DNA from: Sphingomonas naasensis
GTDB taxonomy: Bacteria; Pseudomonadota; Alphaproteobacteria; Sphingomonadales; Sphingomonadaceae
Length of the DNA: 64,000 nt
Reading direction: 5' to 3'
NCBI RefSeq assembly: GCF_004792695.1
Contig: NZ_SRXU01000001.1
Location: 1-64,000, forward strand
In this document: one piece after another, positions 1 through 64,000 of the stretch
Position numbering within the stretch: the first letter of the stretch is position 1
Layout of the letters: each line of letters begins with the position of its first letter
Notes under the pieces: model-generated
Told to the model about the DNA's origin: nothing
Seen by the model: the letters and a program-made list of their open reading frames with translations, nothing else
Database searches by the model: none
Position numbers and translations under genes: made by a program

Positions 1-2682
1 GAGGGGGCCAACCTGGTTCTGTCGGGCACCAACGGCTCGGTCGCCAATGTGATCGGCGACGACAGCGCCCAATCGGTGACGATCGATGGCGCGCTCACCG
101 GCGGGGTCTCGCTGGGCGGCGGCGACGACAGCCTGACGATGCATCTCTCGGGGCTGCTCGACGGCGCGCTCGACGGCGGCGCGGGCAACGACACGCTCAA
201 CCTGACCCTCGACGGCGCTTCGAGCATCAACGGCATGTTCGGCTTCGAGACCGCCAACATCACCGGCGCATCGCCGCTGACGCTGACCGGCGATTTCGGC
301 GCCAACCAGCGGATCAACTTCGCCGGCAACAGCGACAACGAGCTGATCGTCGGCGCGGGCGCGACCTTCGCCGGCACGGTCGACGGCGGCGCCGGGCACG
401 ACCTGCTCCGCGTGCAATCGGGCGATGCGCAGACCCGCACGGTCGTCGCCTCGCAAATCCTCTCGTTCGAGGATCTGATCTCCGAAGGCGCCGGCACGCT
501 GGCGCTCACCGCGGGCAATTACAGCTTCGAGAATGTCGCGGTGAACGGCGGCAATCTCGAGCTCGGCGCGGGGACCACGCTCGGCACCAATCATGGCGTG
601 ATCTTCGACGGTGCCGACAACCGCTTCACCCTCGGCTCGGGCGCGTCGGTCGTCGGGCGGGTCGACGGCGGCGCCGGCAACGACACGCTTGCGCTGGTCC
701 AGGGAGCGGGCACCACCCGCCTGCTCAGCACCATCGACTATTCCGGGTTCGAGCGGCTCGAATCCTCGGGCAGCGGCAATGGCGAGCTGCGCATCGACCG
801 CAACGCCAGCTTCGCGAACGGCGTCGGCCTCGATGGCGGGGTGTTCAACGTCGTGACCGGCAATACGCTCACCGCCACCGTCGCCGGTGGCGCCAACCGC
901 GAGAGCCTGATCGTCGGCGGCCGCATCGAGGGCGATGTCGATCTCGGCGCCGGCGACGACTATCTGACGATCGCGGGCGCCGGCACGATCACCGGCACCC
1001 GCTCCGGCGGCGACGGCACCGACACGCTCGTGTTCAACACCAGCGGCACCTATGCGGCGCCGACGGTGTTCGACGCGGGCAGCTATGCGAGCTTCGAGGC
1101 GCTCAACGTCGAGGGCGGGGTGGTCTCGTTCACCGGCACCGGCAGCTACGCGGCGATCAACATCGCCGGCGGGCGGCTGATCGGCCAGGCGGGCAGCGTG
1201 ATCACTGCGACCAGCCCGATCCAGGTCTCGCGCGGCGCGACCTTCGGCTCGGCGGGACGGGTCAATGGCGACATCATCGTCTCGGGCACGCTGTCGCCTG
1301 GCGCCTCGCCGGGGACGATGACGGTCAACGGCAACGTCAACTTCCAGCCGGGCTCGAACCTGCTGCTCGAGGTCTCGCCGACCGCGAGCGACCTGCTCAA
1401 CATCTCGGGCACGCTGAGCATCGCCAACGGCGCGACGATGGACATCACCGGCGTGCTCCACGGCACTCCGGGCAACCGGCTCGACCTCGTCGTCGCGCAG
1501 GGCGGGATCAACGGCCGCTTCACGACGATCAACAAGTCGAACGACATCTTCGGCTTCGTCGTCCAGAACGGCAACCGGCTGCAGATCCAGAGCGAGTTCC
1601 TGAACGGCGACTATCCGACCAACATCGGCGCGAGCATCGATTACGCCAATGAAGTGCTGCGCGGCGGCTATGGCGTGCAGGCCTTCACCGCGGCGCTGCC
1701 GGTGCTGGTCGACGCGCAGGGCGCGATCCAGCAACAGGCTTTCGCGCAGCTGACTCCCGAGCCCTATGGCTCGGCGATCCAGCTCGGCGAGGAGAACAGC
1801 CTGCTGCTCGTCGACGGCGTCCATGGCGCGACCGCGACGCGGGGCGAGGGCGAGGGGCTCTACACCTTCGGCCAGTTCCTCGCCGGGCGCGCCGACGTCA
1901 AGGCGACCAACGGGCTGAGCGGCGCTTCGGCGTCGCGCGTCAACAATCGCGGCTTCTTCGCCGGGCTCGGCTATGGGATCGGCGGGGGCACGCAGATCGG
2001 CGCGTTCGTCGGCGGGCTCGACAGCCAGCAGCGGATCGAGTGGCTGGGCGCGAAGACCGAGCTCGACGCGCTGGCCGCGGGCGTGTTCGGCGATACCCGC
2101 CTCGGCGGTCTCGGGCTGCACGGCCTCGTCGGCCTCAACGGCGGCAAGGCCGAGACCAGTCGCCGTCTGCTGGTGAACAATCACACCGGCAAGGCGAAGT
2201 ACGACCTGACCAGCTGGATCGCCGATCTCGGCGTCGACTATCAGGTCCGTCTCGGGGCGTGGACGCTCGCGCCCAAGCTGGGCGTGACCTATGTCCGCAC
2301 CAGCCGCGCGGCCGCGGCCGAGCAGGGCCTCGGCGACTTCAGCCTGTCGGTCGACAAGGGGCATCGCAACAGTTGGTTCGGCGAGGCGGCGGTCGCCGCG
2401 ACGGGCAGCTTCGATCTCGCCGGCGCGAAGCTCACGCCCTATGCCCAGGTAGGCGTCCGCCAGCTGATGGGCGACGCGCGGGTGCCGGTCACCGGCCAGT
2501 TCACCGGCGCCGGCAGCAAGATCACCGTCGACGGGATCGAGCGCGAGGGCACCGCGCTGCGCGTCGCGCTTGGCCTCGGCATCGACCTGAGCGAAGGCGT
2601 GCGGCTGCAAGCCGGCTATAGCGGCGAATTCACCGGCACCGAGCGCAACAGCGTGATGGGAGGCCTGAGCTTCCGCTTCTGA
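1..2682 (+). CDS. Autotransporter outer-membrane beta-barrel protein (5' truncated by window)
   Basis: The frame is open from base 1, so the N-terminus lies outside the window; 893 residues are visible. The first ~560 residues are a Gly/Asp/Asn/Thr-rich passenger of the beta-helix type, with recurring GGAGNDTL, GGAGHDLL and GGGDDSL motifs. A linker near TPEPYGSAIQLGEENSLLL leads into a C-terminal domain of about 270 residues made of alternating amphipathic strands. It ends in GLSFRF, with the terminal aromatic residue expected of an autotransporter (type V secretion) barrel. The barrel should sit in the outer membrane and display or release the passenger. The GGxGxD-like motifs resemble RTX calcium-binding repeats, but they are spaced apart here rather than in a tight tandem block. 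Passenger function is unknown: adhesin and surface enzyme are both possible. Confidence 0.9.
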   Translation, partial: EGANLVLSGTNGSVANVIGDDSAQSVTIDGALTGGVSLGGGDDSLTMHLSGLLDGALDGGAGNDTLNLTLDGASSINGMFGFETANITGASPLTLTGDFGANQRINFAGNSDNELIVGAGATFAGTVDGGAGHDLLRVQSGDAQTRTVVASQILSFEDLISEGAGTLALTAGNYSFENVAVNGGNLELGAGTTLGTNHGVIFDGADNRFTLGSGASVVGRVDGGAGNDTLALVQGAGTTRLLSTIDYSGFERLESSGSGNGELRIDRNASFANGVGLDGGVFNVVTGNTLTATVAGGANRESLIVGGRIEGDVDLGAGDDYLTIAGAGTITGTRSGGDGTDTLVFNTSGTYAAPTVFDAGSYASFEALNVEGGVVSFTGTGSYAAINIAGGRLIGQAGSVITATSPIQVSRGATFGSAGRVNGDIIVSGTLSPGASPGTMTVNGNVNFQPGSNLLLEVSPTASDLLNISGTLSIANGATMDITGVLHGTPGNRLDLVVAQGGINGRFTTINKSNDIFGFVVQNGNRLQIQSEFLNGDYPTNIGASIDYANEVLRGGYGVQAFTAALPVLVDAQGAIQQQAFAQLTPEPYGSAIQLGEENSLLLVDGVHGATATRGEGEGLYTFGQFLAGRADVKATNGLSGASASRVNNRGFFAGLGYGIGGGTQIGAFVGGLDSQQRIEWLGAKTELDALAAGVFGDTRLGGLGLHGLVGLNGGKAETSRRLLVNNHTGKAKYDLTSWIADLGVDYQVRLGAWTLAPKLGVTYVRTSRAAAAEQGLGDFSLSVDKGHRNSWFGEAAVAATGSFDLAGAKLTPYAQVGVRQLMGDARVPVTGQFTGAGSKITVDGIEREGTALRVALGLGIDLSEGVRLQAGYSGEFTGTERNSVMGGLSFRF

Positions 2683-2715
2683 TGTTTACCCCTTGAGCCC
2701 CGAGGGGTCGCCGGT

Positions 2716-2747
2716 GACACGGTCCGGGTTTCGATCCGGGCCGTGTC
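2716..2747 (+). terminator. Hairpin downstream of the autotransporter gene
   Basis: GACACGGTCCGG and CCGGGCCGTGTC form a 12-bp stem with one G-U pair and an 8-nt loop, starting 34 nt after the stop codon. There is no long T run, only ATTGCGTTT, so this is a candidate rather than a classical intrinsic terminator. Confidence 0.5.
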
Positions 2748-2894
2748 ATTGCGTTTCGCGTTGGTCGCGCCCGCGGCTGCGTTGATCGCCGTCGTCGCGG
2801 CACCGCCCGCGCTGGTCGCGCACCGGTCGTCGGCGTCGATCGGGCCCTTCTACACCTCCGGCGGACGCTCGTGTCCGGAAGCTGGAGAAAGAAC

Positions 2895-3245
2895 ATGTCG
2901 AGAAATGCATCCCGCAGCGCGCTGCTGCTGGGACTGTCGCTGGCCTGCATGGCCGCGCCCCCGTCGCTGGCGCAGGACGTGCCCGATCCAGCCGAGCAGC
3001 AAGTGACCCAGCCGGCGGAAGCCGCGGCGGTCGATCCGTGCGCGGTGCCGAAAAAGAAGAAGAAAAAGGGCCTCGGGCTCGGCGGGCTGCTCAAGGCCGC
3101 GCGCTCGTCGGGGCTGGCCAACATCGGCATCGGCGGGATGGGCAAGGGCGGCGCGCTGGCCAACGCCGCGATCGGCACGGCGGCGTCGCTCAGCGAGACC
3201 GCGGCGGCGAATGCGGCGGCGAAGCAGGCGGAGAGCGGCTGCTGA
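2895..3245 (+). CDS. Small secreted protein with a poly-lysine tract and glycine-rich segment
   Basis: A 116-residue protein. The N-terminus has a signal peptide (SRNASR, then a hydrophobic stretch ending SLAQ). The mature part is acidic/alanine-rich, then has Cys-Ala-Val-Pro followed by six lysines, a GLGLGGLL segment and an Ala/Gly-rich tail ending in Cys. Two cysteines flank the conserved-looking part and could form a disulfide. The start was placed at 2895 because GGAGAAAG lies just upstream; an in-frame start at 2871 would put charged residues before the signal peptide. No known domain is recognised. It is followed by a tRNA gene on the other strand. Probably periplasmic; function unknown. 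Confidence 0.7.
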   Translation: MSRNASRSALLLGLSLACMAAPPSLAQDVPDPAEQQVTQPAEAAAVDPCAVPKKKKKKGLGLGGLLKAARSSGLANIGIGGMGKGGALANAAIGTAASLSETAAANAAAKQAESGC

Positions 3246-3264
3246 AGTGCGGGCGGGGCGATGG

Positions 3265-3354
<90 letters not shown>

Positions 3355-3453
3355 GCTCAGCCCCCGCTATCGCGGCGCGCGGCAGGATGCCACAAAATCT
3401 TGACCGAACCCCGTCGCGGGGGGCTTCATGCCCGCGTCCGGCTGTGGCACACC

Positions 3454-4506
3454 ATGCGCATGTTCGGTTTGCGTGCGATGCTCGGGAAAGCGGCGGTTCT
3501 GGCCGTGGCGGTGGTGGCGGCGGGTCCGGCGGCGGCGCCCGCCGTCGCGCAGGACGAGGCCGGCTTCCAGGCCTATCTCCAGACGCTCGGCCGCCAGGCG
3601 CTGGCGCAGGGCGTGACGCGGCGCACGGTCGACCTCGTCATCCCGACGCTGACCTACAATGCCCGCGTCGTCGAGCTCGACCGCCAGCAGCCCGAGCAGC
3701 GGCCCAATGCGCCGATCTCGAACTTCGAACCCTATCGCGTGAAGCATGTCGACGCCGCGCGGATCGGGCAGGGGCGCGCGGCATGGCAGCGCGTGCGGCC
3801 GCGGCTGGCGCGGATCGAGCGCGAGACCGGCGTGCCCGAATCGATCATGGTGGCGATCTGGGGGCACGAGACCGCGTACGGCAAGGTGATGGGCGGGTTC
3901 GACCTGCCGCGCGCGCTCGCCAGCCTCGCCTATGAAGGGCGCCGGCGCGACCTGTTCGCGAGCGAGTTCATCGCGACGCTCAAGATGATCGATCGCGGCG
4001 TGCCGCGCGAGAAGCTGGTCGGCAGCTGGGCCGGCGCGTTCGGCGGGCCGCAATTCCTGCCGAGCGTCTATCTGCGGCTCGCGGTCGACGGCGACGGCGA
4101 CGGGCTCGCCGACATCTGGAGCAGCGAGGCCGACACGCTCGCCTCGATCGCCAATTATTTCGTCAATGCCGGCTGGCGGCCGGGCCAGCCCTGGGGAGTC
4201 GCGGTGCGCGTGCCCGAGGGGTTCAACCGCGCCGCGGTCGCCGGACGCACCACCTCGCCGCGCTGCCCGCGGGTGTTCGAGCGCCACAGCCGCTGGAAGA
4301 CGATCGCCGAATGGCGCGCGCTGGGGCTGACGCCGCAGGGGCGCGGCTGGCCGGCCGACAATGTCCAGGCGACCTTGCTCGAGCCCGACGGCCCGGGGCG
4401 GACCGCCTATTTGCTCACCGGCAATTATCGCGTGATCCTCGACTATAATTGCTCGAATTTTTACGCATTGTCGGTAGGCCTGCTCGCCGATGAAGTCGAA
4501 CGCTAG
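3454..4506 (+). CDS. Lytic murein transglycosylase, MltB family
   Basis: A 350-residue precursor with an N-terminal hydrophobic signal ending PAVAQ (no lipobox, so periplasmic rather than lipid-anchored). The SLT_2/MltB domain spans about residues 35-330. WGHETAYGK carries the expected catalytic glutamate (E139), and SWAGAFGGPQFLPS is the family's substrate-cleft motif. It cleaves the MurNAc-GlcNAc bond to give anhydromuropeptides, which an AmpG-type permease such as the one at 32976 could import. The start was placed at 3454, after the tRNA; an earlier in-frame start would run through the tRNA antisense. The 3' end overlaps the next gene by 17 bp, which suggests an operon with the RlpA-like and DacA genes. 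Confidence 0.93.
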   Translation: MRMFGLRAMLGKAAVLAVAVVAAGPAAAPAVAQDEAGFQAYLQTLGRQALAQGVTRRTVDLVIPTLTYNARVVELDRQQPEQRPNAPISNFEPYRVKHVDAARIGQGRAAWQRVRPRLARIERETGVPESIMVAIWGHETAYGKVMGGFDLPRALASLAYEGRRRDLFASEFIATLKMIDRGVPREKLVGSWAGAFGGPQFLPSVYLRLAVDGDGDGLADIWSSEADTLASIANYFVNAGWRPGQPWGVAVRVPEGFNRAAVAGRTTSPRCPRVFERHSRWKTIAEWRALGLTPQGRGWPADNVQATLLEPDGPGRTAYLLTGNYRVILDYNCSNFYALSVGLLADEVER

Positions 4507-5398
4507 CGCCGTCGCTGCCCTTCTCCTCCTCGCCGGTTTCGGCGGGGCCGGAGCCTTTGCCACCCCCGCGCCGGACGGTCAGAGCGCGCCGGGCGCCAGC
4601 TATCCGGTTCCCGGATCGGCGCCGGCCCAGCCCCGGCCCGCTGCGCCGCGGCTCGATTATGCGCAGGATGCCGATCCGACCGCAGGCATCGAAGGGCCGC
4701 GCGGTTCATCGCAGCGCGCGCCGGGTGAGCAGCGCTACGACGAGGTCGGCTATGCCACCGTCGCCGAGATCGGCGCGGGCGTCACCGCGGTGCATGCCGG
4801 CTTGCCGGTCGACACCCTCGTCGAAGTGACCTCGCTCGAGAATGGCCGGACGATCGTGGCGCTCGTCACCGCGACCGATCCCGGCGCGGCCAAGCCGATC
4901 ACCCTGTCGGTGGGCGCCGCGCGCGAGCTCGGCCATGCCGAGAGCGGGCAAATGCCGGTGCGCGTCCGGCGCGTGGCGGCGGCGCCGGGCGACCTGCTCG
5001 CGCTCCGCTCGGGCAAGCCTGCGCCGGCGCGCCCCGATACGCCGCCGGTGCTGCTCAATGCATTGCGCAAGCATCTCGGCCCGCCCGCGACGACGTCGCT
5101 CGCCAGCGAAGTACGGACCGCGCCTGCGCGGCCTATGCCGGCGGCGCGCCCGGCCGCAGCGCCGCCGCGCGCGGCACGGCCCGTCGCGGCCACGGGCTTC
5201 TACGTGCAGATCGCCGCACTTTCTAACGCCGGCAACGCGCAAGCGCTTGCGCGGAGGCTCGGCGGGTCCGTAAAGCAGGGTGGAGGGCTCTATCGCGTGC
5301 AGCTCGGGCCGTTCGCCACACGGGCGCAGGCCGAAGCAGCGCGGGGCGGGGCCGCACGCGCGGGTTATGGGGACGCGCGCGTACTCGCCGTCAACTGA
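4490..5398 (+). CDS. RlpA-like double-psi-barrel protein with C-terminal SPOR domain (catalytic motifs degenerate)
   Basis: 302 residues: signal peptide, proline-rich linker, RlpA-like barrel at about residues 80-165, second linker, and a SPOR domain (FYVQIAALSNAGNAQAL...LYRVQLGPF) at the C-terminus that should bind denuded septal glycan. The barrel keeps the TAVHAGLPVDTLVEVTSLENG core, which aligns with the family's TAAHxTLPFGTxVxVTNLxNG. The family's ASGE and NDRGPF motifs are not recognisable; the latter region reads TATDPGA. It may therefore be a glycan-binding septal protein without lytic activity (inference). It overlaps the mltB-type gene and is followed 22 bp later by dacA. Confidence 0.8.
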   Translation: MKSNASAVAALLLLAGFGGAGAFATPAPDGQSAPGASYPVPGSAPAQPRPAAPRLDYAQDADPTAGIEGPRGSSQRAPGEQRYDEVGYATVAEIGAGVTAVHAGLPVDTLVEVTSLENGRTIVALVTATDPGAAKPITLSVGAARELGHAESGQMPVRVRRVAAAPGDLLALRSGKPAPARPDTPPVLLNALRKHLGPPATTSLASEVRTAPARPMPAARPAAAPPRAARPVAATGFYVQIAALSNAGNAQALARRLGGSVKQGGGLYRVQLGPFATRAQAEAARGGAARAGYGDARVLAVN

Positions 5399-5420
5399 GT
5401 AACCCGGGGACCCGGACATA

Positions 5421-6584
5421 ATGAAGAAGCTGACCGCCGCCTCGATCCTGGCGCTCGCCGTCGCCTGGCCAACCACCGCGCAGCAGAGCCCGCCCTTCGA
5501 TACGCCGGCGCCGATCGCCTATCTCGAGGATCTCTCCTCGGGCGCGGTGCTCTACGCCAAGGACGCCGATCGCCGCATTCCGCCGGCATCGATGGCGAAG
5601 ATGATGACGGTCTATGTCGCGTTCGACCTGATCAAGAAGGGCGAGCTCAAGCTCAGCGACACCGCCCCGGTCCGCCCCGAGACGTGGAAGAAATGGCATT
5701 CGCAGGGCTCGACGATGTTCCTCGCGGTCGGCGAGAATCCGCGCGTCGAGGATCTGCTCAACGGCATCGTCACGCTTTCGGGCAACGACGCCTGCGTCGT
5801 CCTCGCCGAGAAGATCGCCGGCACCGAGGAATCGTTCGTCAATCTGATGAACCAGCGCGCGAAGGAGCTGGGGCTGAGCAACAGCCAGTTCGGCACTTCG
5901 AACGGCTGGCCCGACGAAGGCCGCACCTTCGTCACCGCGCGCGACCTCGCGCACCTCGCCAAGGCGACGATCGAGCACCATCCCGAGCTCTACAAGCAGT
6001 TCTACAGCCGCACCAACTTCACCTGGGGCAAGACGCTCGGCGCCGGCGCCGACATCACCCAGGGCAATCGCGATCCGCTGCTCGGCCGCGTCCAGGGCGC
6101 CGACGGGCTCAAGACCGGGCACACCGAGGAGGCAGGCTATGGCTTCACCGGATCGGCGCAGCAGAATGGCCGCCGGCTGGTGATGGTGATCGCCGGGCTC
6201 GACAGCTATGGCGGCCGCGCCGAGGAATCGGTGCGCTTCATGGAATGGGGCTTCCGCTCGTGGAAGCCGCTGCCGATCGCCTCGAAGGGCAAGCGCATCG
6301 GCGAGGTCGAGGTGCAGGGCGGCGGCGCGGGCAGCGTCGGCGTGGTCGCGCCGCGCGACCTCAATGCGACGGTTCCTGCCGGCACCTCGCCCAGGATGAC
6401 CGGCAAGCTGGTCTATCTCGGCCCGGTCAAGGCGCCGATCAAGGCCGGGCAGCACGTCGCCGACCTGATCGTCGAGACGCCGGGCATGCCGACCCAGACG
6501 CTGCCGCTGGTCGCCGAGGCCGATGTCGGCGAGGCGGGCTTCTTCCGCCGCGTGTGGCTGGGGCTGACCTCGCTGTTCGGGTGA
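5421..6584 (+). CDS. dacA: D-alanyl-D-alanine carboxypeptidase (PBP5/DacA family)
   Basis: 387 residues with a signal peptide (ends PTTAQQ). All three penicillin-binding motifs are intact: SMAK with nucleophile S57/K60, SGN at 120-122 and KTG at 231-233. The C-terminal PBP5-type all-beta domain follows. The protein ends FFRRVWLGLTSLFG, an amphipathic helix typical of PBP5-type membrane anchoring. It removes the terminal D-Ala from peptidoglycan pentapeptides. Third gene of the mltB-rlpA-dacA set. The symbol follows family usage; orthologues are also called dacC or dacF. Confidence 0.93.
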   Translation: MKKLTAASILALAVAWPTTAQQSPPFDTPAPIAYLEDLSSGAVLYAKDADRRIPPASMAKMMTVYVAFDLIKKGELKLSDTAPVRPETWKKWHSQGSTMFLAVGENPRVEDLLNGIVTLSGNDACVVLAEKIAGTEESFVNLMNQRAKELGLSNSQFGTSNGWPDEGRTFVTARDLAHLAKATIEHHPELYKQFYSRTNFTWGKTLGAGADITQGNRDPLLGRVQGADGLKTGHTEEAGYGFTGSAQQNGRRLVMVIAGLDSYGGRAEESVRFMEWGFRSWKPLPIASKGKRIGEVEVQGGGAGSVGVVAPRDLNATVPAGTSPRMTGKLVYLGPVKAPIKAGQHVADLIVETPGMPTQTLPLVAEADVGEAGFFRRVWLGLTSLFG

Positions 6585-6616
6585 TCGCCGGCGTCGTCGC
6601 GGCGATATCTTTCCCC

Positions 6617-6719
6617 GTCATCCCCGCGAAAGCGGGGACCCATCTCCTGCGCCGCCGCGATCGCACCGGTGCGTTTGAGGATCATCCGGGCGATGGGGCC
6701 GCGCTTTCGCGGGGGTGAC
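6617..6719. repeat. REPIN-like REP doublet (CCCCGCGAAAGCGGGG type)
   Basis: Two imperfect copies of a 27-nt REP sequence face each other. The left arm begins GTCATCCCCGCGAAAGCG at 6617 and the right arm ends GCTTTCGCGGGGGTGAC at 6719, with about 3 mismatches between arms. The element lies in the 206-bp gap between dacA and holB and is followed by a related single REP. Confidence 0.75.
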
Positions 6720-6744
6720 GATTTGAAGGAGACGCTCGCGGCCT

Positions 6745-6770
6745 GAGATCCCGGCTTTCGCCGGGATGAC
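6745..6770. repeat. Single REP palindrome (CCCGGCTTTCGCCGGG)
   Basis: Starts GAGATCCCGGCTTTCG and ends CGCCGGGATGAC. The 26 bases are identical to the right arm of the REPIN at 57471-57550, so the two loci carry the same repeat family. Confidence 0.8.
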
Positions 6771-6790
6771 GGTTGGTGTCTAAGGTGACC

Positions 6791-7771
6791 ATGCTCCTCG
6801 GCAACGAATCCGCCCGTGACGCGCTCGCCGCCGCGATGGCCAGCGGCGTGCTCCACCATGCCTGGCTGATCGCCGGGCCGGAGGGCGTGGGCAAGGCCAG
6901 CTTCGCGCGGATGGCGGCGGCGCGGATGCTCGCCGAGGCCGCCGAGCCGCACAGGCTCAGCCCCGGCTGGGAGGTGCCCGAGACGACCCAGACCGCGCAT
7001 CTGATCGCGGCGGGGGCGCATCCCGATTATCGCGAGCTGGTGCGGCTGCCCAAGGACGCCGCCAAGCCCGACGAGGCGCTGGCCCGCTCTATCACGATCG
7101 CGCAGGTGCGCAGCCTCCAGCCGCTGTTCGCGACCAAGCCTTCGCTCAGCCAGCGCCGCGTGGTGCTGATCGATTCGATCGACGATCTCGAGCGCGGCGG
7201 CGCCAATGCACTGCTCAAGAATCTCGAGGAGCCGCCGGCGGGGACGATCTTCCTGCTGGTCAGCCACGCGCCGGGCCAGCTGCTGCCGACGATCCGCTCG
7301 CGCTGCCGGCTGCTGCGCTTCGATCCGCTGGCCGATGCGCAGGTCGCGACCGTCCTCCGCGATGCGCTGCCGCAGGCGAATGCCAGCGAGATCGAGTCGC
7401 TGGTCCGCGCGGGCGAGGGCTCGCCGGGGCGCGCGCTGGGCTTTGCCGGGCTCGACATCGCCGCGCTCGAAAGCGACATGGCGCTGCTCGCCGAGACCGG
7501 CGACCCCTCCAATGCGGTGCGCGCGCGGCTGGCGAAGCTGCTCGGCGCCAAGGCCGCGCAGCCGCGCTACGAGGCGTTTCTGGAGCGCGCGCCGGGCTTC
7601 ATCGCCGCCCGCGCGAAGACGCGATCGGGCGAGCCGCTGCGCATCGCGCTCGATGCCTATGGCGCGGCGCGCGAGCTCGGCGGGGCGGCGATCGGGCTGT
7701 CGCTCGACGCCGGCGCGACAGTGTTCGAGATGGCCGGATTGATCGCGCGGCTCTCGTCGCGAACTGCTTGA
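6791..7771 (+). CDS. holB: DNA polymerase III subunit delta'
   Basis: 326 residues. A clamp-loader AAA+ fold begins at residue 1, with a Walker A-like GPEGVGKA (29-36). The diagnostic delta' stretch LLKNLEEPPAGTIFLLVSHA is followed by LLPTIRSRCRLLRF (SRC motif). As part of the clamp loader it helps load the beta sliding clamp. The start was set at ATG 6791, preceded by TAAGG; TTG/GTG codons at 6773-6788 are possible. The gene commonly follows tmk, but no tmk lies upstream here, only REP elements. Its stop codon overlaps the -35 region of the next gene's promoter. Confidence 0.92.
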   Translation: MLLGNESARDALAAAMASGVLHHAWLIAGPEGVGKASFARMAAARMLAEAAEPHRLSPGWEVPETTQTAHLIAAGAHPDYRELVRLPKDAAKPDEALARSITIAQVRSLQPLFATKPSLSQRRVVLIDSIDDLERGGANALLKNLEEPPAGTIFLLVSHAPGQLLPTIRSRCRLLRFDPLADAQVATVLRDALPQANASEIESLVRAGEGSPGRALGFAGLDIAALESDMALLAETGDPSNAVRARLAKLLGAKAAQPRYEAFLERAPGFIAARAKTRSGEPLRIALDAYGAARELGGAAIGLSLDAGATVFEMAGLIARLSSRTA

Positions 7772-7797
7772 CGTTCACGTAAAGGTAAAGCTATAGA
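7768..7797 (+). promoter_or_regulatory. Promoter with overlapping palindromic operator for merR/acyl-CoA dehydrogenase
   Basis: TTGACG (7768-7773) and TATAGA (7792-7797) are separated by 18 bp, which is long-spaced as MerR-type promoters tend to be. The palindrome TTGACGTTCACGTAAA (7768-7783) covers the -35 element and resembles the ACGT-nn-ACGT operators described for LiuR-type MerR regulators. The predicted transcription start falls at about 7804, on the merR start codon. Confidence 0.65.
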
Positions 7798-7803
7798 GCG
7801 GGC

Positions 7804-8229
7804 ATGTCCGCTGTTGCCTTTCCTCTCGAGGCCCTGGCGCCTATCGAGCCGCGTTCCGAGCAGGACGCCTTCTCCATTTCCGATCTGTGCGCCGAGTTCG
7901 CGGTGACCCCGCGCGCGCTGCGCTTCTACGAGGACGAGGGGCTGATCGCCCCCGAGCGCCGCGGCACCCAGCGCATCTATTCGCATGCCGATCGCGCGCG
8001 CCTCGCCTGGATCCTGCGCGGCAAGCGCGTCGGCTTCAGCCTCGCCGAGATCAAGGAGATGATCGATCTCTACGATGTCGGCGAAGGGCGCCGCGTGCAG
8101 AAGCAAGTGACGCTCGAGCGCTGCCGCGACCGCATCCAGCTGCTCGAGAACCAGAAGCGCGACATCGACGCGCACATCGTCGAGCTCCAGCAATTCGTCG
8201 AGCTGCTCGAGAGCAGCGACGCTCACTGA
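7804..8229 (+). CDS. MerR family transcriptional regulator
   Basis: 141 residues. The winged-helix MerR DNA-binding domain starts near residue 23 ([20 protein letters not shown]) and continues with [15 protein letters not shown]-terminal coiled coil (residues ~95-135) for dimerisation lacks a recognisable metal-binding cysteine cluster, so it is not a metal sensor of the MerR/CueR kind. It sits 10 bp ahead of an acyl-CoA dehydrogenase gene and has a LiuR-like operator in its own promoter. Autoregulation and control of acyl-CoA catabolism are therefore likely (inference). No Shine-Dalgarno precedes the ATG. Confidence 0.87.
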
Positions 8230-8239
8230 GGAACCTGAA

Positions 8240-10042
8240 ATGCCGCAATATACGCCGCCGGTGCGCGACACGCGCTTCATTCTGGATTCGGTGATCGGGC
8301 TCGAGCGCTACGCCAATCTGCCCGGCTTCCAGAACGCCACCCCCGATGTGGTCGAGGCGGTGCTCGAGCAGGGCGGCCAGTTCGTCGCCGAGGTGCTGTT
8401 CCCGCTCAACCATTCGGGCGATCAGCAGGGCTGCACGCGCCACGACGACGGCAGCGTGACCACGCCCGAGGGCTTCAAGGAAGCGTATAAGGCGTTCGTC
8501 GAGAGCGGCTGGGGCACGCTGAGCGCGCCGGCCGAGTTCGGCGGGCAGGAGATGCCGCACGTCGTCTCGACTGCGTTCCAGGAATATATGATCTCGGCCA
8601 ACATGGCGTTCGCGATGTATCCCGGCCTGACCCACGGCGCGATCGCCGCGCTGCTGGTCAAGGGCTCGGACGCGCAGAAGGCCAAATATGTCCCGAAGAT
8701 GATCTCGGGCGAGTGGGGCGGCACGATGAACCTCACCGAGCCGCAGTGCGGCACCGATCTGGGATTGATCAAGACGCGCGCCGAGCCGCAGGCCGATGGC
8801 TCGTTCCTGATCACCGGCACCAAGATCTTCATCTCGTCGGGCGAGCACGACCTGACCAGCAACATCATCCACCTCGTCCTCGCCAAGACCCCCGGCGCGC
8901 CCGAGAGCACCAAGGGCATCTCGCTGTTCGTGGTGCCCAAGTTCTTCGTGGGCGACGACGGCGCGCTGGGCGAGCGCAACGCGGTGTCGTGCGGCTCGAT
9001 CGAGCACAAGATGGGCATCCACGCCAACTCGACCTGCGTGATGAATTATGACGGCGCCACCGGCTGGCTGGTCGGCGAGGAGATGAAGGGCCTCGCCGCG
9101 ATGTTCATCATGATGAACGCCGCGCGCCTCGGCGTCGGGCTGCAGGGCCTCGGCGTCGGCGAGACCGCCTATCAGAACGCGGTGCAATATGCCGAAGACC
9201 GCCGCCAGGGCCGCGCGCTCACCGGCCCGGCCGAGCCGGGCGAGAAGGCCGACACGCTCTTCGTGCACCCCGACGTGCGCCGGATGCTGATGGAGGCCAA
9301 GGCGCAGACCGAGGGCCTGCGCGCGCTCTGCCTGTGGGGTGCGCTGCAGGTCGATCTCGAGCATGCCGCCGCGAGCGAGGAGGAGCGCCAGCTCGCCGCC
9401 GATCTGGTCGGGCTGCTCACCCCGGTGATCAAGGGCGTCGGCACCGATATCGGCTACAAGGTCGCGACCGACAGCCAGCAGGTCTATGGCGGCCACGGCT
9501 ACATCGCCGAATGGGGCATGGAGCAATATGTCCGCGATGCCCGCATCTCGATGATCTACGAAGGCACCAACGGCGTGCAGGCGATGGATCTGGTCGGCCG
9601 CAAGCTCGCGATGAACGGCGGCCGGGCGGTCCAGGCGTTCTTCAAGCTGGTCGCCGAGGAAGCCGGTGCCGCCAAGGGCGACGAGAAGCTCAAGGGCTTC
9701 GCCGAGGCGCTCGAGAAGGCGCTGGGCCATCTCCAGGGCGCGACGATGTGGCTGGCGCAGAACGGCTTCCAGAACCCCAACCATGTCGGCGCGGGGGCCT
9801 ATCCGTATATGCAGCTCACCGGCACCGTCGCGCTCGGGCTGATGTGGCTGCGCATGGCCAGGGCGGCAAACGAGGCGCTCGCCGCGGGTGGCGGGAACGC
9901 GAAGTTCTACGAGGCCAAGCTGGTCACTGCGCGCTTCTATGCCGAGCGCTTCCTCCCCGATGCCGGTGCGCTCCGCCGCAAGATCGAGAGCGGCAGCGAC
10001 ACGGTGATGGCGCTCGACCCGGAGATGTTCCGCGCGGCCTAG
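8240..10042 (+). CDS. Acyl-CoA dehydrogenase (long, C-terminal-domain type; DmdC-like)
   Basis: 600 residues, longer than the ~385 of ordinary acyl-CoA dehydrogenases because of an extra C-terminal domain (from about residue 465). FAD/substrate motifs include [13 protein letters not shown] and [28 protein letters not shown] (near residue 440) holds the expected catalytic-base glutamate. Architecture and length match the 3-methylmercaptopropionyl-CoA dehydrogenase (DmdC)/FadE-like group, but substrate cannot be assigned from sequence and general fatty acyl-CoA oxidation is equally plausible. It is co-oriented with and 10 bp from the merR gene. Confidence 0.9.
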
Positions 10043-10052
10043 CCATAAACCG

Positions 10053-10101
10053 GACATGAAGCGCCTCCACCATCGAAGCGTAGGAGGAGGCGCTTCATGT
10101 C
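10053..10101 (+). promoter_or_regulatory. 16-bp perfect inverted repeat enclosing the RBS and start codon of the next gene
   Basis: GACATGAAGCGCCTCC (10053-10068) and GGAGGCGCTTCATGTC (10086-10101) are exact reverse complements separated by 17 nt. The right arm contains the Shine-Dalgarno GGAGG (10086-10090) and the ATG (10097-10099). In RNA this would form a very stable hairpin that hides the initiation region. It may double as the end of the acyl-CoA dehydrogenase transcript. Confidence 0.8.
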
Positions 10102-10690
10102 GGCAATGGTTCTGATCGCTCTGCTGCTGGCGCTGCCGCAGGACTTCAATCCGACCGAGGATCGCGAGCGGACCGCAGGCGATTCGTGGTTGGCCAGGGC
10201 AAGCGAATGGAACCGCGACCCCGAGCCCTCGCTGGCTTCGGTCAATGGCGAGGCGATGCGTTTCTCTGCCACTCCGGCGCTGCGGGGAGGAGAGGCGATC
10301 ATCGTCACCATCGTGCCGGATCGGCAGGGCGATGCGATGGCGACGATCGGGGTTCGTAAGAGGACCTGCTACGACGATCGGGCTACCGGGTGCCGGCTCG
10401 TCGCCTCGCGAAGCGCGCCTTTCGCGTTCTGCATCGAAGGCGATTGCAGCTATCACCGCATCGCGCAGCGCGTTCGCGCGTTGTTGTTCGACCCGGCAAG
10501 GATGCGGCAGCCCGGTGGCGAGCCGGTGATCTGCATGGACGGTCCGGGGTACCTCACCGAATTCCGCGAAGTGGGGCAGACCTATAATCTCTCCGGCTTT
10601 TGCGGTGAGCGGCACCCGAACAATGTGATCTATCAGATTGTTCGGCAGGGCGCCGGCAAGCATTGGCCGCAAACCCCCTATCTCGAATGA
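10097..10690 (+). CDS. Hypothetical exported protein
   Basis: 197 residues. It starts with a short hydrophobic segment (MVLIALLLALP) that could be a signal peptide, followed by a soluble domain with several cysteines (KRTCYD, TGCRL, FCIEGDCSY, ICMDG, SGFCGE) that could be disulfide-bonded in the periplasm. No family recognised. GGAGG stands 6 nt before the ATG, but both are buried in a 16-bp inverted repeat, so translation may be regulated. An alternative start at 10106 would escape part of the stem but has a poor RBS position. Base composition looks less GC-rich than the flanking genes. Confidence 0.65.
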   Translation: MSAMVLIALLLALPQDFNPTEDRERTAGDSWLARASEWNRDPEPSLASVNGEAMRFSATPALRGGEAIIVTIVPDRQGDAMATIGVRKRTCYDDRATGCRLVASRSAPFAFCIEGDCSYHRIAQRVRALLFDPARMRQPGGEPVICMDGPGYLTEFREVGQTYNLSGFCGERHPNNVIYQIVRQGAGKHWPQTPYLE

Positions 10691-10753
10691 GGCCCAACGC
10701 GCGACGGCATGAAGCCGCTTGAGGCGCGGGCAAGGGCATAGCATGATCGGGCG

Positions 10754-11230
10754 ATGCGCCTGTCCATCGTGCCCTTGCAGCCTCTCGAACCCGGTCAGCT
10801 GAACGTTCTGCGCGCCCGCGGCGCGGTGATGGCGCTCGGCCTGCTCGTCCCCGCCGCCGTCGTCGAGATCGCGCTCGCCGATCGCTTGCCGGTGCACGGC
10901 GTCCTCGCCGGCGTGGCGCTGCTGCTCGGCATCTGGCTGGCGATCGTCGCGCCGCCGCGGCGCTGGCGGCATTGGGGCTATGCCTTTACCGGCAGCGAGC
11001 TCCACGTCGCGCATGGCTGGTGGACTCAGGTCCACACGATCGTCCCCGTCGTGCGCGTCCAGCATATCGACGTGGCGCAGGGGCCGCTCGAGCGCGGGTT
11101 CGGCGTGGCGCGGCTGATGCTGCACACCGCCGGCACCGACCAGACCGTGGTGGCCTTGCCCGGCATCACCCGCGCGACCGCCGAGGAAATCCGCGACGCG
11201 ATCCGCGCGCGGATCGGCAGCGCGGCGTGA
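10754..11230 (+). CDS. PH domain-containing membrane protein, YdbS family
   Basis: 158 residues: two transmembrane helices (about residues 25-75), then one bacterial PH-like (bPH2) domain with the pattern WGYAFTGSELHVAHGWW...VPVVRVQHIDVAQGPLER typical of YdbS. The gene overlaps the next (YdbT-like) by 4 bp (GTGA). YdbS/YdbT pairs are widespread; their exact role in the inner membrane is not settled. Confidence 0.88.
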   Translation: MRLSIVPLQPLEPGQLNVLRARGAVMALGLLVPAAVVEIALADRLPVHGVLAGVALLLGIWLAIVAPPRRWRHWGYAFTGSELHVAHGWWTQVHTIVPVVRVQHIDVAQGPLERGFGVARLMLHTAGTDQTVVALPGITRATAEEIRDAIRARIGSAA

Positions 11231-12666
11231 ACGACGAAGCGCCGCGCCGGGTCCATCCCGGCACCGTCGTGATCGGCCTCGTCAAATCGGCGCCGTCGAC
11301 ATTGTTCGCGCTGCCGGCGATGCTCGCCTTCGGGGGCGAGCTGGGCATCGGCCTGGTGCTGCTGCTGACGCTCGCCGGTGTCGCGGCGCTGACCTTCTTC
11401 GCCTGGCTGAGCTGGTGGCAGCTGCGCTATCGCCTCACCGCCGATGCGTTCCTGATCGAGAGCGGCGTGCTCCATCGCAGCCGGCGCTCGATCCCGCTCG
11501 AGCGCGTGCAGGACGTCTCGATCGAGCAGAAGCCGCTCGCGCGGCTGCTGGGGCTGGCGCTGGTGCGGATCGAGACCGGCGGCGGCGACAAGGACGAAGC
11601 GACGCTCGACAGCGTGACGCTCGCCGAGGCGCGCCGGCTGCGGCTGGCGCTGCGCCGCGGTCCGGCCGTGGCGGCGGGCGAGGCCGGCGCGGCGCCCGAA
11701 AGCGCGGCGGATGCCGGCCGAGCCTTGTTCGCGATGCCGCTCGCGCGGGTGCTGCTCTACGGGCTGTTCAACTTCTCGCTGGTGTGGCTCGCGGCGATCT
11801 TCGCCTTGCTCCAGACCGTCGACGACGTGCTCAAGTTCGATTGGCAGGCGCTGATCGGGATCGCCGGGCGCGAGGTACGCAGCCATCTGACCGTGACCGC
11901 GGGACTCTCGGTGCTCGCGGTCGCGCTGGTGCTGGGCGTCGCCGCCGGGCTGCTGCGCACGCTGGCCCGCGAATATGGCTTTCGCCTCGATGCGCGCGAG
12001 GGGCGCTTCAGGCGGGTTCGCGGGCTGCTGACGCGCAGCGAGGTGGTGATCGTGCGGGCGCGGGTGCAGCTGGCGCTGATCCGCCGCGGCGCGATCAGCG
12101 GGCGGCTCGGCTGGCGGAGCCTCGATTTCCAGACCCTCGGCGGCAGCGACGACCGTTCGGGCCGGCAGGAAATGGCGCCGTTCGCGCGCGAAGCGGAAAT
12201 CGAGCGGGTGATCGACGCGGCCGGGCTGCCGCGTTTCGAGGCCGATGCGCTGATACCGGTATCGCGTGGGCACATCGTGCGCGCGGCGCTGCGGCACGGG
12301 CTGCCGGTGGTGCTGGCCTTCGCGATCGGCGGGGCTTTCCTGCCCTGGCTGTGGCTGGGGCTGGCGCTGGTGCCGATCCCGGTCGGGGTGGCGCTGCTCC
12401 AGCGGCGCCGGCACCGCTATGGGCTGCGCGATACCAGCGTGCAGGTGACGCGCGGCGTATTGTCGCAGCGCGAGTGGATCGTGCCCTATGATGCGATCCA
12501 GACGGTGTCGGTCCGGCGGAGCTGGCTCCAGCGCCGGCTGGGGCTCGCCACGGTGGCGATCGATACCGCAGGCGCACGGGGTTTCCACCGCCCCGACATC
12601 GCCGATGTCGCCGCGCCGATCGCCGCCGAGCTGGCGCCGGCGCTGCTCGCCCGCGCGCTTGCCTAG
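11227..12666 (+). CDS. PH domain-containing membrane protein, YdbT family
   Basis: 479 residues from a GTG start that overlaps the stop of the YdbS gene, implying translational coupling. Three bPH2 repeats are visible, each with the family's Y-R-L-t / I-P-y-e-R-v-Q-d-v pattern: RYRLTADAFLIESGVLHRSRR near residue 70, RFRRVRGLLTRSEVVIVRAR near 265, and RYGLRDTSVQVTRGVLSQRE near 400. Membrane-helix pairs separate them. The 3' end overlaps the convergent hydrolase gene by 4 bp. Confidence 0.87.
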   Translation: MNDEAPRRVHPGTVVIGLVKSAPSTLFALPAMLAFGGELGIGLVLLLTLAGVAALTFFAWLSWWQLRYRLTADAFLIESGVLHRSRRSIPLERVQDVSIEQKPLARLLGLALVRIETGGGDKDEATLDSVTLAEARRLRLALRRGPAVAAGEAGAAPESAADAGRALFAMPLARVLLYGLFNFSLVWLAAIFALLQTVDDVLKFDWQALIGIAGREVRSHLTVTAGLSVLAVALVLGVAAGLLRTLAREYGFRLDAREGRFRRVRGLLTRSEVVIVRARVQLALIRRGAISGRLGWRSLDFQTLGGSDDRSGRQEMAPFAREAEIERVIDAAGLPRFEADALIPVSRGHIVRAALRHGLPVVLAFAIGGAFLPWLWLGLALVPIPVGVALLQRRRHRYGLRDTSVQVTRGVLSQREWIVPYDAIQTVSVRRSWLQRRLGLATVAIDTAGARGFHRPDIADVAAPIAAELAPALLARALA

Positions 12667-14066
12667 TTGGTGGGCGTCGGCGTCGGCTTTGGCGGCGTCA
12701 GGGTGAAGCTGACCGGCGGCTTGAGCGTGGTCGGCGCCGGCGAATCGCTCTTGCGGCGCACCCCGGTGAGGCCGGCCGGGCCCGGAACGGTCAGTGGCGC
12801 GGCGGCGGGAAGCGTCCCCGGCGTCGGGGCCGGTGCCGGTGCGTTCAACGACGCGACCGGCGGCTGGACGCGCATGCACTGGATCGGGCTCGGACGCTTG
12901 AACTGCTGGCAGTTCCACAGCGCCTTGGCGTAGCCCTGCGCCTGATCGCGCAGATAGCTGAACGACAGCGCCGCGGTTTGGGCGGGCGTGGCGGGAAGCT
13001 TCGCCGGCTTCTGCTTCGGATCGGTCCACGCCATGAACTTGCAGTAGAGTCGCTCGCCGCAGGTCTTGATCGCCAGCGCGGCGAAGGCGTCGGGGTTCAT
13101 CTTCCTGTCGAGCACGACGAGGAAATGATTGGCGTCGAGCCCGGCGCCGACTGCGTTGGGCACGGCGCTGTCGGGGATCGTCGCGGGATCGATGATCGAG
13201 CCGTCGCCCTGCAGCGCCGCCTCGAGCGGGTTGGTCTCGCTGCCGATATGGACGTTCGACAGCCGCGCCATTTGCGGGATGTTGGGCTCGACCCCGGCAT
13301 AGCCGCGGGTGAACGCCGGCGGCGTGCCCCACCAGCCCGCCCAGCGGAAGAACAGATGCGTGTCGACCGCGGTGATCTTCTCGAGGCTCGCGCTCCAATA
13401 GGGCACCACCCAATTGGTGTGATAATGGGTGGCGTGGCCGACCGGGCGGTAGACCGAGCCGGTGAGCGCCAGCCGCGCGACGTCGCGCGCGCGCTGCCAC
13501 GCGGCGGCGCCCGGCGAATAGCGCAGCATCGCGCCGTCGCAGGTGAAGGTGAACTGGCAGCCGGTGCTGCGCTCCGATCCCTGGAAGACGACGCCGCAGA
13601 TCGTCTTGGGGAAGGCGGGGTGGCGCATCCGGTTGATGATCACCTGATCAACCGCGCGCTGGCCTTTGGCGTCGTCGCCGGCCTCGTAATAGCCCGCCGC
13701 GGCGAGGCAATCGATCGCGCGGGCCTGACTGTCGGCGGCGCCGGAGAGACGGAAGGCGCGCGCGGCCGGATTGGGCAGGCGCGAGAAGGGGATCGCGGCG
13801 TTGATCTCGCGCGCGTCGTCGGGCGCGACGGCCTGCAGCTTGACCGGCTCGACCGGGGGCAGCTCCTGTTTGGGTACGACGCGCTTCGAGATCACCACCG
13901 GGGTGCGGTTGTGCACCACGACGCGCGGCGCCTTGAGCACGATCACCAGCGGCACGGCGATCGCGGCGAGCGCGAGCAGCGCCAGCAGGATCCGCAGCCA
14001 CACCGCCATCGGGGCGCGCGGCAGCGGCGCGGGCGCGAGCGCAGCGTCATGGGACTGCATCAGCAT
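12663..14066 (-). CDS. Cell wall hydrolase (SleB/Hydrolase_2 family), membrane-anchored
   Basis: 467 residues: a short cytoplasmic N-terminus, one transmembrane helix (~22-45), a linker, then a SleB-type Hydrolase_2 domain (~118-240). The domain shows YYEAGDDAKGQRAVDQVIINR (likely catalytic E128) and GCQFTFTCDG. A long C-terminal part ends in a Pro/Ala-rich low-complexity tail. SleB-type domains are peptidoglycan transglycosylases first known from spore germination and common in alphaproteobacteria. The protein should act on the periplasmic face of the inner membrane. Confidence 0.85.
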   Translation of the reverse strand: MLMQSHDAALAPAPLPRAPMAVWLRILLALLALAAIAVPLVIVLKAPRVVVHNRTPVVISKRVVPKQELPPVEPVKLQAVAPDDAREINAAIPFSRLPNPAARAFRLSGAADSQARAIDCLAAAGYYEAGDDAKGQRAVDQVIINRMRHPAFPKTICGVVFQGSERSTGCQFTFTCDGAMLRYSPGAAAWQRARDVARLALTGSVYRPVGHATHYHTNWVVPYWSASLEKITAVDTHLFFRWAGWWGTPPAFTRGYAGVEPNIPQMARLSNVHIGSETNPLEAALQGDGSIIDPATIPDSAVPNAVGAGLDANHFLVVLDRKMNPDAFAALAIKTCGERLYCKFMAWTDPKQKPAKLPATPAQTAALSFSYLRDQAQGYAKALWNCQQFKRPSPIQCMRVQPPVASLNAPAPAPTPGTLPAAAPLTVPGPAGLTGVRRKSDSPAPTTLKPPVSFTLTPPKPTPTPTN

Positions 14067-14252
14067 CGTGCGCGGCCGCTCAGCCCCGGAGCGCGTGCGC
14101 GCGCGGGGTCAGGACGACAAGGCAGGGGCGTACGGACAAAAGCTGCTCCAGAAGCGGGGTCGCCGCCCATAACGCAACAAGCGCCGTTTTGGAACCATTG
14201 CGCCGCCGAAACGCCGCGAAGGTCGGTTCAGTTGTTGGTTCGACCCGACTCC

Positions 14253-14282
14253 CTCCCTCTCCCCGCAAGCGGAGAGAGGGAG
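14253..14282 (-). terminator. CTCCCTCTCCC...GAGAGAGGGAG hairpin after cysK
   Basis: An 11-bp stem with one mismatch is extended by CGC/GCG around an AA loop. It begins 8 nt beyond the cysK stop on the minus strand. There is no T run. The same CTCCCTCTCCC arm recurs at 44634-44686, so it may be a dispersed repeat used as a transcript end. Confidence 0.5.
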
Positions 14283-14290
14283 ACGTGAGA

Positions 14291-15211
14291 TCAGCTCTCG
14301 GGCAGGAACTCGGGGACGCTCAGATAGCGCTCGCCGGTATCGTAGTTGAAGCCGAGCACCCGGCTGCCATCGGGAAGATCGGGGAGCTTCTGGAGGATCG
14401 CGGCGAGCGTCGCGCCCGACGAGATGCCGACCAGCATGCCTTCCTCGCGCGCGGCTCGGCGCGCCATGTCCTTGGCGACCCCGGCATCGACCTTGATCAC
14501 GCCGTCGATCGCGTCGCCATGGAAATTCTTCGGGATGAACCCCGCGCCGATGCCCTGGATCGGATGCGGCCCCGGGGTGCCGCCCGAGATCACCGGCGAG
14601 AGCTCGGGCTCGACCGCGAAGACCTTGAGGTTCGGCCAGCTCTTCTTGAGCGTCTCGGCGACGCCGGTGATGTGCCCACCGGTGCCGACGCCGGTGATGA
14701 TCACATCAAGCGGGCCATCGGCGAAGTCGTTCAGGATTTCCTGCGCGGTGGTGCGGACATGCACCTCGACGTTCGCAGGGTTTTCGAACTGCTGCGGCAT
14801 CCATGCGCCGTCGGTCGACTCGACGATCTCCATCGCGCGCTCGATCGAGCCCTTCATGCCCTTCTCGCGCGGGGTGAGATCGAAGGTGGCGCCATAGGCC
14901 AGCATCAGCCGGCGGCGCTCGATGCTCATGCTCTCGGGCATGACGAGGATCAGCTTGTAGCCCTTGACCGCGGCGACCATCGCGAGCCCGACGCCGGTAT
15001 TGCCGCTGGTCGGCTCGACGATCGTGCCGCCGGGCTCGAGATCGCCCGATTTCTCCGCCGCCTCGACCATCGCCAGCGCGATGCGGTCCTTGATCGAGCC
15101 GCCCGGATTGGAGCGCTCGGACTTGATCCACACCTCGGCGCCGGGGAACAGCTTCTGCACGCGGATGTGCGGCGTGTTGCCGATCGTCTCGAGGATCGTG
15201 TTCGCCTTCAT
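14291..15211 (-). CDS. cysK: Cysteine synthase A (O-acetylserine sulfhydrylase)
   Basis: 306 residues of fold-type II PLP enzyme. The PLP lysine is K41 in [22 protein letters not shown] (substrate loop) and [11 protein letters not shown] (phosphate-binding loop) are intact. It makes cysteine from O-acetylserine and sulfide. The start at 15211 follows AGGAGATGAC; longer in-frame starts lack similarity to the family. The ATG overlaps the stop of the upstream MFS gene (ATGA), so the two are one operon. Confidence 0.94.
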
Positions 15212-16530
15212 GTCGTCATCTCCTTGGGAGGCACTTCGAGATTGGCCGGAGGATCGAAGGTGCGAGCCCGCCTGAGCTCGGGAAATAGCTTGGCCCATAG
15301 CGCCGTGACAAGGACCGCGCCGATGCCGCCGCCGATCACCGCGGCGATCGGCCCGATCAGCGCGGCGAGGAAGCCCGACTCGGCTTCGCCCAGCTCGTTC
15401 GAGCCCGAGATGAACAGCGTCGACACCGCGCTGACGCGGCCGCGCATCTGATCGGGGGTGTAGAGCTGGATCAGCGACTGGCGGACATAGACCGAGACCA
15501 TGTCGGCGGCGCCGAGCACGAAGAGCGCGACGAGCGAGAGCAGCACGGCGGGCGCGAAATCATGCCCGATCGCCGAGGGCCCGAGCCAGCCGACGAGCAA
15601 CGGTGCCGAGGCGCCGAAAACGATCGTGGCGAACCCGAAGATCGCCACCGCGAGCAGCATCTTCTTGCCGACCTCGGTGCGCAGCGGACGCCACGAGAAG
15701 AACAGGCCGATCGCCACCGCGCCGAGCGCGGGGGCGGCGCGGAGATGGCCGAGCCCGGCAGAGCCCACCTGGAGGATGTCGCGCGCATAGACTGGCAGCA
15801 TCGCCGTCGCGCCGCCGAGCAGCACCGCGAACAGATCGAGCGAGATCGCGCCGAGCACGAGCCGGTTGCGGCGGACATAATGGAGCCCGTCGACCATCTG
15901 CGCCCAGGGGCTGCCGGTGAACTTGATCGCGGTGCGCGGCACCGGGGTGATCAGCAGCAGCATGACGAGCGCGAGCGCGAACAGCCCCGCGGCGACGAAA
16001 TAGGGGACCGAGGGGCCCGCGGCATAGAGATAGCCGCCCATCGCCGGGCCGATCACCGTGCCGATCTGCCACGAGGTCGAGCTCAGCGCGATCGCGGTGG
16101 GCAGACTCTCCTTGGGCACCAGATTGGGTGCGAGCGCGCCGAGCGCGGGGCCGGCAAAGGCGCGCGCGACACCGAGCAGAGCGGCGACGCCGAACAGGGC
16201 GGGGAGGGTGATCGTGTCGGTCCAGGTCAGCCAGGCGAGGGTGAGCGCGCAGAACGCCTCGAGCGCGAGCGCCGCGCGGGCGATCCAGCGACGATCGACG
16301 CGATCGGCGAGCCAGCCGGCGAACAGCGAGAGCACGAGCAGCGGCAGAAACTGGGCGACCCCGATCAGCCCGAGCTGGAAAGACGCCGCCTTGATCCCCA
16401 TCGACTGACGGGCGATGTCGTAGACCTGCCAGCCGATCACGATCACCAGCGCCATCTGGCCGAGCGTCGCGGCGAAGCGGGCGATCCAATAGGCACGGAA
16501 ATTGGCGACGGCGAAGGGATGGACCGACAT
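15208..16530 (-). CDS. MFS transporter (EntS-like exporter)
   Basis: 440 residues with about 12 hydrophobic helices. The loop 2-3 MFS signature reads [10 protein letters not shown]. The N-terminus ([19 protein letters not shown]) and overall length fit the EntS/DHA3-type exporter group. Substrate cannot be told. Translationally coupled to cysK downstream by a 4-bp overlap, so export of a sulfur metabolite such as cysteine is conceivable (inference only). The start at 16530 was chosen over 16638 because the extra residues are Arg-rich and unlike a membrane protein start. Confidence 0.85.
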
Positions 16531-16608
16531 GGCGGCTCTGTGGCGCGTCGCGCGCTGCGCCGCAACGCCGGAATGGCTTTGCCGCGAAATAGTTCGGCGG
16601 CAGCGCAC

Positions 16609-16633
16609 GGAACCGCGGCGCCCGCCCGCGGTT
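16609..16633 (+). promoter_or_regulatory. EcfG-like (general stress response) promoter candidate
   Basis: GGAAC (16609-16613), then 16 nt, then GGTT (16630-16633). This fits the alphaproteobacterial EcfG consensus GGAAC-N16-17-cGTT except for the C. It sits about 37 bp ahead of the 25-residue membrane protein gene. Confidence 0.45.
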
Positions 16634-16669
16634 ATCACGCCAGCGAAATCAACCTGTCGGAGAGATCAA

Positions 16670-16747
16670 ATGGGCAAGGGCATCCTGTTGTGGCTGCTGG
16701 GAATTCCGCTTCCCATCATCATCCTGCTCCTGCTCTTCTGGCACTAG
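16670..16747 (+). CDS. Very small membrane protein (25 residues)
   Basis: It reads MGKGILLWLLGI, then PLPIIILLLLFWH: a basic N-terminus, one hydrophobic helix broken by a proline pair, and an aromatic/His end. CGGAGAGATCAA before the ATG is a good ribosome-binding site, and an EcfG-like promoter lies upstream. Its size means most gene finders miss it. It shares the C-terminal LFWH signature with the 44-residue protein at 31572. Function unknown; a small single-pass inner-membrane protein is the natural reading. Confidence 0.6.
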   Translation: MGKGILLWLLGIPLPIIILLLLFWH

Positions 16748-16768
16748 AAGGCGCGGGCCGCGTGCGGA

Positions 16769-17272
16769 TCAGACCGGGAGCTTGATGCCCTCGAAGAGCA
16801 CGCCGCGAATCTCCCAGGCTTCGGCGGCGTAGCTCTCGCGAGTGGGGCCCAAGCGCGAGCCATCGGGCTGGACCGGGAGCAGCGGGACGATCCGTACCGC
16901 CTCGGCCTCGATCCTCGTGCGGATGCGCTGCATCAGCTGCCCGACGCCGCGACGATAGGTCTCCCATTGCGCGCCCGGCGGGGGTCCCTGCCAGCGCGCG
17001 ACATGCTCGCGATAATCGGACATCAGACTGGCGGTCTCGACGCTGGCGAGCGCCGCGGCCTGCTGGGCGTGGACGCGGCGATCGCTCATCATCGGGCCGT
17101 AGATCGTCGATTCCATCTGGGCGAAATGGAGCAGCAGGTCGCGGGTGAAGGCCCAGCGCTTGTCGGCGAAGCTCACCTCGGGCGGCGGCGGTTCGCCCGC
17201 GGCGAAGCGTTCGACTGCATCGACATTGGCGAGGATGCGGACATGACTGGCAAGCAAACGATCGACGGGCAT
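16769..17272 (-). CDS. Hemerythrin-like (HHE) helical protein
   Basis: 167 residues, predicted all-helical. Histidines and acidic residues fall where an HHE domain places its di-iron ligands: H10 (LLASHVRIL), H49/E54 (LLHFAQMES), H68 and H90 (YREHVARW). The match is loose, so metal binding is uncertain. A 16-bp dyad lies 18 bp upstream of the start. Possible roles are O2/NO or iron handling; an alternative is a metal-free four-helix bundle. Confidence 0.55.
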   Translation of the reverse strand: MPVDRLLASHVRILANVDAVERFAAGEPPPPEVSFADKRWAFTRDLLLHFAQMESTIYGPMMSDRRVHAQQAAALASVETASLMSDYREHVARWQGPPPGAQWETYRRGVGQLMQRIRTRIEAEAVRIVPLLPVQPDGSRLGPTRESYAAEAWEIRGVLFEGIKLPV

Positions 17273-17289
17273 CCGGGGAACTCTTGATA

Positions 17290-17305
17290 CTTACACCCCT
17301 GTAAG
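17290..17305 (-). promoter_or_regulatory. Perfect dyad CTTACA-CCCC-TGTAAG upstream of the hemerythrin-like gene
   Basis: A 6-bp perfect inverted repeat with a 4-nt spacer, 18 bp before the start codon. AAGAG between them can serve as the Shine-Dalgarno. It could be a regulator's operator or a small mRNA hairpin; no cognate regulator is adjacent. Confidence 0.4.
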
Positions 17306-17460
17306 CCCGATCTAGCTGATCCCGGATGAACGCGCGGCTCCGGGGAAGGCCGTAATGGTGTTGGTACGGAAGCGGCGTGATATCCGTAGCCGCACTGGTC
17401 TTGCTGCACTGCGGCATTGGTAATATATTGGACCGGATGTACCGCAGCGAACCTGATCCG

Positions 17461-17790
17461 ATGACCGAGACCGCCCCTGCCACGCGGATGCCGATCCTCT
17501 TCGAGGCGATCGTCCGCACCTTGTGCATCGAGGCAACCTATAATGGCGGCCATGTGCTGCTCGCGCCGCATGTCGCCTTCACCCGGCACGGCGAGGTCTA
17601 TATCGGCGCGACCACGATCGAGCGCGACGGACAGCCGCCGCGCGAGGAGAAGATCGGCCTGTTCAAGCTGACCGGGCTCGGCGCCTTCGCGCTCACCGAG
17701 CGCAGCTTCGTGCCGAGCGCGACCTTCGACCCCGCCGACGAACGCTTCGCGGCCGAGACCCTGCTCGCGGTGGAACGCCCCGCGGCCTGA
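17461..17790 (+). CDS. Hypothetical protein, single compact domain
   Basis: 109 residues with the core MPILFEAIVRTLCIEATYNGG...VLLAPHVAFTRHGEVYIGATTIERDG. The pattern (short basic helix, ATYN, then LxPHxxxxRxxxxYIxA) is reminiscent of WYL-type domains, which sense ligands in regulators, but no DNA-binding part is present. The start is uncertain: 17437 (MYRSEPDP) sits behind a TAATAT -10-like element, while 17461 and 17488 are also in frame. No clear Shine-Dalgarno for any. Function unknown. Confidence 0.6.
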   Translation: MTETAPATRMPILFEAIVRTLCIEATYNGGHVLLAPHVAFTRHGEVYIGATTIERDGQPPREEKIGLFKLTGLGAFALTERSFVPSATFDPADERFAAETLLAVERPAA

Positions 17791-17805
17791 TCCCGGCCCG
17801 AGGCC

Positions 17806-18345
17806 TCAGCGGCAGCGCACCTGCTGCTGGTTGCGATCGATCGACGCGCCCGCGGCACCGCCCGCGATCGCGCCGAGCAGCGTGCCCACCGTGCTCGAGC
17901 GGCGCCCGGCGATGATGTTGCCGAACAGGCCGCCCGCCGCGGCACCGACGATCAGCCCGGTCGTGCCGTCGCTGCGCTTGCAATAATAACGCCCGTCATT
18001 GCCGCGATAGACGCGGTCGTCCTGCGCCAGCGTGCGCTCCTGATAGTTGCCCGCGCGATAGTCGCGCGCCGGATCGTAATTGGGATCGTCGTCGTAGCGA
18101 TTGTCCTGATAGCGCGGATCGGGCCGGTCGTCGTACGCGGGGCGCGTGGTGCGCGAGCGGCGATAGCGATCGACCGCGGCCTGATATTGCTCATATTCGT
18201 TGTCGAAGCGGCGCTGCGCGGCGTCGAAGCGCGCCTCCTCGTCCTGGTAGGATCCGCCGCTGTAGCGGGTGCTCGTCTGCGCCGATGCGGGCGCGGCGAC
18301 GACGAGCGCCGCGGCGAGCGCCGCGAGGCTGGTGATGGTCTTCAT
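17806..18345 (-). CDS. Glycine zipper 2TM domain-containing envelope protein
   Basis: 179 residues: signal peptide ending ASAQ, then a long Tyr/Arg/Asp/Gln-rich hydrophilic region (residues 25-120). The C-terminal glycine-zipper helix pair (LIVGAAAGGLFGNIIAG...LLGAIAGGAAGASI) ends in a CR-type tail. Glycine-zipper proteins of this kind sit in the periplasm or outer membrane; their role is mostly undefined. GGAGGAGAG precedes the ATG. A possible EcfG-type promoter lies at 18373-18399. Confidence 0.82.
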   Translation of the reverse strand: MKTITSLAALAAALVVAAPASAQTSTRYSGGSYQDEEARFDAAQRRFDNEYEQYQAAVDRYRRSRTTRPAYDDRPDPRYQDNRYDDDPNYDPARDYRAGNYQERTLAQDDRVYRGNDGRYYCKRSDGTTGLIVGAAAGGLFGNIIAGRRSSTVGTLLGAIAGGAAGASIDRNQQQVRCR

Positions 18346-18372
18346 ATGGGGCTCTCCTCCTCGAATGTCTTG

Positions 18373-18399
18373 ATACGGTCAGCAGTGCCGAAACGTTCC
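18373..18399 (-). promoter_or_regulatory. EcfG-like promoter candidate for the glycine-zipper gene
   Basis: On the minus strand GGAAC (18399-18395) is followed after 17 nt by CGTAT (18377-18373), 28 bp from the start codon. The -10 has CGTA in place of CGTT, so the match is imperfect. Confidence 0.35.
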
Positions 18400-18503
18400 G
18401 GCAAAATGGGTGAAGCGGGGCTGAACATCGCGGTATCGCGCCGAATTTCCGGTGCTGCGGCGGGGAAGGTCAGGCGAATTGCGGCCGATGCGCCATTTCC
18501 GCC

Positions 18504-18689
18504 CTAACGCTGCGGCAAGTCGATCTTGATCGCGTGCGTCGGCCACGGGATCGTCAGCACCACCACCGCCGAGGCCGCCGCGGCGATCGCCCAGCCATAG
18601 CGCTTCGCGCGAAAGTCGCGTACCGCCTGCGCGATGCAGTAGACCACCACGGCGAGCAGCGCGGCGATCCAGAACAGGTTGGCGTGCAT
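18504..18689 (-). CDS. Small two-helix membrane protein (61 residues)
   Basis: MHANLFWIAALLAVVVYCIAQ forms one hydrophobic helix. A basic loop (RDFRAKRYGW) and a second helix (AIAAAASAVVVLTIPWP) follow. No family recognised. It stands alone with about 95-160 bp of noncoding DNA on each side. Likely inner membrane; function unknown. Confidence 0.6.
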   Translation of the reverse strand: MHANLFWIAALLAVVVYCIAQAVRDFRAKRYGWAIAAAASAVVVLTIPWPTHAIKIDLPQR

Positions 18690-18784
18690 GGTCGAGCTCC
18701 GCTCTCTCTAGCCGCGGGGCGGCGTCGAGCGACGAGCCAAGCAGACCGGATCGTGCATTGCAAGGACGGCAGGGGCGGCGCGGA

Positions 18785-19240
18785 TCAGCGCGAACAGTCC
18801 TTCACCAACAGGTCGAATCCTTCGCCGAGATCGGCGGCGAATTCGTTGTCGGGGAATTCGAGGATCGAGCGGACGCCATCGGGCTTCTTCGCGATCAGCT
18901 CGAGCTTGAACGGACCGTCGCGGCGGATTTCGGCGACGCCGCTCCAGTCGACGCGCCAGCTGCGCGCGGACTTCGCGTTGCCGTTGAGCTTCTCGACCGG
19001 CGTCGCGAACTCGGTCACGCAGCGGCGCAGCGTCTTGCTGGTGGTGAGGGTGCGGACGAGCAGCGAGGTCTTCTTCAAATCGTCGCGGACCTGGGTGATG
19101 GTGATCTCGTCATGCGGTTCGGCGAGCGCGGCGTCGAGCGTCTGCTGGACCGCCTCGATGCTGGGCGGCGTCTGCGCGGCGGCGGGCGTTGCCGCGGCGG
19201 CGAGCAGGGCGGCGAAACTGGCAGAAGTGGCGCGGATCAT
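18785..19240 (-). CDS. Hypothetical periplasmic protein
   Basis: 151 residues with a clear signal peptide (MIRATSASFAALLAAAATPAAAQ). The mature domain alternates helix and strand and carries two cysteines (RRCVTEF and VKDCSR), perhaps disulfide-bonded. The start at 19240 follows GGGGGAG; an upstream in-frame start at 19276 would spoil the signal peptide. No family recognised. Confidence 0.65.
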   Translation of the reverse strand: MIRATSASFAALLAAAATPAAAQTPPSIEAVQQTLDAALAEPHDEITITQVRDDLKKTSLLVRTLTTSKTLRRCVTEFATPVEKLNGNAKSARSWRVDWSGVAEIRRDGPFKLELIAKKPDGVRSILEFPDNEFAADLGEGFDLLVKDCSR

Positions 19241-19312
19241 GTTGAACTCCCCCCGGATCATGGCGGGTGTTAGCATGGCGCGCCGGGCTTGCCAGCGGCT
19301 GAACGAGGGGGC

Positions 19313-19705
19313 TCAGCCGGCGGGGCGGGGCTGGTCGGTATGGCGCAGCACCCACGCGCGGGCATGCGCGGCCTCAGGGCGTTGATAGACTTCGTAGTGC
19401 ACGCCGGGGATCAGCGCGCCCTCGATCCTCGAGGTGATCCGCACCCATGGCGCGTCGGCGACGATAGCGACGCGCTCGATCTGGCGGATCATGCGGAAGA
19501 CGAGGGGGAGGCGCTTGAGCTCCTCGGCGATCACCGAGAGGGAAACCGAAGCGGAGCCGCGGACATCGGCGAGGATGTCGAGCTGTGGCATGTCGTCGAG
19601 GATCGCGGCCATCTGGTTGAGGGCGGTGGCGACATCGGCGGCGGTGAAATGGCCTTCGGCGACGATCTCGATCGCGCGGGGGGAGAGGGCGGTTATGGTG
19701 AGCAT
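19313..19705 (-). CDS. SpoIIAA-like (STAS/CRAL-TRIO-type) domain protein
   Basis: 130 residues. The pattern of a short beta hairpin (MLTITALSPRAIEIVAEGHF), helix, LDILADVRG, a helix ending LVFRMIRQIERVAIVADAPWV, and a C-terminal EGALIPGVHYEVY resembles the SpoIIAA-like family common in alphaproteobacteria. Such proteins are thought to bind small ligands or partners; no specific role is known. The start at 19705 was chosen because the preceding in-frame sequence is Arg-rich non-protein-like. Confidence 0.65.
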   Translation of the reverse strand: MLTITALSPRAIEIVAEGHFTAADVATALNQMAAILDDMPQLDILADVRGSASVSLSVIAEELKRLPLVFRMIRQIERVAIVADAPWVRITSRIEGALIPGVHYEVYQRPEAAHARAWVLRHTDQPRPAG

Positions 19706-19743
19706 GGGGATAGAACGCGCGGGTGCCGGACGCGTGCCCGTGC

Positions 19744-20165
19744 CTAGAGCTGTTCGATGGCGATCCCCAGTTGCAGCGCGGCGTCCCCCATCGCACGATC
19801 GAGTGTCACGAGCGACAGGCCGCCGCTCTGCGCGATCGCGAGGTGCAGCGCGTCTCCGGCGCGCAGGCCAAGGTCGGGCCGATCGCAAAAGGCCGCGGCA
19901 GTCTCGAAATGCTCGGGCATGACGGCAATGTCGGCGAGGCTGGCCTCGCGGAACCGCCGCCAGTCATTCCATGCTGCGACGCGCTGCTCGAGCGTGAACG
20001 CGCCGGTCCGGACCTTGATCGACAATGCACTGGAAAGCTCGGTCGCGACCCAGCCGCTGCACAGGATCGATGCGTCGGCATGATCGCCCAGCCAGCGCCA
20101 GATGCGCTCGCTGTGCGGCTCCTGGGTGATCGACGCGACCGCGGCCGAAGTGTCGAGGTAGAACA

Positions 20166-20166
<1 letters not shown>
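19744..20166 (-). CDS. vapC: VapC-family PIN-domain ribonuclease toxin
   Basis: 140 residues, a complete PIN domain. MFYLDTSAAV carries D5, ATELSSAL carries E43, AGDALHLA carries D105 and VTLDRAM carries D123, the four acidic metal ligands. PIN toxins cut tRNA, rRNA or other RNAs to stop growth. The ATG overlaps the antitoxin stop by one base (TGATG), the usual toxin-antitoxin coupling; a TTG one codon earlier is less likely. It lies downstream of its antitoxin and back-to-back with the Abi gene. Confidence 0.9.
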
Positions 20167-20466
<300 letters not shown>

Positions 20467-20490
20467 CCGTGGCGCTTGCAAGGAACGCTT

Positions 20491-21306
20491 ATGTCTTTTG
20501 ATTTCCTTTCAGTCGGCTCAGGCGATCTCGCGGACCCGATAGCAGATCTACCGGGCGCTCGCGGTGAACGGGTGCTAGCATTCAGAAACGGCTTAACTTC
20601 TGAAGCAACGGGAGGATCGATGGACGCTTCGGTGTATCGGACCCTTCGAGCCGAATTTATGGGCGATCCTGCCACCGCGACCTTAATGCCAAAGTTCATC
20701 AGGGCATGTTCTGATACCGGAGACTTCTGGCAGTTCATCAAGCATGAATTCTCTACATATAGAGAGCGCCAAGACTTTCTAAGGGCGGAATTTCCGCCGC
20801 TAATAGACTATCTAGAGAAAGAGCCCGCACCTGCTTCGGAGGGGATTTCCCAAGCGCTTGAAGCTTTCGATGAGCACGGAGTAGGAGCCGCGTGGCGTAA
20901 GGCCCTGAAGCGCGTGCATGACGATCCAGAGGGAGCCATCACGGCAGCTAGGACGCTACTTGAAACCGTCTGCCTGCACATTCTTGAGCACGGTGCTGAG
21001 TCCGATGCGGTTCATGTCAGCGCAACCGATCTTCCGAAGTTATACGCGCTCGTTGCTAAAAAGATAAATTTGGCGCCGTCCCAACACACCGAAAGTGTTT
21101 TCAAACAGATATTAGGAGGGTGCTCGGGTGTTGTCGAAGGACTAGGGGCACTCAGGAATCGAGTCGGTGATGCGCACGGTCGGGGCAAGAGACCGGTTCG
21201 CGTGCAGTCCCGTCATGCGACGCTTGCCGTAAATCTCGCCGGCACCATGGCAGTGTTTTTGATTGAGACTTTCAATTCTAGTCTTGGTAGCAAGCAGTCG
21301 AGCTAA
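20491..21306 (+). CDS. Abortive infection family protein with Abi_C (HEPN-like) domain
   Basis: 271 residues. The N-terminal ~130 residues are of unknown type. From about residue 135 the sequence has the abortive-infection C-terminal (Abi_C) pattern: DDPEGAITAARTLLETVC, LPKLYALVAKKINLAPSQHT, FKQILGGCSGVVEGLGALRN. R222-N...H229 (RNRVGDAH) fits the R-x4-6-H signature of HEPN ribonucleases, so an RNA-cutting phage-defence or growth-arrest role is inferred. The start at 20491 follows AAGGAACG; a TTG lies 15 bp upstream. The gene is clearly AT-richer than the flanks and uses rare ATA, TTA and CTA codons, which suggests recent horizontal acquisition. Confidence 0.82.
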   Translation: MSFDFLSVGSGDLADPIADLPGARGERVLAFRNGLTSEATGGSMDASVYRTLRAEFMGDPATATLMPKFIRACSDTGDFWQFIKHEFSTYRERQDFLRAEFPPLIDYLEKEPAPASEGISQALEAFDEHGVGAAWRKALKRVHDDPEGAITAARTLLETVCLHILEHGAESDAVHVSATDLPKLYALVAKKINLAPSQHTESVFKQILGGCSGVVEGLGALRNRVGDAHGRGKRPVRVQSRHATLAVNLAGTMAVFLIETFNSSLGSKQSS

Positions 21307-21307
21307 G

Positions 21308-23617
21308 TCACCCCACGCTCACAAAACTATCCATAACCCGCTTCCTCCCCGCCACCTCGAAGTCGATCTCTAGCTTATTCCCCTCGATCTCCGCGATCGT
21401 CCCGTAGCCGAACTTCTGGTGGAACACGCGCATCCCCAGCGACAGGTCGGCGCGCGGCTTGGCGCCGAAGCTCACCGCGCTGGCATGGCTCTCGAGCACG
21501 CGGGCGGGTTCGCGCGAGAAGGTGCGTTGGGTGAAGCTGCCGCCGGGGTTCCTCGTGTCCACCCCCGCGGCGCGTTGCCAGCCTGGGCCGCGGCCGGTGC
21601 CGCGGCCGACATCGGCGAAGGGATCGGCGCGCTCGGACCAGTTGGCGCGCCACAGGCTCTCGCCGCCCGACATCGTCGTCTCGCTGTCGACATGCGCCTC
21701 GGGCAGCTCGGCGATGAAGCGGCTCGGCAGGCTGCTCGTCCACTGGCCGTAGATGCGGCGATTGGCGGCGTGGAGGATCGTCGCCTGGCGGCGGGCGCGG
21801 GTGATCGCGACATAGGCGAGGCGGCGTTCTTCCTCCAATGAGGCCAGCCCGCCCTCGTCGAGCGCGCGCTGCGAGGGGAAGATGCCTTCCTCCCAGCCGG
21901 CGAGATAGACGGTGTCGAACTCGAGCCCCTTGGCGGCGTGGATCGTCATGATCGTCACCTTGGGCTCCTCGGCGCTCGCCTCGTTGTCCATCACGAGGCT
22001 GACATGCTCGAGGAACGCGCCGAGCGACTCATATTCCTCCATCGCGCGGACGAGCTCGGAAAGATTCTCGAGCCGGCCCGCGGCCTCGGCGGTGCGATCG
22101 GCCTGCCACATCGCGGTATAGCCGCTCTCGTCGAGGATGATCCGCGCCAGCTCGGGATGCGACAGGCCGTCGCCCATGCTGCGCCAGCGGGCGATGTCGC
22201 CGATCAGGTTGCCGAGGCTGCGCCGCGCCTGCGGGGTGAGCTCGTCGGTATCGAGAATGCGCGCGCTGGCAACGGCGAGCGGCAGCCCCTCGGCGCGGGC
22301 GAACTGGTGGACCTTGGCGAGCGCCTTGTCGCCGAGGCCGCGCTTGGGGACGTTGACGATGCGCTCGAAGGCGAGATCGTCGGCGGGCTGCGCGACGATG
22401 CGGAGATAGGCGAGCGCGTCGCGGATCTCCTGACGCTCGTAGAAGCGGAAGCCGCCGATGATGCGATAGGGCAGGCCGATCGCAATGAAGCGGTCTTCGA
22501 ACTCGCGGGTCTGATGCTGCGCGCGGACGAGGATCGCCATGGCGTCGAGGCTCATGCCGCCGCGCTGGAGGCTCTCGATTTCCTCGCCGACGCGGCGCGC
22601 CTCTTCGGGGCCGTCCCAGATGCCGAGCACCTTGACCTTCTCGCCCTGGTCTTTCTCGGTCCACAGGGTCTTGCCGAGGCGGCCGCCATTATTGGCGATC
22701 ACGCCCGAGGCGGCGGCGAGGATATGTGGCGTGCTGCGATAATTCTGCTCGAGCCGGATCACCTTCGCGCCCGGGAAATCCTTCTCGAATTTGAGGATGT
22801 TCTCGACCTGTGCGCCGCGCCAGCTGTAGATCGACTGGTCGTCGTCGCCGACGCAGCAGATATTCTTGCGCTCCTGCGCGAGCAGGCGGAGCCAGAGATA
22901 CTGGACGCTGTTGGTATCCTGATATTCGTCGACAAGAATGTAGCGGAAGCGGTTCTGATAGTGCTCCAATACGTCGCGGTGCTTCTTGAGGATCACCAGC
23001 ATGTGGAGCAGCAGATCGCCGAAATCGCAGGCATTGAGCGCGCGCAGCCGATCCTGATAGGCGGCGTAGAGCGCCTGGCCCTTGCCGTTGGCAAAGGCTT
23101 CGGACTCGCCGGCATCGATATCGGCGGGAGTAAGGCCCTTGTTCTTCCACTGGTCGATCAGTCCGGCGAGCTGGCGCGCGGGCCAGCGCTTCTCGTCGAG
23201 ATTGGCCGAGACGATGAGCTGCTTGAGCAGGCGGAGCTGATCGTCGGTGTCGAGGATGGTGAAGTTGGACTGGAGCCCGACCAGCTCGGCATGACGACGG
23301 AGCATCTTCGCGCCGATCGCGTGGAAGGTGCCGAGCCACGGCATGCCTTCGACCGCCTCGCCGACGAGCCGGCCGACGCGCTCGCGCATCTCGCGCGCGG
23401 CCTTGTTGGTGAAGGTCACCGCGAGCAGCTCCGAGGGGTAAGCCTTGCGCGTCCACAGCAAGTGAGCGAGGCGCGCGGTGAGCGCGGCGGTCTTGCCGGT
23501 GCCGGCGCCGGCGAGGACGAGCACGGGGCCTTCGGTGGTGAGCACCGCCTCGCGCTGGGGCGCGTTGAGGCCCTGGAGATAGGGGGCGTCGTCAGGGGCG
23601 GGCGCAGGGAGAGTCAT
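21308..23617 (-). CDS. uvrD: UvrD/PcrA-type ATP-dependent DNA helicase
   Basis: 769 residues of SF1A helicase. Visible motifs: Q-motif LNAPQREAV, Walker A AGAGTGKT (36-43), Ia AVTFTNKAAREMRER, Walker B ILVDEYQDTN, III GDDDQSIYSWRGA, IV LEQNYRS, V TIHAAKGLEFDTVY and VI RRLAYVAITRARR. A basic/Gly-rich linker leads to a C-terminal Tudor-like module (GMRVFHQKFGYGTIAEIEGNKLEIDF) as in PcrA/UvrD. It acts in nucleotide-excision repair and in clearing proteins from DNA. The start at 23617 gives the usual family length. It converges on the Abi gene, stop to stop. Confidence 0.94.
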   Translation of the reverse strand: MTLPAPAPDDAPYLQGLNAPQREAVLTTEGPVLVLAGAGTGKTAALTARLAHLLWTRKAYPSELLAVTFTNKAAREMRERVGRLVGEAVEGMPWLGTFHAIGAKMLRRHAELVGLQSNFTILDTDDQLRLLKQLIVSANLDEKRWPARQLAGLIDQWKNKGLTPADIDAGESEAFANGKGQALYAAYQDRLRALNACDFGDLLLHMLVILKKHRDVLEHYQNRFRYILVDEYQDTNSVQYLWLRLLAQERKNICCVGDDDQSIYSWRGAQVENILKFEKDFPGAKVIRLEQNYRSTPHILAAASGVIANNGGRLGKTLWTEKDQGEKVKVLGIWDGPEEARRVGEEIESLQRGGMSLDAMAILVRAQHQTREFEDRFIAIGLPYRIIGGFRFYERQEIRDALAYLRIVAQPADDLAFERIVNVPKRGLGDKALAKVHQFARAEGLPLAVASARILDTDELTPQARRSLGNLIGDIARWRSMGDGLSHPELARIILDESGYTAMWQADRTAEAAGRLENLSELVRAMEEYESLGAFLEHVSLVMDNEASAEEPKVTIMTIHAAKGLEFDTVYLAGWEEGIFPSQRALDEGGLASLEEERRLAYVAITRARRQATILHAANRRIYGQWTSSLPSRFIAELPEAHVDSETTMSGGESLWRANWSERADPFADVGRGTGRGPGWQRAAGVDTRNPGGSFTQRTFSREPARVLESHASAVSFGAKPRADLSLGMRVFHQKFGYGTIAEIEGNKLEIDFEVAGRKRVMDSFVSVG

Positions 23618-23631
23618 CGGCGAACAGGTAG

Positions 23632-23656
23632 GGAACGCAGCGCTTCGGAGCAAGTT
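23632..23656 (+). promoter_or_regulatory. EcfG-like promoter candidate
   Basis: GGAAC (23632-23636), then 17 nt, then GTT (23654-23656), equivalent to GGAAC-N16-AGTT. It lies 33 bp upstream of the small protein gene at 23690 and inside the gap divergent from uvrD. Confidence 0.4.
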
Positions 23657-23689
23657 GCTTCGCGGCGGCGGCGAGGCTAGGGCGGTGGC

Positions 23690-23875
23690 ATGTGGCGCAA
23701 CCGCAAACTCAGGCTCGGCCTCGTGCTGGCGATCGCCGTCTTCGCCGCCTTTTACGCGTGGCGGACCAACCAGGTCGAGACGCGGCAAAAGCCGTGCGAG
23801 CCGGGGCGGCACGAGGAGAAGGACGCCAGCGGCAAGATCGTCAAGGTGACGCGGACGACCTGTTTCGAGACGTGA
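23690..23875 (+). CDS. Small single-pass membrane/periplasmic protein
   Basis: 61 residues: basic start (MWRNRKLRLG), one hydrophobic helix (LVLAIAVFAAFYAW), then a hydrophilic tail with two cysteines (QKPCEPGRHEE and TRTTCFET). It probably has its tail in the periplasm. A GGCTAGGGCGG region precedes the ATG and an EcfG-like promoter is upstream. No family recognised. Confidence 0.6.
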   Translation: MWRNRKLRLGLVLAIAVFAAFYAWRTNQVETRQKPCEPGRHEEKDASGKIVKVTRTTCFET

Positions 23876-23897
23876 TACCCACAGCATGTTGAGAGCG

Positions 23898-23915
23898 GTG
23901 TCATCACTCTGTCAC
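23898..23915 (+). promoter_or_regulatory. PHO box (PhoB-binding site) upstream of the phosphate transporter
   Basis: GTGTCAT-CACT-CTGTCAC: two 7-bp direct repeats with 4-bp spacing. This matches the consensus CTGTCAT-N4-CTGTCAT in 12 of 14 repeat positions. It lies 26 bp ahead of the transporter ATG and should serve in place of a -35 element, making the gene phosphate-starvation inducible or otherwise PhoB-controlled. Confidence 0.75.
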
Positions 23916-23941
23916 GAAGCTGGATCACCTCCGCTTCCATC

Positions 23942-25582
23942 ATGGCCACGCTCGCACTGGACCAGGCCCCCACGGTGGAAACGCCGCGGCCTTCGCGATT
24001 CGACTACAAGACCCATCCCTTCGCCAGGCTGCTCTTCGCGGGCCTGCTGGTGGGCGGGATGGCCTATGCGGGGTGGAGCGTGCTCGCCGACACGCGCGGC
24101 GTGGGCGAGCAGCTCGAGCTCGGCGTGTTCGCCTTTCTCGCGCTGGCGCTGCTGATCGCGCTGGGGTTCGAGTTCGTCAACGGCTTCCACGACACCGCCA
24201 ACGCCGTCGCGACGGTGATCTACACCAATTCGATGCCCGCCCATTTCGCCGTGGTCTGGTCGGGCTTCTTCAACTTCCTCGGGGTGATGGTGTCGAGCGG
24301 CGCGGTCGCCTATTCGATCATCACGCTGCTGCCGGTCGATCTGATCCTCAATGTCGGCTCGGCCTCCGGCTTCGCGATGATCTTCGCGCTGCTGCTCGCC
24401 GCGGTGCTGTGGAACCTCGCGACCTGGTATGTCGGGCTGCCCAATTCGTCGTCGCATACGCTGATCGGCTCGGTGCTCGGGGTCGGCTTCGCGAACCAGC
24501 TGATCCAGGCCGGATCGCGCGGCGGCACCGCCGGGGTCGACTGGAGCCAGGCGCAGAAGGTGCTGACCGGGCTGTGGATGGCGCCGCTGATCGGCTTCTT
24601 CGCGGCGCTGCTGCTGCTGCTGGTGATGCGCGCGGTGATCCGTCGGCCCGACCTCTACAAGGCGCCCGAGGGCGACAAGGCGCCGCCGCGCGGGGTGCGC
24701 GCGCTGCTGATCTTCACGTGCACCGCGGTGTCGTTCAGCCACGGCTCGAACGACGGCCAGAAGGGCATGGGGCTGATCATGCTGATCCTGATCGGCTGCG
24801 CGCCGACCGCCTATGCGCTCAACCGCACGCTGCCGACGAGCGCGACCCCCGCTTTCGTCCAGACCGCCAACACCGCCACCGCGGCGTTCGACGCACGCAG
24901 CGGCGGGATCGTGATGGCGCCCGACCAGGCGCGCGCGACGCTGACCGTTGCGCTGCAGACCCGCAAGGTCGAGGGCCCCGAGGTCTTCGCCGCGCTCGAC
25001 AGCCTGTCGGCCGATCTCACCCAGCGCGTGGCCAGCTATGGCTCGCTGAGCAAGGTGCCCGCCGAGGCGACGTCGAACGTGCGCAACGACATGTATCTGG
25101 TGCTCGACACGACAAAGCTGGCGACCAAGAAGCCCGACAGCTTCACGCCCGACGAGCTCAAGGCGATCAAGGCGTTCCAGGCCAGCCTCGAGGCCGGCAC
25201 GCGCTTCATCCCGCTCTGGGTGAAGATCGTCGTCGCGATCGCGCTCGGGCTCGGCACGATGATCGGCTGGAAGCGGATCGTGATCACCGTCGGCGAGCGG
25301 ATCGGCAAGCAGCACATGACCTATGGCATGGGCGCCACCGCCGAGCTGGTCGCGGCGGGGACGATCCTGACGGCCGACCGGTTCGGGCTGCCGGTATCGA
25401 CCACGCACATCCTCTCCTCGGGCGTCGCCGGCGCCTCGGTCGCCAACGGCCAAGGGCTGCAGGGGCGGACGATCGCCCAGCTCGCCGCGGCGTGGCTGCT
25501 GACCCTGCCGGCGGCGATGGCGCTGTCGGGCGGGCTCTACTGGTTAATGCTCACCGTGGTGAAGGCCTCGGGGCAGGGCTGA
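23942..25582 (+). CDS. pit: Inorganic phosphate transporter, PiT family
   Basis: 546 residues with about 10-11 transmembrane helices in two inverted halves. Each half carries a PiT signature: GFEFVNGFHDTANAVAT (75-91) and FSHGSNDGQKGMG (~264-276). Late in the protein GLPVSTTHILSSGVAGAS repeats the NSSSHTLIGSVLG motif of the first half. A hydrophilic insert of ~120 residues (about 300-420) separates the halves. It is a low-affinity phosphate:cation symporter of the inner membrane. A PHO box lies 26 bp upstream; no Shine-Dalgarno is seen. It would supply phosphate to the polyphosphate enzymes encoded elsewhere in the window. Confidence 0.93.
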   Translation: MATLALDQAPTVETPRPSRFDYKTHPFARLLFAGLLVGGMAYAGWSVLADTRGVGEQLELGVFAFLALALLIALGFEFVNGFHDTANAVATVIYTNSMPAHFAVVWSGFFNFLGVMVSSGAVAYSIITLLPVDLILNVGSASGFAMIFALLLAAVLWNLATWYVGLPNSSSHTLIGSVLGVGFANQLIQAGSRGGTAGVDWSQAQKVLTGLWMAPLIGFFAALLLLLVMRAVIRRPDLYKAPEGDKAPPRGVRALLIFTCTAVSFSHGSNDGQKGMGLIMLILIGCAPTAYALNRTLPTSATPAFVQTANTATAAFDARSGGIVMAPDQARATLTVALQTRKVEGPEVFAALDSLSADLTQRVASYGSLSKVPAEATSNVRNDMYLVLDTTKLATKKPDSFTPDELKAIKAFQASLEAGTRFIPLWVKIVVAIALGLGTMIGWKRIVITVGERIGKQHMTYGMGATAELVAAGTILTADRFGLPVSTTHILSSGVAGASVANGQGLQGRTIAQLAAAWLLTLPAAMALSGGLYWLMLTVVKASGQG

Positions 25583-25666
25583 GGCTGCGGCGGCGCCGCG
25601 CACGCGGCGGCAACGTCCGATTCACGATCTTCTGCCACGCTTCCGCGATCGGGGAGTGAGGACAGC

Positions 25667-26863
25667 ATGTCGGACGCGGTGCGCCGTCACCAGATATTGG
25701 CCGCAATGCTGGCGCTGATGGCGCCGTGCGGATGCAGCCCGGCAAAGATTCCGGCTTCGGTGCCCGGGCAGCGCGCGGAGAATCCGTCGGGCCCGTCGGC
25801 GGAACGGGAAGCCGAGACGCGGGAAGCCGCGGCGCGCCGGCTCGCCACGGTCGCCGCGTCGGGGCGAGGCGATCCGATCGCCGAAGCCACGCGCGCGGCT
25901 TCGACGGGGGACTTCCGCTTCGTCGGCTATTCGATGCTCGTCCCCGGGCTATTCCCCGCCGCCTATGGCGTGATCTGCCGGCCCAGCGTGGTCTCGCAGG
26001 ACAGGCGGCTGGTCGGGCCGGTTTTCGGGGCAAGCGACGTGATGGGCTCGGCGGAGGAGATGGCGAAGGAACGGGCCACCGCGGAAAATTTCGACCGCTT
26101 CGGCAAGCGCTACAATGCAGCGCTGCTCGCCGATCGGCGCTATCCCTATCACGACCTTTGCCGCGCTGGATCAAGCGACTCGCGGGAACTCCGCGCCGAG
26201 CGGTTGCCGCCGCACCGCTACGGCTTCAGGGACCTCGTGCCGACCGATCGGCCAATCGATCCCGGGGAGGCCGCGCGTCGCGGCACGGCGGCCAGTCTCG
26301 ACCGTCTGATCGCTTCGAAGCGCGCCGAGCTCGACAAAGCGGACATCCTCGGCATGACTCCACTCGGCTGGGCGGTCGCCTATCGGCGCGGCGCGGCGAT
26401 CGAGGCGCTGCTCGGCGCGGGGGCCAGCCCGGCCGGCGCAGGGCGCGTCTCGGACCCGACCGCGCCGATCCAGATCGCGCGTGCGATGCAATGGCGCGCA
26501 GCCGTCGAGGCGATGTTGAAGCGAGCGCCTGCGCTGCGCGAAGCCGTCGAGGATCCGCCACGCTTGATCGAGCGATCGCGTGCCGGCCTCAATGCGGCCC
26601 TCGCGGCAACCGTCAAAGGCCGGGAAGCGCGTTTGGCGCCCGGCCCATCGACGGTCTACAAACTGACGGTGACGGTGAACCCCGAGGGTCAGGCGGCGAG
26701 CTGCCGGATCGCGCCGCTGACGGGCGCCGACGGACTCGACCGGGCGCTGTGTGGCGCGGCGCTCCGCGAGACGCGCTGGAAGCCGGGGCGAGGCGCATTT
26801 GGCGAGGCCGTGGCCGGCGTCGGCTCGCTCACCGCGCGGCTCGAGCCGCGGCGCCAGCCTTGA
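25667..26863 (+). CDS. Ankyrin-repeat protein with TonB-like C-terminal domain, probable lipoprotein
   Basis: 398 residues. The N-terminus (MSDAVRRHQILAAMLALMAP, then CGC) looks like a lipoprotein signal, though the lipobox is imperfect (MAPC). The middle contains one clear ankyrin-type repeat (ADILGMTPLGWAVAYRRG...IEALLGAGASP) with weaker flanks. The C-terminal ~80 residues (YKLTVTVNPEGQAASCRIAP...LDRALCGAALRETRWKPG) have the TonB C-terminal-like pattern with two cysteines. GTGAGGACAGC precedes the ATG. Role unknown; periplasmic protein-protein contact is plausible. Confidence 0.65.
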   Translation: MSDAVRRHQILAAMLALMAPCGCSPAKIPASVPGQRAENPSGPSAEREAETREAAARRLATVAASGRGDPIAEATRAASTGDFRFVGYSMLVPGLFPAAYGVICRPSVVSQDRRLVGPVFGASDVMGSAEEMAKERATAENFDRFGKRYNAALLADRRYPYHDLCRAGSSDSRELRAERLPPHRYGFRDLVPTDRPIDPGEAARRGTAASLDRLIASKRAELDKADILGMTPLGWAVAYRRGAAIEALLGAGASPAGAGRVSDPTAPIQIARAMQWRAAVEAMLKRAPALREAVEDPPRLIERSRAGLNAALAATVKGREARLAPGPSTVYKLTVTVNPEGQAASCRIAPLTGADGLDRALCGAALRETRWKPGRGAFGEAVAGVGSLTARLEPRRQP

Positions 26864-26939
26864 CGATCAGCACCGCCGGGCTTTCGACGAGGCGAGGGCG
26901 AGCGCTGATCGGCCCGCTCCGCGGAGCCGTCGATGTGCC

Positions 26940-27125
26940 CTAGATCCGCGCGCAGACCTTCTCGACCGCGTGCGCGGCGATCTCAAGGCTGAGCTTCACG
27001 CCATTGGTGTCCGCGCGCAGATCGGCGCGGAAATGATCCACCGGATTGTAGAAATGCACCAGCACCCCCGCGACCAGCGCGAACAGGATGGCGAAGATCA
27101 ATCTGCGTCCTGCCGATTCACGCAT
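26940..27125 (-). CDS. Small single-pass membrane protein (61 residues)
   Basis: MRESAGRRL, then the helix IFAILFALVAGVLVHFYNP, then a soluble helix-rich tail ending VEKVCARI. GGGAGTCGGCC before the ATG is a good ribosome-binding site. No family recognised. Divergent from the MHS transporter gene. Confidence 0.6.
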   Translation of the reverse strand: MRESAGRRLIFAILFALVAGVLVHFYNPVDHFRADLRADTNGVKLSLEIAAHAVEKVCARI

Positions 27126-27254
27126 GGCCGACTCCCTTTCGGTGCTGCGGTGATGGGGGTTCGATACAGGGCCGAAACTGTCCGCCCGATGAACGCGGGG
27201 TTTCGAATTGCGGCGCGTGGGGTTTTCGATCTAGGTGGGCGGGAAGGAGAGGAC

Positions 27255-28529
27255 ATGGCCGTCACACCGCTCGTATCGCATCGTCGGATCCTGTTCGCGA
27301 GCCTCGTCGGCACCTCGGTCGAGTTCTACGATTTCTACATCTACGCGACCGCGGCGGCTTTGGTGTTCCCGGCGCTGTTCTTTCCCGCCAGCGATCCGGC
27401 GCTCGCCCAGCTCGCCTCCTATGCCAGCTTCAGCATCGCCTTTTTCGCGCGGCCGCTGGGCGGGCTGGTGTTCGGCCATTTCGGCGACCGGATGGGGCGC
27501 AAGTCGACGCTCGTCGCCTCGCTGATGCTGATGGGCATCTCGACCGTGCTGATCGCCTTCCTGCCCACCTATGCGATGATCGGATGGGTCGCGCCGTTGC
27601 TGCTCTCGCTGCTGCGCTTCGGGCAAGGGCTGGGGCTGGGCGGCGAATGGGGCGGGGCGAGCCTGCTCGCGGTCGAGAACGCGCCGCCGGGCTGGGCCAA
27701 TCGCTACGGCGCCTTCCCGCCGCTGGGCGCGCCGGTCGGGTTCATCTTCGCCAACGGCTTCTTCCTGCTGCTCGGCGCGTTTCTGAGCGACGACCAGTTC
27801 CGCGACTGGGGCTGGCGCATCCCCTTCCTCGCCAGCGCCTGTCTGGTGAGCCTCGGGCTATGGGTGCGGGTCAAGCTGACCGAGACCCCCGCCTTCGTCG
27901 CCGCGCAGGAAAGCGCGCCGCCGCCGCGCATCCCGGTGGGCGAGCTGTTCCGCGAGCATTGGCTGCCGACGCTGGCGGGAACGGTGGGCACCGTCGCCTG
28001 CTTCGCGCTGTTCTACATCTCGACGGTGTTCATCATCGGCTATGCGACCAAGGGGCTCGGCTATGACCGCGAGCTGTTTCTCGGCGCCGAGCTGGTCGCC
28101 ATCCTGTTCATGGCGGCGGGGATCTGGATCGCCTCGAGCCTCGCCGATCGCAGCAATGCCACGCGGATCCTCGCGATCGGCTGCATCGCGACGGTGGCGA
28201 CGGGGCTGACGATCGGGTGGTTCGTCAGGGCAGACGCGCTGGCGATGCTGTTCGTCTGGCTGGCGGGTGGGCTGTTCGTGATGGGCTTCGTCTACGGCCC
28301 GCTCGGCGGCTGGCTGCCGAGCCTGTTCCCGGCGCGGGTGCGCTATACCGGCGTGTCGGTGACCTTCAACATCGGCGGGATCATCGGCGGCGGGCTGACG
28401 CCGCTGATCGCCGCGACGCTGGTGCAGCGCGGCGGGCTGGTGCTGGTCGGCTATTACCTCGCCGCCGCGGCGGTGCTGAGCCTGATCGGGCTGGCGCTGG
28501 TCGCGCGGAAGAACGCGCTGCCGGGCTGA
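27255..28529 (+). CDS. MFS transporter, metabolite:H+ symporter (MHS) family
   Basis: 424 residues, 12 predicted helices. TSVEFYDFYIYATAAALVFP near the N-terminus, FGHFGDRMGRKSTL (loop 2-3 signature) and RFGQGLGLGGEWGGASLLAVE are hallmarks of the MHS group (KgtP/ProP/ShiA relatives), which import dicarboxylates, osmolytes or aromatic acids. Substrate not assignable. GGAGAGGAC precedes the ATG at 27255; longer in-frame readings lack helix-like sequence. The next small gene begins one base after its stop. Confidence 0.9.
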   Translation: MAVTPLVSHRRILFASLVGTSVEFYDFYIYATAAALVFPALFFPASDPALAQLASYASFSIAFFARPLGGLVFGHFGDRMGRKSTLVASLMLMGISTVLIAFLPTYAMIGWVAPLLLSLLRFGQGLGLGGEWGGASLLAVENAPPGWANRYGAFPPLGAPVGFIFANGFFLLLGAFLSDDQFRDWGWRIPFLASACLVSLGLWVRVKLTETPAFVAAQESAPPPRIPVGELFREHWLPTLAGTVGTVACFALFYISTVFIIGYATKGLGYDRELFLGAELVAILFMAAGIWIASSLADRSNATRILAIGCIATVATGLTIGWFVRADALAMLFVWLAGGLFVMGFVYGPLGGWLPSLFPARVRYTGVSVTFNIGGIIGGGLTPLIAATLVQRGGLVLVGYYLAAAAVLSLIGLALVARKNALPG

Positions 28530-28530
28530 G

Positions 28531-28707
28531 ATGCGCACCCGGCTGAGCGTCTGCCGGCGCAAGGCGCGCTACGCTTCGGACGCGGCGGCGGCGCAGGCGG
28601 CGCGGGACTTCGGCTTGGCCTTGCTGCCTTATCGCTGCGATCGGTGCGGGCGATTTCATCTGACCAGCCGGACGAAGGGCAAGCGGGGCATCCGGAGCGG
28701 CGACTGA
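28531..28707 (+). CDS. Small zinc-ribbon-like protein (58 residues)
   Basis: MRTRLSVCRRKARYASD...LLPYRCDRCGRFHLTSRTKGK. One Cys near the N-terminus plus C-x2-C and a nearby His make a plausible zinc knuckle in a basic protein, as in small nucleic-acid-binding proteins. The start lies one base after the MHS transporter stop, so translational coupling is likely. Below the length cut-off of many gene callers. Confidence 0.6.
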   Translation: MRTRLSVCRRKARYASDAAAAQAARDFGLALLPYRCDRCGRFHLTSRTKGKRGIRSGD

Positions 28708-28731
28708 ACCGCATGCGCAGTCCTGCGTCAC

Positions 28732-28808
28732 CCAACGCTCCGGCCTTCGCTGGAGCACCGGTGAACTTGAAGAATTGCAGCGTGCTCCGGCGTAGGCCGG
28801 CGCGTTGG
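28732..28808. repeat. REPIN-like inverted doublet (CCAACGC...GGAGCAC arms)
   Basis: The left arm CCAACGCTCCGGCCTTCGC starts at 28732 and the right arm GCGTAGGCCGGCGCGTTGG ends at 28808. They are inverted copies over 27 nt with 3 mismatches, around a short AT-richer centre (GAACTTGAAGAATTGCAG). Located between the zinc-ribbon gene and rsmD. Confidence 0.7.
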
Positions 28809-28821
28809 CGGCGGCGTACGA

Positions 28822-29361
28822 TCAGGCCTTGCGCAGCAGCGTGAGGCGGGCTTTGCCGTGGACGCGGCTGGCGTCGATGTCGAAGCCGGCGAGGACGATT
28901 TCCTCGGCCTTGGCGGTCTCGATGCTGATCCAAGTCGCGGGGCCGGCCCAGCCGAGGCGGCCGAGCTTGTCGAGCGCGACGACGCCGGCGCCGGTATCAT
29001 AGGGCGGATCCATCAGGATCAGATCGACCGGCTTGACCGCAGGCCCGAGCGCGAGCGCCGAGGTGGCGCGGACTTCGGCGCCCTTGGCCCCCAGCCTGGC
29101 GATGTTAGCCTTGAGCGCATCGAGCGCGGCCTTGTCCTGCTCGACGAACAGGCACGAGGCGGCGCCGCGCGACAGCGCCTCGAGCCCGAGCGCGCCCGAA
29201 CCGGCGAACAGATCGGCGACCGCCAGCCCCTCGAAGCTGCCGATTCGGCTGGCGAGCATCGAGAACAGCGCCTCGCGGGTGCGATCGGCGGTGGGGCGGG
29301 TGGTGTCGCCCTTGGGCGCAACCAGCGGGCGACCGCGCCATTCGCCGGCGATGATCCGCAT
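28822..29361 (-). CDS. rsmD: 16S rRNA (guanine(966)-N2)-methyltransferase
   Basis: 179 residues. MRIIAGEWRGRPL and TRPTADRTREALFSML are the RsmD N-terminal signature. DLFAGSGALGLEALSRGA binds S-adenosylmethionine, and MDPPYD (near residue 118) is the N6/N2-methyltransferase catalytic motif. It methylates G966 of 16S rRNA during 30S assembly. The ATG overlaps the rluB stop by one base (TAATG), so the two rRNA-modification genes are coupled. Confidence 0.95.
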   Translation of the reverse strand: MRIIAGEWRGRPLVAPKGDTTRPTADRTREALFSMLASRIGSFEGLAVADLFAGSGALGLEALSRGAASCLFVEQDKAALDALKANIARLGAKGAEVRATSALALGPAVKPVDLILMDPPYDTGAGVVALDKLGRLGWAGPATWISIETAKAEEIVLAGFDIDASRVHGKARLTLLRKA

Positions 29362-30839
29362 TATTTGCGCGTCCGTGGCGGGCGGGCGGGCCTGGCCGGC
29401 TTGCCGCGGCCACCTGCCGGACCCTTGGTCGGGCGCGGGCCGCGGGGACGATCGACGAAATCGCCGGCGCGCGGCTCCTGCTGATCGCGGTGCGCCTTGG
29501 CGCGTGCGGCGCGCGCCGGCTTGCCGACGGGGCGGGCTTCTTCGCGCGCGGGACGATCGGTGCGCGCGGACGGGGTGCCGCGCGGCGTGAAACGGGGTTC
29601 GCGGGCATCGTCGCGCGCCGGGCGTTCGCCGCGCGCAGGCGCCTTGGCACCCGGCCTTGCGCGCGCTTCGCCGGTGGCGCGACCTTCGCCGCGCGCGGGG
29701 CGTTCGGGACGTCCGCTCGCGCCGGCAACGGGTTTGGAACGCGCTTCGCCATGCGGGAGGCGTTCGCCACGGACGGGCGCCCTGGCACCGGGCTTGAACC
29801 GCGTTTCGCCACCGGCGGGCCGGGCCTCGCGCCGATCGGGACGTTCGGGCCGGGCGGCCTGGCGCGCGCCCGAACGGCCTGTGCCGGCGCGATCTTCCTC
29901 GCGCACCGGACGATCACCGCGCGCCGGCGGAGTCGCCCGCGGGGTGAAGCGCGGTCCCTGCGGAGCGGCCGGCGCGGCCTTGGCGGGGGCGCGGCGCAGG
30001 CGGCGATCGGGCTCGATCACCGGCTGCGGCTTGGGCGCGGGCGCCTCGACACGCTCGCGCACCGCGAATTGCAGGTTCGACGCCGCCTTGCCGCCGCCGG
30101 GCTTCGACAGCACGGTGCGGAAGGTGGCGAGGTCGCTCGGGCGGATCTCGTCGACATCGCCGGCGGGCAGGTCGCCGAGCCAGAACGGACCGTAGCGCGT
30201 GCGGATCAGCCGGTTCACCTCGAGGCCGAGATATTCGAGCACGCGGCGCACTTCGCGATTCTTGCCCTCGGTGAGGGTCATCTCGATCCAGACATTGGCG
30301 CCGGTGCGCCGCTCGATATTGGCGTTGATCGGGCCATAGCGGACGCCCTCGATCTCGACGCCGAGCATCAGCTCCTCGAGCTGGGGCTGGCTGATCTGAC
30401 CATAGGCGCGCGCGCGATAGCTGCGCTCGACGCCGGTCGACGGCAGCTCGAGCTCGCGCTTGAGCTCGCCATCGGTGGTGAGGAGCAGAAGCCCCTCGGT
30501 GTTGAGATCGAGCCGGCCGACCGGCATTACCCGGGGCAGGCCCTGGGGCAGGCGGTCGTAGATGGTCGGGCGACCGGTGAAGTCGCGCTCGGCAGTGAGC
30601 AGGCCGGCGGCCTTGTGATAGCGGAACAACCGCGCGGGCGCGGGCTCGGCGACGGGCTTGCCGTCGACGGTGACGCCGTGGAGCGAGGTGAGCAAGGTCG
30701 CGGGGGTATCGAGCACGGCGCCGTCGAGCGCGATGCGCCCTTCGGCGATCATGCGTTCGATCTCGCGGCGCGACGCGATTCCTGCACGGGCGAGCAGCTT
30801 CGCGATGCGCTGCGTTTCGGGGGGCTTGGACGGGGACAC
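29361..30839 (-). CDS. rluB: 23S rRNA pseudouridine synthase (RluB-like) with long basic C-terminal tail
   Basis: 492 residues. An S4 RNA-binding domain (residues ~10-60) is followed by an RsuA/RluB catalytic domain with GRLDLNTEGLLLLTTDG (catalytic D111) and ITEGKNREVRR-type LTEGKNREVRRVLEYLGLEV. The enzyme part ends near residue 265. The remaining ~225 residues are low-complexity Arg/Pro/Ala/Gly/Glu with repeated RPARGE, PARGERP and FTPR units. Similar but usually shorter tails occur in alphaproteobacterial homologues. The tail is probably disordered and RNA-binding. Specific uridine target is inferred from family only. Confidence 0.88.
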   Translation of the reverse strand: MSPSKPPETQRIAKLLARAGIASRREIERMIAEGRIALDGAVLDTPATLLTSLHGVTVDGKPVAEPAPARLFRYHKAAGLLTAERDFTGRPTIYDRLPQGLPRVMPVGRLDLNTEGLLLLTTDGELKRELELPSTGVERSYRARAYGQISQPQLEELMLGVEIEGVRYGPINANIERRTGANVWIEMTLTEGKNREVRRVLEYLGLEVNRLIRTRYGPFWLGDLPAGDVDEIRPSDLATFRTVLSKPGGGKAASNLQFAVRERVEAPAPKPQPVIEPDRRLRRAPAKAAPAAPQGPRFTPRATPPARGDRPVREEDRAGTGRSGARQAARPERPDRREARPAGGETRFKPGARAPVRGERLPHGEARSKPVAGASGRPERPARGEGRATGEARARPGAKAPARGERPARDDAREPRFTPRGTPSARTDRPAREEARPVGKPARAARAKAHRDQQEPRAGDFVDRPRGPRPTKGPAGGRGKPARPARPPRTRK

Positions 30840-30957
30840 CGCGGCGATATAGCGATTATGCGGGGCACGGCAAAAATTATTGCGGCGCCCGAAGGTTTTG
30901 ATGCGTTATGCGCGGCTTGCGGGGGCACGGGGCCTCGCCGCCTATGGAAGCGGTACG

Positions 30958-31389
30958 ATGTTGTTCGTGAAGAAGAAGCGGCTGATCGAGCGGGTCCTGC
31001 TGGTCGAGGACGAGCCGCTGGTCGCGTTCGACACCGAACATTTCCTCACCCATGAAGGGTTCGAGATCGTCGCGACGCTGGATTCGGTGGCGGAAGCGCT
31101 CGCCGCGATCGAGGACGATGCGGCGATCGATCTGGTGCTCGTCGATGTCGAGCTGGTCGACGGCAGCGGCGTCGAGGTGGCGCGCGCGGCGCATGCGCGC
31201 GGCATGCGCGTGGTCTTCGTGACCGGCAATTGCCCGGGCGAGGCGCGCAAGCTCGCGGCGGGATGCCTGTCCAAGCCCTATCCGCAGCGCGATCTGCTCG
31301 CGGCGATCGCAGCGATCGAGGCAGTGATCGAAGGCAGGAAACCGCCGCGGCGGCTGCCCGCAAGCTTCAGCCTGTTCGTCGAGAGCTGA
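30958..31389 (+). CDS. Single-domain response regulator (CheY-like receiver)
   Basis: 143 residues, one receiver domain and no output domain. The acidic pair is in LLVEDEPL (E17, D18), the phosphoacceptor is D63 in LVLVDVEL, T89 lies in VVFVTGN and K106 in CLSKPY. GGAAGCGG precedes the ATG at 30958. No histidine kinase is adjacent. It resembles the orphan receivers that work in phosphorelays such as the alphaproteobacterial stress response; partner unknown. Confidence 0.88.
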   Translation: MLFVKKKRLIERVLLVEDEPLVAFDTEHFLTHEGFEIVATLDSVAEALAAIEDDAAIDLVLVDVELVDGSGVEVARAAHARGMRVVFVTGNCPGEARKLAAGCLSKPYPQRDLLAAIAAIEAVIEGRKPPRRLPASFSLFVES

Positions 31390-31398
31390 GGCCGGGCC

Positions 31399-31542
31399 TC
31401 AGAAGCGGACGACGCAGGCGGCGTAGATCGCGCCCCACATCGCCAGCGATATGCCCATCGCGAGCAGGATGCCGAGCGTCGGCGGCAGGCGCTTTTCGCC
31501 GTCGGTCGAGTCGATGCGGTCGGGGATCGGTGTGTGCAGCAT
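31399..31542 (-). CDS. Small membrane protein (47 residues)
   Basis: MLHTPIPDRIDSTDGEKRLP is a soluble start, then PTLGILLAMGISLAMWGAIY forms one helix, ending AACVVRF. It lies 29 bp downstream of another tiny membrane gene on the same strand; together they look like a two-gene unit. Weak ribosome-binding site (CTGGACCC). No family recognised. Confidence 0.5.
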   Translation of the reverse strand: MLHTPIPDRIDSTDGEKRLPPTLGILLAMGISLAMWGAIYAACVVRF

Positions 31543-31571
31543 GGGTCCAGCGCCTGGCTTGGGGTGACGGC

Positions 31572-31706
31572 TCAATGCCAGAACAGCGCGATGACGACGC
31601 CGAGCCATGACAGCATCGACAGCGACACCGCGACGCGCGCCGAGAGATCGGCAGGGGAGCGGCTGGTGTGCGGCGCGAAGGCGCGGCCGGCGGCGAGGGC
31701 GGTCAT
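31572..31706 (-). CDS. Small membrane protein (44 residues)
   Basis: MTALAAGRAFAPHTSRSPAD, then a helix RVAVSLSMLSWLGVVIALFWH. AGGATT lies ~8 nt before the ATG and a perfect TATAAT lies 30 bp upstream. The C-terminal LFWH matches the 25-residue protein at 16670, suggesting a shared small-protein type. Function unknown. Confidence 0.55.
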   Translation of the reverse strand: MTALAAGRAFAPHTSRSPADLSARVAVSLSMLSWLGVVIALFWH

Positions 31707-31735
31707 CGTCACGAATCCTGCAAGGCTGTGCACCC

Positions 31736-31741
31736 ATTATA
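31736..31741 (-). promoter_or_regulatory. TATAAT -10 element for the tandem small membrane genes
   Basis: A perfect -10 hexamer on the minus strand, 30 bp before the ATG at 31706. No recognisable -35 at 16-18 bp spacing (the site reads GGCCGG), so an activator or another -35-independent mechanism would be needed. Confidence 0.4.
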
Positions 31742-31769
31742 GGACCGCGCGGCGCCCTCCGGCCGCGCC

Positions 31770-32918
31770 TCAGGGGTCTTGCGGAGGCGGGACGGCGGCC
31801 AGCCGCGCCTCGACGGCGTCGTGGAACTGGCGGATGCCGCGCTCAAGCGTGCCGAGCGTGAGCCGATCGAGCGCGCCCGAGGCGAGCCCCTGCTGGCCGA
31901 GCTCGCAGGCGCGAAAATCCTCGGCGGCGAACACCCCGCCGTCGAGCAATTCCCAGCTCTTCTCCCAGTGCGCGCGCGCCTTTTCGGTGGCGGGCGGCTC
32001 GGGGATCAGCATGAAATCTTCGACCAGCACGCGATCGGCGGCCTGCGGCATCAGCACCATCAGGTTGATGTAATCGGGGCTGACGACGAGCACCGCGCCG
32101 GGGAACATCTGATAGGTATAGGTGATCGCGCCGCGCAGCGTCGCCCAGTCGCTCGACGACAGCGCGGCGAGCGCCGCCTCGCGGCCGACCGCCGAGCGCT
32201 GGTGCGGGCCGATGCTGTCGGCGGTCGAGACGCCGTCCTTGAAGAAGGGCGCGATGGTGCCGGCGTGGAGGCGCTGGATGTGATAGCCCTCGAGGAACGC
32301 GTCCATGATCAGCTTCCAGTTGGCGCGGACATCATGCGTGCGGCGGCGGAAGAGGTGCTGGCCGGCGAGCGCGAAGGCTTCGAAGTCTCGCGCCAGCGTG
32401 TCGGCTTCGGCGAAGTCGGCGGCCGCGTCAAAGGCGAACCAGATCAGCCCGCCGGCCTCGTGCGTGGGCAGGCGCCTGAGGCCGTGCGCGGCCTTGTCGA
32501 GCCCGGGAAAAGTGTCGGCGCGGGGCAGGCCGACAAGGCTGCCGTCGAGCGCATAGCTCCACGCGTGATAGGGGCAGACGAGGCGCGGGGCCTTCACTGC
32601 GTCGCAACCCTCGACCAGCCGCGTGCCGCGATGGCGGCAGACATTGAGGAAGACATGCGCCTGCCCGGTCTTGTCGCGCGCGAGCAGCAGCGGCTTGCCG
32701 AAGCCGTCATGCGGTACCGCCATGTTGGCCTCGGGAAGCAGCGCCGAGGGGGCGATGACCAGCGGCTGGCGCGCGAAGATGCCGGCCTGCTCGGCGGCAT
32801 GGCGCGCGGCACTGGTATAAGCCGCAGCCTCGACATGCGTGATCGCGCCTTCGCCACGCTGCCCGCCGCGAGCGAGTTGGGCGGCGAGCGCGAGCTGGCC
32901 TTCGGTCGGCGCGTTCAT
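31770..32918 (-). CDS. Aromatic ring-hydroxylating oxygenase, alpha subunit (Rieske type)
   Basis: 382 residues. The N-terminal Rieske [2Fe-2S] domain has CRHRG and CPYHAW (C-x-H ... C-x2-H, ~18 residues apart). The C-terminal catalytic domain has MDAFLEGYHIQRLHAGT, with the two His ligands and bridging acidic residue for mononuclear iron. Homologues include ring dioxygenases and O- or N-demethylases. No ferredoxin, reductase or beta subunit lies nearby, so it must use partners encoded elsewhere. Divergent from the AmpG-like gene. Substrate unknown. Confidence 0.9.
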   Translation of the reverse strand: MNAPTEGQLALAAQLARGGQRGEGAITHVEAAAYTSAARHAAEQAGIFARQPLVIAPSALLPEANMAVPHDGFGKPLLLARDKTGQAHVFLNVCRHRGTRLVEGCDAVKAPRLVCPYHAWSYALDGSLVGLPRADTFPGLDKAAHGLRRLPTHEAGGLIWFAFDAAADFAEADTLARDFEAFALAGQHLFRRRTHDVRANWKLIMDAFLEGYHIQRLHAGTIAPFFKDGVSTADSIGPHQRSAVGREAALAALSSSDWATLRGAITYTYQMFPGAVLVVSPDYINLMVLMPQAADRVLVEDFMLIPEPPATEKARAHWEKSWELLDGGVFAAEDFRACELGQQGLASGALDRLTLGTLERGIRQFHDAVEARLAAVPPPQDP

Positions 32919-32975
32919 CCTTCCTCTCCGCAACTTTTCGGCTAGTGTCGCGCGGAAGGCGAGAGGGAGCAAGGG

Positions 32976-34346
32976 ATGGCGGACGGGGCGACACTGGAAG
33001 AGGGCACGCGCGCCGGGTTCGTCGCGACGATGGCTCCCTATTTTCGCCCGCGTCCGCTCGCGGCCTTGCTGCTCGGAATTTCGAGCGGTTTCCCGCTCGC
33101 GCTGCTGCTCGGCACGATGACCTTCTGGCTCGCCAAGGTGGGCATCGACAAGAAGACGATCGGCTTCGCGATCGGGTTGACCACGCCCTACACGCTCAAA
33201 TTCCTCTGGGCGCCGCTGGTCGACCGACTCAAGCTGCCGGTGCTGACCGGGCTGTTCGGGCAGCGTCGCGCGTGGCTGTTCTTCGTCCAGGCGCTGCTGT
33301 TCGCCTCGGTGTGGATGCTCGGCGCGAGCCAGCCCGAGCTGCATCTCGGGGTCTTCGCCTTCTGGGCGATCGCCACTGCGTTCCTCGGCGCGACGCAGGA
33401 CATCATTATCGACGCCTATCGCATCGAGATCCTGCCCGAGGACGAGCTCGCTCACGGCACCGCGAACAACCAGTTCGGCTATCGGCTCGGCGCCTTTGCC
33501 GCGGGGGTGGGCACGATCGCGATGGCCTCACCCGAGGGGCTGGGGCTGGGCTGGGCCAAGGCCTATGGGCTGACCGGGCTGTGCATCCTTCCCGGGCTGC
33601 TCGCCGCGCTGTGGGCGGGCCCCGGACTGCACGACCGCGTGCTGAGCGCCGAGGGGCGCCAGTCGATCGGGCAATGGCTCCAATCGACGCTGATCGGTCC
33701 GTTCAGCGAATTCCTGATGCGGCGCGGCGCAGTGCTGATCCTGCTGTTCGTGCTGGTCTACAAGCTCGGCGACGCGATGGGCCAGTCGATGCTCAATCCG
33801 ATGATCGTCGAGCTGGGCTTCAGCGACACCGAGTTCATCGCGATCAACAAGGTGATCGGCTTCTGGGGCTTGATCGTCGGCACTGCGCTCTCGGCGCCCT
33901 TGCTCGCATGGCTCGGCATGGGCCGCGCGCTGTTCGTCTCCGGCGTTCTGATGATGATCAGCAACCTGACCTTCGCGATCCTCGCCAGCCAGGGTCACTC
34001 TACCCTGTGGCTGACCATCGCGGTGGCGACCGAGCAGGTGACCAGCGGGCTCGGACTGACGATCTTCGTTACCTATCTCTCCGGGCTGTCGAGCCTCGCC
34101 TATACCGCCACTCAGTTCGCGTTGCTCTCGTCGCTGGCGGGGGTGGGGCGCACCTGGCTGTCGACGCCGGCGGGTTTCTTCGCCGAGCAGCTCGGCTGGG
34201 CCGGCTTCTGGGTGATGACCACGGTGGTCGCGCTGCCGGGCATGTTGCTGCTCTGGATCCTGTGGCGAAAAGGCTTTGTGGTCGAAAGCGTGCGCAAGGC
34301 GCGCGCGGGCGCCGAACCCACGGCGGGAGCGGAGGCCAAGGCCTGA
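32976..34346 (+). CDS. ampG: AmpG-like muropeptide MFS permease
   Basis: 456 residues, 12 or more predicted helices. GISSGFPLALLLGTMTFWLAK and GLTTPYTLKFLWAPLVDR are characteristic of the AmpG family, as are GATQDIIIDAYRIE and ANNQFGYRLGA. The family imports anhydromuropeptides released by lytic transglycosylases, such as the MltB-type enzyme in this window. Stop and next start share one base (TGATG), so it is coupled to the TPR gene. A role as an acetyl-CoA transporter-like relative cannot be ruled out. Confidence 0.85.
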   Translation: MADGATLEEGTRAGFVATMAPYFRPRPLAALLLGISSGFPLALLLGTMTFWLAKVGIDKKTIGFAIGLTTPYTLKFLWAPLVDRLKLPVLTGLFGQRRAWLFFVQALLFASVWMLGASQPELHLGVFAFWAIATAFLGATQDIIIDAYRIEILPEDELAHGTANNQFGYRLGAFAAGVGTIAMASPEGLGLGWAKAYGLTGLCILPGLLAALWAGPGLHDRVLSAEGRQSIGQWLQSTLIGPFSEFLMRRGAVLILLFVLVYKLGDAMGQSMLNPMIVELGFSDTEFIAINKVIGFWGLIVGTALSAPLLAWLGMGRALFVSGVLMMISNLTFAILASQGHSTLWLTIAVATEQVTSGLGLTIFVTYLSGLSSLAYTATQFALLSSLAGVGRTWLSTPAGFFAEQLGWAGFWVMTTVVALPGMLLLWILWRKGFVVESVRKARAGAEPTAGAEAKA

Positions 34347-35107
34347 TGCCCTATCTCGTCGTCATCGGGCTGCAGGTGATCTGCATCATCCATCTCATGC
34401 GTACCGGGCGCAATCCGCTGTGGCTGACCGCGCTGATCTTCCTGCCGGTGGTGAGCGCGCTCGCCTATCTGTTCGTCGAGATCCTGCCGGGCATGGGCAC
34501 CAACCGGCATGTCCGCACCGCGCGCGCCAAGGCGATCGACGCGCTCGACCCCGAGCGCGAACTGCGCGCCGCGCGCGATGCGCTGGGGCTCGCCGACACC
34601 GCCGCGAACCGGCTGCGCATCGCCGATGCGCTGGCCGCGCTCGAGCGGCACGGCGAGGCAGTGCCGCTCTATCGCGAGAGCATCCAGATGACGCCGGGCG
34701 AGCCCGATGTGCGGACACAGGGCAAGCTCGCCCGATCGCTGTTCGAGACCGGCGAGGCGGCCGAGGCGCTGGCGCTGCTCGACGCGATCCCCACGCCGCT
34801 GGGGCAGAGTGAGCAGGACCGCCAGGCGCTGCTCCGCGCGCGGGCGCTCGACCATCTCGGCCGCAAGGCAGAGGCGCTCGACCTCTATGCCGACCTCGTC
34901 ACCCGCATGCCCGGCGAGGAAGCGCGCTGCCGCTACGCCGCGCTGCTGCTCGAGCAGGGCTGGGAGCGCAAGGCGTTCGGCGTGCTCGAGGAAGTCGAGG
35001 GACGGATGAAGCGGCTGAACCGGCACCAGCGCGCCGCCGATGCGGGCATGTATCGCTGGGCGACCGATACGCTTGCCGGACTGCGCAGCAAGGGAGCGGC
35101 ACAATGA
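34346..35107 (+). CDS. TPR protein with N-terminal transmembrane pair (PLDc_N-like)
   Basis: 253 residues. The first ~50 residues are two membrane helices (MPYLVVIGLQVICIIHLMRT; LWLTALIFLPVVSALAYLF), resembling the N-terminal domain found on some cardiolipin synthases and membrane TPR proteins. The remaining ~190 residues form TPR-like helix pairs (ALAALERHGEAVPLYRESIQ; ALDHLGRKAEALDLYADLV). Coupled on both sides by overlaps, so it belongs to an ampG-tpr-DUF2939 operon. Probably a scaffold facing the cytoplasm. Confidence 0.75.
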   Translation: MPYLVVIGLQVICIIHLMRTGRNPLWLTALIFLPVVSALAYLFVEILPGMGTNRHVRTARAKAIDALDPERELRAARDALGLADTAANRLRIADALAALERHGEAVPLYRESIQMTPGEPDVRTQGKLARSLFETGEAAEALALLDAIPTPLGQSEQDRQALLRARALDHLGRKAEALDLYADLVTRMPGEEARCRYAALLLEQGWERKAFGVLEEVEGRMKRLNRHQRAADAGMYRWATDTLAGLRSKGAAQ

Positions 35108-35598
35108 GACGGTGGTTGATCGCGCTGGTCGTCCTGCTCGCGATGGCGGGTGGCGGCTGGCTATGGGGCTCGCCCTATCTGACGCTGCTGCACCTGAAGC
35201 GTGCCGCCGACGCGCGCGACCTGACCGCGATCTCCGAGCGGATCGACTTTCCGGCGGTGCGCGCCGATCTCAAGACGCAGCTGCGCGCGCGGCTCGACCG
35301 GCGCGAGGGCTCGGCGCTCGAGCAGCTGGGCGCGGCGATCGCCGAGCAGCTCGCCGATCCCGCGCTCGACGCGGCCGTGACTCCCGAAGGGATGCGCGCG
35401 CTGTTTGCCAGCGCCGCGGTGGCGCGCGCGGCGCGGCCGAGCCTCGGCGGGGTGAACCCCGAGGAGATGCGGGTGCGGCGCGACGCGCTCGATCGCTTCA
35501 CGCTCGCCTCGGCGAACGGGACCGGGCCCGAACTGGTCTTCGAACTGCAGGGGCTGACCTGGCGGGTGACCGCAGTGCGCCTGCCGGGGAGGCTCTGA
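35104..35598 (+). CDS. DUF2939 family membrane-anchored protein
   Basis: 164 residues: N-terminal helix (LIALVVLLAMAGGGWLWG), then the DUF2939 pattern SPYLTLLHLKRAADARDLTAISERIDFPAVRADLK, a linker and a C-terminal beta part ending GLTWRVTAVRLP. Overlaps the TPR gene by 4 bp (ATGA). Function of the family is unknown; the protein is likely periplasmic with an inner-membrane anchor. Confidence 0.85.
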   Translation: MRRWLIALVVLLAMAGGGWLWGSPYLTLLHLKRAADARDLTAISERIDFPAVRADLKTQLRARLDRREGSALEQLGAAIAEQLADPALDAAVTPEGMRALFASAAVARAARPSLGGVNPEEMRVRRDALDRFTLASANGTGPELVFELQGLTWRVTAVRLPGRL

Positions 35599-35612
35599 CA
35601 GGGGGACAGGCT

Positions 35613-36026
35613 CTGATCACCTTTTTGCTGGCTACGATTGGCTTTGCGCCGGCCCAGACAATCCCCGCCGAGCTCGTCGGCAAATACAGCGATTCCATCG
35701 CTGAGCAGGTCACCGGCGGCGCCCACAAGCCCAAATGCGACCGGCCGGGCTGGCGTTATCTGCAGATCAGCGACAAGGGCATCGATTGGGGTGACGGCGT
35801 CCTGCAATCGTTGATCAGCGTCGAACGGATATCGACGACGAAGTTTCACCTGTGGATCAAGCGCCCGGCTTCCAACGACGTCCGTCTGCTCCATGTGTTT
35901 ATCGACCGCGACTATGGCAACAGCATCGTAATCGTCGACGAGATCGCGCAGACGGAGACGCAGGCGCGCGCACCCGGAACCGCGGACGCGGGGGTTCTCG
36001 GCACCTATCTGCCCTGCGCCAAATAG
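35613..36026 (+). CDS. Hypothetical secreted protein with unusual start codon
   Basis: About 137 residues. No ATG or GTG stands ahead of the conserved-looking part: the candidates are CTG at 35613, preceded by GGGGGA at 6-nt spacing, and TTG at 35625. Starting at CTG gives a plausible signal peptide (ITFLLATIGFAPAQ); starting at TTG makes it too short. The mature part has two or three cysteines (KPKCDRPGW and LPCAK) and beta-rich character. Less GC-rich than neighbours. It follows the DUF2939 gene by 14 bp. No family recognised. Confidence 0.5.
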   Translation: MITFLLATIGFAPAQTIPAELVGKYSDSIAEQVTGGAHKPKCDRPGWRYLQISDKGIDWGDGVLQSLISVERISTTKFHLWIKRPASNDVRLLHVFIDRDYGNSIVIVDEIAQTETQARAPGTADAGVLGTYLPCAK

Positions 36027-36229
36027 CTGATCGGAATGCGCGGCGAGGAGCAAGGCGGCACTATCTCCGCGGCCCCGCCGGTAGAGCGAAAGTCCGCCTT
36101 CGTCGCAGGATTTCCCGCCTTGGGCGCGCGCCGATTGAGCCGCGCCGCGCGGTTGGTCACTCCCTGTCGGACACCGCGCGGCCTCTTTGCGACGTGGCCC
36201 GTGACACCCCGAAAACCAGGATAGCCGCT

Positions 36230-36661
36230 ATGGAAGACCTCGTCCCGATCCTCACTTCGTTTCATGGCGCGATCTCGCGTCGCACCTTCTGGATCGGCGC
36301 GGCGGTTCTGATCGTGGCCAGCATCGTGCTGGGGCTGATCCCCTATCTGGGCACGATCGCCTCGCTGGCGCTGCTCTATCCGTGGACCTGCCTCGCGATG
36401 CAGCGGCTGCGCGACATGGAGCGCCCCGTCGGTCTCGCGCTGATCCCGGTCGGCCTCGCCGCCATTTCGGCGGTGCTCGGCATCGTGACCATGGTCAGCA
36501 TGTTCAACCCGATGCTCATCGGGCTCGCGCTGATGGTCGGCGGCCTGACGGTGCTGGTCGGGACGATCTCGATGCTCGTCGCGATCGCTTTCCTGCTCTG
36601 GATCGGATTGACCCCGGGCAAGAGCGACGCCGGTCAGCCGTTCCTCGGCGGGCTCCGCTAA
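36230..36661 (+). CDS. DUF805 family inner-membrane protein
   Basis: 143 residues. It begins with the DUF805 hallmark FHGAISRRTFWIGAAVLI, and TCLAMQRLRDMERPVGLALI carries the family's RLRDM motif. Four hydrophobic helices and the C-terminal GLTPGKSDAGQPFL follow. DUF805 proteins (YhaH-type) are inner-membrane proteins of undefined role. The ~200 bp upstream hold no convincing gene and no clear promoter. Confidence 0.85.
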   Translation: MEDLVPILTSFHGAISRRTFWIGAAVLIVASIVLGLIPYLGTIASLALLYPWTCLAMQRLRDMERPVGLALIPVGLAAISAVLGIVTMVSMFNPMLIGLALMVGGLTVLVGTISMLVAIAFLLWIGLTPGKSDAGQPFLGGLR

Positions 36662-36665
36662 ACCT

Positions 36666-37106
36666 TCAACCGGCCAGGCCTTCGTCGAGCGGCAGCGCCA
36701 GATCGGCGAAGGCATTGGCCAGGGCATGCGCGGTGCAGGCGACGCTTGCCGCATCGCGCACCCCCAGCAGGTCGGCGAGCAGCATCCGCGCGCGCTCGGG
36801 ATGGCTGCGGATCCGGCCGATGACTTCGAGCAGCGTCGCCTCGGGGCCCGTCATGCGCGGGCAGCACCAGGGGGCGATCTGGATTGGCCCGGCCGACGCC
36901 GCCGACATCTCCGCCATCAGCGCACGCAGCAACACCAACGGGCGCTGGAAGCCCCGGCCGAACGCCGTGACGAAGGCGTGCGCGGTGCAGGCGTCGTGGA
37001 GCCCGTGCGCGCCCATCTGCCGGATGCCGAAGAGCAGCAGCCGGGCGCCGGCATCCTCGGGCTGAAGCACGGGCAGGGCGGCGGCAAGGGTCTTGGTAGC
37101 GGACAT
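36666..37106 (-). CDS. Conserved sphingomonad protein (DUF6628-like)
   Basis: 146 residues with repeated helix patterns: LLLFGIRQMGAHGLHDACTAHAFV and ASVACTAHALANAFADL share the CTAHA motif, and PLVLLRALMAEMSAASAGPIQIAPWCCPRM carries a Cys pair. It resembles a family seen in sphingomonads (DUF6628, from memory). Metal or haem binding through Cys/His is possible but not shown. A good sigma-70 promoter lies upstream. Confidence 0.6.
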   Translation of the reverse strand: MSATKTLAAALPVLQPEDAGARLLLFGIRQMGAHGLHDACTAHAFVTAFGRGFQRPLVLLRALMAEMSAASAGPIQIAPWCCPRMTGPEATLLEVIGRIRSHPERARMLLADLLGVRDAASVACTAHALANAFADLALPLDEGLAG

Positions 37107-37133
37107 GAACGACTCCCGCGTGGACGATGCAGG

Positions 37134-37162
37134 ATTGTTGCCAGTCCGCTATTGCAAGTCAA
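37134..37162 (-). promoter_or_regulatory. Sigma-70-type promoter of the DUF6628-like gene
   Basis: On the minus strand TTGACT (37162-37157) is separated by 17 bp from AACAAT (37139-37134), which is 28 bp from the start codon. It is one of the few near-consensus sigma-70 promoters in the window. Confidence 0.55.
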
Positions 37163-37177
37163 TCGCAATAAAGCGCA

Positions 37178-38491
37178 TCAGTCGGGCAGTTCGTCGTTTG
37201 CCTCGAGCGCCGTGCCGGCGAGATAGAGCGAGCCGAGGATCAGCACGACCGGCGCGCCCTCGCGCGGGACGGCGGCGAGCGCGGCGGCAAGATCGGGCGC
37301 GGTGGCGCTATCCAGGCCGGCGTGACGTGCCAACGCGGCGAGCTCGGCCGGCGGGTGATGCGGGTGACCCGGCACCGGCACGGCGGTGAGCGAGCGCGCG
37401 ATCGGAGCGAAGCGCTCGATCATCGCTGCGGCGTCCTTGTTGGCGAGCATGCCGAGCACGAGGTCGATCGGTCTCCCGGCCGCGACCCGCGCGGCTGCGA
37501 TGCTCACCGCCGCGGCGGCATTGGCATTGTGGCCGCCATCGAGCCAGAGCTCGGCGCCGTCGGGAAGAAGACTTGTCAGCGGTCCTGGCGAGAGGCGCTG
37601 CATCCGCGCCGGCCAATATGCGGTGCGCGCGGCGGTCGCGAGCGCGTCGTCGGGGATGGCGAGCACCTGCTGATGGCGCAGCACCGCGATCGCCAGCGCG
37701 AGATTGGCGGGCTGGTGTGGGCCGGAGAGCGCGGGGAGGGGCGTGCGCACCTCGCCTGCGGCGTCGCGATAGCGCAGCACCTCGCCCTCCACGGCGAACG
37801 ACCAGGCCTGCCCCTCGGCGAGAACCGGCGCCGCGACGATCTCCGCATAGCGATCGACCACTTCGGCGATGTCGGGCGGATAGGCCATCGTCACCAGCGG
37901 CACGCCGGGTTTGGCGATCCCGGCCTTCTCGGCGGCGATCTCGGCCAGCGTGTCGCCGAGGAACGCCTGATGATCGATGCCGAGCTGGGCGATCGCGGTG
38001 GCGGCAGGATCGGGCACGACATTGGTCGCGTCGAGCCGTCCGCCCAGCCCGACCTCGAGAATGCAGGCATCGGCGGGAGTGCGCGCGAAGGCGAGAAATG
38101 CCGCGGCGGTGGTGACTTCGAAGAAGCTCGCGCCAATGTCACCGCCGACGTCGAGCACTTCCTCGAGCAGCGGGGCGAGCTGTGCGTCGGTGATCAGCGT
38201 GCCGGCGAGGCGGATACGCTCGTTGAAGCGGACGAGATGCGGGCTCGCATAGACGTGTGCGCGCAGCCCCGCCGCCTCGAGCGCGGCGCGGAGAAAGGCG
38301 CAGGTCGAGCCCTTGCCGTTGGTCCCGGCGACATGGAGCACCGGGGGAAGGCGGAGATGCGGGTTGCCGACCCGGGCGAGCAGCCGGGTGATCCGCTCGA
38401 GCCCGAGAATGTCGGCGCCGGGCGAGAGCGCGGTCAGCCGGTCGAGCTGGCGCTGGACGTGCGGGTCGGTCGAGGTGGCGAAATCGGGCAT
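37178..38491 (-). CDS. folC: Bifunctional folylpolyglutamate synthase/dihydrofolate synthase
   Basis: 437 residues of Mur-ligase fold. VAGTNGKGST (55-64) is the ATP P-loop. ASPHLVRFNERIR, EVGLGGRLDATN and LWLDGGHNANAA are FolC-specific. It adds L-glutamate to dihydropteroate and polyglutamylates folates. The start at 38491 (MPDFATSTDP) gives standard length. A REPIN separates it from accD, but accD-folC adjacency on one strand is the usual alphaproteobacterial arrangement. Confidence 0.95.
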   Translation of the reverse strand: MPDFATSTDPHVQRQLDRLTALSPGADILGLERITRLLARVGNPHLRLPPVLHVAGTNGKGSTCAFLRAALEAAGLRAHVYASPHLVRFNERIRLAGTLITDAQLAPLLEEVLDVGGDIGASFFEVTTAAAFLAFARTPADACILEVGLGGRLDATNVVPDPAATAIAQLGIDHQAFLGDTLAEIAAEKAGIAKPGVPLVTMAYPPDIAEVVDRYAEIVAAPVLAEGQAWSFAVEGEVLRYRDAAGEVRTPLPALSGPHQPANLALAIAVLRHQQVLAIPDDALATAARTAYWPARMQRLSPGPLTSLLPDGAELWLDGGHNANAAAAVSIAAARVAAGRPIDLVLGMLANKDAAAMIERFAPIARSLTAVPVPGHPHHPPAELAALARHAGLDSATAPDLAAALAAVPREGAPVVLILGSLYLAGTALEANDELPD

Positions 38492-38503
38492 CAAACGATC
38501 CAA

Positions 38504-38651
38504 CCCCTCCCTTTCAAGGGAGGGGCAATGGGTGGGTTGCATCGGGCGGGGCTCGATGCCCCGTCCGATGCTGCTTGCCTGGCGGGAAGTGAGTCTCCTG
38601 CGCGCGCAGACGCGCGCACCCACCCCCAACCCCTCCCTCGAAAGGGAGGGG
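38504..38651. repeat. REPIN-like inverted pair of CCCCTCCC...GGGAGGGG palindromes
   Basis: CCCCTCCCTTTCAAGGGAGG (from 38504) and CCCCTCCCTCGAAAGGGAGG (from 38630) are nearly identical palindromes. Each is flanked on the inner side by a GGTGGGT/ACCCACC-type sequence, so the pair forms an inverted doublet of ~150 bp in the accD-folC gap. Confidence 0.7.
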
Positions 38652-38661
38652 CCTATCTAGA

Positions 38662-39522
38662 TCACGCCGCTTCCTTCACCGGGCAAAGCAGGCCGATCAG
38701 CCGGCCGAGCACCTCGCGCAGATCCTTGCGATGCTCGACCCTGTCGACGAGGCCGTGCTCGCGATAATATTCCGAGGTCTGGAAATCGTCGGGCAGCTTC
38801 TCGCGGATCGTGTTCTCGATCACGCGGCGGCCGGTGAAGGCGAGCGTAGCGCGCGGCTCGGCGATCTGGACGTCGCCGAGCATCGCATAGGCCGCCATCA
38901 CGCCGCCCGAGGTCGGGTCGGTCAGCACGACGATATAGGGCAGGCCGGCATCGTGGAGCATCTCGATCGCCACGGTGGTGCGCGGCATCTGCATCAGGCT
39001 GAGAATGCCTTCCTGCATGCGCGCGCCGCCCGAGGCGGTGAAGACGATGTACGGCGCGTTCGCGGCGATCGCCGCCTCTACCCCGGCGATGAACGCCTCG
39101 CCCACTGCCTGGCCCATCGATCCGCCCATGAAGGCGAAGTCCTGCACGCCGATCACCGCCTTGCGGCCGAGGATCGTGCCCGAGGCGTTGAGGAAGGCAT
39201 CGGGCTCGCCGGTCGCCGCGCGCGCGGCCTTGAGGCGGGCGGGATAGGGCTTCTGGTCGCGGAACTTGAGCGGGTCCTCGGCGACCTTCGGGCTCGCCAG
39301 CACGGTGTAGCTGCCCGGATCGAACAGATATTGGAAGCGCAGCGCCGGCCCGATCCGCTCGTGATGCTCGCAATGCGGGCAGACGTGGAGATTGTCCTCG
39401 AGCTCCTTGGTGAACACCATCGTCCCGCAGCCCTTGCACTTGTGCCAGAGATTGTCGGGAGTCTCGCTCGTCTTGGTCGTGACATAGGCGAGGGCGTTGC
39501 GGACGCGACTGATCCAGCTCAT
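38662..39522 (-). CDS. accD: Acetyl-CoA carboxylase carboxyltransferase subunit beta
   Basis: 286 residues. An N-terminal zinc ribbon (C29-x2-C32 ... C48-x2-C51) precedes the crotonase-fold carboxyltransferase domain with FTASGGARMQEGILSLMQM and LTDPTSGGVMAAYAMLGD. With AccA it transfers carboxyl from biotin to acetyl-CoA, the first step of fatty-acid synthesis. Its ATG overlaps the trpA stop (ATGA). Confidence 0.96.
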   Translation of the reverse strand: MSWISRVRNALAYVTTKTSETPDNLWHKCKGCGTMVFTKELEDNLHVCPHCEHHERIGPALRFQYLFDPGSYTVLASPKVAEDPLKFRDQKPYPARLKAARAATGEPDAFLNASGTILGRKAVIGVQDFAFMGGSMGQAVGEAFIAGVEAAIAANAPYIVFTASGGARMQEGILSLMQMPRTTVAIEMLHDAGLPYIVVLTDPTSGGVMAAYAMLGDVQIAEPRATLAFTGRRVIENTIREKLPDDFQTSEYYREHGLVDRVEHRKDLREVLGRLIGLLCPVKEAA

Positions 39523-40328
39523 GCGACTTCCTTGCGGGCAGCGGCGAGCGCTGCGGAGAGGGATTGGATATAGGCGCGGACGGGCGCGGGCGCATCCATG
39601 CCGTGCTGGCCGACCAGATCGACGATCGCCGAGCCGACCACCACGCCATCGGCGACGCGGCCGATCGCCGCGGCCTGTTCGGGGGTGCGGACGCCGAAGC
39701 CGACCGCGATCGGCAGGGCAGTGGCGGCCTTGAGCTTGCCCACCGCGTCCTCGATCGAGGCCTGCGCGGCCTGCTGGAGCCCGGTGATCCCGGCGACCGA
39801 GACATAATAGACGAAGCCCGACGCGCCGGAGAGCACCGCGGGCAGCCGCGCGGCATCGGTGGTCGGAGTGGCGAGGCGGATCACGTCGAGGCCATAATCG
39901 CCGAAGGGGGCGAGCGTATCCGCCTCCTCGGGCGGGATATCGACGCAGATGACTCCGTCGACCCCGGCATTTTCGGCCAATGCCGCGAAGGTAGCGGGGT
40001 CGGGCCGCGTCATCGTGTTGGCATAGCCCATCAGGACCAGCGGCACTTCGGGATGGCGATTGCGAAACTCGCAGGCGATCGCCAGCACATCGGCGGTACG
40101 CGTGCCCGCGCCGAGGCTGCGCAGATTGGCGGCCTGGATCGCGGGGCCGTCGGCCATCGGATCGGTGAACGGCATGCCGAGCTCGATCACATCGGCGCCG
40201 CCCTCGACCAGCGCGGTGAGGATCTCGACGGTGGCTTCGCGCGACGGATCGCCGGCAGTGACGAAGGTCACCAGCGCGGCGCGGCCCTGGCCCCGCGCGG
40301 CGGCGAAGGCGGCGGAGAGGCGGGTCAT
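39519..40328 (-). CDS. trpA: Tryptophan synthase alpha subunit
   Basis: 269 residues of TIM barrel. Catalytic E49 and D60 lie in DVIELGMPFTDPMADGP. The GFGVRTPEQ and GVVVGSAIV phosphate-binding loops are present. It cleaves indole-3-glycerol phosphate and passes indole to TrpB. Overlaps by 4 bp with the small membrane gene upstream and with accD downstream. Confidence 0.96.
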   Translation of the reverse strand: MTRLSAAFAAARGQGRAALVTFVTAGDPSREATVEILTALVEGGADVIELGMPFTDPMADGPAIQAANLRSLGAGTRTADVLAIACEFRNRHPEVPLVLMGYANTMTRPDPATFAALAENAGVDGVICVDIPPEEADTLAPFGDYGLDVIRLATPTTDAARLPAVLSGASGFVYYVSVAGITGLQQAAQASIEDAVGKLKAATALPIAVGFGVRTPEQAAAIGRVADGVVVGSAIVDLVGQHGMDAPAPVRAYIQSLSAALAAARKEVA

Positions 40329-40569
40329 GCGGTCCTCCGGCGGCGACGGGCGCCCCATTCTTCGGCCATCGTGGCTGCGATCGCCATGCCTGCGCTCCAG
40401 ATCCAATCCATCACCGTCGGAAATTGCGCGATGAAGGCCAAGCGAACGCAGAAGAAAATCACGAAGGCCAGGAGGAGGAAACCCAACGGCCGCGCCCACC
40501 GCAGGCGATCGTCCGGCGCCTTGCCCGGCCCCTTGCGGGGGCGATCGCCGGTGCGATTGCGGCGGTTGC

Positions 40570-40573
<4 letters not shown>
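40325..40573 (-). CDS. Small basic membrane protein between trpB and trpA
   Basis: 82 residues: basic N-terminus ([18 protein letters not shown]), one or two hydrophobic helices ([23 protein letters not shown] and a weaker second one around [15 protein letters not shown]), and an Arg-rich C-terminus. It overlaps trpB by 4 bp and trpA by 4 bp, so it is translated as part of the trp operon, although trpB and trpA are normally adjacent. Orthology and function unknown. Confidence 0.7.
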
Positions 40574-41814
<1,241 letters not shown>

Positions 41815-41901
41815 AGGTCTCTCGCAGGTTCGAAGGCGGTCGCTGGCTTTGGGCGAGCGATCAACGCCATCGAGAACCGATGCGAACGGGGGCGGACAGC
41901 C

Positions 41902-42531
41902 TCAACATTGCGCCACCGCTTGGAGGAACGCGGCGATCTTGGCAACATCCTTGACGCCGGGCGCGCGCTCGACTCCCGAGGAGATGTCGACCAGCTTCGC
42001 CTGGGTCGTACCGACGGCTTCGCGGACATTGCCGGCATCGAGCCCGCCCGACAGCGCCCAAGGCAGCGGCTGGGGGAGGCTCTCGAGCAGCTTCCAGTCG
42101 AAGCGCAGCCCCATGCCGCCGGGCAGCGCGGCGCTGTCGGGCGTCTTCGCGTCGTAGAGGATGCGATCGGCGGCGCCGCGATAGCCCGCCGCCTGATCGA
42201 GATCGGCGCGGGTCTTCACCGCCACCGCCGCCCAGACCGGCACACGCGCGCGAATCGCGGCGGCGCGATCGGGCGCGGTCTTGTGGAGCTGGGCTGCCTG
42301 AATACCGGTGGCGAGCGCGGCGCCGAGCAGCGCCTCGTCGGGATCGACGAACACCCCGACGGTGCCGACATGCGGCGGGACCCGGTCGATCAGCGCTCGC
42401 GCCTGATCGAAGCCGACATTGCGCGGGCTAGGCGGGAAGAACACGAAGCCGACATGGCTCGCCCCGCCCGCGATCGCCGCGTCGAGTGTCTCCGGCGTCG
42501 ACAGGCCGCAGATCTTGGCGGTGACCGGCAT
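41902..42531 (-). CDS. trpF: Phosphoribosylanthranilate isomerase
   Basis: 209 residues of TIM barrel. The N-terminal AKICGLSTPETLDAA contains the catalytic cysteine (C8), followed by GFVFFPPSPRNV and ALSGGLDAGNV (phosphate binding). It isomerises PRA to CdRP in tryptophan synthesis. Stop/start overlap of one base with the GNAT gene upstream. Confidence 0.95.
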   Translation of the reverse strand: MPVTAKICGLSTPETLDAAIAGGASHVGFVFFPPSPRNVGFDQARALIDRVPPHVGTVGVFVDPDEALLGAALATGIQAAQLHKTAPDRAAAIRARVPVWAAVAVKTRADLDQAAGYRGAADRILYDAKTPDSAALPGGMGLRFDWKLLESLPQPLPWALSGGLDAGNVREAVGTTQAKLVDISSGVERAPGVKDVAKIAAFLQAVAQC

Positions 42532-43040
42532 CACAGGTCCTTGACCAGCACGTCCATGAAAAAAGGCGGATCGAGCGGGATCGGGAAATCGCGCTTCTCG
42601 CCCGAGACCGTGTAGCCGCGGCGCTCGTAGAAGGCGATCAGCTTGCGGCGGACGTCGATCACGGTCATTTCCATGCGGCGGGCGCCGAAGCCCTCGCGCG
42701 CGCAAGTCTCGGCGGCGTCGACGAGCTGTTTGCCATAGCCGCCCGCCTGCAGCGTCGGATCGATGCAGAGCAACCCGAGATAGGCGAGGCCGTCGCCCTT
42801 GTCGCTGACCTGCACGCAGCCGATCGTGGCGTCGGCGAGGAACGCCACCAGCAGCCGTTGCGTCGGATCGTCGACGATCGCCGCGAGCGTGGCGATGTCG
42901 GTGCGGTTGCCCTGGATGAGATCGGCCTCGTGCGTCCAGCCGGCGCGGGCGGTCTCGCCGCGATAGGCGCGTTCGATCACCGGGTGGATCGCGGGCAGGT
43001 CGTCGAGTGTGGCGACGCGGATCGTGAGGCCGTCGGACAT
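42531..43040 (-). CDS. GNAT-family N-acetyltransferase
   Basis: 169 residues, a single GNAT domain. LTIRVATLDDLPAIHPVIERAY is the N-terminal part, YLGLLCIDPTLQAGGYGKQL is the acetyl-CoA pyrophosphate-binding loop, and LIAFYERRGYTVSGE is the C-terminal signature. Substrate unknown. The start was set at MSDGLTIR (43040), since the 15 residues before it are not family-like. Its insertion between pyrF and trpF is not part of the usual cluster. Confidence 0.85.
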   Translation of the reverse strand: MSDGLTIRVATLDDLPAIHPVIERAYRGETARAGWTHEADLIQGNRTDIATLAAIVDDPTQRLLVAFLADATIGCVQVSDKGDGLAYLGLLCIDPTLQAGGYGKQLVDAAETCAREGFGARRMEMTVIDVRRKLIAFYERRGYTVSGEKRDFPIPLDPPFFMDVLVKDL

Positions 43041-43099
43041 GCGCGCCCTGTCGGACTCGCGCGCGGCTTTGGCAAGAGGGCGCATCCCCGCGGTGCCGT

Positions 43100-43567
43100 T
43101 CAGGCGGAGCCGTTGAAGTCCAGATGGGTGAAGTTGCCGATCTCGACGTCGAACTCGGCACCGAAAAAGCCGACGCCGCCATCACAGACGATAAGAGGCT
43201 CGTCGCGCCAGCGATCCTTGCCGAACATCTCGCCGCCCGGAGCGAAATTGCCATAGACGTAGCGTCGGCCACCGCGGACGATGCCGACATATTGCCGGAT
43301 CCATCGCGCAGGTGCGCCGTCGAGCGCGCCGGGGTGCGCCGCACGGATCCTGGCCAGCGCGGCGGGCAGCGCTGCTTCGAGGCGCGCGATGTCTCCGGCC
43401 TGCGGTTTCCAGCCCGCCTCTCCGGCAACCGGGGTGCTCCGCGCGCATTGCTCGAGCATCATCTTGGTCTTCGCGGCGTCGAAGATGACGACACCGCTGG
43501 TCTGCGGCTCCGCTGCCTGAGCCTGCGCGATCAGCAGCAGCGGGGCGAGCAGCGCGGCGAGCGGCAC
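43100..43567 (-). CDS. Hypothetical exported protein
   Basis: 155 residues: signal peptide (MPLAALLAPLLLIAQAQAAE), then a mixed domain with GWKPQAGDIARLEAALP and YVGIVRGGRRYVYGNFAPGG. The C-terminal part (LIVCDGGVGFFGAEFDVEIGNFTHLDFNG) carries one cysteine, with a second in LEQCARST. It is 2 bp downstream of pyrF in the same direction. No named family recognised. Confidence 0.65.
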   Translation of the reverse strand: MPLAALLAPLLLIAQAQAAEPQTSGVVIFDAAKTKMMLEQCARSTPVAGEAGWKPQAGDIARLEAALPAALARIRAAHPGALDGAPARWIRQYVGIVRGGRRYVYGNFAPGGEMFGKDRWRDEPLIVCDGGVGFFGAEFDVEIGNFTHLDFNGSA

Positions 43568-43569
43568 GG

Positions 43570-44244
43570 CTAGATCGTCGCCTCGATCTCGCGCGCGGCC
43601 TGATCGGGGTCGGTTGCCTGGGTGATCGGGCGGCCGATAACGAGGATCGAGGCGCCGGCGTCGAGCGCGGCGCGCGGGGTGACGACGCGCTTCTGATCGC
43701 CGGTGGTGCCGTTGGCCGGGCGCACCCCGGGGACGACGAAGAAACCGTCATGCCATGCCGCCTTCGCCGCGGCGACTTCCGCGCCCGAGCAGACGATGCC
43801 GTCGACGCCGGCGCTCTTCGCCAGTTCGGCGAGACGGACGACCTGCTCGTGCGGATCGGGGGAAAGGCCGATCGAAGTGAGATCGCTGGCGTCGAGACTG
43901 GTGAGCATCGTCACCGCGACGACCTTGGTGCCGGTCGGCGCGGCGGCCTTGGCGTCCTCGAGCATCGCGCGGCCGCCGGCGGCGTGGACGGTCAGGATCG
44001 ACGGCTCGAGCGGGCGCAACGCCTGGATCGCCTTGGCGACGGTGTTGGGAATGTCGTGGAATTTGAGGTCGAGGAAGATCGGCAGCCCGATCTCGGCCAT
44101 CTCGCGCACGCCGTGACGGCCATTGGCCATGAAGAATTCGAGCCCGAGCTTGATCCCGCCGACATGGTTGTGGACGCGCTGCGCGATGGCGCGGGCGCGA
44201 TCGAGATCGGGAGTGTCGAGCGCGACATAGATTGGCGAGCTCAT
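43570..44244 (-). CDS. pyrF: Orotidine-5'-phosphate decarboxylase
   Basis: 224 residues of TIM barrel with the D-x-K-x-x-D catalytic motif in FLDLKFHDIPNT (D59, K61, D64) and the phosphate loop VVPGVRP. It makes UMP from OMP. Overlaps the lapA-type gene by 4 bp (ATGA). Confidence 0.96.
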   Translation of the reverse strand: MSSPIYVALDTPDLDRARAIAQRVHNHVGGIKLGLEFFMANGRHGVREMAEIGLPIFLDLKFHDIPNTVAKAIQALRPLEPSILTVHAAGGRAMLEDAKAAAPTGTKVVAVTMLTSLDASDLTSIGLSPDPHEQVVRLAELAKSAGVDGIVCSGAEVAAAKAAWHDGFFVVPGVRPANGTTGDQKRVVTPRAALDAGASILVIGRPITQATDPDQAAREIEATI

Positions 44245-44573
44245 GCGCTCGGGTCCGCGATCAGCGGCGGGGCGGGCGAGATGGCGATCGCCGCCGGCGG
44301 GACCTCCGGCGCGGGAGTCACCGCGCGCAGATCGGCGAGCGCGCGCTCGAGCCCGGCGAGGCGTTGGCGCGAACGCCAGCGCAGCGCCTGGAACGCGACG
44401 AGCGAGGGCAGCAGCCCGAGCAGGAAGACGAGGATCAGCAGCAGCGGCAGGCTGAAATCGGCGACGAGCCCGCTCCACAGGCGGATCTCGACGCGCTCGC
44501 CGCCATTATAGATCACAAAGGCAGCGACGAGGCCGCCCAGCAACAGCCAGAACAGCACCTTCAGAAACCGCAT
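44241..44573 (-). CDS. lapA: LapA (DUF1049) domain membrane protein
   Basis: 110 residues: two hydrophobic helices (LKVLFWLLLGGLVAAFVIYN; LPLLLILVFLLGLLPSLVAF) and a basic coiled-coil-like tail (RWRSRQRLAGLERALADL), the LapA/YciS architecture. In E. coli LapA works with LapB in lipopolysaccharide assembly. In many alphaproteobacteria ihfB stands just upstream; here a noncoding stretch and a patatin gene occupy that place. AAGGGAAGG precedes the ATG. Confidence 0.82.
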   Translation of the reverse strand: MRFLKVLFWLLLGGLVAAFVIYNGGERVEIRLWSGLVADFSLPLLLILVFLLGLLPSLVAFQALRWRSRQRLAGLERALADLRAVTPAPEVPPAAIAISPAPPLIADPSA

Positions 44574-44633
44574 GCCTTCCCTTTCCTTATGGCGACCCGG
44601 GGGAACTCTAGGGCGAGAGGGCGAGGTTGCCAA

Positions 44634-44686
44634 CTCTCCCTCTCCCGGGAGGGAGCCGACGCAGTGGGCGGAAGGGAGAGGGGGAG
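44634..44686. repeat. GC-rich inverted repeat in the lapA-patatin gap
   Basis: CTCTCCCTCTCCC (44634-44646) pairs with GGGAGAGGGGGAG (44674-44686) with one mismatch. CTCCCTCTCCC also occurs in the hairpin after cysK. The 196-bp gap also contains CCCGCTC...GAGCGGG (44704-44739). No gene is visible there; transcript ends or a degenerate repeat are likely. Confidence 0.5.
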
Positions 44687-44769
44687 CGTGTCTCATCAGA
44701 CGCCCCGCTCATCCTTCCCACTTGATTTCATCGAGCGGGCCGCTTCCTTCTCCCGCAAGGGGGCGGAGA

Positions 44770-47058
44770 TCAGCCGATCTCCTCGCGCAGATCGGCGAAC
44801 AGGCCCGGGATCGCGTGGAGACGGTTCTCCTCCTCGTCGAGGATCGCATGGAAGGCATGGCGCTTGATCGCGGCGACGCGATCTTCAGGGAGGCGATCGT
44901 CGAAAGGCAAGGCCGAGAGGACGATATCGATCAGCCGGTCGGCGCCGTGGAGGCGGCCCCAGAGATAGTCGTTCTCGCGATAGGCGCGGCTGAAAAAGGC
45001 GCCGAAGCTGTTGAACTGGATCCCCTTGAGCGTCGCCTCGGCGCCGCCCTTGCGGATCGCGGTGGCGTCGTCGGGCGAGATCCGGTCGACGCGGATCGGA
45101 TCGAACTCGTCCATCCCCTCGCCCTGGAGCAAAGGCAGGGTGGCGATGTCGAAGAAGGGGAAGCCGAGATGCGCTAGCAGCATCGGCCGGCGCAGTTCCT
45201 TCGACAGCGCGCTGAACCCGTCGGAGAGCCGCGCGTCGGTCGCCTGATCGAGCGCGCGGAGCTGCATCCGCTCGGCGAGCAGATCGAGGATCGGACCGGC
45301 ATCGTCGGTCATGTCGCGCACCGCGCCGCGCAGATCGGCGAAGGTGTCGGTGCGCTTGAGCTCGAGATAGGCGGCGAGCGATTCGTAGATCGCCTCGCGC
45401 ATCGGCAGCAGCTCGGCATGCGAGCTCGGCAGGTCGATCTCGGTCAGACGCCGCGCGAGCAGCCGCAGCCGGCGGATGCGAAAGCCGAGATCGTGCGTGC
45501 GCAGGAAGTCGAGCGTCTGCGGGCTCGCGCCGTTCGACAGCGTCGCGCCGAACCGGTCGCCGCCACGCGACTGGACCGCGTGCGCCACCGCCTCGCGGAT
45601 CTCGCGCAGCCGCTCGGGGGCGTGGCGGTCGCCGATCGTATAGAGCAGGCGGGCGATCCGATCGATCGCGCCGTCGACCTTGAGCAGGCCATAGGCAGTG
45701 TGGCCGTAACCCGCCTTGGCGGCCGCGGCGACCTGCGCGCGGCGGCGCCAGCTCGAGAGCCTTTTGGGCGTCGGATAGTCGAGCCAGAGGGTGTAGCCGA
45801 ACAGCGCCTCGACCTGCGTCTCGACCTCGGCGCGGATCTCGGCGACGATCCCGAGCATCCGCTCGATCCGGTCCGAGCGCGCCGAGATCGCCTCTAGATT
45901 GTCGCGGATCGGCTGTTCGCGCGGCAGCTCGGAGAGCGCGCCGATGATCGTCTGGAAGAAGCCCGGCTTTTCCTGCGGGGTGCCGTAAAACTCGAAGCGC
46001 ATCCCCGGCGCGGGATCGACGAAGACGAAGCGGCGATCGACCTGGCGGCGGGCGGGGCGTTCGCGCAGCGCGTCGATCGCGGGCCGGAACGGCGCGTTGG
46101 CGAGCACCGAACCGTCGATCAGCACCGCGTTCTCGGCGCGGTTGTCCGACCATTGCTGCGGCAGCACCGATTCGAGGAACTCGTCGCGCCCCGGCCAGGC
46201 AGTGCCGCGCTCGGCGAGGAAGCTGTCGAGCTCCTCGACCGTGGCCGGCGGAAATGCGCCTGGAAAGCTCGAGGTCGCGCGCGCGGCGAAGGCGAGCCCG
46301 GCAGGATGCGCGAAGGCCGCGCCTTCGCCGCCGTGGTCGTTGAAGTGGAAGACGAGGCGATGCTCGGTCTCGATCACGTGCTGCGGCGAATTGAGCCGCA
46401 GCTCTTCGGGGTGCCCGCGGAAATCGGTGACGGTGACGAACAGATCGAGCGGCTGGCCCTCGGGCAGCAGCCGGCGATAGCGCGGGCCCTTCGCCATCGC
46501 ATCGAAGGCATCGAGCAGCATGCCGAGCAGCCGCTTGCCGCCAAAGGGAGGCTCGAACCAGCGCGAGCGCACGAAATGCTCGAGCTTGAGGCGGACCTCC
46601 TCGCGCGCGACGGGATCGACGGTCTCGTCGATCGTCTTGCTGCGATTGGCGACGATCCACGCGATCGGCGTCGCCCAGATCTTGGCGAAGCGGTGCGCCG
46701 GGGCCTGGCGGGGCTCGAGCAGCGCCTCGACATCGGCCTGCTCGATCCACAGATCGGTCAGCGGATCGAGCGACTGGCCGGTGGCGATCGCCTGGGCGAG
46801 GAACACCGCGTTGATCCCGCCGGCGCTGGCGCCCGAAAGGATATCGACGAGCACCCGCAAATTGATGTTCGAGGCCTGGCGGATCTCGTCGAGCAGCTGG
46901 CGATAGACGCCATTGCCGTCCTCACCCTCGCGCGCGGCGCAGCTGGCGCGGGCGAGCCGCCATACTTCCTTGGTGATGCCGTGCATGTAGACGGCGAGGC
47001 TGATGCCGCCATAGCAGACGAGCGCGAGCCGCAGCTCCTTGTCGCGGGCCTCGCTCAT
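44770..47058 (-). CDS. Patatin-like phospholipase with large C-terminal domain (DUF3376 type)
   Basis: 762 residues. The N-terminal patatin domain has the nucleophile elbow G-A-S-A-G (S78) in LVDILSGASAGGINAVF. The second dyad residue, Asp, lies in LIDGSVLANAPF (near residue 315), and an oxyanion-type loop LVCYGGISLAVYMHG starts the protein. The ~400-residue C-terminal part is helical and corresponds to the long patatin-related proteins (DUF3376). It likely hydrolyses acyl esters of phospholipids. No signal peptide, so it is cytoplasmic or peripheral. Coupled by 4 bp to an EEP-family gene. Confidence 0.85.
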   Translation of the reverse strand: MSEARDKELRLALVCYGGISLAVYMHGITKEVWRLARASCAAREGEDGNGVYRQLLDEIRQASNINLRVLVDILSGASAGGINAVFLAQAIATGQSLDPLTDLWIEQADVEALLEPRQAPAHRFAKIWATPIAWIVANRSKTIDETVDPVAREEVRLKLEHFVRSRWFEPPFGGKRLLGMLLDAFDAMAKGPRYRRLLPEGQPLDLFVTVTDFRGHPEELRLNSPQHVIETEHRLVFHFNDHGGEGAAFAHPAGLAFAARATSSFPGAFPPATVEELDSFLAERGTAWPGRDEFLESVLPQQWSDNRAENAVLIDGSVLANAPFRPAIDALRERPARRQVDRRFVFVDPAPGMRFEFYGTPQEKPGFFQTIIGALSELPREQPIRDNLEAISARSDRIERMLGIVAEIRAEVETQVEALFGYTLWLDYPTPKRLSSWRRRAQVAAAAKAGYGHTAYGLLKVDGAIDRIARLLYTIGDRHAPERLREIREAVAHAVQSRGGDRFGATLSNGASPQTLDFLRTHDLGFRIRRLRLLARRLTEIDLPSSHAELLPMREAIYESLAAYLELKRTDTFADLRGAVRDMTDDAGPILDLLAERMQLRALDQATDARLSDGFSALSKELRRPMLLAHLGFPFFDIATLPLLQGEGMDEFDPIRVDRISPDDATAIRKGGAEATLKGIQFNSFGAFFSRAYRENDYLWGRLHGADRLIDIVLSALPFDDRLPEDRVAAIKRHAFHAILDEEENRLHAIPGLFADLREEIG

Positions 47059-47753
47059 GCGGCGGGCCGGATCGTGGCCCAGATCGGCAGATGGTCCGAA
47101 GCGGTGCGCGCGCTCAGGCTCTCGTGCACGCCTGCCTGGTGGATCTCGAGATCGCGGCTGGCCATGATCCGGTCGAGCCGCGCCATCGGGCGCCGGGCGT
47201 GGAAGCTCTTGCCGGTGGGCGCGAAGTCGAAATGCTGGGCGAAATCGCGCAGGCAGCCGCTCTGCGGCGTCCATTCGTTGAGATCGCCCATCAGCACCGT
47301 CGGATGGCGCTGCGCGCAGGATTCGATGTGCGCGATGATCGCATGCGCCTGGCGGCGGCGCCACAGGCCGGACAGGTCGAGATGCATGCCGACGATCCGC
47401 AGCACCTGTCCGCGCACCCGGACATCGGCCATCACCGCGCCGCGCGGCTCGAGCGCGGGCAAGTGGATCGCCTCGCAATCGAGGATCTGCGCATCCTTGC
47501 GCACGAGCAGGGCGTTGCCGTGCCACCCCATCGAGCGCGCGCGCATGCCGAACGGGATCGCCTTCCAGTCGCCATGCTCGGCGAGGAGATGGCTGGAGAG
47601 CACCGCCTCGCGCGGACCGAAGCGGCGATCGGCCTCCTGCAGCGCGATCACATCGGCATCGATCTCGCAGAGCACCTGCAGCGTGCGTTCGGGTCTGCGC
47701 CGCCGATCAGTGCCGATCGACTTGCGCATATTATAGCTGGCGACCTTGATCAT
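47055..47753 (-). CDS. Endonuclease/exonuclease/phosphatase (EEP) family protein
   Basis: 232 residues. VASYNMRKSIGTD at the N-terminus, ALQEADRRFG (metal-binding Glu), GMHLDLSG, MGDLNEWTP and SDHLPIWATI at the C-terminus are the EEP active-site blocks. The fold covers nucleases, sphingomyelinases and inositol phosphatases. Pairing with a patatin favours lipid head-group chemistry (inference), but a DNA/RNA substrate is possible. Overlaps the patatin start by 4 bp. Confidence 0.87.
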   Translation of the reverse strand: MIKVASYNMRKSIGTDRRRRPERTLQVLCEIDADVIALQEADRRFGPREAVLSSHLLAEHGDWKAIPFGMRARSMGWHGNALLVRKDAQILDCEAIHLPALEPRGAVMADVRVRGQVLRIVGMHLDLSGLWRRRQAHAIIAHIESCAQRHPTVLMGDLNEWTPQSGCLRDFAQHFDFAPTGKSFHARRPMARLDRIMASRDLEIHQAGVHESLSARTASDHLPIWATIRPAA

Positions 47754-47795
47754 CTGCGCCCCTTATCGCGGGGCGGGCGGGGGATGGGCAAGAGG

Positions 47796-47993
47796 CTAGA
47801 CCGGATAGGGCGCGCCGCGCTGGGCGGAGGCCTCCTCCGCAGCGGCGATCAGACTGCGGCCGGTGGCATCGGCGGCCTCCGGCGTCATCGCCACGGCCAC
47901 CCCGTCGGGGCCGTCGAGCAGCACGACCCCCGATTCGGCGGTGGCGACACCCGGCGCGCTTTCGGCCTCTTGCGGCGTAGCTTCGCTACTCAT
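47796..47993 (-). CDS. Small hypothetical protein (65 residues)
   Basis: An Ala/Glu/Gly-rich acidic protein: APGVATAESGVVLLDGPDGV, AVAMTPEAADATGRSLIAAA, ending YPV. No signal or membrane segment. GAGGGAG precedes the ATG. The VLLDGPDGVAVAMTPEAADATGR core looks like a compact strand-turn-helix. Function unknown. Confidence 0.6.
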   Translation of the reverse strand: MSSEATPQEAESAPGVATAESGVVLLDGPDGVAVAMTPEAADATGRSLIAAAEEASAQRGAPYPV

Positions 47994-48071
47994 GTCGCAT
48001 CTCCCTCGCGCTGCTTCAAATCCCTGCGTTGGGAGCCAAAACTCTGGAACGACGCGAAATATCCGCCGAGG

Positions 48072-48455
48072 TCAGCGTCCGCCCGCCTCGATCAGCCGGC
48101 GCGGCGCGGCGAGCTCCCAGCTGCGCGCGATTCGATCGCCGACGAAATCCCAGTCGGTCTCGGCGGCGCCCAGCGCGATGCCCACCCAGCCGACGCCGAA
48201 ATAGGCGACTTTGGAATAGGTTTCGGGGGCGATGTCGATCAGATTGGGGCCTTCTTCGTCATCGGCGGTTTTTACCGCGACGATGGTGCGGCCATCGCCA
48301 TGATGATCGTGGCGGAACTGGGCGAACTGCTTGCCGGCGACGAAGAAGGTCGGCTGGCCGTGGCTCGGCCGCTCCTCGACCTCCGGCAGCTCCAGCGCGA
48401 TCGCACGGACCTGCGCGAGAGCGGTATCGGGATCGGGATTCAGCGCGCCAGCCAC
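48072..48455 (-). CDS. MmcQ/YjbR family protein
   Basis: 127 residues. ALAQVRAIALELPEVEERPSHGQPTFFVAGKQFAQFR and the C-terminal KVAYFGVGWVGIALG...ELAAPRRL match the MmcQ/YjbR (CyaY-like fold) family, annotated as DNA-binding from structure. Overlaps purN by 16 bp on the same strand, so probably co-transcribed. Cellular role unknown. Confidence 0.85.
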   Translation of the reverse strand: MAGALNPDPDTALAQVRAIALELPEVEERPSHGQPTFFVAGKQFAQFRHDHHGDGRTIVAVKTADDEEGPNLIDIAPETYSKVAYFGVGWVGIALGAAETDWDFVGDRIARSWELAAPRRLIEAGGR

Positions 48456-49009
48456 GCTGCGACAACCCGGGGATAGAGGCGATGTTCCTCGGCCAGCACG
48501 CGCTCGGCGAGCGTCTCCGGGGTATCGCGCGCGGCGATCCGCACTTCGGCCTGGCCAAGCACTTCGCCGGCGTCGAGCTCCTCGGTGACGATATGGACCG
48601 AGCAGCCGGCGACCATATCCCCGGCGACCAGCGCGCGGCGATGCGTGTCGAGGCCCTTGTATTTGGGCAGCAGCGAGGGATGGATGTTGACGATCCGTCC
48701 GCGCCAGGCGTGCACGAAATCGTCCGAGAGCAGGCGCATATAGCCGGCGAGGGCGATCGCCTCGACGCCGGCCGCGCGCAACGCCGCATCGATCTTCGCC
48801 TCATAATCGGGCTTGGGCATGCCCTTGGGGCTCTGCGCGAAGGTGGCGATGCCGCGTTCGCGCGCCCAGACAAGGCCCGCCGCCTCGGGCTTATCGCTGG
48901 CGACGAGCGCGACCTGGTACGAGCAGTCGGGCGCCTGCGCGGCCTCGGCGAGCGCAGCCATGTTCGAGCCGCGGCCGGAAATCAAAATGCCCAGCTTCTT
49001 GCGCGTCAC
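48440..49009 (-). CDS. purN: Phosphoribosylglycinamide formyltransferase
   Basis: 189 residues. ILISGRGSNMAAL binds the phosphate, and AGYMRLLSDDFV plus NIHPSLLPKYKGLDTH carries the catalytic Asn/His. The HIVTEELDAGEVLGQAEV block follows. It formylates GAR in purine synthesis. A REPIN separates it from purM, with which it normally forms an operon. Confidence 0.95.
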   Translation of the reverse strand: MTRKKLGILISGRGSNMAALAEAAQAPDCSYQVALVASDKPEAAGLVWARERGIATFAQSPKGMPKPDYEAKIDAALRAAGVEAIALAGYMRLLSDDFVHAWRGRIVNIHPSLLPKYKGLDTHRRALVAGDMVAGCSVHIVTEELDAGEVLGQAEVRIAARDTPETLAERVLAEEHRLYPRVVAAWLAR

Positions 49010-49017
49010 TCCCCGAT

Positions 49018-49092
49018 GCTCCTGCGAAAGCAGGAGCCCGGGATTGCGAGCGGCGTCCCTTGCGACTCCTGGGCTCCTGCTTTCGCAGGAGC
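49018..49092. repeat. REPIN (GCTCCTGCGAAAGCAGGAGC doublet) between purN and purM
   Basis: The left arm GCTCCTGCGAAAGCAGGAGC starts at 49018 and the right arm GCTCCTGCTTTCGCAGGAGC ends at 49092. The 20-mers are exact inverted copies and each arm is itself palindromic around GCGAAAGC/GCTTTCGC. Confidence 0.85.
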
Positions 49093-49102
49093 ACGGTAGC
49101 GC

Positions 49103-50197
49103 TCAGTCATTGTGCGTCGCGGTCCAGTCGGCGCGCGCGCTCCACGTCTCTGCCGGACCTAACACGGTGCAGCCGCGCGAGCCTTCGACGACTTCACCGA
49201 TGCGGAACACGGTCTCGCCGGCCTCGGTCAGCTCGGCCGCGACCGCATCCGCATCTTCCGCAGCAACCGCGGCAACCATGCCGATGCCGCAATTGAAGGT
49301 ACGCGCCATCTCCTTGGGCTCGATATTGCCCTGCGCCTGGAGGAACGCCATCAGCCGCGGCAGCGGCCAGGCGCTCGCATCGATGCGGGCGTGGCAGTTC
49401 TCGGGCAGCACGCGCGGGACATTTTCGAGCAGCCCGCCGCCGGTGATGTGGGCGAGGCCGTGGATCGTGCCCTTGCGTAGCTGGGGCAGCAGGCTCTTCA
49501 CATAGATGCGCGTCGGCGCCATCAGTGCGTCGATCATCAGGACGTCCTGGTCGAACACCGCGGGGCGATCGAGCTTCCAGCCCTTGTCGGCGGCGAGTCG
49601 ACGGACCAGTGAGAAGCCGTTCGAGTGGACGCCCGTGGAGGCGAGGCCGAGCAGCACGTCGCTCGGGCGGATCGCGCTGCCGTCGAGCAACTGGTCACGC
49701 TCGACTGCGCCGACGCAGAAGCCGGCAAGGTCGTAATCGCCCTCGGCATACATGCCGGGCATTTCGGCGGTCTCGCCGCCGATCAGCGCGCAGCCGGCCT
49801 GGCGGCAGCCCTCGGCGATCGAGGCGATGACGCGCTCGGCGGTCTCGGGGACCAGCTTTCCGCTGGCATAGTAATCGAGGAAGAAGAGCGGCTCGGCGCC
49901 CTGGACGATCAGATCGTTGGCGCACATCGCGACGAGATCGACCCCGACCCCGTCATGCGCATTGTGATCGATCGCGAGCTTGAGCTTGGTCCCGACGCCG
50001 TCGTTCGCCGCGACGAGCAGCGGATCGCTGAACCCCGCCGCCTTGAGATCGAACACGCCGCCGAACCCGCCCAATGCGGCGTCGGCGCCCGGGCGCCGGG
50101 TGGATTTGGCCAGCGGGCCGATCGCGCGCACCAGCGCGTTTCCGGCCGCGATCGAGACGCCCGCCTGGGCGTAGGTATAGGCTTCGGGGTCGCTCAT
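49103..50197 (-). CDS. purM: Phosphoribosylformylglycinamidine cyclo-ligase (AIR synthetase)
   Basis: 364 residues. [24 protein letters not shown] and [11 protein letters not shown] are the PurM ATP/substrate motifs; [18 protein letters not shown] and [15 protein letters not shown] complete the fold. It closes the imidazole ring in purine synthesis. The start at 50197 ([14 protein letters not shown]) gives standard length. Divergent from the DUF2066-hdaA-ppk operon, sharing a ~105-bp gap. Confidence 0.95.
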
Positions 50198-50303
50198 GCG
50201 GAGCCGCTTAGCGCCGACTTTCCCTTTCGTCACCGCATGAAAGTATCCGGCGGGTGTACTTCCGCTTGGATTTCCGCGCCCGCTTCGCCAAAAGGGCCCC
50301 CGC

Positions 50304-51593
50304 ATGCAGCTGTCCCGCATTTCGCTCACCATCGGTCTGGTCGGCGCGCTCGCCCTTGCGGGGGCAGGCGCGAGCGTGGTGGTGGCGCAGGGCGAGGCCG
50401 GCGGCGCGAGGGCGGTGCCGGTCGACGCCTCGGGCAGCTTCGAGGTCGCGGGGGTGCAGGTCGACGTCAAGGCCAAGGACGCCGACGCCGCGCGCCAGGG
50501 CGGCTGGCGGCTCGCCCAGCGCAGGGGCTGGGAAATGCTCTCGGAACGGCTGACCGGCAAGAAATCTACGCTCGGCGATTCGGCGCTCGACGCGCTGGTC
50601 ACCGGCATCGTCGTCGAGCGCGAGCAGATCGGGCCGACGCGCTACATCGCGCGGCTCGGCGTGCTGTTCGATCGCGGCCGGGCGGGCGCCATACTCGGCG
50701 TATCGACCGCGGTGAGCCGCTCGCAGCCGATGCTGCTGGTGCCGCTCGAATATTCGGGCGGGGTCGGCCGCGTGTTCGAGCGCGAGACCGCATGGTCGCG
50801 CGCATGGACGCGCTTCCGCGCCGGCGGCAGCACGATCGACTATGTCCGGCTGCGCGGCACCGGGCCGGACGCGATGCTGATCAATGCCGGCCAGACGCTC
50901 CGTCGCGGACGCAACTGGTGGCGCACGATCCTCGAGCAATATGGCGCGGCCGATGTGATCGTCGCCGAGGTCCAGCTGCGCCGCGAATATCCGGGCGGGC
51001 CGGTGATCGGGGTGTTCGCCGCGAATCACGGGCCCGATCGACGCCCGATCACCAGCTTCGCGCTGCGCGTCGACAATGGCGATTCGATCGACGCGCTGCT
51101 CGATGCCGGTATCCAGCGGCTCGACCAGGCCTGTCAGAAAGCGCTCGCCTCGGGGCTGCTGCGCACCGACGCGCTGCTCGCGACGCGGCCGCCGCGGGTC
51201 AAAACCGCCGAGGAGCTCGCCGCCGAAGCCGCCGCGCTCGCCGCCGCGACCCCGACGCCGACTCCCGATGCGACCAGCGCCGCGACGACCCTGCTCACCG
51301 TGCAGGTCGACACGCCCAATGCGGGCTCGGTCACCGCTTCCGAAGCGGCGCTGCGCGGCGTGCCGGGGGTGCGCTCGGCGGCGACCACCAGCCTCGCGCT
51401 CGGCGGCATTTCGGTGATGCGAGTCGCCTATGACGGGCCGCAGGGAAGCCTGCGCGCCGCGCTCGAGGGGCGCGGCTGGCAAGTGCAGGAAGGCCCGGGC
51501 GTGCTGCTCATCCGCCGCGGCGGAGGTGGCGGAGCGAAGCCGCCCGCGGCCACGCCGACGCCTCAGGCGACGAGCACTCCGGCGGCCAAATGA
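50304..51593 (+). CDS. DUF2066 family exported protein
   Basis: 429 residues: signal peptide ([24 protein letters not shown]), a DUF2066-like domain ([21 protein letters not shown] ... [14 protein letters not shown]), and a second part with [18 protein letters not shown] Pro/Thr-rich linker leads to a ferredoxin-fold-like C-terminal piece ([27 protein letters not shown]). Overlaps hdaA by 4 bp (ATGA), so it heads an operon with hdaA, ppk1 and ppx. Function unknown. Confidence 0.75.
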
Positions 51594-52198
51594 GCCAGCT
51601 GCGCCTGCCGCTCGGCCTGCCCGAGGCGCGCGAGACGGAGTTCCTTGTCGGCGAATCCAATGCGCGCGCGGTCCATCAGCTCGAGCATTGGGCGACATGG
51701 CCGGTGATGTCGGCGCTGCTCGTCGGTCCGCGCAAATCGGGGCGCAGCCTGCTCGCGCGCATCTTCGCGGCGAAGAGCGGCGGACGGATCCTCGACGATG
51801 CCGATCGGGCGAAGGAGACCGACATTTTCCACGCCTGGAACCGCGCGCAGCAGGAGCGCCGGCCGCTGCTGATCGTCGCCGAGGCCGCGCCGCCTGTGTG
51901 GGACGTGAAGTTGCCCGATCTGCGCTCGCGCCTCGCCGCCTCGCCGCTGCTCGAGATCGGCGCGCCCGACGATCAATTGATGCCGCAGCTGATCGAGCAT
52001 GCGTTCGAGAAGCATCTGCTCCACGCGCGGCCCGAGGTGATCGCATGGCTGGCGAAGCGGATCGAGCGCAGCCATGTCGCTATCCTGCGCGTTGCCGATG
52101 TGCTGGAGATGGAGGCAGCGGACACGCGGCTGTCGATCCCGGGCATGCGCGCGGTGCTCGCGGCCAATGGTCTCATAACCGAAACGGACGAACCCTAG
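51590..52198 (+). CDS. hdaA: HdaA-type DnaA homologue (regulatory inactivation of DnaA)
   Basis: 202 residues. It begins MSQLRLPL, and QLRLPL fits the hexapeptide by which Hda proteins bind the beta sliding clamp. A DnaA-like AAA+ domain follows, with Walker A position LVGPRKSGRSLL: the usual lysine is Arg (R52), so nucleotide binding may be weak. The C-terminus (RHVAILRVADVLEMEA-like SHVAILRVADVLEMEAAD) matches Hda sensor 2/lid region. In Caulobacter HdaA stimulates ATP hydrolysis by DnaA to prevent re-initiation. Four bp separate it from ppk1. Confidence 0.87.
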   Translation: MSQLRLPLGLPEARETEFLVGESNARAVHQLEHWATWPVMSALLVGPRKSGRSLLARIFAAKSGGRILDDADRAKETDIFHAWNRAQQERRPLLIVAEAAPPVWDVKLPDLRSRLAASPLLEIGAPDDQLMPQLIEHAFEKHLLHARPEVIAWLAKRIERSHVAILRVADVLEMEAADTRLSIPGMRAVLAANGLITETDEP

Positions 52199-52202
52199 GG
52201 CG

Positions 52203-54386
52203 ATGACCAAGGCAGCAAGAAAGCGGGCCGCAGAGGGCGTTTCGATGACCGATCAACCGGCTGGACCGGACAAGCGTTACTTCAATCGCGAGCTGAGCTG
52301 GCTCGCCTTCAATCGTCGCGTGATGGAGGAGGCGTGCAACCCCGCGCATCCCTTGCTCGAGCGGCTGCGCTTCCTGTCGATCTCGGGATCGAATTTCGAC
52401 GAGTTCTTCATGGTCCGCGTCGCCGGGCTGATGGGGCAGCAGCTCCAGCGCGTCGAGGCGCGCTCGGCCGACGGGCGCACGCCGGGGCAGCAGCTCGCGG
52501 CGATCTCGGCCGAGGCGGAGATCCTTGCCGACAGCCAGCAGAGCGTGTGGCACGACATCCGCACCCAGCTCGCCGAAGTCGGCATCCATGTTCTCGAACC
52601 CGGCGAGATCGAGGACGAGACCGAGCAATGGCTGGAGAATCATTTCCGCGAGCAGATCTTCCCGATCCTGACGCCGCAGGCGCTCGATCCCGCGCATCCT
52701 TTCCCGTTCATCCCCAATCAGGGCTCGAGCGTGATCTTCGACCTCGTCCGGCGATCGGACAGCGAGCCGATCCGCGAGCTGGTGCTGCTGCCGACGACGA
52801 TGCCGCGCTTCGTGCGGCTGCCCGGCGAGCCGGCGCGCTATGTCGCGGTCGAGGTGCTGCTCAAGCGCTTCTCGCATCTGCTCTTCGCCGGCTACGATGT
52901 GCTCGGATCGGCGGCGTTCCGGGTGCTGCGCGACAGCGACATCGAGATCGAGGAAGAGGCCGAAGATCTCGTGATGACCTTCCGCTCGGCGATCAAGCGG
53001 CGCCGACGCGGCCGCGTGATCCGTCTCGAAATGGAAGAAGGCATCGCCTCTGATCTCGAAGCGGTACTCAAGGAGGAACTGGGCGGCTCCGAGGCGCTGC
53101 TCACCGAGACCGGCGGCTTCATCGGCATCGGCGACCTGTCGATGCTGGTCGACGAGGACCGGCCCGACCTCAAATTCACGCCCTATTCGCCGCGCTTCCC
53201 CGAGCGTATCCGCGAATATGGCGGCGATTGCTTCGCGGCGATCCGCGCCAAGGACATCGTCGTCCATCACCCGTACGAGACGTTCGACGTCGTGCTCTCC
53301 TTCCTCGGTCAGGCGGCGAGCGATCCCGACGTCGTCGCGATCAAGCAGACGCTCTACCGCGCCGGCAAGCAGCCCCAGGTGATCAACGCGCTGATCGCTG
53401 CCGCCGAAGCGGGCAAATCGGTCACCGCGGTGGTCGAGCTGAAGGCGCGGTTCGACGAGGAGCAGAACCTGTATTGGGCGACTGCGCTCGAGCGCGCCGG
53501 CGTGCAGGTGGTCTATGGCTTCATCGACTGGAAGACCCATGCCAAGGTCTCGATGGTCGTGCGGCGCGAGGGCAACGCCTATCGCACCTATTGCCACTTC
53601 GGCACGGGCAACTACCACCCGATCACCGCGCGCATCTACACCGATCTGAGCTTCTTCACTGCCGATCCGCGGGTGGGGCGCGATGCCGCGCAGATCTTCA
53701 ACTACGTCACCGGCTATGTCGAACCCCAGTCGCTCGAGGTGCTCAGCATCAGCCCGCGCAACCTGCGCAACCAGCTGGTCGGGCTGATCGACGCCGAGAT
53801 CGACCATGCCCGCGCCGGTAGGCCCGGCGCGATCTGGGCCAAGATGAACTCGGTGGTCGATCCCGCGGTGATCGAGAAGCTCTACGAAGCGAGCAATGCC
53901 GGGGTCGAGATCGATCTGATCATCCGGGGCATCTGCTGCCTGCGGCCGGGCGTGCCGGGCATGTCGGAGAATATCCGGGTCAAGTCGATCGTCGGGCGCT
54001 TCCTCGAGCACAGCCGGATCTGGGCGTTCGGCAACGGCAAGGGCCTACCCGGCGACGGCGCGAAGCTGTTCATCTCGTCGGCGGACTGGATGCCGCGCAA
54101 CTTCGACCGCCGCGTCGAGTTCATGCTACCGATCCTCAACAAGACGGTGCACGACCAGGTGCTCGATCAGGTCATGGTGGCGAACCTGCTCGACAACGAG
54201 CAGAGCTGGCAGCTCCAGCCCGACGGACGCTATGTCCGCACGGGCGCCGAGGCCGAGACCTTCAACCTGCACCGCTATTTCATGACCAATCCGTCGCTGT
54301 CGGGGCGCGGCGCGGCGCTCGAGAAGCGCAAGCCGGTCCCCAAATTGTCGCTCAAGCGGCGGCGCGCGCCGAAAAAGGAAAGCTGA
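52203..54386 (+). CDS. ppk1: Polyphosphate kinase 1
   Basis: 727 residues. RYFNRELSWLAFNRRVMEEA (N domain) and FLSISGSNFDEFFMVRVAGL (head domain) are PPK1 signatures. IKQTLYRAGKQPQVINALI and YRTYCHFGTGNYHPITARIYTDLSFFT contain the phosphorylated histidine region (about residue 465), and LFISSADWMPRNFDRRVE the second catalytic His domain. It makes polyphosphate from ATP reversibly. The start could be ATG 52203 or 52245 (MTDQPAG); the latter trims a basic leader. Followed 4 bp later by ppx. Confidence 0.96.
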   Translation: MTKAARKRAAEGVSMTDQPAGPDKRYFNRELSWLAFNRRVMEEACNPAHPLLERLRFLSISGSNFDEFFMVRVAGLMGQQLQRVEARSADGRTPGQQLAAISAEAEILADSQQSVWHDIRTQLAEVGIHVLEPGEIEDETEQWLENHFREQIFPILTPQALDPAHPFPFIPNQGSSVIFDLVRRSDSEPIRELVLLPTTMPRFVRLPGEPARYVAVEVLLKRFSHLLFAGYDVLGSAAFRVLRDSDIEIEEEAEDLVMTFRSAIKRRRRGRVIRLEMEEGIASDLEAVLKEELGGSEALLTETGGFIGIGDLSMLVDEDRPDLKFTPYSPRFPERIREYGGDCFAAIRAKDIVVHHPYETFDVVLSFLGQAASDPDVVAIKQTLYRAGKQPQVINALIAAAEAGKSVTAVVELKARFDEEQNLYWATALERAGVQVVYGFIDWKTHAKVSMVVRREGNAYRTYCHFGTGNYHPITARIYTDLSFFTADPRVGRDAAQIFNYVTGYVEPQSLEVLSISPRNLRNQLVGLIDAEIDHARAGRPGAIWAKMNSVVDPAVIEKLYEASNAGVEIDLIIRGICCLRPGVPGMSENIRVKSIVGRFLEHSRIWAFGNGKGLPGDGAKLFISSADWMPRNFDRRVEFMLPILNKTVHDQVLDQVMVANLLDNEQSWQLQPDGRYVRTGAEAETFNLHRYFMTNPSLSGRGAALEKRKPVPKLSLKRRRAPKKES

Positions 54387-54390
54387 CGGC

Positions 54391-55884
54391 ATGGCCACGC
54401 TCCTCCGCAAGCCGGAGCACGGGACGACGCCGGCCAAGGCGCGGACCGCGATCATCGACATCGGCTCGAATTCGGTGCGCCTCGTCGTCTACGAAGGCGC
54501 GGCGCGGCTCCCCGCGGTGCTGTTCAACGAGAAGGTAATGGCCGGGCTCGGCCGCTCGCTGAGCGAGACCGGCGCGATCGACAAGGCCGGGCTCAGCCGC
54601 GCGCGCGGGGCGCTGGCGCGTTTCGCCGCGCTGGCGCGCGAGATGCAGGTGCGCGAACTGCGCACCGTGGCGACCGCGGCGGTGCGCGACGCGTCGAACG
54701 GCGGCGAGCTGATCCGCGCCGCCGAGGCGCTCGGGCTCGAAGTCGAATTGCTCTCAGGCGTCGAGGAGGCGACCGCATCGGGCATGGGGGTGCTCTCGGG
54801 CGTCCCCGATGCCGATGGCGTGGTCGGCGATCTCGGCGGCGGCAGCCTCGAGCTGGTCCGCGTCGTCGCCGGGACGGTGACCGACCGCGTGTCGTTCCCG
54901 CTCGGCGTGCTGCGGCTCGGCGTGATCCGCGCCGAAGGCAAGGGGGCGCTCGACCGGCGCGTCGCCAAGCTGCTCACCGAAGCGGGTTGGGCAGGGCGCG
55001 GCAAGGGACTGCCCTTCTATCTGGTGGGAGGGTCGTGGCGCGCGCTGGCGCGGCTCGACATGCACCAGACCGGCTATCCGCTGCCCGTGGTCCATCAATA
55101 TCCGATCGGGCTGACCCGCGTCGGCGAGCTGCAGCGCGTGCTCGCCGAGATCCCGAGGAACGAGCTCAAGGCGATCCCCGACATTTCGAGCGCGCGCATT
55201 CCGACACTGCCCGACGCGACCGCGTTGCTGCTCAGTGTGCTCAGGCATCTCGGCAGCAGCGGCAGCCTGGTCTCGGCCTATGGGCTGCGCGAGGGGCTGC
55301 TCTATCAGCGGCTCACCCCGGCCCAGCGGCGCGAGGATCCGCTGATCGCCGCCGCGCGCGACGAAGGCGAGCGCTCGGGGCGCTTCCCCGAGCATGGCGA
55401 CGTCATCGACGCGTGGATCGCGCCGCTGTTCGACGACGGGCCGGAGATCGCGCGGTTGCGCCACGCGGCGTGCCTGCTCGCCGATGTCGGCTGGCGCGCC
55501 AATCCCGAATTCCGCGCCGAGCGCGGGATGGAGATCGCGCTGCACGGCAATTGGGTGGCGATCGATTCGGCGGGGCGCGCGGTGCTGGCGCAGGCGCTCT
55601 ACACTGCGCTGGGCGGCGGGCTGGGCTGCCCCGATCCGCTCGCACGGCTCGCCGATCCGGCGGCGCTCGAACAGGCGCGGCGCTGGGGGCTGGCGATCCG
55701 GCTCGGCCAGCGGCTCAGCGGCGGCGTCGCGGCACCGTTGCGGCGCTCTCATGTCGCGCTCGAGGACGGCACGCTGGCGCTGTCGCTCGAAGCGCGGGAC
55801 GAGGCGCTCTACGGCGAGGCAGTCGAGAAGCGCCACAAGGCGCTCGCCGCCGCATTCGGCCGGGAGCCGGTGCTCGAGGTTTAA
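54391..55884 (+). CDS. ppx: Exopolyphosphatase (Ppx/GppA family)
   Basis: 497 residues. The actin-like ASKHA phosphatase domain shows TAIIDIGSNSVRLVVY (phosphate 1), RTVATAAVRDASNG, LLSGVEEATASGMGVLS and VVGDLGGGSLELV (phosphate 2). A C-terminal HD-like helical domain (DVIDAWIAPLF, ACLLADVGWRANPEF) follows. It removes terminal phosphates from polyphosphate and may also hydrolyse pppGpp. Immediately downstream of ppk1, so synthesis and degradation of polyphosphate are co-transcribed. Confidence 0.94.
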   Translation: MATLLRKPEHGTTPAKARTAIIDIGSNSVRLVVYEGAARLPAVLFNEKVMAGLGRSLSETGAIDKAGLSRARGALARFAALAREMQVRELRTVATAAVRDASNGGELIRAAEALGLEVELLSGVEEATASGMGVLSGVPDADGVVGDLGGGSLELVRVVAGTVTDRVSFPLGVLRLGVIRAEGKGALDRRVAKLLTEAGWAGRGKGLPFYLVGGSWRALARLDMHQTGYPLPVVHQYPIGLTRVGELQRVLAEIPRNELKAIPDISSARIPTLPDATALLLSVLRHLGSSGSLVSAYGLREGLLYQRLTPAQRREDPLIAAARDEGERSGRFPEHGDVIDAWIAPLFDDGPEIARLRHAACLLADVGWRANPEFRAERGMEIALHGNWVAIDSAGRAVLAQALYTALGGGLGCPDPLARLADPAALEQARRWGLAIRLGQRLSGGVAAPLRRSHVALEDGTLALSLEARDEALYGEAVEKRHKALAAAFGREPVLEV

Positions 55885-55906
55885 GCCGCGGTCCGCGGCG
55901 TGACCC

Positions 55907-55930
55907 CCCTCCCCGCAAGCGAGGGGAGGG
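55907..55930. terminator. Bidirectional terminator-like hairpin between ppx and the I78 inhibitor
   Basis: CCCTCCCC (55907-55914), loop GCAAGCGA, GGGGAGGG (55923-55930): a perfect 8-bp stem between convergent genes, flanked by TGACCC/GGGTCA that can lengthen it. No T run. Confidence 0.6.
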
Positions 55931-55935
55931 TCAGC

Positions 55936-56226
55936 TCACCCGCAAAAGGCGCGAACGATCTTGCCCTGCGCGTCGAGCTCGAAGTTCAGACGGTCCTCGC
56001 GGAAATCCATCGTCACCGCCATGCCCGGCGAAATCCAGCGCGCCGAGGTCGAACCCGACAGGCGCAGCGCCTCCTTCTCGAGCGCGTCGCTGCGGGTCTT
56101 GCCGGTGAAGCCGCCGAGCCCATCGGCGACGCACTTGCCCGGCGGGGGCGGCGTCGGCTCGGGCGCGGGATTCTGTTGGCACGCGCCGGTGGCGAGCAGG
56201 GCAAGCGGCAAAACGAGGCGGATCAT
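55936..56226 (-). CDS. I78-family peptidase inhibitor lipoprotein
   Basis: 96 residues. The lipobox LLATGAC places a lipidated cysteine at position 16. After a Pro-rich linker come KCVADGLGGFTGKTRSD and RWISPGMAVTMDFREDRLNF ending IVRAFCG, the complete I78 (elastase-inhibitor type) pattern with its two cysteines. It should protect the envelope from serine proteases. The ATG side overlaps the rnd stop by 4 bp, so it is the last gene after rnd. Confidence 0.85.
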   Translation of the reverse strand: MIRLVLPLALLATGACQQNPAPEPTPPPPGKCVADGLGGFTGKTRSDALEKEALRLSGSTSARWISPGMAVTMDFREDRLNFELDAQGKIVRAFCG

Positions 56227-57398
56227 GACGACGGCTCCTCGGTACGGGTCATCTTGAGCTTACCATTGCGCACGGTGAATCCCAACTGACCCTCGACCAG
56301 CTCGAGCGCGTCGCGGCCGAATTGCTCGAATCGCCAGCCCTCGAGGATCGGCAGATCCTTGCGCACGCCGGCGGCGAGCGCCTCGAGATCGTCCGAGCGC
56401 GCGAGCAGCCGCGCGGCGACGTTGATCTCCTTGGCGCGGATCTTGAGCAGCAGCTTGAGCAGATCGGCGACGAGCGCGCCGTCCTTGCCGAGCGCGGGCT
56501 TGCGATCGTCGCGCGGCGGCAGCTCGGCCGACGACATCGCCGTCGCGCCGTCGAGCGCAGCCATCAGCCGCCCGCCGATATCGTTGCCGCCCCAGGCGGG
56601 GGAGAGGCCGCGGACCTTGGCGAGATCGCCCTGCTTGCGCGGCGGATTGCCGGCGAGATCGGCGAGCGTCTCGTCCTTGATGATGCGGCCGCGCGGCAGG
56701 TCCTTGCCCTGCGCCTCGAGCTCGCGCCAGCGGGCCAGCGCCTTGAGGCGGCCGAGCACCTCGGGCTTGCGGCTGGAGACGCGGACGCGCTGCCACGCCT
56801 GATCGGGGTCGTTGCGGTAGTTCTCGGGATCGGCGAGCCGCTCCATCTCCTGATCCAGCCACGCGCCGCGGCCGGTCTTGCGCAGCTTCTCGAGCATCCG
56901 CGGGAAGATCTCGGAGAGATAGGTGACGTCGCAGATCGCATAGTCGATCTGGCGCTTGTCGAGCGGCCGGCGGCTCCAGTCGGTGAAGCGCGCGCCCTTG
57001 TCGACGGTGATGCCGAGATAGGTGTCGACGAGGTTCGAATAGCCGATCTGCTCGCCCTGGCCGAGCGCCATCGCCGCGACCTGGGTGTCGAACAGCGGGT
57101 GCGGGGTCTTGCCGGTGAGGTTGTAGACGATCTCGATATCCTGCCCGCCGGCGTGGAAGACCTTCAGGACGTCCTCGTTGGCGACGAGCAGATCGAGCAG
57201 CGGCTGCATGTCGATTCCGCCCATCGGATCGATCGCCGCCGCCTCCTCGTCATCGGCGATCTGGATGAGGCAGAGCTCGGGCCAATAGCTGTTTTCCCGC
57301 ATGAACTCGGTGTCCACGCAGATATAGGGTTTGTTGGCGAACCGGGCGCAGAGATTGGCGAGGGCGGCGCTGTCTTCGATCAGACCATGGATATGCAT
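56223..57398 (-). CDS. rnd: Ribonuclease D
   Basis: 391 residues. The DEDD 3'-5' exonuclease domain has [16 protein letters not shown] (D29, E31), [14 protein letters not shown], and [15 protein letters not shown] near residue 155. Two HRDC-type domains follow ([24 protein letters not shown] and the C-terminal [23 protein letters not shown]). It trims the 3' ends of tRNA precursors. The start at 57398 (MHIHGLI) gives the usual length; the gap to aspS contains a REPIN. Confidence 0.94.
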
Positions 57399-57470
57399 CG
57401 GGGGCCCATATACTGGTCTTCGGGTTGACAAAAGAGTGTGTGGGGGGAAAGCGCACGCCCACATATCACC

Positions 57471-57550
57471 GTCATCCCGGCGAAAGCGGGGATCTCGCGC
57501 GGCAAGCGGCGAACTCCCTCGACGGAGATCCCGGCTTTCGCCGGGATGAC
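57471..57550. repeat. REPIN (GTCATCCCGGCGAAAG... doublet), 80 bp
   Basis: The left arm GTCATCCCGGCGAAAGC starts at 57471 and the right arm GCTTTCGCCGGGATGAC ends at 57550. The two 26-nt arms are inverted copies with one mismatch, around a ~28-bp centre. Located in the 5' region of aspS; same family as 6745-6770. Confidence 0.9.
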
Positions 57551-57568
57551 GACCTAGAGAAGAGAACC

Positions 57569-59407
57569 ATGCACGCCTATCGCACGCACAACTGCGCCCA
57601 GCTCCGCGCCGCCGATGTCGGCCAGGAAGTCCGCCTCTCGGGCTGGGTGCACCGCAAGCGCGACCATGGCGACCTCGTCTTCATCGACCTGCGCGACCAT
57701 TATGGCATCACCCAGATCGTCACCGAGGTCGACGGCCCGGCCTTTCAGGTGATCGAGTCGCTGCGCAGCGAATCGGTCGTGACGATGACCGGCAAGGTCG
57801 TCGCCCGTGCGCCCGAGGCGGTGAACCCGAACCTGCCGACCGGCGAGGTCGAGCTGCGCGTGGCCAGCGCGACGATCCAGAGCCAGGCGCAGGAGCTGCC
57901 GCTGCCGGTGTTCGGCGACCAAGAATATCCCGAGGATATCCGCCTGCGCTATCGCTTCCTCGATCTGCGCCGCGAGCGGCTGCACAAGAACATCCTGCTG
58001 CGCAGCCATGTCATCGCGTCGCTGCGCCGCCGGATGATCGATCAGGGCTTCACCGAGTTCCAGACCCCGATCCTCACTGCGTCGAGCCCCGAGGGCGCGC
58101 GCGACTATCTGGTGCCCAGCCGCGTCCATCCCGGCAAGTTCTATGCGCTTCCGCAGGCGCCGCAGATGTTCAAGCAGCTGCTGATGGTCGCGGGCTTCGA
58201 TCGTTATTTCCAGATCGCGCCGTGTTTCCGCGACGAGGATGCTCGCGCCGATCGCTCGCCCGGCGAGTTCTACCAGCTCGATTTCGAGATGAGCTACGTC
58301 ACCCAGGACGATGTCTTCGCCGCGATCGAGCCGGTGCTGCACGGGGTGTTCGAAGAATTCGCCGATTGGGAGGGCAAGGGCCGCAGCGTCTCGTCGCTGC
58401 CGTTCCAGCGCATCCCGTACCGCGAATCGATGCTGAAATACGGCAACGACAAGCCCGATCTGCGCAACCCGCTGCTGATCACCGACGTCTCGGACTTCTT
58501 CAAGGGCTCGGGCTTCGGCCGCTTCGCCTCGATCGTCGAGGGCGGCGATGTCGTCCGCGCGATCCCGGCACCGGGCACGCACGAGAAGAGCCGCAAGTTC
58601 TTCGACGACATGAACAGCTGGGCCCAGTCCGAAGGCTTCCCCGGCCTCGGTTATGCCACGCAGAAGGACGGCGTGTTCGGCGGCCCGATCGCCAACAACC
58701 ACGGCCAGGAAGGCATGAAGGCGATCGCCGAGGCGATGGGCCTCGGCCCGAACGACGGCATCTTCTTCGCCGCCGGCAAGGAAGCCCAGGCCGCCAAGCT
58801 CGCAGGGCTCGCGCGGACGCGCGCCGCTGAGCAGCTCGACCTGATCGACAAGAAGCGCTTCGAATTCTGCTGGATCGTCGACTTCCCGATGTTCGAGGCC
58901 GACGAGGACACCGGCAAGATCGACTTCAGCCACAATCCCTTCTCGATGCCGCAGGGTGAGCTCGAGGCGCTGGAGACCAGGGACCCGCTCGATATCCTCG
59001 CCTATCAGTACGACATCGTCTGCAACGGTGTGGAGCTGAGCTCGGGCGCGATCCGGAACCACCGCCCGGAGATCATGTACAAGGCGTTCGAGATCGCCGG
59101 CTACACGCAGGACGACGTCGACACCAACTTCGCGGGCATGATCAACGCCTTCAAGTTCGGCGCGCCGCCGCACGGCGGCTCGGCCCCGGGCGTCGACCGC
59201 ATCGTGATGCTGCTCGCCGACGAGCCCAACATCCGCGAGGTGATCGTCTTCCCGATGACGCAGAAGGCCGAGGATCTGATGATGCAGGCGCCGTCGTTCG
59301 TCAGCGAGAAGCAGCTCAAGGAGCTCAACATCCGCATCGCCCCGCAAGTCGTCGCCGATCTCAAGGCGAAGAGCGTCGACGGCGTGGTCGATCCCGCCGC
59401 GGGCTGA
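57569..59407 (+). CDS. aspS: Aspartyl-tRNA synthetase
   Basis: 612 residues of class II synthetase, bacterial type with the GAD insertion. The OB-fold anticodon domain includes [21 protein letters not shown]. Motif 2 is [21 protein letters not shown] and motif 3 is [21 protein letters not shown], near the C-terminus. It charges tRNA-Asp (and possibly tRNA-Asn if the organism uses the indirect pathway; not decidable here). The start at 57569 follows AGAAGAGAACC; the in-frame extension upstream runs through the REPIN and is rejected. Confidence 0.97.
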
Positions 59408-59415
59408 TCGAAGCG

Positions 59416-59434
59416 CCCGCCCTGCGATGGCGGG
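59416..59434 (+). terminator. Short GC hairpin after aspS
   Basis: CCCGCC-CTGCGAT-GGCGGG begins 8 nt after the stop. A 6-bp stem without T run; weak candidate terminator. Confidence 0.35.
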
Positions 59435-59508
59435 GCGGGGGAACTCCCTATGGCGTTCGCGGGCGAAGGCGCTAGCCTTGGCGCTCGTCGAGCGGCGGGA
59501 GTGGTCCG

Positions 59509-60525
59509 ATGCGCGTCGCGGTGTTCAACACCAAGGGCTATGACCGGCGCTTCCTGGAGGCGGCGAACCGGGGCTTCGCGCATGATCTGCGTTTCCTCGA
59601 GCCCCGGCTCGAACCCGCCACCGTGCCGCTCGCGGCGGGGCATCAGGCGGTGTGCGTCTTCGTCAACGACGTGCTCGACCGCGAAGTGCTCGAAGCGCTC
59701 GCGCGCGGCGGGACGCGGCTGGTCGCGCTGCGCTGCGCGGGGTTCAACAATGTCGATCTCGACGCCGCCGCGCGGCTCGGCATCGATGTGGTGCGGGTGC
59801 CGGCCTATTCGCCGCACGCCGTCGCCGAGTTCACCATCGCGTTGATGCTCGCGGTCGATCGCAAGATCCCCAAGGCGTGGGCGCGGGTGCGCGAGAATAA
59901 TTTCGCGCTCGACGGGCTGATCGGGCGCAACCTCCATGGCCGCACCGTCGGCGTGGTCGGCACCGGCAAGATCGGCGCGCTCGTCGCGCGCAGCCTCAGG
60001 CTGGGCTTCGACTGCACGGTGCTGGCGAGCGATCTCGCCGCCGATCCCGCGCTGGAGGCGATCGGCGTGCGCTATGTCGACCGCGCGGCGCTGCTGCGCG
60101 ACGCGGATATCGTCACGCTGCATTGCCCGCTCACCCCCGAGACGCACCATCTGATCGATGCCCGCGCGATCGGCGCGGCACGCGACGGGCTGATGATCGT
60201 CAACACCAGCCGCGGCGCGCTGATCGACACCGGCGCGCTGATCGGCGGGCTCAAATGCCGCAAGATCGGCGCAGTCGCGCTCGACGTCTATGAGCAGGAA
60301 GCCGATCTGTTCTTTGAGGATCTGTCGAACGAGATCATCTCCGACGACCTGTTCCAGCGGCTGCTGACCTTTCCCAATGTGCTGATCACCGGACACCAGG
60401 CCTTCCTCACCGAGGAAGCGCTCGCGGCGATCGCCGAGACGACGCTGCAGAGCGTCGCCGATGCCGAGGCGGGGCGCCCGCTCGTCAATCGCGTCGATAC
60501 CGGGCGGATCGCGTCTCCGTCGTGA
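59509..60525 (+). CDS. D-2-hydroxyacid dehydrogenase (fermentative D-lactate dehydrogenase-like)
   Basis: 338 residues. The NAD-binding GTGKIG is at 151-156. The catalytic Arg lies in IVNTSRGALIDT, Glu in VALDVYEQEADLFF and His in LITGHQAFLTEEAL. The N-terminal MRVAVFNTKGYDRRFL and the YEQEADLFFEDLSNE stretch match LdhA-type enzymes that interconvert pyruvate and D-lactate. Stands alone between aspS and a serine hydrolase. Confidence 0.9.
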   Translation: MRVAVFNTKGYDRRFLEAANRGFAHDLRFLEPRLEPATVPLAAGHQAVCVFVNDVLDREVLEALARGGTRLVALRCAGFNNVDLDAAARLGIDVVRVPAYSPHAVAEFTIALMLAVDRKIPKAWARVRENNFALDGLIGRNLHGRTVGVVGTGKIGALVARSLRLGFDCTVLASDLAADPALEAIGVRYVDRAALLRDADIVTLHCPLTPETHHLIDARAIGAARDGLMIVNTSRGALIDTGALIGGLKCRKIGAVALDVYEQEADLFFEDLSNEIISDDLFQRLLTFPNVLITGHQAFLTEEALAAIAETTLQSVADAEAGRPLVNRVDTGRIASPS

Positions 60526-60617
60526 GAAGGGCGGCTTTCGTCGCATAGCGTTGCTGCGCCGCCAGGCGCCCGCCTAGCCGCACCGCCGGCGCGCCTGCTT
60601 ACATTCGGGAGGGATTC

Positions 60618-61988
60618 ATGCGCGTGATACTCGTGGCGGCGCTCGCTCTGGCTGCCGCCGCACCGGCGCGCGCCGACGCGATCGACGACTATGTCCGGCA
60701 CCAGATGGCGGTGAGCCATATTCCGGGCGTGGCGATCGCGGTCGTGCGCCGGGGCAGGATCGAGACGGTGCGCGGCTACGGCCTCGCCAATCTCGAATGG
60801 AACGCGCCGGTCGGCCCCGACACGCGCTTCCAGACCGCGTCGGCGACCAAGATCTTCACCGGGCTCGCGCTGATGCGGCTGGTCGAGGCGGCCAAGCTCC
60901 GCCTCGATGCGACGCTCGATCAGTTCTTCCCCGACGCACCGCCATCATGGCGCGAGATCACTGTGCTCCAGCTCGCCAGCCACAGCTCGGGGCTGTCGGA
61001 CCAGCTGGGTGAGCATGACGACAACGTCGCGGCGACGGTCGTCGCAGCGATGAAGGCGCCGCTCGCCTATCCGCCGGGAACCGAGACGCGCTACGGCTTC
61101 ACCGACTTCGTCGTGCTGCGCGCGGTGATGGAGAAGGTGACCGGCAAGGACATCGCGGCGATCTTCCGCGACGAGATTTGCGCGCCGCTCGGCCTCAGGG
61201 ACACCGGCTTCGCCTTCGAGCGCCAATATGGCCCGTTCCGCTCGGCGCTGCCGCTGGCCAACCGCGCGAGCATCCATGCGTGGAAGGATGGCGAGCAGCG
61301 CGTCAGCAGCTTCCTCTATGGCGAGACGGGCTATTCGGCGGGCGGGCTCTATTCCTCGGCGCGCGACTTTGCCGCGCTGTTCGCGGCGCTCGATCGCGGC
61401 GAGCTGCTCGAGCCCGGGAGCCTCAGGCTGCTCCAGACTCCGCCGCTGCTCAAGAGCGGCAAGCCCGCCGGGTTCGCCGTCGGGTGGTCGGCGGGCAGCT
61501 ATCATGGCGTCAAGACGGTCGGGCACAGCGGCGGGCCGGCGCTGGCCGACATCCTTCACGCGGACAGCGAGGGGCTGACAGTGATCGCGCTGACCAACCA
61601 GCAGCGTTTCTATCCGTTGCTCGCGCAGGGCGTGGCCGATTTCTATCTGCCGCCGGCACCCGCGCCAAAGGCGATGGCCGATCGCATGCCCGCGCTCACC
61701 GGGCAGATGCGTTCCGCGCTCGCCGAGGCGGCGGCGGGCAAGCTCGATCGCACACGCTATGCCGCCGCGGCGATGGATGGTCTGGTGCCGTTCCTCGAGG
61801 ATTTCGGTCAGGCGCTGCTCGTCGCCGTCGGGCCGGTGCAGCGCGTGGCGCTGATCGAGGATCGCGCCGACAAGGGCGGGCGGGCGCGGCGCTATGCCAT
61901 CGATTTCGAGCGCAAGCGCATGTTCTGGCTCTTCGCCACCGATGCCGCGGGCAAGATCGCCGACCTGCATCCGGTGGGTGAGGACTAG
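60618..61988 (+). CDS. Serine hydrolase, class C beta-lactamase/PBP-like family
   Basis: 456 residues with a signal peptide (ALALAAAAPARAD). S-x-x-K is at S75-A-T-K78 (FQTASATKIFTGLAL). The usual Y-x-N motif is replaced by Y-G-F (TETRYGFTDFVVL). The third motif is HSGG (VGHSGGPALAD) near residue 300 rather than KTG. These features fit the broad esterase/D-aminopeptidase-like branch rather than a true AmpC. GGGAGGG precedes the ATG. Periplasmic; substrate unknown. Confidence 0.87.
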   Translation: MRVILVAALALAAAAPARADAIDDYVRHQMAVSHIPGVAIAVVRRGRIETVRGYGLANLEWNAPVGPDTRFQTASATKIFTGLALMRLVEAAKLRLDATLDQFFPDAPPSWREITVLQLASHSSGLSDQLGEHDDNVAATVVAAMKAPLAYPPGTETRYGFTDFVVLRAVMEKVTGKDIAAIFRDEICAPLGLRDTGFAFERQYGPFRSALPLANRASIHAWKDGEQRVSSFLYGETGYSAGGLYSSARDFAALFAALDRGELLEPGSLRLLQTPPLLKSGKPAGFAVGWSAGSYHGVKTVGHSGGPALADILHADSEGLTVIALTNQQRFYPLLAQGVADFYLPPAPAPKAMADRMPALTGQMRSALAEAAAGKLDRTRYAAAAMDGLVPFLEDFGQALLVAVGPVQRVALIEDRADKGGRARRYAIDFERKRMFWLFATDAAGKIADLHPVGED

Positions 61989-62066
61989 CGCCAATTTCGC
62001 AAGGCGCGACATGGCTTTTCGAAGGTCGCGGCCAGAAGCTCGGAGGGTCCTTATCCGGAGTCTCCC

Positions 62067-62660
62067 ATGTTGCGATCGTCGGTCCGGGCGGTGGTTGCCG
62101 CAGCCTTCGTGAGTTCTGCCGCCGCCGCGATGGCCACGCAGAGCGCGCCACCGGCCGTGCCGGCCGAGCCCGGCGCCACGCCGGCGCCCCTCGAAAGCGC
62201 GGCGCCCGGGCCGGTCGCGGCCGAGCCCGTTTCGCGATGCGCGCAGCTTCAGGCGGAGCTCGACACGCTCCAGCGCCAGATGATCGAGGCGAGCAACGAG
62301 ACCAGCCGCCTCGCGCTCGCCATGCAGAAGAACATGCGACGCCAGGCCAAGCGCGCGCGGGCCGCCGGGATGGTCTCGCGTTTCGCCGGGTTGATCCCGG
62401 GTGCGGGCGCGTTCGCCGGAATGGGCTCGTCGTTGCTGGGCGGCGGGCTCGCGTCGCCAAGGCTCGATCCGGGGATGGACAAGCGTATCGACGAGCAGGT
62501 CGCGATCAGCGAGCAGATGCTCCAGCTGTCGAACGGGCTGATCGCCCATCGCTGCCCCGCGACCGCGACGCCCTATGGCGCGATGGCAATGCCCGACGAT
62601 CCGGGCGCGGCGGCCCGCGCGGTCGATTCGGGCCGGCCGGCGCCCCGCGGGGGAGACTAG
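62067..62660 (+). CDS. Hypothetical exported protein with helical and glycine-rich segments
   Basis: 197 residues: signal peptide (AVVAAAFVSSAAAAMA), Pro/Ala linker, a helix with heptad character (RCAQLQAELDTLQRQMIEAS), a glycine-rich hydrophobic segment (FAGLIPGAGAFAGMGSSLLGGG), and a second helix (RIDEQVAISEQMLQLSNGLI). Two cysteines. Likely periplasmic or membrane-associated. No family recognised. Confidence 0.65.
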   Translation: MLRSSVRAVVAAAFVSSAAAAMATQSAPPAVPAEPGATPAPLESAAPGPVAAEPVSRCAQLQAELDTLQRQMIEASNETSRLALAMQKNMRRQAKRARAAGMVSRFAGLIPGAGAFAGMGSSLLGGGLASPRLDPGMDKRIDEQVAISEQMLQLSNGLIAHRCPATATPYGAMAMPDDPGAAARAVDSGRPAPRGGD

Positions 62661-62680
62661 CCGGGCCCGATCCGTTATCG

Positions 62681-62697
62681 CTCGTCCATCGGACGAG
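62681..62697 (+). promoter_or_regulatory. Hairpin CTCGTCC-ATC-GGACGAG at the ppk2 ribosome-binding site
   Basis: A perfect 7-bp inverted repeat with a 3-nt spacer ends 9 bp before the ppk2 ATG. Its right arm runs into the likely Shine-Dalgarno GAGGGA (62695-62700), so stem formation could limit ribosome access. Confidence 0.45.
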
Positions 62698-62706
62698 GGA
62701 CAATGG

Positions 62707-63480
62707 ATGGCGATCGATCTTTCCGACTATGAGGCGGGCGAGGCTTTCGACGGCGATTACGACAAGGCGCTCGCCAAGGTGCAGAAGCGGCTGAGCCACA
62801 TTCACTACGCGCATATCGTCCACAAGCGCCGCGCGATCATCGTGTTCGAGGGTTGGGACGCAGCGGGGAAGGGCGGGATCATCCAGCGCCTCACCGCCGA
62901 ATGGGATCCGCGCTATTTCGAGGTCTGGCCGATCTCGGCGCCAACGTCCGAGGAGCTGGCGCATCATTTCCTCTGGCGCTTCTGGCGGCGACTGCCGGCG
63001 CAGCACAACATCGCGATCTTCGACCGCAGCTGGTACGGGCGCGTGCTGGTCGAGCGGGTCGAGGGCTTTGCCGGCAAGGCCGATTGGAAGCGCGGCTATG
63101 CCGAGATCAACGATTTCGAGGCGCAGCAGGCCGATACCGGCGCGACGCTGGTCAAGGTCTTCGTCCATGTGACGCAGAAGACCCAGGACAAGAGGCTCAA
63201 GGCGCGGCTCGAGCATCCGTGGAAGCGCTGGAAGACCGGGCTCGACGACTATCGCAATCGCGCCAAGCGGGAGGACTATCTCGCGGCGATGGCCGAGATG
63301 TTCAAGCGCACCGACACCAAGCACGCGCCGTGGATCGTGATCGACGGCAACGACAAGAAGGCGGCGCGCATCGCCGCGCTCACCGCGATCGCCGATGCGC
63401 TGGAGGCGCATGTCCCGATGGAGCCGCCGGCGCTCGATCCCGAGGTGGAGAAGGTGGCGCGCAAGGCGCTCAATCTCTAG
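62707..63480 (+). CDS. ppk2: Polyphosphate kinase 2 family protein
   Basis: 257 residues, one PPK2 domain (class I-size). Walker A GWDAAGKGG lies at 49-57. The lid/Walker B FDRSWYGRVLVERVEGF and the C-terminal DYRNRAKREDYLAAMAEMF plus APWIVIDGNDKKAARI are diagnostic. PPK2 enzymes phosphorylate nucleoside mono- or diphosphates from polyphosphate. Subclass and nucleotide preference cannot be set here. The start at 62707 follows GAGGGACA. Its 3' end overlaps the convergent membrane-protein gene by 11 bp. Confidence 0.93.
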   Translation: MAIDLSDYEAGEAFDGDYDKALAKVQKRLSHIHYAHIVHKRRAIIVFEGWDAAGKGGIIQRLTAEWDPRYFEVWPISAPTSEELAHHFLWRFWRRLPAQHNIAIFDRSWYGRVLVERVEGFAGKADWKRGYAEINDFEAQQADTGATLVKVFVHVTQKTQDKRLKARLEHPWKRWKTGLDDYRNRAKREDYLAAMAEMFKRTDTKHAPWIVIDGNDKKAARIAALTAIADALEAHVPMEPPALDPEVEKVARKALNL

Positions 63481-64000
63481 CCATGCCGGGATAGGCCGCC
63501 GCATAGGCCAGTGCGAACGCCGCGCCCGTGCACGAAGCGATCAACCCGACGACCAACGTATCGAGCGTCATCAGCCCCGCGATCAATGTCGTCGCGCGCC
63601 CCAACGCGAGGCGATGCAGCGCATGATGCGCCGCCATCGTCGGCAGATAGGCGGCGACCAGCAACAGCGCGAGTAGCGGCAGACCGCGCCATCCGCTCCG
63701 CAGGCTCGCCAGCGGAGTCGGGCGTTCCTCGCCGAACAGCGCGGCAATCATCGCGAACAGCAAGGGAAGCACGGCGAAGCTCGCCGCAACATAGATCGTC
63801 CGATAAATCGCATCGGATACGCGCCCTTCGAGGCTGGCGGCGGCCGCCGACAATCCAACGAACATCGCCACGGCGGCGATCAGCCGCAGCCAAGCGACTC
63901 CGCGCACGTCCCACCAGCGGCCATCCTGCGCGTGCCAGAAGCGCGCCGCCGCGGCCATCGCGATCAGCAGTGCGGCCAGCTTGGCATAGCCGAATGCCCA
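63470..64000 (-). CDS. Polytopic membrane protein of unknown function (5' truncated by window)
   Basis: At least 176 residues; the frame stays open to base 64000, so the start is outside. Four to five hydrophobic helices are visible (WLRLIAAVAMFVGLSAAAAS; AASFAVLPLLFAMIAALFG; LLALLLVAAYLPTMAAHHAL; LDTLVVGLIASCTGAAFALAY), with a His-rich loop AAHHALH. No family recognised. It ends inside the 3' end of ppk2. Confidence 0.65.
   Translation of the reverse strand, partial: WAFGYAKLAALLIAMAAAARFWHAQDGRWWDVRGVAWLRLIAAVAMFVGLSAAAASLEGRVSDAIYRTIYVAASFAVLPLLFAMIAALFGEERPTPLASLRSGWRGLPLLALLLVAAYLPTMAAHHALHRLALGRATTLIAGLMTLDTLVVGLIASCTGAAFALAYAAAYPGMARD

What the first reader, a model, noticed from the sequence alone, without database searches (positions are those of the whole stretch)
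10053..10101. 16-bp perfect inverted repeat that buries the RBS and start codon of a hypothetical gene
The arms GACATGAAGCGCCTCC and GGAGGCGCTTCATGTC are exact reverse complements; the right arm contains both the GGAGG Shine-Dalgarno and the ATG. Such a stem would nearly abolish initiation unless opened by a protein, temperature, or ribosomes arriving from the acyl-CoA dehydrogenase gene 55 bp upstream. It is much longer than needed for a simple terminator and has no T run.
Basis: seen in the sequence. Interest (0 to 1): 0.6.

Follow-up and report, generated by a model that had tools for sequence, protein, structure and literature searches.

The report
Hairpin hiding a gene's start site
In what appears to be a Sphingomonas genome, a very stable RNA hairpin covers the ribosome landing site of a rare gene of unknown function, so the gene is probably kept nearly silent unless a passing ribosome opens the hairpin; this is an extreme case of a known kind of control and is not yet proven.

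Summary
The inverted repeat is real: arms 10053-10068 and 10086-10101, 16 bp perfect, SD and ATG in the right arm. It folds at -41.7 kcal/mol (0 of 200 shuffles as stable). Opening the start region costs 31.0 kcal/mol; at that setting none of 185 background starts reaches it. No T run follows, exact copies occur in 1 of 295 same-genus genomes, and it stays closed at 60 C.

The gene is an orphan (3 of 295 genomes), downstream of the same acyl-CoA dehydrogenase gene in all three. The two orthologues (53-55% identical) lack this left arm but have other stems nearby: strong over the G118 start codon, moderate over the G116 SD, whose ATG is mostly free. Starts of another gene at this junction are also rather closed, so conserved closure is only suggested.

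Ribosomes ending the upstream gene stop 10 nt short of the stem. As CAUG is its own reverse complement, the left arm carries an AUG that opens a 19-codon out-of-frame ORF through the stem: the best candidate opener, unproven.

Verdict: probably an SD-sequestering, translation-coupled hairpin. A non-functional palindrome and a 3'-end hairpin remain serious rivals.

The parts
8240..10042 (+). acyl-CoA dehydrogenase gene, 600 aa, stop TAG 10040-10042
   Evidence: Pfam acyl-CoA dehydrogenase domains; match at E<=1e-200 in 267 of 295 genomes searched
10053..10068 (+). left arm of the perfect inverted repeat; complementary to SD and start codon
   Evidence: one place in own genome; exact inner-stem pattern in 1 of 295 genomes
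10056..10115 (+). possible short ORF (19 codons and stop), out of frame with the gene, starts in the left arm and reads through the whole stem and the gene's start
   Evidence: translation; no SD seen; 5 of 51 starts, the window gene itself counted, show such a crossing ORF, so weak by itself
10069..10085 (+). 17-nt spacer, partly paired; the upper stem continues past an A-A mismatch
10083..10090 (+). Shine-Dalgarno GGAGGAGG; GGAGG to ATG spacing 6 nt, as in both orthologues
10086..10101 (+). right arm, contains SD core and ATG 10097
10097..10690 (+). orphan gene, 197 aa, perhaps exported (short hydrophobic N-terminus, Cys at 91, 99, 112, 117, 146, 169 shared by all three sequences); second in-frame ATG at 10106
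   Evidence: no match in Pfam (E<=0.01), NCBIfam or PHROGs (E<=0.1); orthologues 53 and 55% identical; dN/dS about 0.19 between the two orthologues
10705..10753 (+). sequence that in relatives without the gene follows the dehydrogenase coding end directly; marks the segment before it as inserted here or deleted there
   Evidence: junction alignment with 6 relatives
10754..11230 (+). bacterial PH-domain (bPH_2) gene, the usual next neighbour
   Evidence: Pfam PF03703; begins 41-46 nt after the dehydrogenase stop codon in 8 of 30 loci

Best explanation
A cis-acting translational lock. On an mRNA that runs on from the acyl-CoA dehydrogenase gene, the left arm pairs with the SD and start codon of an orphan, perhaps exported protein and shuts off direct initiation (inferred from folding). 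The protein is made only when a ribosome passes through the stem. The likeliest such ribosome ends the dehydrogenase gene at 10042, restarts at AUG 10056 in the left arm, reads the 19-codon out-of-frame ORF through the stem to 10115, and so frees or re-enters the gene start (the ORF is in the sequence; its use is inferred). Shown: repeat, predicted fold and energy, gene order, other predicted stems near the start of both orthologues. Inferred: co-transcription, repression, the opener.
For: Stem -41.7 kcal/mol, z -6.7. Opening cost of -14..+3 is 31.0, 0 of 185 background starts as high; RNA lacking the left arm costs 11.2 (from 10069) or 5.3 (from 10080). With the upstream 44 nt shuffled, 0 of 1000 reach the window value, 2 of 1000 the G118 value, 28 of 1000 the G116 value. 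At the same setting the orthologues rank 0 of 185 (G118, 23.7) and 4 of 185 (G116, 18.7). When left parts are swapped in the computer, the native left part closes best for the window and G118 right parts at all three cut points and for G116 at two of three. dN/dS of about 0.19 between the orthologues says that the gene is a real one. No sigma-70-type promoter match in 8000-11500, so read-through from the dehydrogenase gene is plausible, though that scan expects only 0.5 by chance and covers one promoter type. SD-hiding structures opened by a short upstream ORF are known (iraD, PMC5574718, passages seen).
Against: No close relative carries the gene, so no strict covariation test exists; the G116 and G118 stems pair in different registers. 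In G116 the ATG itself is mostly unpaired (0.67 at 37 C). Orthologue ranks depend on the measure: over 12 settings G118 runs from 0 to 76 and G116 from 4 to 48 of 185; opening -16..-5 in G118 is ordinary (49, 60 and 76 of 185). The start of the unrelated bPH_2 gene in 8 relatives with a direct junction costs 14.7-21.9, at or above the G116 value (18.7) in 5 of 8, so a rather closed start at this junction is not special to the orphan gene; none of the 8 reaches G118 or the window. The short ORF has no SD, its frame relative to the gene differs from that of the crossing ORFs of G116 and G118, and in G118 that ORF is not short (it ends 407 nt past the start). G116 and G118 are relatives of each other, not independent. 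No expression data.
Confidence: 0.4

Rival explanations
1. A young palindrome without a regulatory role: the left arm arose by inverted copying (template switching) from the gene start, or chance pairing was perfected, and it merely damages translation of a dispensable, patchily present gene.
For: Exact stem in 1 of 295 genomes; gene in 3 of 295 and not found after the dehydrogenase in 27 of 30 best-matching loci; the right arm resembles the SD-to-ATG stretch of the G118 orthologue, so the left arm may be the derived copy (read by eye).
Against: Both orthologues also have structured starts by the default measure; the window ORF is intact and keeps the residues that the orthologues share.
Confidence: 0.27
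2. A 3'-end hairpin of the dehydrogenase mRNA (stabiliser against exonucleases, or a weak terminator); covering the next start is a side effect of the short gap.
For: It begins 10 nt after the stop codon. Within 120 nt after the same stop, 4 of 30 loci (this one counted) have perfect repeats with arms of 16 or more (G223 28, G281 17, G116 16, window 16) and 10 of 30 have arms of 9 or more.
Against: 1 T in 8 after the stem on the + strand; in the 8 direct-junction loci the longest perfect repeat there is 5-9 bp, so the dehydrogenase mRNA does without such a hairpin in those species.
Confidence: 0.18
3. DNA-level site: an operator for a regulator, or a promoter whose transcripts start inside the loop, so that the left arm never enters the gene's mRNA and the start is free.
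For: RNA starting at 10080 has an opening cost of only 5.3 kcal/mol. The orthologues carry a genome-wide promoter-like motif that begins 54 nt before their ATG.
Against: No sigma-70-type match found (low power); that motif is not seen in the sequence before the window gene; 16-bp perfect arms are longer than usual operators (recalled).
Confidence: 0.1
4. RNA thermometer of the ROSE or fourU kind.
For: SD held in a stem in an alphaproteobacterium.
Against: ATG unpaired probability 0.000 at 20 C and 0.004 at 60 C; the four Rfam matches are not thermometers; perfect stem rather than bulged (recalled criterion).
Confidence: 0.02

Closest known systems
iraD of E. coli with its short upstream ORF27 (PMC5574718; passages seen)
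   Same: A structure hides the SD of the main gene; a short upstream ORF runs into the start and its translation raises expression.
   Different: ORF27 has its own SD, is regulated by CsrA, and its stop overlaps the iraD start; here the short ORF starts inside the hiding arm, has no SD seen, and nothing is tested.
MS2 phage start-hairpin mutants and translational coupling (PMC9894550; passages seen)
   Same: A stem over the start sets expression; upstream translation can open a downstream start.
   Different: The table rows that I saw run from -6.63 to -9.49 kcal/mol (the passage was cut off); this stem is about -38 to -42 by another energy set.
REP / palindromic intergenic repeats (PMC3733652, start of abstract in a listing only)
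   Same: Strong intergenic palindrome shortly after a stop codon; REP-like ones occur at this very place in related species.
   Different: One place in the genome, no GCGAAAGC core, overlaps SD and ATG.

Membership tests
SD-sequestering translational-control hairpin (translationally coupled) | SD and start codon paired in the stable predicted fold of the mRNA | tested here: met
SD-sequestering translational-control hairpin (translationally coupled) | pairing kept by selection in relatives | tested here: inconclusive
   orthologues have other stems; G118 strong over the start codon, G116 moderate with a mostly free ATG; not column-wise covariation; another gene's starts at the junction are also rather closed
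SD-sequestering translational-control hairpin (translationally coupled) | an upstream ORF whose translation would cross the stem | tested here: inconclusive
   ORF 10056-10115 exists in sequence; its translation is not shown; 5 of 51 starts, this one counted, have such an ORF
SD-sequestering translational-control hairpin (translationally coupled) | output rises when the stem is opened | not testable with these tools
   needs a reporter
intrinsic terminator | G+C-rich stem followed by a T run | tested here: not met
   1 T in the 8 bases after the right arm on the + strand; on the - strand 4 of 8
RNA thermometer | SD and start become free within the growth temperature range | tested here: not met
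   still closed at 60 C
RNA thermometer | match to a described thermometer family in Rfam | tested here: not met
   one search lists four families, none a thermometer, all below their gathering scores
REP / dispersed palindromic repeat | many copies in the genome | tested here: not met
   one place in own genome; exact pattern in 1 of 295 genomes

The most novel reading that the evidence does not exclude
A self-starting lock: because CAUG is its own reverse complement, a perfect stem that buries a CAUG start must carry an AUG in its other arm. That AUG opens an out-of-frame ORF whose translation melts the lock, and the orthologues of this orphan gene have each built an unrelated stem for the same end, so that closure of the start, not sequence, is what selection keeps.
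Probability: 0.12. Interest if true: 0.5.

Novelty: new member of a known kind. Interest (0 to 1): 0.3.

Why it matters
If the lock works, it is an unusually clean natural test of how far a perfect start-burying stem can silence a gene and of how ribosomes open it. It could also be a case of a start kept closed with no conserved sequence, which usual covariation searches would miss. If it does not work, it shows how a palindrome can mimic regulation.

Tried and rejected
Terminator: disfavoured by the missing T run; the scan could not have listed a stem with this loop. Thermometer: rejected. Known RNA family: none; the four listed matches are far below their gathering scores. Dispersed repeat: rejected for exact copies. 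Plasmid or viral gene: no match in plasmids or viral contigs; the phage record collection was not searched. Function of the gene: no family; one weak PDB sequence match (E 0.013, adhesion protein 6xi3, not followed); AlphaFold model too poor to use (mean pLDDT 48.2), so no fold search was run. Wider homologues: relatives draw 2 of 61 at E<=0.001, one of them a weak partial match in G024 with stops inside (not counted as the gene); genus 3 of 295; a family draw 1 of 397 and an order draw 1 of 246, in both cases only the window genome; genome contigs with the single protein none, with the alignment two, both titled Sphingomonas kyeonggiensis. A first ranking of 250 crudely predicted starts by total fold energy put the gene 7th; I replaced it by opening cost because many of those starts looked false. 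Papers: the paper search; no listed title or abstract start was about this element; no wider claim of absence from print is made. PMC5972666 passages were seen and used only as background.

Own slips: one search read the minus-strand loci on the wrong strand (redone); the L012 row printed is offset because that locus is cut short (placed correctly); one search failed because one end coordinate held a stop codon (rerun without that protein).

Full report
What is there. The repeat is exactly as described: 16 perfect bp, arms 10053-10068 and 10086-10101, spacer 17 nt, 19 long with one mismatch. The right arm holds the SD core GGAGG and ATG 10097. The RNA folds at -41.7 kcal/mol with z -6.7 and 0 of 200 shuffles as stable; the stem persists when 9950-10250 is folded. 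In 304 kb of the genome 6 perfect repeats have arms of 16 or more, against a mean of 0.0 in random sequence of two kinds, 10 runs each; four have REP-like cores, one ends in TTTTA like a terminator, and this one is neither.

How tight the lock is. The predicted cost of opening -14..+3 is 31.0 kcal/mol; 185 background starts with an SD from this genome, G116 and G118 average 9.4 (sd 4.1) and none reaches it. These starts were chosen by a simple filter (SD, open frame of 100 codons or more, G+C by codon position), not by annotation. With 100 nt upstream and 60 nt downstream the cost is 25.1, still 0 of 185; over all 12 settings the window ranges from 0 to 24 of 185. Without the left arm the cost is 11.2 (RNA from 10069) or 5.3 (RNA from 10080). 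The ATG stays closed at 60 C (unpaired probability 0.004). The unfolding-time formula seen in PMC9894550, put to a -38 kcal/mol stem, gives about 1e20 s; that is my own arithmetic, far outside the measured range, and says only that spontaneous opening can be ignored.

The gene. ORF 10097-10690 encodes 197 aa with no Pfam, NCBIfam or PHROG match. It occurs in 3 of 295 same-genus genomes. Contig lengths and positions of the two others agree with loci titled Sphingomonas kyeonggiensis, from which I infer the genus. They are 53 and 55% identical to the window protein, and dN/dS between them is about 0.19, so it is a real protein gene. A hydrophobic start and six shared cysteines suggest export (inference), which would argue against the protein regulating its own mRNA. 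Shared protein sequence starts at the second ATG (10106), but the GGAGG-to-ATG spacing of 6 nt, as in both orthologues, favours 10097.

The place. The gene lies downstream of the dehydrogenase gene in all three genomes, 54 nt (window), 178 nt (G116) and 602 nt (G118) after its stop, and the bPH_2 gene follows in all three. In 8 of the 30 loci with the best-matching dehydrogenase genes the bPH_2 gene begins 41-46 nt after the stop codon, without the orphan gene; in 27 of 30 loci the orphan gene is not found in the 1500 nt after the stop. The window sequence after the orphan gene, from CGGCATGAAGCCGCTTGAG (10705), aligns with what follows the dehydrogenase coding end in six relatives, so the segment with hairpin and gene was inserted here or deleted there. 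The left arm, CATGAAGCGCC, resembles this junction sequence, CATGAAGCCGC; I could not tell whether that means anything.

Relatives of the hairpin. The exact inner stem pattern is in 1 of 295 genomes. The orthologues lack the left arm but have other predicted stems. Default measure: G118 23.7 (0 of 185 as high), G116 18.7 (4 of 185). Over the 12 settings G118 runs from 0 to 76 and G116 from 4 to 48 of 185; the weak G118 settings are those that open -16..-5. In G118 the ATG is closed; in G116 it is mostly free (unpaired 0.67) while the SD side is paired. Upstream shuffles reach the observed value in 2 of 1000 (G118) and 28 of 1000 (G116). Swapping left parts between G116 and G118 lowers closure both ways (18.7 against 15.4-16.0; 23.7 against 13.0); the window left part pairs widely and at one cut point beats the native G116 left part (21.9 against 18.7). 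The stems pair in different registers, so this is not strict covariation. A control against the reading: the start of the bPH_2 gene in the 8 direct-junction relatives costs 14.7-21.9, 5 of 8 at or above the G116 value, none at the G118 or window value (these starts were not chosen for an SD). So closure conserved without sequence is suggested by G118 and the window, not shown.

What could open it. The dehydrogenase stop is 10 nt before the stem. A terminating ribosome covers roughly a dozen nt past its A site (recalled), so it would touch only the first pairs. Because CAUG is self-complementary, the left arm holds an AUG (10056), 13 nt after the stop, within usual restart distances (recalled). 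Its ORF of 19 codons, MKRLHHRSVGGGASCRQWF, crosses the whole stem and ends at 10115. In both orthologues an ATG 34 nt before the start opens an out-of-frame ORF that crosses the start; it ends 41 nt (G116) and 407 nt (G118) past it, and the first parts of the peptides differ. Such crossing ORFs exist at 5 of 51 starts, the window gene itself counted, so this alone is weak. The iraD case (PMC5574718, passages) shows that translation of a short upstream ORF can raise expression of a gene whose SD is hidden.

A hairpin after the dehydrogenase stop. Within 120 nt after that stop 4 of 30 loci have perfect arms of 16 or more (G223 28, G281 17, G116 16, window 16) and 10 of 30 have 9 or more. This recurrence is what a 3'-end role would predict, and is why that rival stands at 0.18.

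Verdict. The best reading is a translational lock opened by passing ribosomes (0.40), with a non-functional palindrome (0.27), a 3'-end hairpin (0.18) and a DNA-level site (0.1) as rivals. It is an extreme member of a known kind.

Noticed in passing
L006, L007, L069-L088 (positions): The motif CTTGCAATGTNGGAW occurs 15 times in the window genome, 34 in G116, 31 in G118 and 29 in G223, with 0 for the reversed-pattern control in all four. It looks like a promoter or regulator site shared by these genomes; one copy begins 54 nt before both orthologues, none is seen before the window gene.
   Followed up: partly
L017, L024, L079, L085, L088: 5 of 27 distinct copies of that motif in the fetched loci have GTTC-N7-GTTC within 60 nt from the motif's start, which resembles the alphaproteobacterial LexA box (recalled); in L017 it lies before a GIY-YIG-like gene (label recalled, not searched).
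   Followed up: partly
window 10042-10754 and loci L008-L037: The stretch after the dehydrogenase gene varies among species: orphan gene, GIY-YIG-like gene (label recalled), REP-like hairpins, or a direct junction to the bPH_2 gene.
   Followed up: partly
direct-junction loci L009, L011-L015, L019, L033: The start of the bPH_2 gene also lies in a rather closed predicted fold (14.7-21.9 kcal/mol; in L011 and L013 the ATG sits between short inverted arms ATGGTC/GACCAT).
   Followed up: no
window 6616-6720, 49017-49093, 57470-57551: Large REP-like palindromes with GCGAAAGC cores.
   Followed up: no
window 10097-10690: The orphan gene has lower G+C at third codon positions (0.768) than the dehydrogenase gene (0.918), which may hint at foreign origin or weak expression.
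   Followed up: no
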